Assembly: GCA_029263015.1 (NCBI GenBank) | Contig: JAJCYI010000032.1 | Span: 1 to 40,204 of the forward strand | Direction of reading: 5' to 3' | Length of the DNA: 40,204 nt | Origin: Saprospiraceae bacterium | Lineage (GTDB): Bacteria > Bacteroidota > Bacteroidia > Chitinophagales > Saprospiraceae | Position numbers and translations under genes: made by a program | Part shown: one piece after another, positions 1 through 40,204 of the stretch | Layout of the letters: each line of letters starts with the position of its first letter | Position numbering within the stretch: position 1 is the first letter of the stretch | The notes under the pieces: generated by a model | The model's input: only the letters and a program-made list of their open reading frames with translations | Told to the model about the DNA's origin: nothing | The model's database searches: none

Positions 1-2
1 AT

Positions 3-116
3 CAAAAAGGCCTTACTGTTGATTCCGGGGATTTCAAAGAACTTCAAAAATTTATTACTAGAAATCCCGATTTGCCAAAATGGGATGTACTCATTAATTT
101 TAATGCAAGTGGGTAG
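3..116 (+). pseudogene. C-terminal piece of an ORF entering from the left edge
   Basis: Frame 3 is open from the window edge to a TAG at 114-116 and encodes 37 protein-like residues (GLTVDSGDFKELQKF... ending INFNASG). No family was recognised. It may be the true end of an upstream gene, or the upstream half of the TPR gene that follows in frame 1, separated by a frameshift. The sequence left of the window is needed to decide. Confidence 0.25.
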
Positions 117-1098
117 GTTATTTTTTACCTGCTCCCTTAAAAAGAAAAACCCTCCGTTGACCCAATGGGAAACCTGGCGATTGCAAGCCCTTGATAGTGG
201 AAGCAAAAGAGATTTTAGTGAAATGGCATTAATTTATGAAAAGATGTTTGCCTTGGATTCCACCGATCAGATCTCCAATTTTATGGCAGGGAGGGCTTTT
301 GTAATTTCCAACCACCCGAAAAAAGCCATCCAAATAATGGAAAGCTTTGATTACCGGTATCATTCGAGAGAATACTGGCAATCTGATGGTAGGGAAGCAT
401 GGCGATCAGAAGCCTATTTTAGTGCAGGAGAATATTCCAAGGTTTGCCGAATTGCTGAGGAATATTCCTTTCCTGAAACACCCTTTGTTCTTTCAGCCGT
501 TCACATTAGATCCCTGATCCGGTTGGATAGCATTTCCCAAATAGATTCATATCTAGAATATTACGAAAAACAAGACTATAAAGACATCAATCCTACTTGG
601 CTTTGGTGGAACGTTTGCATTGAACTAAATCGGAAAGGGAAAATAGAACTGTTAAAAAAATATGCCACCCAATTTATTGCCAAAGCAGAAAAGTATAAAG
701 AAATGGGACATCTTAATAATTTTTTTATGGGTTGTGCCTATTATTACCTGGAAGATTATCCCAAAGCCCTTTCTTATCTTCAGGAACCAGATTTATCCCA
801 TCACCGGGAGTTAAGTATAGCAGGTGTCTGCCATGCCGCCATGCAGGATAGCACCCGGGCGCAGGAAATGATGGATCATTTAAAATTATTTGATGATCCC
901 TATGATTTTGGTTTAAAATACTATTATCAGGCACATATTGAAGCTGCTTTGGGGCATAAAGACAAAGCGGTGGATTTGTTGAAAGAAGCTGTCCGGGAGG
1001 GTACAGCATTTCGCTTTTGGAGGTTCAAAGAAGATCTCTTGCTCATTTCGCTATTTGGCTATCCTCCATTTGAAGAATTGGTGAAACCGAAGGGTTGA
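85..1098 (+). CDS. TPR-repeat protein, probably the C-terminal half of an adenylate cyclase/TPR fusion
   Basis: The product is a helical repeat protein of about 337 residues with tetratricopeptide-like pairs (for example AGEYSKVCRIAEEYS, LEDYPKALSYL, LGHKDKAVDLLKEA). It ends in a motif of the form PPFEELVKPKG, which is typical of the TPR tails found on class III adenylate cyclases and Ser/Thr kinases in Bacteroidota. The helical repeats would serve protein-protein contacts. The frame is open to the window edge through a TTG codon at 19. I chose ATG 85 because the repeat-like part only starts near residue 25 and the upstream codons look non-coding. No cyclase domain is in frame, so this is probably a detached or truncated C-terminal half. 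A paralogous tail follows directly. Confidence 0.55.
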   Translation: MYSLILMQVGRLFFTCSLKKKNPPLTQWETWRLQALDSGSKRDFSEMALIYEKMFALDSTDQISNFMAGRAFVISNHPKKAIQIMESFDYRYHSREYWQSDGREAWRSEAYFSAGEYSKVCRIAEEYSFPETPFVLSAVHIRSLIRLDSISQIDSYLEYYEKQDYKDINPTWLWWNVCIELNRKGKIELLKKYATQFIAKAEKYKEMGHLNNFFMGCAYYYLEDYPKALSYLQEPDLSHHRELSIAGVCHAAMQDSTRAQEMMDHLKLFDDPYDFGLKYYYQAHIEAALGHKDKAVDLLKEAVREGTAFRFWRFKEDLLLISLFGYPPFEELVKPKG

Positions 1099-1104
1099 CC
1101 GTAG

Positions 1105-1596
1105 ATGGGAAATCTCTGTACCTGGATCATGTCGTTAGGTATCTGCTATGCCCAACTTGAAGAGATAGAAAAAGCAGAAAAACAGTTGGTCATTCTTCAA
1201 TCCTATGAAACCACCCTTTCGGAATATGAGGATATCGAAATGAGATCGCCGATTCATATTTACCACCAGGCACAAGTCCTGACTGCCTTGGGACGAAAAG
1301 AGGCCGGGATCGAGGTATTAAAAGAGGCGAAAGAGAGAGGTGTCACCTTTATGCCTGCTCGCTGGGGTTACGATATCTTTTTGAAGCCATTGTTCGGTGA
1401 TCCGGCATTTGAGGAATTGGTGAAGCAGGAGGGCAGAGTGTGGGAATTTAGATTCTCGAAAAAAATACCCAGCATAAATTTCCCTGCTACTTTATGGGAA
1501 ATAAAAAAAGACAACTCGCCGACATCGCCGGCTACACCGCCCTCATGCCATCATGTTTCCCTACCTTTATCATTTCAAATCCAACCACTCATTTAA
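1105..1596 (+). pseudogene. Second TPR tail fragment, paralogue of the preceding gene
   Basis: Residues 10-110 align with the last 100 residues of the preceding TPR protein: GICYAQLEEIEKAEKQL matches GVCHAAMQDSTRAQEMM, GRKEAGIEVLKEAKERG matches GHKDKAVDLLKEAVREG, and DPAFEELVKQEG matches YPPFEELVKPKG. It therefore holds only the end of a TPR tail, starting inside a repeat at ATG 1105, 6 bp after the previous stop. After KQEG (about 1434), where the family normally ends, the frame runs on through non-homologous residues and overlaps the next gene's start. This is best read as a duplicated and truncated remnant. Confidence 0.6.
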
Positions 1597-1601
1597 TATG
1601 A
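1494..1601 (+). pseudogene. Stub of a class III adenylate/guanylate cyclase N-terminus
   Basis: The 35-codon frame begins [18 protein letters not shown]. Class III cyclases of this lineage usually begin with a string like RQLAAIxFxDIxGYTALM, where the Asp binds a catalytic metal. Here about five codons around the 'AIxFA' stretch are missing. After ALM the frame turns into the leader of the next gene and stops at TGA 1599-1601, overlapping the cocE-like ATG. The match is short but specific. With the two TPR tails upstream, it suggests a decayed tandem family of cyclase-TPR genes. It makes no functional enzyme. Confidence 0.5.
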
Positions 1602-3514
1602 AAAAAACAATCCTCCACTCCACCCTCTTCCTCCTTTTCCTAATTTCCGGCTTCGCCGAAATGGCTGCCCAGCAAAAGGAAAACATTTTAGAAAAACTGG
1701 AAGCCATCGCCATCGTTGACCAAAAGGTGATGATGCCGATGCGCGACGGCATTCACCTCTGCACCGATATTTACCGCCCAAAAACGGACAAGCCCGTACC
1801 CATCATTTTCTCCCGCACCCCTTATAACTTCAACTCGTGGGGCAATGGCGAACAAAAAACCCGAACTGCCGAGCGGGCACTTAGGTCGGTAGAGAGGGGT
1901 TATGCCTATGTCGTTCAAAACGAGCGGGGACGCTACTTTTCCGAGGGGGAATGGGACATCCTCGGCGTGCCGCTCACCGATGGCTACGATGCGTTTACCT
2001 GGTTAAAAGAACAATCTTGGAGCAATGGCAAAATCGGCACTTTTGGATGCTCCTCCACTGCTGAGTGGCAAATGGCCGTTGCCGCCCTCGACCATCCTGC
2101 CCATGCAGCTATGGTGCCACAGGGTTATGGTGCTGGCGTCGGTCGCATTGGTGACATCAACGAGCAAGGCAACTGGTACCGGGGCGGCGCCCAACAGATG
2201 CTTTTCACCGCTTGGCTTTACGGCGTGGAACATGACAAGTTCAAACCAAGGATACCCGCCGGAGCGACGCAAGAAGACCTGATCCGCATCTCCCGTTTTT
2301 ATGATCTCGCCCCCGAAAACCCAAAGGTGGACATGGCCGAAGCATTGGCACATCTGCCTGTCTCTGACATTATTAAAAATATGAACGGCAAAACGGAGAT
2401 TTACGATAAAATGATCCGCCGCAAGCCAAACGACCCAGCTTGGTTCAAGGGCGGCATCTATCACGACGACATGGGTTTTGGGGTACCGAGTTTTTGGTTT
2501 GCCTCCTGGTACGACGTATCCATCACGCCAAATCTGGCACTCTTCAACCACGTCCGCAACAACATTGAAGACCCAGAAGTTGCTGATAATCAATACCTCG
2601 TGATCGCTCCAACGCTGCATTGCCGATACAATAGAGCAACAGAAAATACCATCGTCGGGGAACGCAGCGTTGGCGACGCCCGACTGAACTACCATGAGCA
2701 GATTTATGCTTGGTTTGATATGTGGTTGAAAGGCGAACAAAACGAATTTAAAGAAAAAACGCCCCGCGTGCAGTACTATACGATGGGCAGCAACAAATGG
2801 CAACATGCTGACCAATGGCCTCCCAAAGCTGCGGAAATGACTACCTATTTCCTAACCAGCAACGGCCACGCCAACAGCCTGTATGGCGATGGCCACTTGA
2901 CTACTTCCAAGCCCGGTAAGAATACCCCACCAGATGGTTTCACTTACGACCCAATGAACCCGGTCATGTCGCACGGCGGCAATGTTTGCTGCACGGGCAA
3001 TGCAGTAAAAGGTGGCGCATTCGACCAGCAGCAAATGGAGGTCCGTCAGGACATCCTAGTCTATACGACCGAGCCGCTGGAAGATGGTGTGGAAGTAACG
3101 GGTTTTATCGAAAGCACCCTGTATGTTTCGTCAGATGCCAAGGATACGGATTTCACCATCAAGTTGATTGATGTATATCCCGATGGCCGAGCATACAATT
3201 TGGATGAAACCATCCAGCGCGCCCGCTACAGAGAGGGGTATGAGAAAGAGGTCTTCTTGGAAAAGGGCGAGGTGTACAAATTGGAAATGACGCCGATGTC
3301 CACCAGCAATTATTTTGAAAAAGGCCACCGCATACGCATTGAAATTTCGAGCAGCAATTTCCCGCGTTTCACCCGAAATCTGAACACGGGCGGAAATAAT
3401 TTTGATGAAAAGGAAGGGGTGGTGGCGCACAACCTGGTCTATCACAGCGAGATTTATAAGTCGCAGGTCAGGCTGCCGATCATGAATAAGGAAGAGGGAA
3501 CTGGGAGCCGGTAG
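1598..3514 (+). CDS. Secreted CocE/NonD-type alpha/beta hydrolase (X-Pro dipeptidyl-peptidase S15 family)
   Basis: A 638-residue serine hydrolase or acylase of the CocE/PepX group, which cleaves acyl or amide bonds such as cephalosporin esters, glutaryl amides or X-Pro peptides; the substrate cannot be told here. A signal peptide occupies residues 1-24 ([18 protein letters not shown] then a probable AAQ cut), so it works in the periplasm or outside. The N-terminal strand '[14 protein letters not shown]' is typical. The nucleophile is expected to be Ser152 in [11 protein letters not shown]. The acid and base lie near [10 protein letters not shown] and [10 protein letters not shown] jelly-roll PepX_C domain fills about residues 480-630. 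ATG 1598 is preferred over an in-frame ATG at 1553 because it starts the signal peptide. The gene stands alone and converges on the next gene. Confidence 0.88.
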
Positions 3515-3580
3515 TTGGAGCTGCGATCAGACCGCCGCCAAGGCGATCCGATCGGTACACCCATGTAAATGGCAAATGCA

Positions 3581-6500
3581 TTATCTCAGCAACATAACAT
3601 CTCCTTCAAACAAATTAACGCTACCATCCAGAAATTCAATTTCTGCAAACCAGGTGAATACGCCAGTATTTTGCAATTGCCCCCTATTCGTTCCGTCCCA
3701 GCCATATGTCAGGTCGTTGGGCTGGAAGTTATAATACTCCCACATGACTGATCCCCAACGGTCAAATACAAGAAAAGATCGAATTTTAACAACGCCCTTA
3801 CCTGCAAAAATGTAAAAGACATCGTTGAACCCATCACTGTTAGGTGAGAATGCATTTGGTATGAAAACAGACCAGTTTTTGTTTACCAATACTGAGAGCT
3901 CATCTTCATCAAAACAGCCATTTTCATTAATCAAAATAGAAAAAGTAGTTTGTTCTGTGGGTGAAATATAATTGGTCTGACAGGTGTCGCAATTTATGAG
4001 TTCATCAGGCGTCCAAACGATTATGTCCAAGGAATCCCAATCGGGAGTCACCAAAGCTGTCAATAAAGTTGAATCACCATATTGCATAATATTTTCGTTG
4101 CCAGTCAAATCCAGTTGTAATTCTACACTCACTTGTTCAGGCTCTTCAAGAATTACATCAATTGAGTTTTCACAGCCATTGCCATCTTGAATGATTATTG
4201 AATAGGTTCCGTGAAAAAGATCAGACCATGAATTTTGTTCAGAAAATGGGCTTCCTCCAAAAGAATAGAGATATGGTGCTTGCCCATTGATTATACTATC
4301 AATTGTAATAAAGCCATCATTTTCACCAAAACAACTTATTTCACCAACTGTAAAATCTGGTTCTGGGAAGGTGACATTCTGTACTACCAGTACTTCGTCA
4401 TTGTCAGTGCACCCAAATTGGTTGGTCACGGTAAGAATGTAATTCCCTGGCTCGAACGTTTCAGTAAATCGATTGTTAGGCTCAACTACATTTCCACCAG
4501 TCCATTGGTAAAAAGCACCGGAAGTAGTACCCACACCGCCAATAACCACCTCTGTAAACCCACAACCTAATTCACTATCCTCACCAGCATCAGCTACTGG
4601 GTGTGGAGCAATAATGACTTCCACAATGGCCTCGTCATCCTGGCAAGGAGGAGTGGCTGTCACGAAATATGTAAATGAATGTGTCCCCGGCTGAAAAGGC
4701 AATAACTGGAACGTTCCTCCATTAATTATATTTCCTGTTGAATCCGTCCAGATTCCTCCACTATCTGCTCCGGCCAACATTTGTGCAAGTTGAATAGTCG
4801 TATCAAGTTGGTCACAAAAACTGAACGTGCCACTTGTTTGGCCTGCCTCCACTGCCTGACTGACGATTACAGTTTGGACATCAGGGAAAACATCTGAACA
4901 TCCAGTGCTAAGATCTGTCACAGATATTGTCGAAATTGTCGCATCGGTAGTTGGGAAAAACTCGAAGATATAAGGGCTGGAAATGTCGGATGCTGTTTGA
5001 AGGTTTCCGGCCAAGTTAAATTCCAAATTATATGGCCCGGTTCCACTCATCGAGATAGTAACATTTGCAGGATCACCTGAACAAACTGCATCAGTCAAAT
5101 CCAACATAGCCTGCGGCAATGGATTCCAAAATACTGGTGTTCCAGGAGCGATGTCTTGACAAGGATCACCGAAGTCGATTCCTCCACTTCCATCATCCGA
5201 ACCCACTACAGCAGAAATGTAATAAAAGAGCCCTGCTGTCATCATACCACCATCAAAGTTGAATACAGGTACATTTGACTGTGCAATCACATTTTCCAAT
5301 TGATCGCCATTTCCTGTGTGTAAGAAATACAAAAGAATATCATTTGTATTGAGAACAGCCCCTATAGAAACAGGTGCAGTAATAATTTCACCGACACATG
5401 CATTAATTGCGGTTGTGCTCATTAAGCCTGCATCTACCATGCAATCACAATCCAAAATACCTGAGACAGTATCCTGACCACAACCATTGGCATCACTGAG
5501 GATAAACTCATAAAATTGGTTACTGAGAATAGGGTCGCTCACAAACTGATTCCCTGACAACGTGCCAAACATTGGAAAGACATTGTAAGTGGATGCATCA
5601 CCACCCTCAATTTCAAAGTTCATCGTATAAGTGTTTGTATCTGGATCGCATTCATCCATTTCATTTACAATAATGGGAGCTGTATTTACGATCACCTCCA
5701 ACGTACCAAAGACTTGCCCCAAACAATGTTCATTTGACAGATCTGACAATGAATAAACTGTGGAAATATCAGGGGAAACAGAATAGGTCAAATCAGAGGA
5801 TGCAATGCCGGACAATACCTGGCCATTCAAAGCCAACTCCCAAACAGGACTACCTGTAAATGCTATTTGGAGTTCAGCATTCTTACCTTCACATATTGTT
5901 GCAGGACCACTCAAAGTGGCAGTCGGTATTTCATAAAATATCACTGGCGTACCATTTGCTACCTGAACACAAGGATCAGATAAATCCACCCCTCCTGTTC
6001 CGTCATCGTTGCCCGCCACTGCGGAAATAAAATAAGAAGTACCATAATTCATCTGGGTACTATCAAAATCAAAAGCTGGTAGATCACTGGTCGCCAGGAT
6101 GGTTCCAATTGTATCGCTACTATTAGTATGGAGTATAAAAATCAACTGATCATTTGGATCAAGAAATTCATTGGTTGAATCATAATCGGTTGTAGCAGAA
6201 CCGTTTCCACATATTTCTATTAAATCAGCGGTCATCCCACCAACCAAAGTAAGGCAATTACATTCCACTTCAGCTTGCTCTATGATCTGGGGAGAACAGC
6301 TATTTGCATCATCTATTAAAAAGCTGAACCCTATGCTATCTGGAATTTCATTACTTGTAAATGCACCTCCTGAAAGAATGCCAGCAGGCGTTACTAAATA
6401 GCTGCTTGTATCGCCACCACTGATTAAAAAGCTCACCGTATAACCTGTCCCCGTCTGGTTACACTCAATTGCAGGTGGAGAGACCTCCACCGCTGTGTTG

Positions 6501-9220
6501 ACCGTAATTTCCGCACACCCACTCACCGTTCCGGCACAAAATGCATCGTTGATTTCTGTAAGGCATATAGTAGTAGATGTGGCTGGAGACAATATCAGAG
6601 AATAAACATTGGTATCAATATTATTAATAGTTTGGAGACCAAGCCCATTATCATAAGTTATGCTCCATGGGTTATTCCCCGTAAAATCAATTGTTAAAAC
6701 AGCCTGCTCGCCAGTACATATCGATTGCCCTCCACTCAATGCAGCATCGGGTATGGCATGAAATACAATTGGAGTTCCAGGTGCTACAGCCAAACAATGG
6801 TCGTTTAAAAAAACACCTCCTGCCCCATCTGCATCACCTACCACGGCGCTTAAATAATACGTCGTTCCATAGCTCATAAGGTTTCCATTAAAACTTACCA
6901 TCGGTGAGGAGAAAAACCCGAGGATGGGCGGTACAGTTGTATTTCCGTTTCCTGAATGAAGGACGAAAACCAATGAGTCGTTACCATCGAAAACGTGATT
7001 GCCATCGTAAAAAGCTGTTATGGGTCCATCCCCACATTCTTCTATTAAGCCCAAATCCATTTCCCCAACTTGTGTCGTACAGTTACAAATCACTGCATCG
7101 CTCAAATTAAAAGAATCACAATCATTCATATCTGATACCATAAAACTGTAACCGTTTCCACTATTAATAGGATCGCTTGTAAAAGTGTTGCCGATAAGAA
7201 TTCCTTCTGGTGGAGAAACCTCATAGGAACTCGAATCACCTTCAATGATCTCAAAAGTGACCACATACTTCGTATTGGTTGAGTCACATTCATATTGGAT
7301 ATTGCTCACCATAGGAGCTGTATTGATAGCAATATTCCCTTCTCCTGAAACAGTACCTGAACAACCGATACCATCCTCAACACTTATCAAGGTGATTGAT
7401 CCCGCTTGCGGTTCTCCTAAAGTCAGCATACTCAAACTATCACTAAATATCAATGGCGCTTGCTCATCGTTATTCACAGCAAATACCACTTTCCATGGAG
7501 GTGTTCCTGTAAAATTTAGCGTCAAATCCACAGTTTCCCCACTTCCTTGGCAAATACTTCCAAAACCAGATAATTCAGCAGTTGGAGGAGTTGTCACATA
7601 AATATTTATACATTCAACATTATTCGAACCACACTCATTATCAGCAGTCGCACAAAGTTGCACAGAGTCAGTATTCAACCAAGTAACTTCAATGGTCGCT
7701 GAATCCAATACAGTTATCAATGTATTGTCAGAAGTTGTCCAAGAATAGCCTGTTGGCTGTGGCTGTCCAGTGGAACTTACGGTGTATTGTACGGCTACTC
7801 CAATGCAGGGCTCTGTCGGCCCGCTGATTTGAGGAGCTGGTGGAATTTGGCTATTTAAAATAACTTCAACACAAGTTGTATCGGAGCAGGAGACTCCTCC
7901 CCGCTCATGGATAAGCTCCAAGCAATAAATCCCCGGCAAATCCGCGCAGGTGATTACAGAATCCACGAGACCACAGATCCCAGGCCCACTCCATAAAAAG
8001 GAGGTCGCACTATTTGGGGCCTCTGCCAAAGTAGAAGCGCTACCATCCAGTATAATTGTCAGGTTCAACGAATCACAACCTAAAGAATCTGGAGGCTGAA
8101 TAACGGCCACTGGTTCAAGAATGAACAAATCAACAGAAACGATACTGTCACAACCTAAATAACTAACACAGGTCTCGTTATAACTTCCTGATTGATCGAA
8201 GATTGAATTGCATATTTGATATTCGTCTGGAGCACAAATCGTTACTTTTCCCAGGTCAGTTGAAACTGGAAGCAACGGATTTATGATACAGTTGACGACG
8301 CTGTCGCAGCCCAAATATGAAGGAAGTGTCACCTGATAGAAACCTGGTGAATAATAAGTTTGCCCTGCACAAGTAACGGATTCACCTATACATAGATAAT
8401 GTTCTTCAGAAGTTGGCAATACGGGTTCGACCGTAACCGAAACACATGTTGTCGGGCTGGTATTGCAGGTATTGGATGCCTGAACACATAGCGTCGCCAC
8501 ACCAGCTGCTATCCAATTTATAGATATTATATTTTGTGTGGGATCGGATGTAATTATACCAGAATTAGGAGGTGTAATAGTCCAAATATATTCGTCAGCT
8601 TCAGGCAAGATTGGCACTTCATAAGTATATGTTGCACCAGGAGTACAGGCTAAAACATCGCCATTGATCGGACCAGGTGGCGGTAAAATGCCTCCATTGC
8701 CTCCTCCGCCAGGTGGATCAACGACTGTGATGGTATATTGACACACATCTCCATCGTATCCATCAATCATCAAATAATATACTTCTCCAGGGATCAGGTT
8801 TTCAGCAGTTACAGTACCATTTGCAGTAGTTCCAGGGTTCCAACAATTGGACACAGAAACAAAGTCATCTGTGCAATTTACTGTTGAATAAATTTCGACC
8901 TGAAGTCCAAAGTCAATAAAGCAATTATTTACCTCAAAGAAAAATTCAACAGTAGGCTGGGGTGCTTCAAAAGCAAACCATTGATTATTTTGAACACCAC
9001 TGCAAAAGGGAGCCGGAATTGTAATCGCATTTAATGGCCCTGTAACATTTGTATAGTTATCAAGCTGGCCTAGCGAACATAATATGCACGCAGCTGGAGC
9101 ACTGACAGCAGGAATTGGATAACCAGGAGGACAATAATCAGTATTGCACTGAGCGTAAGCTCGATCAGAAATTGACAATACAAAGCCCCATATAAAAATA
9201 AAACAGAAGAGTTTGTTCAT
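3581..9220 (-). CDS. Giant T9SS type B-sorted surface protein with PKD/Ig-like and SprB-like repeats
   Basis: A 1879-residue exported protein, probably an adhesin or surface-layer component. The signal peptide is residues 1-23 (ending AYAQ). A PKD-like region lies near 190-265. Cys-rich 'GCDS' modules lie near 270-370. Between about 545 and 1400 there are four copies of an Ig-like unit (LSGxxxICxGxxA...FTGxxPW), alternating with three copies of a second unit (CNCxxxVGxM...LHTGNG...YYISAVxGxDDGxGG...PGTPVxF), with a period near 272 residues. A SprB-type repeat starts near 1627 (CFGENDGFI). The last ~100 residues are the CHU_C gliding-motility/type B sorting domain (IPNAFSPNSDG, FDRWG, GWDG, ending LLR). 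The ATG lies only 21 bp from an IS1 end, so its native upstream region is probably gone. Confidence 0.9.
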   Translation of the reverse strand: MNKLFCFIFIWGFVLSISDRAYAQCNTDYCPPGYPIPAVSAPAACILCSLGQLDNYTNVTGPLNAITIPAPFCSGVQNNQWFAFEAPQPTVEFFFEVNNCFIDFGLQVEIYSTVNCTDDFVSVSNCWNPGTTANGTVTAENLIPGEVYYLMIDGYDGDVCQYTITVVDPPGGGGNGGILPPPGPINGDVLACTPGATYTYEVPILPEADEYIWTITPPNSGIITSDPTQNIISINWIAAGVATLCVQASNTCNTSPTTCVSVTVEPVLPTSEEHYLCIGESVTCAGQTYYSPGFYQVTLPSYLGCDSVVNCIINPLLPVSTDLGKVTICAPDEYQICNSIFDQSGSYNETCVSYLGCDSIVSVDLFILEPVAVIQPPDSLGCDSLNLTIILDGSASTLAEAPNSATSFLWSGPGICGLVDSVITCADLPGIYCLELIHERGGVSCSDTTCVEVILNSQIPPAPQISGPTEPCIGVAVQYTVSSTGQPQPTGYSWTTSDNTLITVLDSATIEVTWLNTDSVQLCATADNECGSNNVECINIYVTTPPTAELSGFGSICQGSGETVDLTLNFTGTPPWKVVFAVNNDEQAPLIFSDSLSMLTLGEPQAGSITLISVEDGIGCSGTVSGEGNIAINTAPMVSNIQYECDSTNTKYVVTFEIIEGDSSSYEVSPPEGILIGNTFTSDPINSGNGYSFMVSDMNDCDSFNLSDAVICNCTTQVGEMDLGLIEECGDGPITAFYDGNHVFDGNDSLVFVLHSGNGNTTVPPILGFFSSPMVSFNGNLMSYGTTYYLSAVVGDADGAGGVFLNDHCLAVAPGTPIVFHAIPDAALSGGQSICTGEQAVLTIDFTGNNPWSITYDNGLGLQTINNIDTNVYSLILSPATSTTICLTEINDAFCAGTVSGCAEITVNTAVEVSPPAIECNQTGTGYTVSFLISGGDTSSYLVTPAGILSGGAFTSNEIPDSIGFSFLIDDANSCSPQIIEQAEVECNCLTLVGGMTADLIEICGNGSATTDYDSTNEFLDPNDQLIFILHTNSSDTIGTILATSDLPAFDFDSTQMNYGTSYFISAVAGNDDGTGGVDLSDPCVQVANGTPVIFYEIPTATLSGPATICEGKNAELQIAFTGSPVWELALNGQVLSGIASSDLTYSVSPDISTVYSLSDLSNEHCLGQVFGTLEVIVNTAPIIVNEMDECDPDTNTYTMNFEIEGGDASTYNVFPMFGTLSGNQFVSDPILSNQFYEFILSDANGCGQDTVSGILDCDCMVDAGLMSTTAINACVGEIITAPVSIGAVLNTNDILLYFLHTGNGDQLENVIAQSNVPVFNFDGGMMTAGLFYYISAVVGSDDGSGGIDFGDPCQDIAPGTPVFWNPLPQAMLDLTDAVCSGDPANVTISMSGTGPYNLEFNLAGNLQTASDISSPYIFEFFPTTDATISTISVTDLSTGCSDVFPDVQTVIVSQAVEAGQTSGTFSFCDQLDTTIQLAQMLAGADSGGIWTDSTGNIINGGTFQLLPFQPGTHSFTYFVTATPPCQDDEAIVEVIIAPHPVADAGEDSELGCGFTEVVIGGVGTTSGAFYQWTGGNVVEPNNRFTETFEPGNYILTVTNQFGCTDNDEVLVVQNVTFPEPDFTVGEISCFGENDGFITIDSIINGQAPYLYSFGGSPFSEQNSWSDLFHGTYSIIIQDGNGCENSIDVILEEPEQVSVELQLDLTGNENIMQYGDSTLLTALVTPDWDSLDIIVWTPDELINCDTCQTNYISPTEQTTFSILINENGCFDEDELSVLVNKNWSVFIPNAFSPNSDGFNDVFYIFAGKGVVKIRSFLVFDRWGSVMWEYYNFQPNDLTYGWDGTNRGQLQNTGVFTWFAEIEFLDGSVNLFEGDVMLLR

Positions 9221-9241
9221 TGCTACTTGCTAATAATAATT

Positions 9242-9263
9242 GGGGAGTGTATCAAATGTGCAC
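9242..9263 (+). repeat. Left inverted repeat of the IS1-family element
   Basis: The 22-bp end differs from the right end at a few central positions but shares GTGT and ATGTGCAC. Outside it, 21 bp separate it from the start codon of the giant surface protein. Confidence 0.8.
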
Positions 9264-9301
9264 CGTTTTAAAAAACGGACAATACAAAGGACCTTTGTTG
9301 A

Positions 9302-10067
9302 ATGTACAAAAAGCAAGAAAGGTGTCCGTATTGCCTCGAGACAAATTTACGCCCAAAAGGGTGGAACAAAAAAAGGAACAAGCGCCGGTGCAAGTGCAGT
9401 GACTGCAAAAGGCACATCACCCAAGGTGGTCAATAATGGTTTGTGGATGACCGGCAGGTGGGACTGGTCAAAGACCTGTTGCTTGAAAGGGTTTCCCTCC
9501 GGGGGATATGCCGTGTTGTCAAAATATCGTTGAGCTGGCTGATGGCCTACATCAAAAAACTTTACTCGGCACAGCCGGACGGGCTGAACTACCGGATGCC
9601 GGACAAACTTGAGATAAAGCTACAACTCATTGAAAGTGAGCTGGATGAGATGTGGTCGTTTGTCAGCAAAAAGAAAAACAAGAAATGGGTGTGGATCGCC
9701 CAATGCCGAAAAACTAGACAAGTCATCGCCTTCCACGTGGGGGGCGGGGCCGGGAAGATGCCCAAGAGCTATGGGAAAAACTGCCGTGTCCCATAAAGTC
9801 CAGGGGCTTTTTTTATTCGGACGACTGGGATGCCTATAAAGGGGTGTTCCCTGCGGAACGGCATGTTTCCTCCAAACTGAAAAGGGACACCAACCATTTG
9901 GAAAGGCTGAACTGTATCATCCGGCAAAGAGTGTCAAGGCTTGCCAGAAGGCCCTTTCATTTTCCAAATCTTTAGAAAACCATATCGGGGCATTGAAATA
10001 TTTTTTCTGCAATTATAATTTAGAACAACAGCGATTGTGGGATAGATATGAAAGTGCACATGTGTAA
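9302..10067 (+). pseudogene. IS1-family transposase, broken by one stop and two frameshifts
   Basis: The frame starts MYKKQERCPYC with a zinc-ribbon-like CPYC...CKCSDC, then meets TAA at 9434-9436 in the same frame as the continuation (WFVDDRQVGLVKDLL). The catalytic part follows: DEMWSFVSKKKNKKWVW, then a base is lost in the G-rich run near 9740. The frame resumes as GREDAQELWEKLP and YSDDWDAYKG. Another base is lost near 9945, before KALSFSKSLENHIGALKYFF. The IS1 signature acidic residues can all be found, but spread over separate frames. The stop at 10065-10067 lies within the right inverted repeat. No functional transposase is expected without recoding. Confidence 0.85.
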
Positions 10068-10075
10068 CACTACCC
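10054..10075 (-). repeat. Right inverted repeat of the IS1-family element
   Basis: The 22-bp end, read inward from 10075, matches the left end in most positions. It falls inside a Gly-rich part (GGGLFLG) of the interrupted surface protein gene and contains the transposase stop codon. Confidence 0.8.
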
Positions 10076-10604
10076 AAAAACAAACCTCCTCCATTTGACT
10101 CCTCATATAGCTCACTATTCCCACCTGAGTGCCCTCCTTTAAATGTAAATCCATCGATAATGGGAATGATCGATGTTTTGTTCTCAACCAGCATTATTGT
10201 CCAGACATTGTCGGATCGATTGGTCTCAAAATCATCAACTATATCGTCTTGATTGAGATCTCCAGAAAGGATGGTTGGGAGATCAATGATATTTCTTTCG
10301 GAGAGGCTGGTTTCGGTGCCTGCAAAGCTGCCGTATAATTGGAGACCTTCTTCAATGAGAAAAGTAGTTGACCTTGGGTCACCTGATTTGCCAGGTAGAT
10401 AAATCCCTTCTGCCACCCAAATCTGGTCACTTTCATTGGCCGACGCTATGGCATCCTGTAAGTCAGCATAAGCATCCTGCCAGGAAGTGCCATCATTTTT
10501 TCCAGCAGCAGTGGTGCTAACATAGATTTGAGCTATGCCTATTTGGCAGCCTATGAGGCCATCAAAAGTGTAAAGATAATCTTAACAACAACCGACTTAT
10601 CCAT
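10076..10604 (-). pseudogene. N-terminal piece of a right-handed beta-helix / T9SS-type surface protein cut by IS1
   Basis: Read on the minus strand, the frame contains AQIYVSTTAAGKNDGTSWQD, then AYADLQDAIASANESDQIWV and AEGIYLPG, then QLYGSFAGTETSLSERN and ILSGDLNQDD. These are hallmarks of large Bacteroidota surface proteins with a parallel beta-helix or choice-of-anchor domain and a T9SS tail. Two lesions are visible. The signal peptide frame from ATG 10604 (MDKSVVVKIIFTLLMAS) hits a stop and must shift by one base to join the mature part. At 10075 the IS1 end breaks the gene after GGGLFLG. No continuation was found on the far side of the IS, so the rest was lost rather than just split. 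Confidence 0.75.
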
Positions 10605-10642
10605 AGAATTTTGTATCGCTCAAATGAAAAATTGGAAGGGGA

Positions 10643-11416
10643 TCACTCCTTTTCATCCTTCTCAACAGTAGTTCCACCCCGCTCCACTTCCTGCACTTTT
10701 ACATCCAAGATCATGATTTTCTGCCAAATCTTATTGGAAAGCTCATGGGCAAGCATTTCCACCTCGTTCACGATTTTCAGCACTTCTGAGTCCTGGAAAT
10801 ACTGGACATGTAGCGCTGCCAATTTGGAATTGATGGCCAACAGTTCGGCGCAATAATCAAGGTAGCGGGTAAGTGCTTCGGGCGACATAGGCCGAGGGCT
10901 GGAAGCCGTTATTTCAGCACCTGTTAATATAATGCTTGGATCCTTGCTCAATTGGTGCATATCTACCACGTGGGCAATACTCCGCAGGCGGTGCAATGAC
11001 TGGAATGCCTTTTTCCGTTTCAGCCTATTTTCCAAAGTAGCAAAAAATATGATGCCGATGGAGAGTAGGATGATCTCGTTGGTTGCACTCTCTACGCCCT
11101 GCAAAGTTTCCATCAATCCATCCTGTCCGGTATTAGAAAAACTGATGGTGAGGATAGACAACCACACCGCAAAAATGATCAGTCCAGTAATACCTATGAT
11201 AGTGAGTATGCGGAGCGACCAAAGTGGCCTTCGGAGTTCTTCCACCAAACTGATGATGCCCTGCGCTACTTGCCGGAGTTCAATGGCCACTTTCCCCAGA
11301 CCAGCATCGGGAAAAGTTTGTTCAATACGCGACTTTACATGGTCCAGCGTCTTGACAATGTGGGCGGGATCGAGTTCGCTGTATTTGCCGGAAGGGAATT
11401 TTGTTTTGAAGAACAC
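10643..11416 (-). CDS. Two-TM conserved hypothetical membrane protein
   Basis: A 257-residue protein of unknown function, starting at GTG 11416. An amphipathic N-terminal helical part (1-65) precedes two hydrophobic segments: about 68-93 (LRILTIIGITGLIIFAVWLS) and about 112-130 (EIILLSIGIIFFATLEN), separated by a short polar loop. The rest is long, helical and charged, ending in EVERGGTTVEKDEKE, and is probably cytoplasmic. The layout (helical domain, TM hairpin, helical domain) suits a membrane-anchored scaffold or sensor, but no catalytic motif is visible. It lies 23 bp downstream of the Uma2 gene in the same direction, so the two may share a transcript. Confidence 0.7.
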   Translation of the reverse strand: MFFKTKFPSGKYSELDPAHIVKTLDHVKSRIEQTFPDAGLGKVAIELRQVAQGIISLVEELRRPLWSLRILTIIGITGLIIFAVWLSILTISFSNTGQDGLMETLQGVESATNEIILLSIGIIFFATLENRLKRKKAFQSLHRLRSIAHVVDMHQLSKDPSIILTGAEITASSPRPMSPEALTRYLDYCAELLAINSKLAALHVQYFQDSEVLKIVNEVEMLAHELSNKIWQKIMILDVKVQEVERGGTTVEKDEKE

Positions 11417-11426
11417 GGGCTGAAGG

Positions 11427-11450
11427 AGTGATTAGTGAATTAGTGATTAG
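11427..11450. repeat. Short array of AGTGATTAG-type repeats over the Uma2 stop codon
   Basis: Three units of 7-8 bp (AGTGATT, AGTGAATT, AGTGATT) occur in a row. The stop codon of the Uma2 gene (TAA, 11440-11442 on the minus strand) and its last three codons (Pro-Asn-His) lie in or next to the array. The same unit occurs at the end of the TIR-like gene at 15931-15954. Confidence 0.65.
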
Positions 11451-12024
11451 GCGTGTCAAGTTTTATCCTTTTGTAAATAGTTGCCAAAGAGAGTTTGATG
11501 TCAAATTCATTTAATTCAATAACATCTTCTGGCTCTGTAAAATATTGGGTTTCCCAATTGCCAGAATCGCTGCGGCTGTGCAAGACCACCCACATTTCAT
11601 CCTGCGATACGATCAGGTAGTATTTCATGGAAGCTATCTTCAGGTACTCCCGCCTTTTCTTCACACGGTCGCGATAGCCTGATTTGTCCGAGGCTACTTC
11701 GGCCATCAAAATTGGTTGTTTGACAATGTATTTGTCCTCATCGTATTCAACCGGAGCAACAACTATATCAGGATAACGATAAACCCCAAGGGGGATGACT
11801 TCTGTCTTTACATTATGATCGAAAACATTAAACCCTTTTTCATACAGAGGGTCGTCTAACTGTTTTTTGATATTACCAACTATAATGTTGGCACGTTTGG
11901 CTTCTCCAGGAAATGGGATGAGGTTTCCATAATAAAATTCATGGCGGACATCGGAGCGTTTTTCCAACTCCAGCCATTCTTCTACGGTGTATTTCTTTTC
12001 TATTGTTTCTATCGGTGCAGTCAT
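11440..12024 (-). CDS. Uma2-family (DUF820) PD-(D/E)xK nuclease-like protein
   Basis: The 194-residue protein has the Uma2/DUF820 layout: an N-terminal 'YTVEEWLELEK...RHEFYYGNLIP' segment, then the core strand YRYPDIVV (Asp86) and PILMAEVASDKSGYRDRVKK (Glu109), then a Tyr-rich 'YLKIASMKYYLIV' helix-strand pair. These match the PD-(D/E)xK nuclease fold, with Asp86 and Glu109 as likely metal ligands. The biological role of this large family is not known; members are often scattered near mobile DNA. The last codons come from a short repeat array. It is followed closely by the two-TM protein on the same strand. Confidence 0.85.
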   Translation of the reverse strand: MTAPIETIEKKYTVEEWLELEKRSDVRHEFYYGNLIPFPGEAKRANIIVGNIKKQLDDPLYEKGFNVFDHNVKTEVIPLGVYRYPDIVVAPVEYDEDKYIVKQPILMAEVASDKSGYRDRVKKRREYLKIASMKYYLIVSQDEMWVVLHSRSDSGNWETQYFTEPEDVIELNEFDIKLSLATIYKRIKLDTPNH

Positions 12025-12088
12025 TAAGATGGTCTTTTATTTTGACAAATATAAAGGAAATGAAAGAATTGCTTCATTGCTGTTGACC

Positions 12089-12135
12089 ATGAAACCATGG
12101 AACCGTGAAACATGGAACAATGAAGCCATGACACC
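12089..12135. repeat. Array of ATGGAACC-type octamers abutting the mutS2 stop
   Basis: Six degenerate units of 7-9 bp follow one another (ATGAAACC, ATGGAACC, GTGAAAC, ATGGAAC, AATGAAGCC, ATGACACC). The array ends 2 bp from the mutS2 stop codon (TAA, 12138-12140 on the minus strand). Its unit is unrelated to those at the other four gene ends, but period and placement are alike. Confidence 0.65.
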
Positions 12136-12137
12136 AT

Positions 12138-14639
12138 TTAAATCTCCACAATCGTCACCCCATCCCCACCTTCTTTGTTAGCAGGATGATAAATTCGTTT
12201 CACTTCGCCGTATTCCCTGATTTTTTCACGCACGACGTTGCGGAGGGCGCCGCTGCCTTTCCCGTGTACGATCTGGAGGTTGTTGGCACTTGAGAGCAAC
12301 GCCCGGTCGAGGAAGGCTTCAATGATCTGGAGCGCATCGGTCATGGTCATGCCCCGGATGTCGAGTTTGGAATCGAAATTGGCACCATTGCTCACCGTAT
12401 CCGTTTTGATGCTGGTGGTGGAGGGTAGCGGTTCATTGGCAGGAATGAGGTCGCGTATATGGACGGTCATGCGTATATGCCCCATTTCTACAATGGCCTT
12501 TTTCCGGTCCATGCTAACGACCGTGCCCGTGGCTGAACCAGAACGCATTTTCACAAAATCGCCCTCTTGGATAGGGCCGTTGCCTCCGGCTGCATTTTGT
12601 TTCGACACAGGCGAATTCGGAAGAGGGACTTCATAAACAGCATCGTGTAAAGTAGAAACGGTCTCCTCCAGTTCCTTTCGTTCCTCCTTAACTTCCGCTG
12701 CGAGCCTTTTCGCTTTTTCAAGGTTTTGGGATTCCCGGATTTCCTGGATCACCCGTTGCAGTTCTTTGTTGTCCCGTGCGGTATCTTGAAGTGTTGCTTG
12801 TTTTGACGCCAGTTTTTGTTTTTTGAGGCGGTATTCAAGATCGCCTTGCAGTTCATCGTAAATCTTAATGAGGCGCTTGAGCTGTTTTTCCTTATCCATC
12901 ACGGAACTCAGCTTTTCTTCAACTTCCAGTTTTTCACGTTGCAAGTCGATCAGCAGTTCGTCCACGGCAATCTCGCTTTTCCCAGTCCGTTTTCGGGCGT
13001 AGCCGATCACCTTTTTGCCCAGGCCACTCTTCTGCGCTATTTCAAAAGCATACGAACTACCAGGCCTCCCAACTTTGAACATATAAGTCGGAGAAAGGTG
13101 CTCCTTGTCGAACAACATAGAACCGTTCACGATGCCTCTATTTTTGAAAGCGAACATTTTGAGGTTGGAATAATGGGTTGTAATGACACCAAAAACCTTC
13201 TTATCATTCAGCTCTTTTAAAATTGCTTCCGCAATGGCACCGCCCATTTTGGGATCGGTCCCTGAGCCAAATTCATCAATCAGGATTAGTGAGTCCTTAT
13301 CCGCTTTTTCCAGGAAAGTCCGCATATTGGCCAACCGGCTAGAGTAGGTCGAAAGGTCATCTTCGATAGATTGTTGGTCGCCGATGTCGGCGAATATTTT
13401 TTTGAAGACCCCCATCTCCGAAATCTCGTCCATCGGCACCAACATGCCCGACTGCATCATTAATTGCAGCAGCCCCACCGATTTCATCAAAATGGATTTG
13501 CCCCCTGCATTCGGCCCACTCAATACGACTATGCGGTTGTCGCCGAGCAGCGTCAGGTCGAATGGCACCACTTCTTTTCCTTCTTTTTTATTTTTTAAAT
13601 ACAAAAGCGGGTGCTTGGCCATTTGAATGCCAAAATGAGGAATGCCACCCCTAACCCCGAAAGGGGAGTTACCTTCCTCTTTTTGGAGGGCAGTACTGCC
13701 AGTTCGGCCAGCAGTATTTTTCCCTTCATCTCCTCCTTCCTTTTTTAATCGTGGAATGTGAGCGTTCATTTGAGAGGCCAACCGCGCTTTCGCATACACC
13801 ATATCAAAGCGCACCAGCAATTGCAACCAAGTTTCAATTTGGCCGATGTACGGTCGAAAAGTAGCACTCAGTTCTTTAAGGATGCGCCAGATCTCCCGGC
13901 GTTCTTCCTGATGTAAATCGAAAATATCGTTGTTGATATTGATAACGGCTTCCGGCTCAATGAAAGCTGTTCGGCCTGTCGCGCTCTCGTCGTGGATGAT
14001 GCCCCGTATTTTACGTTTATGCTCTGCGGGAACGCTGAAAACCCGGCGGCCATTCCGTATAGATTCCACGTTATCGGACAGCCAGCCTTTATCGCGGTAC
14101 TGCTGGATGAGAATGCGGAACACCTTGTCCATGTCGCGTTGCCGGTTGATGACCTGGCTACGGATTTTTGCCAGCATCGGCGAGGCATTCGGGCGGATAT
14201 TCCCTTCTTCGTCAAATACTTTCTGGATTGTTTTTGAAAGTTCTGGGTCGTAATCTACTGGGCGGATGATGTCGAACAGGTGGGGATAAATCTTTTTTCG
14301 GTCTTCGTCAAAAAATTGAAAGATATCGCCCGTTATCAGCAGAACATTATTGATTCGGCGCCAGGCATCTTCCGGCAGAACATAGTCAATAATGGCAAGC
14401 AGTTTCAAGTCTTCAGACAGGTCTTGATAAGTGGAGAGAGGAAAATGGTCGTTCTGTTCAATGGTGATCTTGTACTCCCAAACCTCGTTAAGTTGTCGCT
14501 CGATGGTAGCAACATCTGTCATCACAGGCATCTCTCGAACTCCTTTTTTTCCTAAATCGCCATAACATTCCTTTTCCAGCAGGATAAGGATTTTATCAAA
14601 TTCGAGTTTTTCGTACAAGTCTTTAGGTTCCAGTTGCAT
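12138..14639 (-). CDS. mutS2: MutS2: MutS-type ATPase with C-terminal Smr nuclease domain
   Basis: MutS2 binds branched DNA and collided ribosomes and acts in recombination control or ribosome rescue, not mismatch repair. The 833-residue protein lacks the MutS mismatch-recognition domain. Core and clamp regions occupy about 1-300. The ATPase follows with Walker A GPNAGGKS at 375-382, Walker B-type LILIDEFGSGTDP and the downstream ITTHY. A long coiled coil spans about 540-650. The Smr domain ends the protein (LDIRGMTMTDAL, IVHGKGSGALR). Residues ~301-332 are a foreign Gly/Thr-rich insertion just before the ATPase (listed separately). An ATG at 14675 would add 12 residues, but it sits inside a leader hairpin, so ATG 14639 is preferred. 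It is monocistronic, or the first gene of a run with Uma2. Confidence 0.93.
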   Translation of the reverse strand: MQLEPKDLYEKLEFDKILILLEKECYGDLGKKGVREMPVMTDVATIERQLNEVWEYKITIEQNDHFPLSTYQDLSEDLKLLAIIDYVLPEDAWRRINNVLLITGDIFQFFDEDRKKIYPHLFDIIRPVDYDPELSKTIQKVFDEEGNIRPNASPMLAKIRSQVINRQRDMDKVFRILIQQYRDKGWLSDNVESIRNGRRVFSVPAEHKRKIRGIIHDESATGRTAFIEPEAVININNDIFDLHQEERREIWRILKELSATFRPYIGQIETWLQLLVRFDMVYAKARLASQMNAHIPRLKKEGGDEGKNTAGRTGSTALQKEEGNSPFGVRGGIPHFGIQMAKHPLLYLKNKKEGKEVVPFDLTLLGDNRIVVLSGPNAGGKSILMKSVGLLQLMMQSGMLVPMDEISEMGVFKKIFADIGDQQSIEDDLSTYSSRLANMRTFLEKADKDSLILIDEFGSGTDPKMGGAIAEAILKELNDKKVFGVITTHYSNLKMFAFKNRGIVNGSMLFDKEHLSPTYMFKVGRPGSSYAFEIAQKSGLGKKVIGYARKRTGKSEIAVDELLIDLQREKLEVEEKLSSVMDKEKQLKRLIKIYDELQGDLEYRLKKQKLASKQATLQDTARDNKELQRVIQEIRESQNLEKAKRLAAEVKEERKELEETVSTLHDAVYEVPLPNSPVSKQNAAGGNGPIQEGDFVKMRSGSATGTVVSMDRKKAIVEMGHIRMTVHIRDLIPANEPLPSTTSIKTDTVSNGANFDSKLDIRGMTMTDALQIIEAFLDRALLSSANNLQIVHGKGSGALRNVVREKIREYGEVKRIYHPANKEGGDGVTIVEI
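13644..13736. repeat. Palindromic repeat element inserted in frame in mutS2
   Basis: About 93 bp encode a stretch absent from typical MutS2 proteins (roughly GGDEGKNTAGRTGSTALQKE then EGNSPFGVRGG), between IPRLKKE and IPHFGIQMAKHPLLYL. On the + strand it contains CCCCTAACCCCGAAAGGGG, which can form a CCCC-GAAA-GGGG hairpin, and the perfect 12-bp palindrome GGCAGTACTGCC. A third arm pair follows (CAGTTCGGCCAGCAGTA). A + strand CTTCCT(C)TTTTT-like run lies at both ends. The length is a multiple of three, so the ORF stays open. Confidence 0.65.
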
Positions 14640-14656
14640 GTCGCTTAATTTCTCTA

Positions 14657-14713
14657 AGTGCCGAGCAATAAACAAGATGGGTCAATCGGCGCTGTTATTT
14701 GTTGCTCGGCACT
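14657..14713 (-). promoter_or_regulatory. Leader hairpin of mutS2
   Basis: A perfect 12-bp inverted repeat, AGTGCCGAGCAA at 14657-14668 and TTGCTCGGCACT at 14702-14713, surrounds a 33-bp loop. In the mutS2 transcript it would form near the 5' end, 17 nt before ATG 14639. The alternative ATG 14675 lies inside it. Confidence 0.6.
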
Positions 14714-14729
14714 ATTCTGCACATTTTTG

Positions 14730-14737
14730 CAAAAGTA
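14730..14737 (-). promoter_or_regulatory. Putative -7 promoter element of mutS2
   Basis: The minus strand reads TACTTTTG followed by C, a full match to the Bacteroidota -7 motif TAnnTTTG. A start of transcription about 10 nt on would place the leader hairpin at the very 5' end. A clear -33 TTTG at normal spacing was not seen; the nearest one lies only 12 bp upstream. Confidence 0.45.
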
Positions 14738-14888
14738 CGGGGATGGGAACAAAAGGTGAGGGAGTAAGTTCTTCCTATGTGAAATATTTCAAAATAAAAA
14801 GGAGTTAGCCTTGACCTAATGGTAAGAAATTACGAATTTTGAACGATCCTTGATTCAGCAACGTTTATTATAGGCCAGATTTGTAAGA

Positions 14889-15006
14889 GAATTGGAAAAA
14901 ATAATCTACACATTCTGACTTGTCTTTTTTTCTTTTGAGAAATTTAAAAAATCCTCAAAAGAAAAAATTACTGCGTCACCATGCATACCTTATTATTTTC
15001 CAATTC
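14889..15006. repeat. Nested inverted repeats upstream of the DUF2188/TIR-like pair
   Basis: The 348-bp gap between mutS2 and the DUF2188 gene holds two nested dyads. The outer arms are GAATTGGAAAAAATAAT (14889-14905) and ATTATTTTCCAATTC (14992-15006), pairing 15 bp with a bulge. The inner arms are TTTTTTCTTTTGAG (14926-14939) and CTCAAAAGAAAAAA (14954-14967), 14 bp perfect with a 14-bp loop. It could be a small palindromic mobile element, an operator, or a two-way terminator. The remaining bases of the gap (14738-14888) show nothing I can name. Confidence 0.55.
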
Positions 15007-15023
15007 CCTAAAAAGAAAACTAT

Positions 15024-15275
15024 ATGCCGGAAGTAAAAAGAATCCATGTCATTAAAAGAAAAAATGGCTGGGCCGTTAGAAAACACGGGGCGCAAAGAGC
15101 CACGAAGATTTACAAATTAAAGGAAGATGCCATTAACAATGCCATCACCTACCGAAAACTGGGATTCACCGTAGTTGTCCATAAAAAAGATGCTTCCGTT
15201 GAAAAATGGATCGAACCCCTCACCCTTCCCAATAATGGGCAAGTCCGCAGAATGCTCCACAAAGTTGCCAGCTAA
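15024..15275 (+). CDS. DUF2188 protein
   Basis: An 83-residue basic protein with the DUF2188 pattern: 'IHVIKRKNGWAVRKHGAQRATKIYKLKEDAINNAI' followed by 'VVVHKKDASVEKWIEPL'. Members are small, single-domain, of unknown function, often next to restriction, transposon or stress genes, and thought to adopt a compact alpha/beta fold. Residues 70-83 (NNGQVRRMLHKVAS) are an extra tail. No signal peptide or TM segment is present, so it is cytoplasmic. It lies 49 bp ahead of the TIR-like gene on the same strand and behind nested inverted repeats, which suggests a two-gene unit. Confidence 0.8.
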   Translation: MPEVKRIHVIKRKNGWAVRKHGAQRATKIYKLKEDAINNAITYRKLGFTVVVHKKDASVEKWIEPLTLPNNGQVRRMLHKVAS

Positions 15276-15324
15276 TAAATCCTAATTCTTTTCCCTACTT
15301 CAAAACCCTTTCCCAAGGCCAGTT

Positions 15325-15933
15325 ATGGACAATTTTGACAAAAATGTTTTCATCAATTGTCCTTTCGATGATGCCTACCTTCCGTTGTTAAAAGCCCTTT
15401 TATTTACCATTAAATACTGTGGGTTCACTCCGCGCATAGCGCTTGAACGCTTCGATTCTGGAGAAGTGAGGTTGGTAAAGATCAAGCAACTGATCGAAGC
15501 TTCCATATACAGCATTCACGATTTGAGCCGAATCAAAGCTACCGCAATAGGTGAATACTTTAGGCTCAACATGCCCCTGGAACTGGGTATTGATATCGGA
15601 TGCCGAGAATACCACGGTTTGGAAAAATACCAGAATAAGAAAATATTGATTTTAGAGTCTGAAAGGTTTGGCATTCAAAAAGCCCTTTCGGACATGTCAT
15701 TTGCAGATTGTAAATGCCATTTGGGTGAGGATGTACAAATGGTTTCCTGTGTCAGGGAATGGTTTGCAGAGTTGGGCATCAAGCAACTCAGGTCTCCTTC
15801 TTATATTTGGGACAAATACAATGACTTCATATCGGAAGTTTACAGGAAAAAGAAGCAAGAAGGGTTCAATCCCTCAGAAATTGAAAACATCCCTATTCCT
15901 GAATTCATGGATTGGATCGATGATAAGGTTTAG
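15325..15933 (+). CDS. Conserved protein with TIR / nucleoside deoxyribosyltransferase-like fold
   Basis: A 202-residue protein of a widespread unnamed family. Its hallmarks are VFINCPFDDAY (8-18), SIHDLSR (63-69) and FRLNMPLELGIDIGC (79-93). The arrangement of an N-terminal strand with a PFD turn, a mid 'hDLSR' strand end and a later 'ELG' helix parallels nucleoside 2-deoxyribosyltransferases and TIR-like NAD-cleaving domains ('ADLT...NPNVxxELGxA'). By analogy Glu86 would be the catalytic Glu; this is inference, not shown for this family. It has no TM or signal sequence. Its stop TAG (15931-15933) begins a heptad repeat array. It probably forms an operon with the DUF2188 gene. A defence effector or nucleotide-metabolism enzyme is possible. 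Confidence 0.7.
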   Translation: MDNFDKNVFINCPFDDAYLPLLKALLFTIKYCGFTPRIALERFDSGEVRLVKIKQLIEASIYSIHDLSRIKATAIGEYFRLNMPLELGIDIGCREYHGLEKYQNKKILILESERFGIQKALSDMSFADCKCHLGEDVQMVSCVREWFAELGIKQLRSPSYIWDKYNDFISEVYRKKKQEGFNPSEIENIPIPEFMDWIDDKV

Positions 15934-15954
15934 TGATTAGTGATTAGTGATTAG
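15931..15954. repeat. TGATTAG heptad array starting at the TIR-like gene's stop codon
   Basis: Three perfect TGATTAG units follow the TAG stop directly (15934-15954), then degenerate TTTAATAG/TAATTAG. A run of TGATTAG carries stop codons in all three + frames. The same motif covers the Uma2 stop at 11427-11450. Confidence 0.65.
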
Positions 15955-16080
15955 TTTAATAGTAATTAGTATGCCAAATACCTGACAACCAATTGTTTGC
16001 ACAATAATAAAATAGTCAATCAATTGCGGTAATGTCCCAAATATCCAATTTCAAACATCTATTAACGAAACACCAACACA

Positions 16081-16641
16081 ATGAAAAAAGCACTGTTTAT
16101 CATCTCCTCATTTTTGATTTTTTCTTGCCAACCCCCTACCCCCGAATCCATTGAGGTTGCAAAAGCCCAAACGCAATCTGACTACGACCCAGAGGCCACC
16201 TTAATGGCCCTTGGTATCAAACTTCCTGATGCTGCAACGCCCGTCGCCAATTATGTCAACGCTGTCCGAACTGGCAACCTTCTTTTCCTTGCTGGCAAAG
16301 GCCCGAACAAACCAGGCGGCGGTTATGTCACTGGCAAAGTCGGACAAGACCTGACCATCGAAGAAGGCTACGAAGCTGCCCAGCTGGCTGCCATATCCCA
16401 ACTTGCTGTGCTAAAAGCCGAACTCGGTAATTTGAACAAAGTAAAACGCATCGTGAAAGTGACAGGCATGGTCAATTGTACTTCTGATTTCACCAACCAG
16501 CCCGAAGTCATCAACGGATTTTCTGATTTGATGGTCAAAGTTTTCGGAGACCGTGGCAAACACGCCCGGGCTGCTGTCGGAATGGGTTCCCTCCCGAGGA
16601 ATATCGCTGTGGAGATTGAGGCGGTTGTGGAGGTGGAGTGA
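16081..16641 (+). CDS. RidA/YjgF-like lipoprotein
   Basis: A 186-residue protein whose C-terminal ~145 residues belong to the RidA (YjgF/YER057c/UK114) family, trimeric enamine/imine deaminases that clear reactive 2-aminoacrylate. The N-terminus is a lipoprotein signal, MKKALFIISSFLIFSC, with lipobox Cys16, followed by a Pro-rich linker. Recognisable RidA stretches are NYVNAVRTGNLLFLAGKGP, GYEAAQLAAISQLAVL, VKRIVKVTGMVNC and ARAAVGMGSLPRNIAVEIEAVVEV. The Arg that binds the carboxylate in active RidA proteins sits in the 'ARxAVxxxxLPxxxxVEI' block and seems kept. An exported, membrane-anchored RidA is unusual, since these proteins normally act in the cytoplasm. It is monocistronic and converges on the SPOR-like gene. 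Confidence 0.87.
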   Translation: MKKALFIISSFLIFSCQPPTPESIEVAKAQTQSDYDPEATLMALGIKLPDAATPVANYVNAVRTGNLLFLAGKGPNKPGGGYVTGKVGQDLTIEEGYEAAQLAAISQLAVLKAELGNLNKVKRIVKVTGMVNCTSDFTNQPEVINGFSDLMVKVFGDRGKHARAAVGMGSLPRNIAVEIEAVVEVE

Positions 16642-16659
16642 AATGGGTATTGAACTACC

Positions 16660-16691
16660 AAAAAAAGGCCCGCCCCAAAAAAGGGACGAGC
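16660..16691 (-). terminator. Rho-independent terminator of the SPOR-like gene
   Basis: On the minus strand GCTCGTCCC pairs with GGGGCGGGC (nine pairs, two of them G-T) around a T6 loop, followed by C and seven Ts. It lies 60 bp downstream of the stop at 16752. Confidence 0.75.
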
Positions 16692-16751
16692 TCCATCGTC
16701 ATTGGTCTCAAGAAAAGAAAACTAAATATATTGGCGCAAAATTAAGCAGGG

Positions 16752-17177
16752 TCAATTCGCCCTGACGATCTTGCGGATGCCGTCTTTATAGTGTACCAAC
16801 TTGGCCTCTTTTGCCTTTGGTACAATGATGGTGTTCAGAAAATGGAGAGCTGATTCGTCGCTAGAGAACCTGCCCAAGATGAGGTAAGAATACCCTCCCC
16901 GTTCCAACTTGTCGTAATGGACTTTGCCGAACTGGCGGAATACTGGATTCGCCCTGTCCAATGGATAGGTGGATGATGCGACTTCTATCGCATAACCTAT
17001 ATAAGATACAGGTAATTTTTTGTGGAAACGATATGGACTTGGCGTCTCGGGCAACTTGGAATCAGCAGCCCGGTAGGCCACCTCACCTTGATAGGACAAA
17101 GATGATTGGGAATATGCAGTAGCAGCAAAAAACACGGTCGCCAATAACAGCGCCAAAGGGATACGAAGGGTGTTCAC
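16752..17177 (-). CDS. Secreted SPOR-like domain protein
   Basis: A 141-residue exported protein starting at GTG 17177. The signal peptide is about 1-23 (NTLRIPLALLLATVFFAATAYSQ). The C-terminal 75 residues look like a SPOR domain: 'FGKVHYDKLERGGYSYLILG', then FSSDESALHFLNTIIVPKAK and AKLVHYKDGIRK, i.e. a beta-alpha-beta unit with the usual 'Y.v.iG.F.s...A..fl' pattern. SPOR domains bind denuded septal peptidoglycan, but in Bacteroidota similar short forms occur with no known partner. It has its own terminator and no operon partners. Confidence 0.65.
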   Translation of the reverse strand: MNTLRIPLALLLATVFFAATAYSQSSLSYQGEVAYRAADSKLPETPSPYRFHKKLPVSYIGYAIEVASSTYPLDRANPVFRQFGKVHYDKLERGGYSYLILGRFSSDESALHFLNTIIVPKAKEAKLVHYKDGIRKIVRAN

Positions 17178-17289
17178 GGGTATTATATTTAATAAAATAT
17201 TAATATAAAATTATGCCAAATACTCCACCTAATAACCAAACCCATTGACTGGGAAGCATTAGGTTTCCAAGTGTGTGTTCATTTAAGGT

Positions 17290-17445
17290 TTACCCTTTCC
17301 GTGCTTGATTTTTGGATATAAACTTCTTCCCTGAAACAGAAGAAGTGAATGAATCGCCTGCCCCGTTTGCTTCTTGAGGGCCAACGGTTAATAGAAGTAG
17401 CATGATCACAAAGGCCACGAGGCCAGGGATTATAAAGTGTTCCAT
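17290..17445 (-). CDS. 51-residue single-TM peptide
   Basis: ATG 17445 opens a 51-codon frame (MEHFIIPGLVAFVIMLLLLT..., ending NQARKG) with a stop at 17290-17292. Residues 4-21 form one hydrophobic segment, followed by a polar, Ser-rich and then basic tail, as in small inner-membrane peptides. It is flanked on both sides by very AT-rich bases. A TATATTTG promoter-like motif lies about 95 bp upstream on the same strand. No family was recognised. It is supported by composition, isolation in a 560-bp gap and the promoter match; a chance ORF cannot be excluded. Confidence 0.4.
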   Translation of the reverse strand: MEHFIIPGLVAFVIMLLLLTVGPQEANGAGDSFTSSVSGKKFISKNQARKG

Positions 17446-17540
17446 GTGTAATGATTTGGTACGTTAAAAAATACCGATTGAGTTTTAGGTGCTTTGGGTC
17501 GTAACGGTTGTAGAGGGAAGCGTATTTATCAAATGAAGGG

Positions 17541-17548
17541 CAAATATA
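17541..17548 (-). promoter_or_regulatory. Putative -7 element for the 51-residue peptide
   Basis: The minus strand reads TATATTTG, matching TAnnTTTG. A possible TTG lies 17 bp upstream (17566-17568). Spacing is short of the usual 19-21, so confidence is low. Confidence 0.3.
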
Positions 17549-17622
17549 TTAAAATAATATTAATACAATAAATTTTGTTTTAAATTCTTTGAACCAGCCA
17601 AAAACTATTTTCCGTTCTCTGG

Positions 17623-17654
17623 TTGTTAATTTTTTTTGAATTACATTATCTTTG
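17623..17654 (+). promoter_or_regulatory. Promoter of tRNA-Leu
   Basis: TTG at 17623-17625 and TATCTTTG at 17647-17654 (then CA) match the Bacteroidota -33 and -7 elements with a 21-bp spacer. Transcription would start near 17662, about 87 nt before the mature tRNA. Confidence 0.55.
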
Positions 17655-17748
17655 CAGCCGCTTTTGAAGAAAAGCATTTTTATCATAACACAATGAAAAG
17701 GCGATACCACTTTTTACTTTATATTTTTACCTTTTTACTTGTATACCT

Positions 17749-17834
17749 ACCCACGTGGCGGAATTGGTAGACGCGCCAGGTTGAGGGCCTGGTGTCCTTC
17801 ATTGGACGTGCTGGTTCAACTCCAGTCGTGGGTA
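17749..17834 (+). tRNA. tRNA-Leu, anticodon GAG
   Basis: The 86-nt gene folds into a class II tRNA. The acceptor stem pairs ACCCACG with CGTGGGT, with discriminator A at 17834. The D-arm has GGCGGAATTGGTAGACGC. The anticodon stem-loop is CCAGG-TTGAGGG-CCTGG, giving GAG, which reads CTC/CTT Leu codons. A long variable arm (TGTCCTTCATTGGACGT) and the T-arm CTGGTTCAACTCCAG follow. The CCA end is not encoded. A promoter lies upstream and a strong terminator directly downstream, so it is a single-gene unit. Confidence 0.95.
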
Positions 17835-17841
17835 CTTTTCG

Positions 17842-17876
17842 GCCCTGCAAATCTCATTGGTTTGCAGGGCTTTTTT
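17842..17876 (+). terminator. Rho-independent terminator after tRNA-Leu
   Basis: GCCCTGCAAA (17842-17851) and TTTGCAGGGC (17861-17870) form a perfect 10-bp stem with a 9-nt loop, followed by six Ts, only 7 bp after the tRNA. Confidence 0.9.
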
Positions 17877-17956
17877 ATTTCACATCCTTCCTCTTCCCTT
17901 TATTTTGTAGCTTTATTGTTGCATTCATTTGCTAAAAACCAAACCTCCCAACTTCA

Positions 17957-18907
17957 ATGTTCAAACATCTCTCACTAATTGCCATCTTATTGTTGACTGC
18001 TTTTTTAGGCCATGGCCAATCCACCATTATTTTAAAACCAGGACCAGAATCAGGAATAGATGCCTCCGTCTGCAATTCCACGACATGGAACACAGGCGAC
18101 CCTTTCAATATCAGGAATTTTGGATGGATGATATACCAGAGGAACGAATCGTGGACAGCAAATGCCAACGGTTCTCCAGAGCATGATTGGCGGAGTTTGA
18201 TCTTGTTTGAAGACTTGGATACGCTGGGAGCTTTGGATGTCCTATCGGCCACGTTGAAATTGTACTATGCCCCTGATTTCCCATACTCGAATGGCGGCAG
18301 GTATGGGTTTAACCAAACTGAAATATTTAGGATATCGGAAGAATGGGAAGAAATGGAAGTGACCTGGAACACCCAGCCAAATTTTGATGCGAGCAACTCA
18401 ATAATTATCCCCACCAACAATAATTTCGAGACCATTTCGATAGGTGTTACAGACTGGGCAATTGAGATGGCGGCAAACCCTATTACCAATCATGGCTTTA
18501 TTTTGATCCCCTCGGACGACGCTCCCTACCGTTCCATGGATTTTGCTTCGAGCGACCACGAAGATGAAACGCTTTGGCCAGAACTCATCATTGAATACGA
18601 ACCTCTGCTACCGCCCGAACCCACCGATACCTGTGTCTTTGAATTTCCAAATATATTTACACCTGACGGCAATGGTGTCAATGACACTTTCAATGTAGTA
18701 TCCAACTGCACAACTGGTTTTTCGGTAAACATCCTGATATACGACCGTTGGGGAAACAAGGCCTTTTCATCCAGCGGAGCGCCCAAAGGCTGGGACGGCA
18801 AGATCAATGGGAAAAGCGCAATGGCAGGTATTTATATTTTCAAGGCCAGTATCGAGGCCGGGGATGACCACCATATATTTGCGGGGAATATTACGCTGCT
18901 AAGGTAG
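17957..18907 (+). CDS. DNRLRE-domain surface protein with type B (CHU_C) sorting tail
   Basis: A 316-residue exported protein. The signal peptide is 1-21 (ending GHGQ). Residues ~22-205 form a DNRLRE-type beta-sandwich (disaggregatase-related): 'GIDASVCNSTTWNTGDP', 'SLILFEDLDTLGALDVLSA', 'ATLKLYYAP', 'EMEVTWNTQPNFD', 'VTDWAIEMAANPITNHGFIL'. Such domains probably bind cell-surface or extracellular polysaccharide or protein. Residues ~222-316 are a CHU_C domain (FPNIFTPDGNGVNDTF, YDRWGNKAF, GWDGKINGK, FAGNITLLR) that directs export by the type IX system. It is followed after 28 bp by the thioredoxin gene, so the two are probably co-transcribed. Confidence 0.88.
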   Translation: MFKHLSLIAILLLTAFLGHGQSTIILKPGPESGIDASVCNSTTWNTGDPFNIRNFGWMIYQRNESWTANANGSPEHDWRSLILFEDLDTLGALDVLSATLKLYYAPDFPYSNGGRYGFNQTEIFRISEEWEEMEVTWNTQPNFDASNSIIIPTNNNFETISIGVTDWAIEMAANPITNHGFILIPSDDAPYRSMDFASSDHEDETLWPELIIEYEPLLPPEPTDTCVFEFPNIFTPDGNGVNDTFNVVSNCTTGFSVNILIYDRWGNKAFSSSGAPKGWDGKINGKSAMAGIYIFKASIEAGDDHHIFAGNITLLR

Positions 18908-18935
18908 GAGCGAATTCAATAAAATAAACGACTAC

Positions 18936-19301
18936 ATGTTTTTCAAGAAAAAGAAAGAACGCATTAATGCCATCGAAATCAACGAGCTGAATTTTGAGGA
19001 ACTCGTCATCAATTCTGACATCCCCGTTTTACTCGATTTTTGGGCAGCCTGGTGTGGCCCTTGCAAGATCATGGGGCCAATTATGGATGAACTGGCCGAG
19101 GATTACAAAGACAAGCCAATCCGTATTGGCAAGGTAAACGTTGAAGCCAATCGGCAACTATCGGCCCGCTTCCAAGTGCAGAGCATACCGACCTTTGTTT
19201 TTTTCAATGAAGGAAAGCCCGTGAGCAGGGGGACTGGTTTGGTGCCCAAATACGACTTGGCGGAAGTGATCGAACAGTACCTGCCAGATACGAGAGCCTG
19301 A
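18936..19301 (+). CDS. trxA: Thioredoxin
   Basis: A 121-residue thioredoxin-fold disulfide reductase. The active site is WCGPC at residues 39-43, with the preceding 'VLLDFWAAWCGPCKIMGP' and the cis-Pro loop QSIPTFVFF. There is no signal peptide, so it acts in the cytoplasm, reducing ribonucleotide reductase, peroxiredoxins and similar partners with thioredoxin reductase. The N-terminal extension MFFKKKKERINAIEIN is somewhat long and basic. Its position 28 bp behind a surface-protein gene is probably incidental. A weak hairpin at 19333-19351 may end the transcript. Confidence 0.93.
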   Translation: MFFKKKKERINAIEINELNFEELVINSDIPVLLDFWAAWCGPCKIMGPIMDELAEDYKDKPIRIGKVNVEANRQLSARFQVQSIPTFVFFNEGKPVSRGTGLVPKYDLAEVIEQYLPDTRA

Positions 19302-19332
19302 AGCCATGTATATTTTATCAGATTGAGAATTA

Positions 19333-19351
19333 GACCTTTTTTGAGAAGGTC
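19333..19351 (+). terminator. Weak hairpin after the thioredoxin gene
   Basis: GACCTT and AAGGTC form a 6-bp stem around a 7-nt loop, followed by CATTTTG. It lies 31 bp after the trxA stop. It is short and its T-run is poor. Confidence 0.3.
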
Positions 19352-19461
19352 ATTTTGTATTCCCCAATTCGTGAGGGAAAACCAAAGAGTAAGACCATCC
19401 AATCCTGATTATTATCATTTTTCCAAATGGATTTTCCTTCATTTTTCAAAAAACAAATCCC

Positions 19462-19469
19462 TACCTTTG
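19462..19469 (+). promoter_or_regulatory. Putative -7 promoter element upstream of pckA
   Basis: TACCTTTG followed by CGCCC matches TAnnTTTG. Transcription from here would give a pckA leader of about 185 nt. No clear -33 motif is seen. The rest of the 359-bp gap holds a weak hairpin (19333-19351) and a dyad near 19591. Confidence 0.4.
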
Positions 19470-19590
19470 CGCCCTAAATTTGAAATGAGCGGAACTGGCA
19501 ATTTTCACAAATTTGAATTGGATTGCTGGCCGCAGAATTCATCTCTATGCCTACCTTAATTTTTTCGGCAAATCATTATTCACGACCTTA

Positions 19591-19608
19591 ACCTAACTAG
19601 TTGGTTAG
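19591..19608 (+). promoter_or_regulatory. Dyad upstream of pckA, possible operator
   Basis: ACCTAACTAGTTGGTTAG is an imperfect palindrome around AACTAGTT, of the size bound by dimeric TetR-type repressors. It lies 53 bp before the pckA start. Two CAATATTTT direct repeats follow it. Confidence 0.3.
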
Positions 19609-19660
19609 CAATATTTTGCAAGACCAATATTTTATTTATTTATAAAACTGAAATCAAATT

Positions 19661-21241
19661 ATGAAGACTTTGAACCAAAGCAATCAATTAATCAATTTGC
19701 AGCGTGCGGCGGTTATTGAAGATACCATCAGCCTTGGGCAAGGTCAATTGACCAGCACTGGGGCATTGATGATCAAAACAGGTAAATTCACTGGGCGGGC
19801 GCCAAAAGACCGCTACATCGTCAAGGACTCCATCACTGAAAACACCATTGACTGGGGATCTGTCAATATCCCCATTGACCAGGAAAGCTATTCCAAACTT
19901 TATAAGAAAGTCATCGATTACGCCAATTCGACAGAGCGGGTCTATGCACGGGATGCCTATGCTTGTGCCAACCCAAAGTATAGACTGAATGTGCGGGTTT
20001 TCACTGAATTCCCCTGGCAGAGCCTTTTTGTTTACAATATGTTCTTGCGCCCTACCAAGAATGAACAGGAAAATTTCACCCCTGATTGGAGGGTTTATTG
20101 TTTCCCGACCGTGGTTGCCGATCCTGCCATCCACAACACCCGCCAGGAAAATTTTGCCATTATCAATTTTACAGAAAAAGCCATCATCATTGGCGGTACA
20201 GCTTATACTGGTGAGATTAAAAAGGGTATTTTTTCTGTATTGAATTACTTGCTTCCGCAAGAATGGAATGTGTTGTCGATGCACTGTTCTGCAAATGTTG
20301 GCCAAAAAGGGGACACCGCTCTTTTCTTTGGCCTTTCTGGAACTGGGAAAACAACTCTTTCCAACGACCCCGACCGCAGGTTGATTGGTGACGATGAGCA
20401 TGGTTGGTCCAATTCAAGTGTGTTCAATTTCGAGGGCGGGTGCTACGCTAAAACGATAGATCTTTCTCCATCAAAAGAGCCACAGATTTACAGTGCCATC
20501 AAATTCGGGGCATTGCTGGAAAACACAGCCTTTCTTCCTGACACCTGCACGGTAGATTACGCCGATGTTAGCATCACTGAAAACACCAGGGTCAGCTACC
20601 CCATTTACCACATCGACAATATCATTTATAATTCGCGGGGCGACCTGCCGCAAAATATCTTCTTCCTGACTTGCGATTCGTTTGGTGTGCTGCCCCCTAT
20701 TTCGAAGCTAACACCCGAACAGGCCATGTATCATTTCATCAGTGGATACACTGCCAAGATTGCGGGCACCGAGGAAGGCATCACTGAGCCACAGCCCAAC
20801 TTCTCAGCTTGTTTTGGTTCTCCGTTTTTACCCTTGCACGCAACTGCTTATGCTGAACTTTTAGGTGAAAAAATCAAAAAAGGCACCCAGAAAGGTGATG
20901 GGAAGATCAATGTTTGGATGATAAATACTGGTTGGTCAGGCGGAAGTTATGGAGAAGGCGAACGAACAGAACTTGCTTTCACCAGGGCGATGATCAAAGC
21001 AGCCCTTACCCACGAACTTGACAATGTGGAATACCGCACACATCCTATTTTTGGACTGGTCATGCCAACCACATGCCCAGATGTGCCCAATGCCATCCTC
21101 AACCCAAGGGATACTTGGCGCAATGAGGAAGAATACGACAAAGTGGCCACCGACCTCGCCAAACGTTTTATCAAAAATTTTGAACAATACGCTGACAAGG
21201 CATCGCCTGCAATCATCGCTGCTGGGCCGAAACTTCCTTAG
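19661..21241 (+). CDS. pckA: Phosphoenolpyruvate carboxykinase (ATP)
   Basis: Converts oxaloacetate and ATP to phosphoenolpyruvate, ADP and CO2, the first committed step of gluconeogenesis (or the reverse during fermentation). Its 526 residues are close to the usual ~530. The kinase-1a P-loop is GLSGTGKTT at 224-232, followed by NDPDRRLIGDDEHGWS, which holds the metal-binding Asp pair. The substrate-binding 'TGKFTGRAPKDRYIV' lies near 38-52 and 'YPIYHIDNI' near 315. The N-terminus looks complete (MKTLNQSNQ). The stop codon runs straight into an inverted octamer-repeat arm, and the thiolase follows 114 bp downstream on the same strand. Confidence 0.96.
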   Translation: MKTLNQSNQLINLQRAAVIEDTISLGQGQLTSTGALMIKTGKFTGRAPKDRYIVKDSITENTIDWGSVNIPIDQESYSKLYKKVIDYANSTERVYARDAYACANPKYRLNVRVFTEFPWQSLFVYNMFLRPTKNEQENFTPDWRVYCFPTVVADPAIHNTRQENFAIINFTEKAIIIGGTAYTGEIKKGIFSVLNYLLPQEWNVLSMHCSANVGQKGDTALFFGLSGTGKTTLSNDPDRRLIGDDEHGWSNSSVFNFEGGCYAKTIDLSPSKEPQIYSAIKFGALLENTAFLPDTCTVDYADVSITENTRVSYPIYHIDNIIYNSRGDLPQNIFFLTCDSFGVLPPISKLTPEQAMYHFISGYTAKIAGTEEGITEPQPNFSACFGSPFLPLHATAYAELLGEKIKKGTQKGDGKINVWMINTGWSGGSYGEGERTELAFTRAMIKAALTHELDNVEYRTHPIFGLVMPTTCPDVPNAILNPRDTWRNEEEYDKVATDLAKRFIKNFEQYADKASPAIIAAGPKLP

Positions 21242-21347
21242 GAGTTTTGAATTCGAGAGTTTCTGAGTTATTGAGTAAGTCCCTCTCTCTTAACTCAGAA
21301 ACTCACGAACTCAGAAACTCAGAAACTCAAAAACTCACGAACTCAAA
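21242..21347. repeat. Octamer-repeat arms between pckA and the thiolase gene
   Basis: Starting with the base after the pckA stop, an arm with 8-bp period (GAGTTTTG, AATTCGAG, AGTTTCTG, AGTTATTG) is followed by a TCCCTCTCTCT spacer. Seven perfect-phase units of AACTCAnn follow at 21292-21347 (AACTCAGA, AACTCACG, AACTCAGA, AACTCAGA, AACTCAAA, AACTCACG, AACTCAAA). The arms are inverted to one another; GAGTTTCTGAGTTA (21257-21270) and TAACTCAGAAACTC (21291-21304) pair perfectly. The array ends 8 bp before the thiolase ATG. Confidence 0.75.
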
Positions 21348-21355
21348 ACTTCTCC

Positions 21356-22570
21356 ATGAAACAAGCATTCATCATTGATGGTGTGAGGACACCCTTCGGT
21401 AACTTTTGCGGCACACTCTCTACTGTCCGCACCGACGATCTGGGAGCAATTCCCATTAAAGCACTGGTCGAAAAATTTCCCAATATCCCTAAAGATGCCT
21501 ACGAGGATGTAATTTTTGGCTGCGCCAACCAAGCAGGGGAAGACAACCGCAACGTGGCGCGCATGTGCCTTTTGTTGGCAGGGTTGCCATGGTCAGTGCC
21601 TGGCGAGACAGTGAACAGGTTGTGCGCTTCAGGCATGTCAGCCATCGTGCAGGCAAACAGGGCCATCAAAACAGGCGACGGAGAACTTTTCATTTCTGGT
21701 GGCGTGGAGAACATGACCCGCGGGCCGTGGGTCATTTCAAAGGTTTCAAAACCATTTGGTCGGGACGCCCAGATGCACGATAGCAGTTTTGGGTGGCGTT
21801 TTGTCAATAAAAAAATGAAAGACCTTTACGGTACAGATGGAATGGGCATGACCGCTGAGAACCTCGCCAAAATGTACCAGATCAACCGGGAAGACCAGGA
21901 CAAATTCGCTTATTGGTCACAAATGAAAGCTGCAAAAGCACAGGCATCCGGCAGGTTGGCTGAAGAAATTGTGCCTGTCACTATTCCACAGCGGAAAGGC
22001 GACCCCGTCATTTTTGAGAAGGATGAATTTATAAAACCCAATAGCTCGTTGGAGGTTTTAGCAAAACTGCGGTCGGCATTTAAAAAAAAGGAAGACGGCG
22101 GAACGGTTACTGCTGGCAATGCTTCGGGCCTCAATGATGGCGCGGCGGCAGTGCTGGTCGCCTCTGAAGGTGCCGTCCAAAAATACGATCTGAAACCCCT
22201 CGCTCGCATTGTCTCCTCTGCCGTGGTGGGCGTTGAACCACGCATCATGGGCATTGGCCCAGTTGGTGCTTCCAAAAAAGCACTGGCAAAGGCCAACCTT
22301 ACCCTTGACGACATGGGCATAATCGAACTCAATGAAGCATTTGCGGCCCAGGGCCTTGCCTGTACCCGTGAACTCGGCCTGGCCGACGACGATCCCCGCA
22401 TCAACCCGAACGGCGGTGCGATTGCGATCGGCCATCCGCTGGGGGTATCAGGCGCCCGCATTATGCATACAGCTGCATTAGAGCTTCACAAGAAGAATGA
22501 AAAATTTGCTTTGGTGACGATGTGCGTGGGAGTTGGGCAAGGATATGCGACAATTATTGAGAAGGTGTGA
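21356..22570 (+). CDS. Thiolase, closest to the 3-oxoadipyl-CoA/acetyl-CoA acyltransferase type
   Basis: A 404-residue thiolase that splits a 3-oxoacyl-CoA with CoA, or condenses two acyl-CoAs. The nucleophile is Cys90 (VNRLCASGMSAI). The catalytic His lies in NGGAIAIGHPLGVSGARI and the second Cys in CVGVGQG. Stretches such as GWRFVNKKMKDLYGTDGMGM and the long 'MTRGPWVISK' loop resemble PcaF/PaaJ-type 3-oxoadipyl-CoA thiolases more than PhaA, but no other aromatic-degradation gene is nearby, so a fatty-acid or amino-acid role is equally possible. It shares direction with pckA, yet both are set in octamer-repeat arrays, so co-transcription is uncertain. An 8-bp gap between the array and ATG carries no strong ribosome-binding site. 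Confidence 0.92.
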   Translation: MKQAFIIDGVRTPFGNFCGTLSTVRTDDLGAIPIKALVEKFPNIPKDAYEDVIFGCANQAGEDNRNVARMCLLLAGLPWSVPGETVNRLCASGMSAIVQANRAIKTGDGELFISGGVENMTRGPWVISKVSKPFGRDAQMHDSSFGWRFVNKKMKDLYGTDGMGMTAENLAKMYQINREDQDKFAYWSQMKAAKAQASGRLAEEIVPVTIPQRKGDPVIFEKDEFIKPNSSLEVLAKLRSAFKKKEDGGTVTAGNASGLNDGAAAVLVASEGAVQKYDLKPLARIVSSAVVGVEPRIMGIGPVGASKKALAKANLTLDDMGIIELNEAFAAQGLACTRELGLADDDPRINPNGGAIAIGHPLGVSGARIMHTAALELHKKNEKFALVTMCVGVGQGYATIIEKV

Positions 22571-22680
22571 GTGTTTGAGTTTGGGGATTATCAGCCGGGG
22601 AGCTGTGAATATGAAAATTAAAAGAGTGAGTCTTACTCAACAACTCAAATACTCAGAAACTCAAAGCACTCAGAAACTAA
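22571..22680. repeat. Octamer-repeat arms after the thiolase gene
   Basis: The base after the thiolase stop begins GTGTTTGAGTTTGG, the inverted orientation. After about 50 bp of non-repeat sequence, direct units follow at 22634-22680 (TACTCAAC, AACTCAAA, TACTCAGA, AACTCAAA, GCACTCAGAAACT). This is the same AACTCAnn family and layout as in the pckA-thiolase gap. Confidence 0.65.
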
Positions 22681-22704
22681 AAAAGGGCAGCCACATGGCC
22701 ACCC
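22679..22704 (-). terminator. Rho-independent terminator of the Lys-rich protein gene
   Basis: On the minus strand GGGTGGCC pairs with GGCTGCCC (two G-T pairs) around ATGT and is followed by six Ts. It lies 33 bp beyond the stop at 22738. Confidence 0.65.
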
Positions 22705-22737
22705 TCTAAGAGTGTTAAAAATCACCCGACTTATATC

Positions 22738-23112
22738 TTATTGCTTTTGGGTTGGTGTGCCGACTGCCTGTTTTTGTGCTTTATTGTGGATTTTGAGACC
22801 CTTTTTTGAAAATTTCCCTTGTTTTTTGTTGTCGCTTTTTTGAGGATATCTTCCATCTTTGTGGGGAGTTGCTTTATGCTTTTCTGGACTTTGGCCTTTC
22901 CGTTTTACCCGCTCTTTTTTATAGACCTTTTTTTCTAATAAACGGTCGTCTGTTTTTGTAGGCGTAAGGTGGGCCGCTTCCTTTGCTATTTTCCTTTCTT
23001 TCATTTCTTCGTTGTTTCCAATTGCTTCCGATTTTTTGGTTTGCTGCGCAAAACTGATTTGGGAAACTAAGAGAAGTGTCAATAGCGGGAGTAACATTTT
23101 TACCTTTTTCAT
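22738..23112 (-). CDS. Secreted Lys-rich low-complexity protein
   Basis: A 124-residue exported protein of unknown function. The signal peptide is residues 1-23 (MKKVKMLLPLLTLLLVSQIS, then a probable FAQ cut). The mature part is very basic and polar (ERKIAKEAAHLTPTKTDDRL, KKVYKKERVKRKGQSPEKHK, SDNKKQGKFSKKGLKIHNKA) with no predicted core, so it is probably disordered. ATG 23112 is chosen over an in-frame ATG at 23148 because it opens the signal peptide. Such proteins occur in many Bacteroidota and might bind nucleic acid or acidic polysaccharide in the periplasm; that is inference. It is monocistronic with its own terminator. Confidence 0.7.
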   Translation of the reverse strand: MKKVKMLLPLLTLLLVSQISFAQQTKKSEAIGNNEEMKERKIAKEAAHLTPTKTDDRLLEKKVYKKERVKRKGQSPEKHKATPHKDGRYPQKSDNKKQGKFSKKGLKIHNKAQKQAVGTPTQKQ

Positions 23113-23266
23113 CTGAATGATATTTGGTTTATTAATAAGAATGTACACGGTTAAGACAGCTCAAATCGAGAAATGCCACTTAATGCCTTGTTAAAGATTT
23201 ACGGTAAAAACAAAAGGAGTGTTAAGAACATATTGACTATTTTGCGGCCTTTCAAAATCAACATTT

Positions 23267-24454
23267 ATGAAAACCATTAACTTCGCTGTATTGATTTTAA
23301 TAGGATTTACTTGCTCACATATCGCCTGCCAGCCAAATAACAGCCAAACCGATAAACACCAGGAAATGACACCACCTCCAACAAAGCTTCTTTCGATTGA
23401 AAAGACCTCATTCGGAACGCTCCCCGACGGGCAGCAAGTTGATGTTTTTACGCTCCGCAACAAAAATGACATGGAGGTCAGGATTACCAATTACGGTGGA
23501 ATCATCACCCACCTTTTTGTACCCGACCAGGCGGGGAAATTGGCCGATGTGGTGCTGGGTTTTGATTCTTTAGCCCCTTATTTAAAAGAGCACCCCTATT
23601 TCGGCGCTATCATAGGCCGTTACGGCAACCGCATTGCCAAGGGCAAATTCACACTTGAGGGCAAATCGTATTCCCTCGCCACCAATAATGGAGACAACCA
23701 TTTGCACGGTGGACTTAAAGGTTTTGATAAATATCTCTGGTTTGCGGAGACCAAAGAAAAGGAGAAAGAGATAACGCTCAGCCTTTACCGGGCCAGTCCC
23801 GATGGTGAAGAAGGCTACCCTGGGAACCTGCATATACAAGTTGAATATACGCTCAACAACGATAATGAATTGAGGATATATTATGCTGCCACTGCCGAAG
23901 CACCCACCCATGTCAACCTAACGAACCATTCCTATTTTAACCTGACAGGTAATCCTTCCAATCCCATTTTAGCGCATGAAATCCAGATTAATGCAGAGAG
24001 CTACTTGCCAGTGGATAACAGTCTGATTCCAACTGGTGATTTCCGGAATCTTATGGGCAGCGCCTTTGATTTTAATCAAGCAAAAGAAATAGGACAGGAC
24101 ATAAAATCAGACGACGAACAATTGCATTTAGCAGGTGGTTATGACCATTGTTTTGTCCTGGATCGGGACAGGGAACGACTCAGCCCTCAACTCGCTGCCA
24201 CCGCCCATGACCCCAACAGCGGAAGGGTGATGGAAGTATGGACTACTGAACCGGGCATGCAATTATACACTGGCAATTTCCTCGATGGAACGCTTACTGG
24301 AAAAGAAGGGAAGGTTTATGGCCGCCACGCTGGTTTTTGCTTGGAAACACAGCACTTCCCCGATTCACCGAACCAACCTAATTTCCCCTCAACGGTTATA
24401 AAGCCGGGCAGGACATTCAGGAGTACTACCATTTATAAGTTTTTGGTGAAATAA
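23267..24454 (+). CDS. galM: Aldose 1-epimerase (galactose mutarotase) lipoprotein
   Basis: Interconverts alpha and beta anomers of galactose or other aldoses. The 395-residue protein carries a lipoprotein signal (lipobox ending in Cys21: CSHIACQ) and a linker to about residue 45, so it acts in the periplasm or outer membrane, as is common in Bacteroidota sugar uptake. Family motifs are GRYGNRIAKGKFTLEGKSY, NHLHGGLKGFDKYLW, LTNHSYFNLTGN with catalytic His221, GGYDHCFVLD, and CLETQHFPDSPN with the base Glu360. The N-terminal strand 'VFTLRNKNDMEVRITNYGG' is typical. No sugar-uptake genes are adjacent. The gene ends in two consecutive hairpins facing the next gene. Confidence 0.95.
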   Translation: MKTINFAVLILIGFTCSHIACQPNNSQTDKHQEMTPPPTKLLSIEKTSFGTLPDGQQVDVFTLRNKNDMEVRITNYGGIITHLFVPDQAGKLADVVLGFDSLAPYLKEHPYFGAIIGRYGNRIAKGKFTLEGKSYSLATNNGDNHLHGGLKGFDKYLWFAETKEKEKEITLSLYRASPDGEEGYPGNLHIQVEYTLNNDNELRIYYAATAEAPTHVNLTNHSYFNLTGNPSNPILAHEIQINAESYLPVDNSLIPTGDFRNLMGSAFDFNQAKEIGQDIKSDDEQLHLAGGYDHCFVLDRDRERLSPQLAATAHDPNSGRVMEVWTTEPGMQLYTGNFLDGTLTGKEGKVYGRHAGFCLETQHFPDSPNQPNFPSTVIKPGRTFRSTTIYKFLVK

Positions 24455-24456
24455 CC

Positions 24457-24487
24457 TTTAGGGTCTAACTTGAAGTTACGCCCTAAA
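24457..24487. terminator. Hairpin at the end of galM
   Basis: TTTAGGG (24457-24463) pairs with CCCTAAA (24481-24487). Within it, TAACT and AGTTA pair around TGA, so nearly the whole 31 bp can form one stem. It starts 2 bp after the galM stop and lacks a T-run. Confidence 0.45.
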
Positions 24488-24490
24488 TAC

Positions 24491-24525
24491 AGAAGCGACG
24501 CTTTTCTGAAAAAAGCGTCGCTTCT
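24491..24525. terminator. Bidirectional terminator between convergent genes
   Basis: AGAAGCGACGCTTTT and AAAAGCGTCGCTTCT form a perfect 15-bp stem with a 5-nt loop, between galM (+) and the large surface protein (-). The A/T-rich loop side supplies the U-tract in either direction. Confidence 0.7.
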
Positions 24526-24564
24526 AAACTTAGCGTTTCCGTTTAAAATAAATCCTCTTTCACA

Positions 24565-27500
24565 TCACTGCTTCACCAACTTGAACACCTTCTGCTGGCC
24601 ATCATTGTATCGCAAGCGCAATAGATAAATGCCAGGATTTAAATGGTTCATATTTGTTGTGAAATAACGTGTATTTGCAGGAACTTCATCAGTTAAAAGC
24701 ATCCTACCCGTCATCCCCATGACTTCAACTTGAACTGCTGATTGAACATCTCCGTCCCACTCAACAATCAATTTATCTGTCACAGGATTTGGATAAACCT
24801 GGAAACTTTCACCCATGGTCGCATTGGTTTCGATGGTTGGGAATGAAGTGCCATTCCCCGGTGAGGTGATAGCTGTTCCACAATAAACCGGATCACTCGA
24901 AACCGCGATCAACATATGATCAACAGACGTACAACCATTGGCAGTCACTGTCAGGGAAATGGTAATGTAGCCACCATGCGCCCAAGTCACTGTTGGTGCA
25001 GGGTCATTGGAAGTCGATGGATTTGCCCATGGGCCAAAATTCCAATGATAAGTAGCACCAAGGTCGTTTGGCGCAGCCGTGAAAACGACCTGATCGCCAA
25101 CACAGATTCCACTCGGCTCGTCAATCTCTGCAACAGCATCATCACTTACCGTTATTTTTACTGAATTACCTTCAATCCAATCAGAACAACCAGCAGCTTT
25201 TACGCAGCGGGCATAGTAAGTCGTTTCAGAAATAGGCCCTGGGTCGTAGCTCTCTGTCATTACTGGATTTCCAAAAGGATCATTGACTGGCTGCCAAGCA
25301 CCATTTCCAAAAGAAGGAGGTGAAGGCACGTGTGAATAGATCCACATATATTGGATTTGAGCAGCTCCAATAGCTGGTGAGGCGGAAGTGATCGGAGCAG
25401 GATCGTTGCCTGGGCCACAAAGTTCTTGATCGCAACATATTTCACCAGGATCGGTCACGTTTAGGCAGGAATCGTACAGACCGCCATCCACGATGAGGCA
25501 ACAGTGACCTTCAACCAATGAAATAATGTCGAGGCCGACACCATTTGCATCAAAGTCACTATCTGAGAAATCATCCGTGCAGGCATTCGGTGGCGACAAA
25601 GTAAATCCATCTGGCACAACCATCGTTATTTGATAATCGCCAGGAGGCAGCCCTTCGAAAATATATTCTCCATTGATGGCAGAAGTGGTTGTGGCATTAA
25701 TAGCGTTGCCCCATATATCCGTTCCAGAAAGGGAAAGTTCCACACCTCCCATACCATATTCACCTCCTTCCTTACAGCCGTCCCGGTCAACGTCATTCCA
25801 GATTTTGCCACCCGTACAGGCTTCCACAAAAAGATAAGCAGTATCAATGGCTGGGCAGCCATTGGCATCGGTTACCGTGACAATATATTGCCCCGAGGAA
25901 AGTCCCTCAAGCGAGGAACTGGTGCTGCCATTGTTCCACTCAATATCGAAGGGGGCTGTACCGCCCGTTATTTCAACAGAAAGTTCACCGCTATCGGGTT
26001 CGTCTTCTGTGAGTTGTTGATCGATATTGATACTGACCTGTGGGCCAAGCGCACCATTGATTTCAACAGAATCTGAATCTGTGCAGCCATTCTCATCAGT
26101 AACAGTGACAGCATAAACACCTGCCACCAAACCAGAAACGTGAGTTGTGTCATCCCCTGTGCTCCAAACAAAGGTGATGTCGCCAATACCTCCAATCGCT
26201 GAAGCACTGACAGAGCCAAGTTCATCACAACTCACATCAATACCAGAAACAGTCAATTCAACTGCATCGGGCTGGCCAATGGTGACTGTAGCTGTGGCAA
26301 TACATCCTGTTGCATCGATGACAGTTACGGTGTGGTCGCCAGCAGCAAGATTGTTGGCTGTTTCGCCAGCATCGCCATTGCTCCAAGCGTAAAGAAAACC
26401 ACCAGTACCACCTGAGGCAGAAGCAGTTGCACTGCCATCAGCACTTCCAAAACAGGTAGCATCCGTATTTTGTATTTGAATCGTTATTTCATCATAAACT
26501 TCTAAAGTAATGGTGTGGGTGGAATCGCAACCATTATCTGAAAGGAAAGTCATTTCATAATCTCCAGCATTGCTGGTTGGCACTCCAAATATATCAGCAG
26601 TACCTCCAAAACAAATGGAGATTGTTTCAAAAGTGAAAGAATTTGGCAGTACAGCAAGATTAATGGTATGGATGGAATCACAACCATTCGCTGCTACTAA
26701 GGTATCAGAAAACATGCCTGACACCGAAACTGGGTTTCCAAAAATAAAAACCGTATCACCGTCGCAAATCTGGGCATCTTCAATGACATGGGTGGTCGGA
26801 AGTACGGTTACCGTAATCGTATGGATAGAATCGCATCCATCCTGCGAAGTAAATGTTACTGAAAATTCACCTGACGTACTCACGGGGTTTCCAAATACAA
26901 TGGTTGTTTCTCCATCACAAATGGCGATACTCTCTGACGTTTCGATGTTCGTCAATACCGTTACTGTTACCGTATCGGTACTGGCACACCCATCGGCAGT
27001 GGTGCCGGTGACAATATAAGTGACAGTCATGTCTGGCGTGGTGGTCGGATCAGGGCAATCATCACAGGAAAGGAAGTCGGAAGGCGTCCATTCGTAAACA
27101 TCAAAACCAGTTGCTGCAAAAGTGTGGCTACCACCTTCGCAAATCTCAACATCTGGCCCCAGGTCTAGGTCAGGTCCGTTGAGGGTGACGAGTATGGCAT
27201 CGTCCTGCATTTGGCCACAAAGGTCAGTTACTGTCACTGAGTAAGTACCGGGAGCTGTCACCAATAATGTTTGTCCGTCACTGCCGTCGTTCCATAGATA
27301 AGTTGCAAAGCCAGGTCCTGCATCCAATTCCACTTCATCCACCAGACAGTCTTCAACATCTGGCCCAAGGTCGAGAATGAGCAGTGGTGGTTTAATAGGT
27401 AAAATATCCATTGCGGTAGCAGAACAACCATTTGCAGAAGTTACGGTCAAGCTTATCTGTACCCCACCAGGTGGAGTAACTTCAAATACAGGATGTTGGT

Positions 27501-28782
27501 CGGTAGATGTGTGGTCTATTCCGCCAATTGTCAGCACCCATTCCCACGATTCAATGGTAGAAAAAGTATCCACCGACAAATCGGTTAATTCGATCAGCAC
27601 ATTTTCTAAACACTCTACCAGTTCCACTTCAAAATCCGGGAGTAACGAATTCGGTTGAACACTTACCACTGCAGTAAACGTATCCACACAAATAGCTCCG
27701 GGCGCTGCTACCAGCACAACTTCGTATTCACCATAATCGCTGTAAGTATAGCTTGGGTTCACGTCGGTGGACATGGCCCCTGGATTGCCAGGGTCATTGA
27801 AAAACCACTCAAAGTCATTTGCATTTATACTTTCATTTATGAAATCCACAGTCAGAGAACCACATATCGTTTCGGGTTCAAGGAAAGCAGAAACGATAGC
27901 TTCACAATCCCCAATATTCACCTGATAGTCCCGTCGGTTCACACCAATAAGTTCTCCGTCCCTGTATTCTTCCACACAGATGCCGATCACAAACTGACCC
28001 AAAATGGTCGGTATGCCAGTGAGCAGCCCCGTCTCCGAATTAATAGTCATCGGCATATCTGGCGGCAGGTTTATCATGGTACTTACATCGTATGGAGGCA
28101 ACCAAGGCACGGTATCATATGGAGGTGGATTTGGCGGTTGAGGCTGCGGGTTGATGTCACTGGCCCCAGTCAGCGGGTTGCACAGTTTGTACACCAACGA
28201 ATCCCCATCATCGTCCACGGCAGACTGGTCTATATTAAAAGGCACATTTGCACAAAGAAAGAGCGGCGGCCATTCATTGAACACAGGGCTGTTATTGCAT
28301 TCCAACAGAGCGTTTTCTGAAATGACGATGCTATAGGTGGCCCCAACATCCTCAGGGGCGATCAGGTTGACTATCGTATTGTTCCGACAGCACCGTTGGT
28401 ACACTAGGTGGTAGCCTCCCGGAATAAATGGCAGGAACACTGTGGTCGTGTAGGTGGTCGTGTTTACACAAACATTGGGCGGAATAGCGAGGCAATCATC
28501 ATCCAACGTCGGATCAATGGTGTCGTTGAGCATGGGGTCAAGCGGCACCAGAATGTTGTTGAGCAACAAGTTGGTTTCATTACTGAACACTCCGATGGCA
28601 GCAGGATTGTCGAACCAAGGAATGCCATTGAAGCAGTCCCTGAAAACGGTCAGTTTGATTTCATACTGGTCATTGCCGAGGCATTTGTAAGTCATTTCAC
28701 CACCCACAATGTGGGTAGCTTGCAGAGAAAGCGGCATTACAGCCAATAAGATAAAGGTAATGAGAGTGGTAAGTTGGCGCAT
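24565..28782 (-). CDS. Large SprB-like surface protein with T9SS type A sorting tail
   Basis: A 1405-residue exported protein, probably a gliding or adhesion filament component. The signal peptide is residues 1-22, followed by the typical ATHIVGGEMTYKCLG start. PKD-like modules lie at about 295-470. Three ~50-residue modules ending CDSIHT/CDSTHT lie at about 610-765. Three SprB-type repeats lie at about 767-990 (CFGSADGSATASASGGTGGF, YIVTVTDANGCPA). An SdrD/Cna-B-like domain starts at 994 (GKIWNDVDRDG). A further PKD domain lies near 1230-1310. The last 80 residues are the type A sorting domain (FQVYPNPVTDKLIVEW ... GIYLLRLRYNDGQQKVFKLV). Aside from the sorting type, the plan resembles the 1879-residue protein. 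The ATG at 28782 directly precedes the signal peptide. Confidence 0.92.
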   Translation of the reverse strand: MRQLTTLITFILLAVMPLSLQATHIVGGEMTYKCLGNDQYEIKLTVFRDCFNGIPWFDNPAAIGVFSNETNLLLNNILVPLDPMLNDTIDPTLDDDCLAIPPNVCVNTTTYTTTVFLPFIPGGYHLVYQRCCRNNTIVNLIAPEDVGATYSIVISENALLECNNSPVFNEWPPLFLCANVPFNIDQSAVDDDGDSLVYKLCNPLTGASDINPQPQPPNPPPYDTVPWLPPYDVSTMINLPPDMPMTINSETGLLTGIPTILGQFVIGICVEEYRDGELIGVNRRDYQVNIGDCEAIVSAFLEPETICGSLTVDFINESINANDFEWFFNDPGNPGAMSTDVNPSYTYSDYGEYEVVLVAAPGAICVDTFTAVVSVQPNSLLPDFEVELVECLENVLIELTDLSVDTFSTIESWEWVLTIGGIDHTSTDQHPVFEVTPPGGVQISLTVTSANGCSATAMDILPIKPPLLILDLGPDVEDCLVDEVELDAGPGFATYLWNDGSDGQTLLVTAPGTYSVTVTDLCGQMQDDAILVTLNGPDLDLGPDVEICEGGSHTFAATGFDVYEWTPSDFLSCDDCPDPTTTPDMTVTYIVTGTTADGCASTDTVTVTVLTNIETSESIAICDGETTIVFGNPVSTSGEFSVTFTSQDGCDSIHTITVTVLPTTHVIEDAQICDGDTVFIFGNPVSVSGMFSDTLVAANGCDSIHTINLAVLPNSFTFETISICFGGTADIFGVPTSNAGDYEMTFLSDNGCDSTHTITLEVYDEITIQIQNTDATCFGSADGSATASASGGTGGFLYAWSNGDAGETANNLAAGDHTVTVIDATGCIATATVTIGQPDAVELTVSGIDVSCDELGSVSASAIGGIGDITFVWSTGDDTTHVSGLVAGVYAVTVTDENGCTDSDSVEINGALGPQVSINIDQQLTEDEPDSGELSVEITGGTAPFDIEWNNGSTSSSLEGLSSGQYIVTVTDANGCPAIDTAYLFVEACTGGKIWNDVDRDGCKEGGEYGMGGVELSLSGTDIWGNAINATTTSAINGEYIFEGLPPGDYQITMVVPDGFTLSPPNACTDDFSDSDFDANGVGLDIISLVEGHCCLIVDGGLYDSCLNVTDPGEICCDQELCGPGNDPAPITSASPAIGAAQIQYMWIYSHVPSPPSFGNGAWQPVNDPFGNPVMTESYDPGPISETTYYARCVKAAGCSDWIEGNSVKITVSDDAVAEIDEPSGICVGDQVVFTAAPNDLGATYHWNFGPWANPSTSNDPAPTVTWAHGGYITISLTVTANGCTSVDHMLIAVSSDPVYCGTAITSPGNGTSFPTIETNATMGESFQVYPNPVTDKLIVEWDGDVQSAVQVEVMGMTGRMLLTDEVPANTRYFTTNMNHLNPGIYLLRLRYNDGQQKVFKLVKQ

Positions 28783-28851
28783 ATTTAAATGGTTGTTAAT
28801 ATAAAACCGGCTTGGGATTCGGATTTGGAATTCACATTTGAAATATTAGTC

Positions 28852-28859
28852 CAAATCTA
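28852..28859 (-). promoter_or_regulatory. Possible -7 element of the 1405-residue surface gene
   Basis: The minus strand reads TAGATTTG, a TAnnTTTG match 70 bp upstream of the start. No -33 motif was found at normal spacing. Confidence 0.25.
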
Positions 28860-28944
28860 ATGAATATCATATAAGGGGGATAGGATTAGGATATGTTATT
28901 TTTTGTAAAGTCAAAAATTGTGCAGATTTTGAAGGGAAGGTGAC

Positions 28945-29130
28945 TTTTGGAATTCCAGTAGGTGAGTTGAGCATAATTTTCCCAGCCCTTTCATTTAGCC
29001 TATTTTCTGTGGACTACGTCATTGTAAAAGATAGTTTATGGAGAACATGAGCATCAGGAAACACCATGGAAAACAAATACCAATAGCGTCAGTTGGCAAG
29101 AATTCTTTAGTAGACTTACAAAAGAAATAG
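28945..29130 (+). pseudogene. Possible remnant of a protein gene in the surface-protein/yfhO gap
   Basis: In the 400-bp gap two short + strand frames look protein-like. One is FGIPVGELSIIFPALSFSLF followed by VDYVIVKDSLWRT and a stop at about 29050. The other, in a different frame from about 29021, reads YGEHEHQETPWKTNTNSVSW then QEFFSRLTKEIG. Neither has a start codon, and no family was recognised. They may be two halves of a decayed gene. Apart from this, a possible promoter and the terminator at 29125, I see nothing in the gap. Confidence 0.2.
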
Positions 29131-29160
29131 GTGTTGACACTCCTGCACCAACACCTATTT
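29125..29160 (-). terminator. Terminator of the YfhO-like gene
   Basis: AAATAGGTGTTG (29125-29136) and CAACACCTATTT (29149-29160) form a perfect 12-bp stem with a 12-nt loop. On the minus strand it is followed by CTTTTG. It lies 22 bp after the stop at 29183. Confidence 0.65.
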
Positions 29161-29182
29161 TACTACCCTCAAAGTACCATGC

Positions 29183-31705
29183 TTACTTTCGCTTCTTCGA
29201 CCTCGTCGCCTTAGCTTTTCTGCTTGCAGTAGGCTTTTCACTTGTTTCAGCCTTCGGCAAATTAGTAGGATTCGGCCAAGTATAATTTTTATTGAACCAA
29301 TAAATGCCAAAGGCCAGCAACAATACTGCAAGGATCGACGCAATCATGGAGATCATTTCACCAGTATAATAGCTATTCGGATGGAAAACCATTTTTACTT
29401 CGTGCTGTCCAGCAGGTAATTTTGCCGCACGCAGCAGGAAGTTTGCTTTGGTAAAATCTGGTGCGGGTTCGCCATCAATATACATTTTCCAGCCCTTTGA
29501 CGGTGGGTAATACACTTCTGAAAATATTGCCAATTGTTCGGATTTTGCATTGTACGTGTACACCATTTCATCAGGATGGTAACTTGTAAGTTGGATGCTC
29601 GCCGTGCTATCAAACTGAGGTTGAAATCCTTTCAAATCTCCTGCGTATTTTTCACTAATGATGGCTTTGTCCCGTGGCACCAAGCTTACCAAGGCATTGT
29701 ATTCAGCATCAGCATCAGGCAGGATTTCCAGTTCTTTCACAAACCAGACATTGCCCAATACTTCCGGATTTTGAATTGGTTGTCCGTTTTGACTAATGAA
29801 ATATTTTGCATTCAACATGCCATATATGTGGCCATTGGCCGAAGGATTGCCCAAGTATTTTTCAATCAATTCCTGGTATCGCATGAGTTTTGCTGCATGA
29901 TACCCCCCCATACTTTCGTGGTGATAGGAAGCCATCGCATCAGAAAACGGGCTCCTCCTAAAGTCGACCACCCGATAATGCGGATCAGGGTCGGCCATGA
30001 TCTGTTTATCCACATCAGTTGGCTCCATCATACTTGAGCGTTGGTTTTTTGAGATATAATCTTCTTCACCGATAAAACGAGTGCCAATGCCCCAAATATC
30101 GATGAGCGAAACCAGCCCAATGGCCAGCACCGCCCACACTGCTGCGAACCGTTTCTTCATCCAAATCCACAACAGTCCAAATCCGAGCACAACAAACAAT
30201 AATGACCGATAAGCGTCGGCCTGTAACAGACCTGCCCGGTCTTCAGCAATTGCCTCGGCAAGGGCAGGCGGGAATGATTCACCTTCTTTGCTGTAATCCA
30301 AACCAAAGCTTAACACAAGCCCCAACAGCACCAATCCTCCAGTGATGGCCCCTGCTTTTATTAAAGCCGATTTTCGCTCAGTACTACTCAGGTTTTTATC
30401 GAAAAATTCTTTTAAACCAAGAATGGCCAGTAGCACCGTGAAGAAGTTAGTAATGCTCAACGCCATGGTCACTGCCCTGAACTTATTGTACATCGGGAAA
30501 TAGTCAAACACAAAGTAGTTGAATGTCTTGAAACTATCCCCCCAAGCAAACATGATTGTCATGATGACCGAAATCACAGCAAACCACCGAAATGGACTTT
30601 TCACCAAAAAACAGCCAAGAAAAAAGGCCAATATAATAACCGAACCCAGATACACCCCTCCCATAGTAAAAGGCTGCGACCCCCAATAATGCTTTGTCTG
30701 TTGGGCCAGTGCATTGGCTTGTTCTGGATTGTTCATTTTCCGCAAGGCTTTGGTAGTCGCGCTGTTTGGATCGCTGACAAAATACTCACCGCTGCTCCCC
30801 CCTACATAGTTAGGGATCAACAAGTTAAAAGTCTCCATGATCCCATAGCTCCAACCAAATGCATAGCCTTTTGATAAGCCTCCTTCCCCTGCTACCGAGC
30901 CAGAAGCCCCAGCCGCTTTTTGTGTCAATTCAGATTTGCCACGGATGGTCTCTTGTGAATATTCATAGGTTGACCAAAGTTTTCCGGTGTTAGAAGCCAC
31001 GCCCAGCAGCAGTGCAGCAGCAGTAAACACAGATGCTTTAATAAAATGAGGCATCGTACCATTTTTGATGGCATCCGCCAAGTACACGCCTCCAAATACC
31101 AACAGGCTCAATCCAAAATAATAAGTGATCTGCACGTGATTGGCATACACTTGCAGTCCCATGAACAGAGCTGCCATTCCAGCTCCAAGCCAATACTTTC
31201 CTCGATAGGTCAGGATCACCCCGGCCAGGGTCGGTGCCAGGTAGGCAATCGTCATCACCTTTGTGGCGTGCCCCGCCTCGATCAAATCCAAAGCATTGGC
31301 TGACAGCCCAAAGCCAATTGCACCTGCCACGGCAAGTCGCCAATCAACTTTCAGCACAATGAGCAGCAAATAAAATCCACTCATCAGCAGCAATGCCGCT
31401 GTGTGCGGTGCTCCTTGCCTATTTCTCAATACTCCTATCGAGAAAATTGGCTTAATCAGATTTTTGGAAGTGTACCTGATCTGGTAGGTCGGCATCCCCG
31501 CAAACATGGCATTCGTCCAAAGTGGATAAACGCCCGTTTCTTTTTGTACCTTTTTAACTTCTCCCTGCATACCTCCAGCCCGAAGTATATCCCCTTGCTG
31601 TAGCGTCTTCCCCTCAAACACGATGGGCTTGAAATAAAAAAATGAAAAGGTCATCATGATGAGCCATGCGTAGATGTGTGGGAGAAATGTTTTTAGTTGT
31701 GGCAT
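29183..31705 (-). CDS. YfhO-family polytopic membrane protein
   Basis: An 840-residue inner-membrane protein of the YfhO family, related to GT-C type glycosyltransferases. In Firmicutes YfhO helps glycosylate teichoic acids; in Bacteroidota its substrate is unknown. The first TM is at 5-27 (FLPHIYAWLIMMTFSFFYF), followed by a large loop with 'GGMQGEVKKVQKETGVYPLW TNAMF' character that holds candidate catalytic acidic residues. About ten further TM segments reach residue ~540. A large extracytoplasmic beta-rich domain follows (~560-790), and a last TM lies near 795-815 before a very basic tail ending SRKAKATRSKKRK. ATG 31705 is preferred over 31771, because the 22 extra codons do not resemble the family start. 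Confidence 0.85.
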   Translation of the reverse strand: MPQLKTFLPHIYAWLIMMTFSFFYFKPIVFEGKTLQQGDILRAGGMQGEVKKVQKETGVYPLWTNAMFAGMPTYQIRYTSKNLIKPIFSIGVLRNRQGAPHTAALLLMSGFYLLLIVLKVDWRLAVAGAIGFGLSANALDLIEAGHATKVMTIAYLAPTLAGVILTYRGKYWLGAGMAALFMGLQVYANHVQITYYFGLSLLVFGGVYLADAIKNGTMPHFIKASVFTAAALLLGVASNTGKLWSTYEYSQETIRGKSELTQKAAGASGSVAGEGGLSKGYAFGWSYGIMETFNLLIPNYVGGSSGEYFVSDPNSATTKALRKMNNPEQANALAQQTKHYWGSQPFTMGGVYLGSVIILAFFLGCFLVKSPFRWFAVISVIMTIMFAWGDSFKTFNYFVFDYFPMYNKFRAVTMALSITNFFTVLLAILGLKEFFDKNLSSTERKSALIKAGAITGGLVLLGLVLSFGLDYSKEGESFPPALAEAIAEDRAGLLQADAYRSLLFVVLGFGLLWIWMKKRFAAVWAVLAIGLVSLIDIWGIGTRFIGEEDYISKNQRSSMMEPTDVDKQIMADPDPHYRVVDFRRSPFSDAMASYHHESMGGYHAAKLMRYQELIEKYLGNPSANGHIYGMLNAKYFISQNGQPIQNPEVLGNVWFVKELEILPDADAEYNALVSLVPRDKAIISEKYAGDLKGFQPQFDSTASIQLTSYHPDEMVYTYNAKSEQLAIFSEVYYPPSKGWKMYIDGEPAPDFTKANFLLRAAKLPAGQHEVKMVFHPNSYYTGEMISMIASILAVLLLAFGIYWFNKNYTWPNPTNLPKAETSEKPTASRKAKATRSKKRK

Positions 31706-31829
31706 TGAAGTGGTGGTTGAGTTTGAAAATATAGACCATGTAACTCCATAGCAGCTGCAAACCGAAATCATTCAAATTGTAATTAATTCATATTTGTTTT
31801 AAACGATGCAACATGGCCATAAGGCTGAA

Positions 31830-31864
31830 CCCTAATACTGGTGACATAATCAGCAGTATTAGGG
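31830..31864 (-). terminator. Hairpin downstream of the original O-methyltransferase gene end
   Basis: CCCTAATACTG (31830-31840) and CAGTATTAGGG (31854-31864) form a perfect 11-bp stem with a 13-nt loop. If the two insertion sequences are removed, it lies about 3 bp after the restored stop of the sugar O-methyltransferase frame, as expected for its native terminator. Confidence 0.5.
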
Positions 31865-31918
31865 AATTAAAGAATAAAAAAATGGGTGCAAATGAAATAA
31901 AACCACCAGTTGTGCTAG

Positions 31919-32853
31919 TTAAAAAACGAGTTCTTTGATATGAAGCAGGGGTTCATCCATTAAATAATTCAAGTAAGCGGCCAAAGTGAGTCCCGTTAAT
32001 TTAGCAATAATTCGGTTGGTCAATCCCCATTTGCTTTTTGCCCGGGTGTATTGGATATTAAATTGCTCGCACAATAAACTATTGGTGGTTTCGACGATTT
32101 TCCGGTATTTTGCTAAAAACCATTTTTCCCCTTTGGTCAATTTATTTTCTTGATTATCTCTTGGGGGAATGATAAGCCGCAGGTTGTCAGGGTATTGCAA
32201 TCTTTCTTCAAGGCCAATGTACCCCTTGTCCGAACCGATGCCAATTTTTTGGCGGTAAGTTTCGACCAGGTCAACAGCGACCTTGACATCGTGGTGGGCT
32301 GCCGAGGCAAGTACATAATGTGCCGGGATTCCTTGCCGGGTGACAATCAAGTGAAGTTTGAAGCCATAAATTTTCAGGTTTTTGCTTGCACAAAAACCCT
32401 AAAGCAATTTATTGTCAACTTCAAATTCTTCGCAAAACCGCATGTTCCGGCCCGCTCTTGCCCGGGCACATACGGGCAAAGGCATGCTGTCCATCAAATG
32501 CCAACCTTCAAGGTACATCCCAAAACTTTCCACCAAAATCTGTCGCATGACTTCTGTTAATTGCTGAAGGTTTTTACTTCGGCGGTGGTACCGGGAGCAG
32601 CTGATCAATTCGGGGAACAGGGGCAGATAATTCTTTTTGACAAAGCGGTGCCATGCTTTTTCTGAATCTGTAAACATCTGGCACACAACGTTTAACGTTA
32701 TTATTTCAATGCCTGAAAAAGCAGATGCCGACCCTGGCCGTGAAACCAAATGCTTGACGGGTTGATAAATTTCATCTAAAAAATAGAAGCAAACTGTTAT
32801 GAATGTTTCTAAACCTGAATATTTTAGGTTAATTTCAAGCGTTTTTTTTTCAT
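31919..32853 (-). pseudogene. IS982-family transposase, broken by a homopolymer indel and a TAG
   Basis: ATG 32853 is followed by nine As. With ten As the frame would read MKKKTLEINLKYSGLETF and run on through FLDEIYQPVKHLVSRPGSAS, SGIEIITLNVVCQMF and GWHLMDSMPLPVCARARAG, all typical of IS982. As found, the frame stops after LT. A second lesion, TAG at 32399-32401, sits where the family usually has an aromatic residue before GFCASKNLKIYGFKLHLIVT. The rest (GSDKGYIGLEERL, YRKIVETTNSLLCEQFNIQY) is intact to 31919. Both lesions are in otherwise well-kept sequence, so the death is recent, or the A9 run is a slippage site that only a second event inactivated. Confidence 0.85.
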
Positions 32854-32892
32854 GGTTATCTCATTTTGAATTCGCATTCACGAGATAACCAT
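32852..32892 (-). promoter_or_regulatory. Hairpin covering the IS982 transposase start codon
   Basis: ATGGTTATCTC (32852-32862) and GAGATAACCAT (32882-32892) form a perfect 11-bp stem with a 19-nt loop. In the transcript the 3' arm contains the first two bases of the ATG, so read-in transcripts would hide the start. Similar protection of the transposase start is known in IS10 and IS200. Confidence 0.5.
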
Positions 32893-33024
32893 TTTTGGTG
32901 AAACCCTATTCATTTCAAAGAACTTTTCTCTTTTTAACTAGCACAACTGGTAAAACCATATTATATATCCATAATATGTAGACCCTTTTGGTGACTCCTT
33001 CTTGAAGAGTTTATAGTACTTAAA

Positions 33025-34156
33025 GGCGTTGTTGCATGAAAAAAAGTGGCAAACCTCTCTCAATTATTTAAAATAATTAAGCCGCCATTGTTTTAGAATT
33101 AGGCATACCAACTCTTGTCATTTTATTCAAGCATTTTATTTTGACCGCAGCTTCCGTTTTTTGCTTCTCAAATATCCTCGAATAAAGCGTTGGCCCAAAA
33201 ATAGTTTTAAACCTCATCATTGCTGTTTCCGATAAACTCTGCCTGGGGTAGTTGCTGTTTTTCTTCCATTCTGCCCTTCCAACCTCTTCTATTTTTTCAA
33301 GTATTCTATTTCTGTCCAAATCCAGTAGCTCGTCAAATTCATCTACCCAGTAGATTGCATTTTCTTGGGGTTGGATTATCCCCTCTATTTCCTTCTCTTT
33401 CAACAATTCCCATATTTCATAAGTGTCATAAGCCCCATCCCCGCAAAATTTATCTATCGGTGACCCTTACCTGTCCCAACATTTCTTCCACCTGCTGTGC
33501 ATCGCCGTCCCCTTTTCCCTTTTCAGTCAGTATTTGAACATGGACCAGCCCTATTTTTTCATCCACACCCAAATGCAGTTTCCGCCACGTCCGGCGTTTG
33601 CCTACGCTATGTTTCCTTGTTTTCCATTCCGCTTCCCCATATACTTTTAGGCCGATCGAATCAATTACCAAATGTATTAGGAGCCTTGATTTTGGCATTT
33701 CGATACCTATTTCCTGACCCTCCCCTCTCCGCCCAGCGGCATATTTGGGTATAGTTGGGTATCCCTATTTCCAATTTCATTATTTTTATGACCGACTTGG
33801 CAAACCCTTCCAGCTGCCTATATGGAGTTTAAACACCGCTTTTGATTGTAACAGGCACTCTATGCATTCGTCGGAATATACATATTGTGCACCATGTTGG
33901 TCCGGCCCTTCATAATACCAGTCCTCTACAGCCTGTTCTTCTATCCAGATGGTGATGCCCCCCCCGCCCACCAAACTCTTGTTGTAATTGCTCCAGTTCG
34001 TTACTCGGTATTTATCTTTTTTCTTCGTCCCTTCTTTTCCGACCGCTTTCGATGCTATCTTTAGTCATAGGTCAAGGTTTATACGTTTGTTTTGTCGTAA
34101 AATCAAAAATACAATACTTGGCCTATTTTTTTAGGTCATCTTCATGCAACAACGCC
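33025..34156 (-). mobile_element. IS5-family (IS903-like group) insertion sequence, inactive
   Basis: The 1132-bp element has perfect 16-bp inverted ends GGCGTTGTTGCATGAA (33025-33040, and 34141-34156 inverted). It is flanked by an exact 9-bp target-site duplication GTACTTAAA (33016-33024 and 34157-34165). Nine-bp duplications are the rule for the IS903 group. The insertion lies 73 bp from the IS982 copy and inside the 3' end of the sugar O-methyltransferase frame. Confidence 0.92.
33077..34068 (-). pseudogene. IS5-family transposase with several frameshifts
   Basis: Pieces of one transposase appear in order on the minus strand: KKKDKYRVTNWSNYNKSLVG and ITIWIEEQAVEDWYY; YVYSDECIECLLQSKAVFKL; then, after a lost base, RQLEGFAKSVIKIMKLEIGI and PNYTQICRWAER. 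After another shift come HLVIDSIGLKVYGEAEWKTR and TWRKLHLGVDE (the DDE Asp lies in VIDS), ending in VRVTD. After one extra base follow DKFCGDGAYDTYEIWELL (second Asp) and the C-terminal part to 33077. At least four single-base lesions separate the frames, including one near the N-terminus, so the gene is dead. Confidence 0.85.
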
Positions 34157-35209
34157 GTACTTAAACCCTATAATCGTCGACTCTTTTTTCCAAACAGCTT
34201 GGAAATAACCTCCACTTTGAGACATCTTACGGTGTGCTTCGTAAGCGTCTGAGCTATTAATTAAATAATAATCCCCAAGCATATCTTCATAATCACTAAA
34301 CCTTATAGGAGTTATAACACCTGATTTTTGTGAACTTTCTTTGCCATTTCTCGCTTGCAAAAGATAAATTGAATCGCATGTTCCCAGCACATAATTTAGA
34401 TAATTTTTGACGATGCTTGGTTCCATTTCTCCAAAACTCGCAGCATTCCAAAAAGTGTCAAAATTATAATTGCCAAGCAGCGGAAATTTCCAGTTTCCCA
34501 GCATATGCACTTTTCCTTCTTCTATGCCATTTAAATCTGTCCAACTTAATGTATCTGAAGATTTTATTACAATATGATTTCCTAAAGATTCGGAAAGGTA
34601 TTTTTCGCATAGTACCAATGGGTATGGTAAATCAAAACATAATATAGTTAAATTCGGAAACACTTTTTTAAGCACTTCAACTTGAAATCCAGATCCAGAT
34701 CCCAATTCTACAACGGTTTCCGTACCCGTAAATTTTAGATGTCTTTGAGCAAAACACAATCGTATATAAAAATTCAGAAATTGCATGGTGTATTTCTTGC
34801 CATTAATTTCAAATAAATCTGACGGGTTTCCAAAAGTGCTAGTTTCAATTTCCGAAATAGGTTTTAAATTTGCTAATTCACCCTGGGTAATACAATTCTT
34901 ATATGCCATTTCCCTAATGTCACTTAGCCTTAAAGAATATGGTAAATAGGATTTCTTAGTGATAAAAAGTGAACGAATGATTATTTTTATTAACTTCAAA
35001 TGAAATGGCATATCTGGATGATAATGATATACGGATTCACTAAATCCAAATGTGCCAAAAATGGGATATACCCCACTTCTTAATTGATTAACGTCAGCTT
35101 TCTCAACCTCATTTATTATTATTTTTTCATAAGATTTCCAATATCTTCCTGCTTGAAATATTTCCGGAGCCTCGTAGTATTTGTCTAAAAGTATCTTAAG
35201 GTGTTTCAT
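34142..35209 (-). CDS. Putative sugar O-methyltransferase, 3' end replaced by IS5 sequence
   Basis: A 355-residue SAM-dependent methyltransferase of the putative sugar O-methyltransferase type found in surface-glycan clusters. The SAM-binding motif is VVELGSGSGFQVEVL at 166-180. N-terminal helical and YHYHPDMPF-type regions precede it, and 'SIYLLQARNGK' and 'DYYLINSSDAYEAHRKMSQS' follow. It would methylate a hydroxyl of the nonulosonic acid or a neighbouring sugar. The last four codons (Gly-Val-Val-Ala) and the TGA stop at 34142-34144 belong to the IS5 inverted repeat. Removing both insertion sequences restores about 31 further codons. Activity is uncertain, although the catalytic domain is whole. 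It is the last gene of the operon. Confidence 0.8.
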   Translation of the reverse strand: MKHLKILLDKYYEAPEIFQAGRYWKSYEKIIINEVEKADVNQLRSGVYPIFGTFGFSESVYHYHPDMPFHLKLIKIIIRSLFITKKSYLPYSLRLSDIREMAYKNCITQGELANLKPISEIETSTFGNPSDLFEINGKKYTMQFLNFYIRLCFAQRHLKFTGTETVVELGSGSGFQVEVLKKVFPNLTILCFDLPYPLVLCEKYLSESLGNHIVIKSSDTLSWTDLNGIEEGKVHMLGNWKFPLLGNYNFDTFWNAASFGEMEPSIVKNYLNYVLGTCDSIYLLQARNGKESSQKSGVITPIRFSDYEDMLGDYYLINSSDAYEAHRKMSQSGGYFQAVWKKESTIIGFKYGVVA

Positions 35210-35304
35210 AAACTATATTTGATATGTCATACAATTTATAAACCCTTGGCTGGATTTACAAATTGTACACATTGAGGATTCTTATGATATAAGTGGCCAA
35301 AAAG

Positions 35305-36303
35305 TCAAGGATTGTCCGTTTTCCTTAACCTGAGAATTATTCCACCTGGAGACAAAACATTCATTTTCAATAAGACAAACTGTATAACCTTTGAAAAAAG
35401 CTCAATAGGTAATATTGGAAGTAACAAAATCCTGAAGATCATTGACTTGAAACTGTGTCGTTCTCGGAAATTAATGAATATTTCAGCCAATGAATATTTA
35501 AACAAAGGCACTCGATAATAAGATATTTCTATTTCACTTTCATCAAATCCCGCATTTAATGCTACTAATTTTAGATTTGTTTTGGAAAACGAAAAAAGAT
35601 GCCTTGGAGGGTCACAATGCCAAAATCTAAACAAATAGGATTTTATTGAATCTTGTAACGAATTGTATTTTAAGGCCCGATTAAAATATCCTTTGACGGT
35701 AATCAATGGGTTAAAAAAAAATTCCGTATTTCCACCATGAGGTGTTTTAATTAATATTTCTCCACCATCGCATAATACATTTTTCATTTCCACAACATAG
35801 CCTACAGGATCTTTAACATGTTCCATTACGTTATCCGAAAAAATATAATTGAACCGAACATTTGTCTCATTTAAACTTTTAACGACAAACCCATCTTTCA
35901 GTCCATATAGTGTCTTAACATATTTTTCAGCCTCTTCATCCAAATCATGATAATAAACATTCAAACCTAATTCACAGGCAGCTTTATAAGCACTTCCGGT
36001 TCCACCTCCAAAGTCTAAAAAATTTTGATCCTGAATTTCGTGCTTGAAATCAAACATCATCATAAGTTCTTTCTTCTTTTTTTTAACCTGACCGTTAATT
36101 TCATTTTTGCCAAGCATATTATAAAGAAATCCTTGATAAAATTCTGAAAGCACATCATCTTCTGGTTGTGGAGAAGAAAATATCAGTCTGCAATTTGAAC
36201 AATTATTTATTACATATTCTTTCCAATTTATCACCTTATAAATTTTCTTTGATTTGCATATCGGGCATTTCAGACCACCTTCAACGTTTGTACTTTTTGA
36301 CAT
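35305..36303 (-). CDS. Class I SAM-dependent methyltransferase with N-terminal zinc ribbon
   Basis: A 332-residue methyltransferase common in O-antigen and capsule clusters. Residues 13-38 form a four-Cys zinc ribbon (CPIC...CSNC). The SAM site is NFLDFGGGTGSAYKAA (94-109), followed by YYHDLDEEA and the post-strand-4 motif FSDNVMEHVKDP. A 'GEILIKTPHGGNTEFFF' strand and a C-terminal hydrophobic helical part (about 265-320) complete it. The plan resembles sugar C- or O-methyltransferases that act on nucleotide-linked or lipid-linked sugars. It sits 52 bp behind the phosphatase gene and 95 bp before the O-methyltransferase, so it belongs to the same operon. The base composition is AT-rich like the rest of the cluster. 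Confidence 0.82.
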   Translation of the reverse strand: MSKSTNVEGGLKCPICKSKKIYKVINWKEYVINNCSNCRLIFSSPQPEDDVLSEFYQGFLYNMLGKNEINGQVKKKKKELMMMFDFKHEIQDQNFLDFGGGTGSAYKAACELGLNVYYHDLDEEAEKYVKTLYGLKDGFVVKSLNETNVRFNYIFSDNVMEHVKDPVGYVVEMKNVLCDGGEILIKTPHGGNTEFFFNPLITVKGYFNRALKYNSLQDSIKSYLFRFWHCDPPRHLFSFSKTNLKLVALNAGFDESEIEISYYRVPLFKYSLAEIFINFRERHSFKSMIFRILLLPILPIELFSKVIQFVLLKMNVLSPGGIILRLRKTDNP

Positions 36304-36355
36304 AAATAATTTTTGAATCGATTATTACTCCTTCAATAAAATTAATTACAATAAT

Positions 36356-37914
<1,559 letters not shown>

Positions 37915-37931
37915 TCTTTTAGTACTTAATT

Positions 37932-38705
37932 TTACTTTGTATTATTATTAATTTCAGATTCCATTTTCTGTAAAATAGTTTTATCTGATTCAACCATATC
38001 CACCAAATCTTCTACATTTTTAATTTTTCTTTCTACGCAAATATCATACAATCCCTGTAGCGTATTAAAGTCGTTAATCGTATCTAACGTAAATCTAAGC
38101 GAAGATTCATTTTCCAGAAATTCAGGCAAAGGTATCTTCCCAATCTGAAAACTGTCAGGATTTGAATAAATAAAACTGGTTACGTGTTCTTGATACGTTT
38201 TTTCACGGGTGGCAGTATTTGCCCGTTTAAGTGCTTTTGCAGAAACCCATTCTGTAAATAACCCTAAATGAGTTTTTATCACAGGCACATCGTTTTTCGT
38301 AAAAAAACTTAAATAATCATAATTATTATCCAAACCCACACCTACAATCTGTTCAAAAAACTTCTCTTGCAAAAAAGGATTATCAGAACAGATTCGTATT
38401 ACACTAGAGAAACCATATTTATCACATACCTCAACAAATCTACTCAAAACATTTTCTTCCGCACCTCTATATATTTCAACACCATTCTTAATGGAAAGTA
38501 ATTCAATAATGTCATTTTCACTATTTATACTCGAAGCCACAACCACAGGAAGCCCGTACTTGTTCTTCTTGAACTTGTTTATAATTATTTCCAATATTGA
38601 GCCATTGTTGTAAAATGGCCTAACAATTTTATTCTTCAGTCTAGTAGAGCCAGACCTAGCTTGAATAACAATGCCAACATTTAAATCATAGTCCGTTTTT
38701 ACCAT
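37932..38705 (-). CDS. SpsF/NeuA-like cytidylyltransferase
   Basis: A 257-residue nucleotidyltransferase of the SpsF/CMP-KDO synthetase group. The N-terminal motif VIQARSGSTRLKNKI (13-27) is the CTP-binding P-loop-like stretch. 'VASSINSENDIIELL', 'YRGAEENVLSRFVEV' and 'VIRICSDNPF' follow, as in SpsF proteins. It would activate the nonulosonic acid made by the next gene as its CMP-sugar. SpsF members may act on other sugars, so a CMP-nonulosonate role is inferred from its neighbours. It stands 72 bp behind the transferase gene and 17 bp before neuB, within the same operon. Confidence 0.82.
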   Translation of the reverse strand: MVKTDYDLNVGIVIQARSGSTRLKNKIVRPFYNNGSILEIIINKFKKNKYGLPVVVASSINSENDIIELLSIKNGVEIYRGAEENVLSRFVEVCDKYGFSSVIRICSDNPFLQEKFFEQIVGVGLDNNYDYLSFFTKNDVPVIKTHLGLFTEWVSAKALKRANTATREKTYQEHVTSFIYSNPDSFQIGKIPLPEFLENESSLRFTLDTINDFNTLQGLYDICVERKIKNVEDLVDMVESDKTILQKMESEINNNTK

Positions 38706-38777
38706 AAAAACGAGTTCAATTTTACCGCTAACGGATGTTGAATCAATTAAAATTACTCCGCCAACTGTGCCTTATAT

Positions 38778-40049
38778 TCACATTTGACTAATACACTCAA
38801 CAGCCAAATTTATACTTTTACCCTCCATAACTGTGCCTACCAATTCGTTATAATATTTTGCTTTCTCAAATACAGGTTCTTTTTCAATCTCATTTTTTTT
38901 AATGAATGAGCAAACATCCTCCACAGTTCCCGCATCTTGAATCATTCCATTTTTAATAAATCCATAATAATCCTTCATACTTTTAAGCCCTGAAAAACAA
39001 TAATAAACACATGGAATGTTCAAAAGTGTAGCTTCAAGATGAATTGAGGAATCCCCTCCAATTAATAGATCCACTTTTGTCAAAAATTTAAATGCCGATT
39101 CTTTTTGACTATTTGATTCAAAAAGATTTGAATCATCAGTAAATTTCAAATCTCGTCTATCCATGGGGTGCTTTCTATAAACAAATTTGATAGATGAGTT
39201 TGCAATAATTATTTTAGAAACCAAATCATGGATAACACCAACATTATCAGCAGGGTTTAAAGCAATCCCAACAATTTTAATTTCTTTGTCAAATTTTCTA
39301 AATTTTACGTAATCATCAAATTTAGGCATGCCTATTAATTTGACTACCCCCCGTATAATGCCCGCTTTCTCGTAAGTTTCGAGGGCGTGATTACCTTCTA
39401 ATAAATTCAAACTAGCTAATAATGGGGGAAAATACCCAGAAACACTAGCATGTTGGATGTACACAGTATCAATGCTGAGATGCCTTGCGGCATGCATTAG
39501 ACTTCTGGTAAAAAAACTATGGTCGTTAGAGACAATTACTTTTGAAGGTTTATATTTTTTTAATAGAAAAACACAATACTCATAAAGCCCTGTCATCTCA
39601 TACACAGCCTCTTTATACTCCTTAGCTTTTTGTTCGTTGTTCTTTTTTAATTTTTTGTATGTTTTAACAAAACCAAACCACATCCACACTCTCTTCAGTC
39701 CAACTAAATAAATAAATCCAAGCGAATCAAAATCCCTATATAATCCAACCCAAACTACATTCTGAAGTCTTTCAGCCAAAGGCATTAATGCATTGTATTG
39801 ATTCCTTGTTTCTGCAAACACCCATATTTTCCCTACTATCTTTTTCCTATTGACTAAGTGGTTTCGCAATTCCATGCTTCCAAAAAGCCATTTTTTAAAA
39901 TAACTAATTGTATAAACAATTATTTGAATCCATTTCCCGGTCAATGTTTTTCTAATGAACTTCTTTTGTAATTGCCCAGGCAACGATTTCACATAACCAT
40001 TATAATACATGTGTAATATATCTTCGTATATAGTAACCATACTTCTCAT
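38778..40049 (-). CDS. GT-B-like glycosyltransferase, possible nonulosonic acid/polysialic-type transferase
   Basis: A 423-residue protein with no signal peptide. Recognisable parts are 'KIWVFAETRNQYNALMPLAE' (72-91), 'VYIQHASVSGYFPPLLASLN' (near 196-216), 'IALNPADNVGVI' and 'FVYRKHPMDRRDL', and the donor-site-like 'DLLIGGDSSIHLEATLLNIP'. A His-rich 'RKHP' motif and a later 'GGDSS(I)H' are shared with polysialyltransferases and CDP-glycerol-type transferases. It probably moves a CMP-nonulosonic acid onto a glycan. Two weak hydrophobic stretches at 45-56 and 105-128 may associate with the membrane. Its product cannot be assigned more exactly. The 155 bp upstream to the window edge are AT-rich with no gene or clear promoter seen; the operon likely goes on past the edge. 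Confidence 0.65.
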   Translation of the reverse strand: MRSMVTIYEDILHMYYNGYVKSLPGQLQKKFIRKTLTGKWIQIIVYTISYFKKWLFGSMELRNHLVNRKKIVGKIWVFAETRNQYNALMPLAERLQNVVWVGLYRDFDSLGFIYLVGLKRVWMWFGFVKTYKKLKKNNEQKAKEYKEAVYEMTGLYEYCVFLLKKYKPSKVIVSNDHSFFTRSLMHAARHLSIDTVYIQHASVSGYFPPLLASLNLLEGNHALETYEKAGIIRGVVKLIGMPKFDDYVKFRKFDKEIKIVGIALNPADNVGVIHDLVSKIIIANSSIKFVYRKHPMDRRDLKFTDDSNLFESNSQKESAFKFLTKVDLLIGGDSSIHLEATLLNIPCVYYCFSGLKSMKDYYGFIKNGMIQDAGTVEDVCSFIKKNEIEKEPVFEKAKYYNELVGTVMEGKSINLAVECISQM

Positions 40050-40204
40050 AAGCCCTACTTTACATTAGACTTGTTTTGCCGTAACTAACTGATTATCAGC
40101 ATCTAATTGTTTTTTATTTAGTTTGAAAAATTGCATAAAAATCTTATTATTCAATAAATTTAAATTCAATTTTGTAATTGATTGATTGTCAATTTGTAAC
40201 AAAT

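Follow-up and report, generated by a model that had tools for sequence, protein, structure and literature searches.

Between the genes of this Saprospiraceae bacterium (G000), short tandem arrays with a period of 7 or 8 bp occur in excess. They are built from many different units, hug gene ends with a marked strand polarity, often have a partner arm in the same gap, and reappear in sister species at the corresponding stop codons. We give about an even chance (roughly 0.5) to the reading that they are the periodic arms, one or often both, of imperfect intergenic hairpins that were born by slippage or foldback and whose polarity is kept by selection.

The window, which is the whole 40,204-nucleotide stretch analyzed, was complemented by an independent sample of the same genome comprising 60 contig starts (765,567 bp), each the first 20 kb or less of a randomly chosen contig, so that short contigs weigh more. 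Genes were called with a simple script of our own, which makes their starts approximate, and outputs were in view when we settled on the score threshold (12, after 14), the distance cuts (2, 5, 10, 20 and 40 nt) and the required partner score (13). At threshold 12 the sample held 85 arrays against 4 in a third-order Markov control, and at threshold 14 it held 67 against 0; units of 5-11 nt are repeated in tandem well above chance, as in long simple-sequence repeats. The period is 7 or 8 in 79 of the 85 arrays, and only 16 lie in called coding sequence, most being intergenic. These 16, the 31 of 106 congener arrays in coding sequence, and the arrays at contig ends or in gaps longer than 800 bp (10 in G000, 17 in the congeners) were left out of the placement tests. 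The 59 remaining gap arrays of G000 carry 43 distinct consensus units and the 58 of the congeners carry 48, with 6 units shared. A single genome-wide repeat family was rejected, AACTCAnn being just one unit among dozens; a run of three AACTCAnn units, with one mismatch allowed, matched G000 118 times, overlaps counted, and each of 13 congeners 0 to 5 times. The proposal of the first-pass annotation that unlike units with equal period and placement point to a process, and not to a shared sequence, is borne out by this diversity and by the different units found at the same stop. Array-free gaps have nearly no hidden periodicity (0.288 versus 0.275 after shuffling, at lag 7).

TRF with a minimum score of 30 picks up all five arrays that had been placed at stop codons in the window, confirming that they are real. 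Two of them reach threshold 14 on our own periodicity score, the arrays of Uma2, mutS2 and thiolase being weak. Contact with the stop is found for three. The Uma2 array (11427..11450; period 7, TGATTAG on the plus strand) straddles the stop, at 11440-11442, of a minus-strand Uma2-family gene (11440..12024; Pfam PF05685, E 3e-20). Since the next minus-strand ORF starts only 10 nt away, at 11416, the array is C-type and pre-start when read along the genes; it has no stem (z 0.25). The degenerate period-8 array of mutS2 (12086..12137; CATGGAAC type, with G about equal to C; fold z -0.97) abuts the stop at 12138-12140 of that gene (12138..14675, minus strand; Pfam MutS_V, Smr and MSSS; start uncertain). 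The third, a G-type TGATTAG array on the plus strand (15930..15955; period 7, 3.7 copies), overlaps the stop (15931-15933) of a plus-strand 202-aa ORF (15325..15933) that had been called TIR-like and has no Pfam match at E 0.001; no partner arm was seen for this array, and its fold z is 0.20.

The two other arrays, reported at 21242 and 22571, actually span 21292-21350 and 22635-22684, respectively 50 and 64 nt downstream of the stops. Both are C-type AACTCAnn arrays on the plus strand. The first (7.5 units) follows pckA, the gene of ATP-dependent PEP carboxykinase (19661..21241, plus strand; Pfam PF01293), and ends 5 nt short of the start (21356) of the thiolase gene (21356..22570, plus strand; Pfam PF00108 and PF02803). 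The second lies between that gene and a convergent ORF at 22738-23148. What does touch the two stops is the near, degenerate arm of an inverted pair: G-type plus-strand stretches of GAGTT type begin there (21242..21279 after pckA and a short one, 22571..22586, after thiolase) and are complementary to the AACTCAnn arrays downstream. The pckA-thiolase gap folds with a z of -4.70 and the gap 3' of thiolase with -1.76; the thiolase stop looks native, since the C-terminal domain extends to residue 403 of 404. A convincing stem is lacking in three of the five window arrays, and Rfam models searched against the window at gathering cut-offs matched tRNA only, so that the arrays correspond to no known RNA family.

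Genome-wide, the suggested bias toward stop codons was recovered in G000, where 21 of 66 stop ends are overlapped by an array or within 2 nt of one (10.8 under the null). Six congeners did not reproduce it (10 of 55, null 8.4, not significant); in them it is starts that significantly exceed expectation, 27 of 61 lying within 10 nt of an array (null 12.2). A bias for stops only was accordingly rejected. The pattern becomes clear once strand is considered: across tandem gaps of G000 and the six congeners, 26 of 35 G-type arrays lie within 10 nt of a stop (null 7.9) and 27 of 53 C-type arrays within 10 nt before a start (null 11.7). With every gap type included, this polarity is followed by 87 of 107 arrays and broken by 20. 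Divergent gaps are poor in arrays (4 versus 14.8 expected in G000, 8 versus 14.8 in the congeners), and convergent gaps hold 11 against 5.5 expected in G000 and 5 against 6.3 in the congeners. Extra stops, another earlier suggestion, are not supported: stop triplets in all three frames occur in 23 of 44 stop-adjoining arrays, versus 24.4 for column-permuted units.

A rather unlikely explanation of this geometry is that the arrays are neutral simple-sequence repeats, arising by heptamer or octamer slippage in any non-coding DNA and kept out of genes by frame constraint, with polarity and hairpins as by-products of gene-edge composition. According to Mrazek's survey, as cited in the available text of PMC4679880 and PMC4692102, heptamers are the commonest long simple repeats in most genomes, and slippage was proposed there to be tied to a 7-nt polymerase footprint. 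The scarcity of arrays in coding sequence (16 of 85) agrees with such an origin, and array-free gaps are themselves slightly skewed in the same direction (+0.09 after stops, -0.24 before starts), so that background composition may contribute to the polarity. However, uniform placement within the same gaps fails to yield the observed hugging, and the polarity is far above that background: in all 36 tandem array gaps whose Watson-Crick inverted repeat scores at least 11, the 5' arm is the G-richer one.

For 19 of 59 arrays, the inverted partner in the array's own gap outscores those of 15 other gaps, against 3.7 expected, while 48 of 107 arrays have no partner arm. In the 16 tandem array gaps with stems of at least 15 pairs, the median distance is 1.5 nt between the stop and the beginning of the 5' arm, and 17.5 nt between the end of the 3' arm and the next start. 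Array gaps have a median fold z of -2.81 versus -1.84 for array-free gaps; since the latter fold well too, stems are not peculiar to gaps with arrays. The data did not support the arms being ordered inverted copies of each other, or concerted copying between them, with 0 of 45 arms passing 5 of 99 when compared with unit-permuted versions, in a weak test that was uninformative for 8 of the 45. Because many arrays are hairpin arms, the earlier suggestion of selection for 3'-end structure may still apply. In another reading, the stem would be a selected mRNA device that links a stop to the next start, a terminating ribosome freeing the start (coupling), or that shields the 3' end. The arm positions just given suit such a device, and a T-tract follows only 1 of 36 tandem array stems, so these are not standard intrinsic terminators. 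We nonetheless regard it as improbable, given how common partnerless arrays are and that arrays in convergent gaps, where coupling is impossible, obey the rule as well (11 of 14).

Comparison with sister species adds recurrence at the same genes. Among 59 congener orthologues of five conserved genes, 16 have an array no more than 25 nt from the corresponding stop, versus 27 of 614 baseline stops, which again speaks against neutral repeats. Four of the genes were chosen for having an array at the stop in the G000 sample, the fifth, mutS2, came from the original finding (its array in G000 is below our own score), and the 16 matches were tallied by hand; the Fisher P of 7e-8 is a guide only, because the congeners have ancestors in common and kinship is apparent among the arrays at rsmH in G001, G005 and G006. 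Sister species often differ in their units even where the conserved stop is the same. The idea that the array makes the stop was rejected: mutS2 and panB have conserved C-termini ending at the same stop. Arrays do intrude 5-11 nt into rsmH (G000, G001, G005, G006 and G007); the overlap is 22 nt for surE in G013 and 18 nt for dnaX in G002. The terminal residues are variable in rsmH and surE, so a stop can be displaced by an array over a few codons.

The rsmH border bears on two of the alternatives. Stems of unlike sequence are found there in G004, G007, G013, G001 and G010 (z -2.2 to -6.4), as an mRNA device would predict, but the gap has a fold z below -2 in only 5 of 14 species, and the folds gave no stem in G002 and G012; for G000 and G004, in which our script did not locate the ftsL start, the fold covered 150 nt. 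In G007, a 78-bp hairpin block stands at the rsmH stop, ahead of a gap that can be aligned with four sister species. Such a block could be a mobile hairpin, moved by a Y1/RAYT-type single-strand transposase that recognizes one hairpin chirality and inserts at gene ends; in REP systems, fixed chirality is what an enzyme of this type could give. Y1_Tnp domains occur in 12 of 14 genomes, with 8 in G000. We consider mobility very improbable as a general explanation: no clean target-site duplication was found at the G007 block, the arrays lack the common multi-copy hairpin sequence of REP/RAYT systems (43 units in 59 arrays), and Y1 counts are out of step with array density in G001 and G005 (3 matches in both, with 17.1 and 2.8 arrays per 100 kb), which makes spread driven by RAYT doubtful.

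In the preferred reading of periodic hairpin arms, arrays would originate and lengthen in non-coding DNA through polymerase slippage or foldback synthesis, and growth would halt at gene borders because a step of 7-8 bp breaks the reading frame. Selection near gene ends may then hold the orientation with the G arm first, favoring sequence ahead of starts that is low in G and can be opened, and behind stops the stretch that pairs with it. The 5' arm, with G but little C, would stand at the left gene edge and the 3' arm, with C but little G, at the right one, yielding a stem-loop at the gene border that keeps its place and polarity while its sequence is replaced. A putative role in mRNA 3'-end stability or in translation coupling of neighboring genes is compatible with this geometry. 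More tentatively, bacterial gene borders may possess a sequence-independent stem-loop with the G arm first, continually rebuilt from slippage units, in which letters are replaced from species to species while place, polarity and often pairing are retained; the quadruplex heptamers of Xanthomonas and Nostoc would be special cases of it.

Heptamer arrays at gene ends have so far been described unit by unit and discussed per unit, in terms of quadruplexes or a binding protein. A genus with freely varying units but steady placement and strand polarity makes the rule separable from the sequence, and weakens unit-specific explanations. Borders such as those of rsmH, panB and mutS2, compared among 11 to 13 sister species, offer a natural experiment on what a border between two genes needs.

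Several known systems share part of this picture. Intrinsic (Rho-independent) terminators also place a stem right after the stop, but the stems described here rarely have a T-tract (1 of 36) and in tandem gaps can reach the next start. Stem-loops at 3' ends and REP-type palindromes are likewise concentrated 3' of genes; in the available text of PMC1590033 and PMC3733652, REPs form families in which many copies of 20-40 bp have their sequence in common, whereas here the arms are periodic and their sequences mostly private. The TAACTGA heptamers of Beggiatoaceae, Cyanobacteria and five Bacteroidetes also form short arrays near gene ends, some over the upstream stop; unlike ours, they consist of one unit, lie mostly just upstream of starts in the Guaymas genome, and include only one inverted pair reported there in the available text (PMC4679880). 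TAACTGA is absent from our printed consensus units, the listed arrays of G000 and the congeners carrying other units. A literature query with the motif strings found nothing related, and the first-pass annotation knew of no named element, yet arrays with like placement and polarity have been published for Xanthomonas and Nostoc, with period-7 units GGGAATC and GGGGA(C/T)T (PMC4692102). As far as the available text of that study describes them, they lie on the coding strand 0-50 bp from or over stops and on the non-coding strand near starts; in two Xanthomonas genomes 89-93% are intergenic, 7-8% fall in divergent gaps, and 70 and 75 inverted pairs occur; gene context is kept in a sister species, with variation in length. 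Our arrays match them in placement and polarity, G lying on the coding strand close to stops and on the opposite strand close to starts, and in their scarcity in divergent gaps, so that these features were already known. The difference lies in the units: theirs is one G-rich, quadruplex-capable unit per genome, whereas here units differ among sister species at the same gene, and a G3 quadruplex pattern (four G3 or C3 runs) occurs in 2 of 117 arrays. What is new is the presence of dozens of units in one genome, nearly all of them unable to form a G3 quadruplex.

The first-pass annotation, which had described five short-period arrays in the window as beginning at stop codons, was partly right. 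All five are recovered by TRF, and those of Uma2 (11427-11450), mutS2 (12086-12137) and a 202-aa ORF (array 15930-15955; ORF 15325-15933) touch the stop, while those of pckA and thiolase begin 50 and 64 nt past theirs, respectively. At both of the latter stops begins a degenerate inverted copy of the motif (GAGTT versus AACTC). Of the five array sites, a strong fold is seen only between pckA and thiolase (z -4.70), and not at the other four (thiolase z -1.76, mutS2 -0.97, 202-aa ORF 0.20, Uma2 0.25). Pfam confirmed Uma2, mutS2, PEPCK and thiolase, and returned no match at E 0.001 for the 202-aa ORF, earlier called TIR-like. The closest named relatives of pckA are in Saprospiraceae metagenome genomes (72-77% identity), which probably places the source genome in this family. 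A protein search found the window pckA (19661-21241) in only two of 14 genus genomes, the source genome and G004. A tRNA gene lies at 17749-17834 on the plus strand (Rfam).

Such arrays are a real and abundant class. We scanned the first 20 kb or less of 60 randomly drawn contigs of the source draft genome (6.95 Mb, 245 contigs), excluding the window contig, by autocorrelation at periods 5-12. These 765,567 bp contain 85 arrays, 61 with period 7 and 18 with period 8, where a third-order Markov control gave 4 (67 and 0, respectively, at a threshold of 14); extrapolated at this density, the whole genome would hold about 770. Called coding sequence contains 16 of the 85. Six congeners (958,887 bp) yielded 106 arrays, 58 within gaps, versus 5 in controls, and 100,000 bp of E. 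coli K-12 yielded none. Among 80 named pckA-region loci, mostly from Bacteroidota (688,482 bp), 19 have an array of period 5-12 anywhere in the locus, 11 of them with period 7 or 8 (including Chitinophagaceae and Sphingobacterium); the three closest Saprospiraceae loci scanned have none.

Placement in the source genome was analyzed for the 59 of 85 arrays in gaps no longer than 800 bp, of which 11 are in convergent gaps (5.5 expected by length), 4 in divergent gaps (14.8 expected) and 44 in tandem gaps. Of 66 stop ends, 21 are overlapped by an array or have one within 2 nt (null 10.8, SD 2.4); the same is true of 4 of 52 starts (null 6.3). The first-pass stop bias holds in this sample but not in the six congeners, where the stop excess is not significant (10/55 at up to 2 nt, null 8.4; 15 at up to 10 nt, null 13.0), convergent gaps show no excess (5 versus 6.3) and there is a clear excess at starts (27/61 within 10 nt, null 12.2).

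These differing results are reconciled when strand composition is taken into account. Between tandem genes of the seven genomes, 26 of 35 arrays with more G than C along the genes (G-type) lie within 10 nt of a stop (null 7.9), and 27 of 53 with the reverse composition (C-type) lie within 10 nt of a start (null 11.7); C-type arrays are depleted near stops (4, null 11.6), as are G-type arrays near starts (4, null 7.9). Across all gap types, 87 of 107 arrays follow the rule that G-type occupies the left part of the gap and C-type the right (tandem 65/81, convergent 11/14, divergent 11/12), a count omitting 10 of 117 arrays in which G equals C or which lie close to mid-gap. Arrays with no clear inverted partner follow it too (38/48), and tandem gaps without arrays are also slightly skewed in that direction (+0.09 after stops, -0.24 before starts). 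By symmetry, G after stops and C before starts is equivalent to G at the left edge and C at the right, so that mRNA and DNA causes are inseparable here. Placement and polarity are of interest in being visible independently of any single sequence.

Many arrays are arms of hairpins. In the source genome, 19 of the 59 arrays have a better inverted partner in their own gap than in any of 15 other gaps (3.7 expected). Where an array gap of 40-300 bp contains a Watson-Crick inverted repeat scoring at least 11, G outnumbers C in the 5' arm of 15/15 tandem stems in the source genome, 21/21 tandem stems in congeners and 5/7 convergent ones. Unit order in the arms is preserved beyond chance in 0 of 45, and a T-tract was present behind only 1 of 36 tandem stems. 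Folding is stronger than in shuffled sequence both for the 32 array gaps (median z -2.81) and for 210 array-free gaps (median -1.84; -0.18 in divergent ones), and array-free stems likewise lean G-first (129 versus 32, 9 equal). The arrays thus form the periodic end of a broader population of stem-loops at gene borders. Units of the CTCTGTG/CACAGAG and 8-bp CTTTGCGTC types build hairpins or arrays in the source genome (near L182:4692 and L136:9834) and after panB in G006 (L293) and G003 (L290); in the G006 case the C-type arm comes first, contrary to the polarity rule. A near-identical palindrome, AAAGGTGACACC...GGTGTCACCTTTT, occurs in at least three source-genome gaps (starting near L131:14421, L177:16934 and L172:9229), counted over the 28 listed of 78 folded gaps, and is a multi-copy terminator-like or REP-like family distinct from the arrays.

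The same stop can carry different units across the genus. We traced rsmH, panB, surE and dnaX, chosen for a source-genome array at the stop, together with mutS2. Of 59 congener orthologues, 16 have an array beginning no more than 25 nt from the stop (rsmH 5/13, panB 4/11, surE 1/12, dnaX 2/11, mutS2 4/12) versus 27 of 614 congener-sample stops, a comparison with hits entered by hand and congeners sharing ancestry. At the rsmH stop are TGAGTTA units in the source genome, a GAAATTG-type hairpin in G004, an ATGATGA-type hairpin in G007, TTGAAAA-type arrays in G001, G005 and G006, a degenerate stem in G013 and neither array nor hairpin in G002 and G012. RsmH C-termini are alike except for the final two to four residues, the last 10-15 nt ahead of ftsL (GCAAGT...ATG) are, by eye, common to most species, and the rsmH-ftsL gap folds with z < -2 in 5 of 14 species. 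At mutS2, about 13 units of TGAGAGGGG begin at the stop in G009, with TTTGAGGA in G001, a GTTTAGAGA-type array in G002 and a GATTTAA-type array in G007. The G007 rsmH hairpin is a 78-bp block ahead of a gap still alignable with G008-G011; such a block can thus appear at a stop while the older gap sequence persists. We saw no clean target-site duplication there. After the block (L276), AATAGCAAGTAAG resembles the last rsmH codons as well as the leader of ftsL and may be an imperfect duplication created along with the block. In G012, several AGGGATG and CCCTACAC-type arrays occur together (L205, 2031-2264; 5 arrays in 9.7 kb, left out of all counts).

Placement, polarity, partner arms and turnover were established computationally. 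As their causes we infer slippage and selection: in the likeliest account, non-coding DNA would give rise to the 7-8 bp arrays by slippage or foldback synthesis, with one unit common to both arms of a stem, growth would halt at gene borders, and selection would fix the G-arm-first orientation near gene ends. The geometry would suit a putative role in stabilizing mRNA or coupling translation, since the 5' arm sits a median of 1.5 nt from the stop (16 tandem array gaps). The suggestion that arrays supply extra stop codons is not supported. Quadruplexes, for which 2 of 117 arrays have a G3 pattern, are unlikely as a general cause.

In published work, a survey reports stem-loops to be concentrated 3' of genes (PMC1590033), and TAACTGA repeats of the Guaymas genome lie mostly ahead of starts (PMC4679880). 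Our search of open-licence papers found no report of arrays with many different units and such polarity. The most similar published arrays are the heptamers GGGAATC and GGGGA(C/T)T known from Xanthomonas and Nostoc, which share the intergenic bias, the polarity (coding-strand G near or over stops, non-coding-strand G near starts) and the scarcity of divergent cases, with 70 and 75 inverted pairs in Xanthomonas (PMC4692102). The arrays described here are kin of these known gene-border heptamer arrays and differ in having many units per genome.
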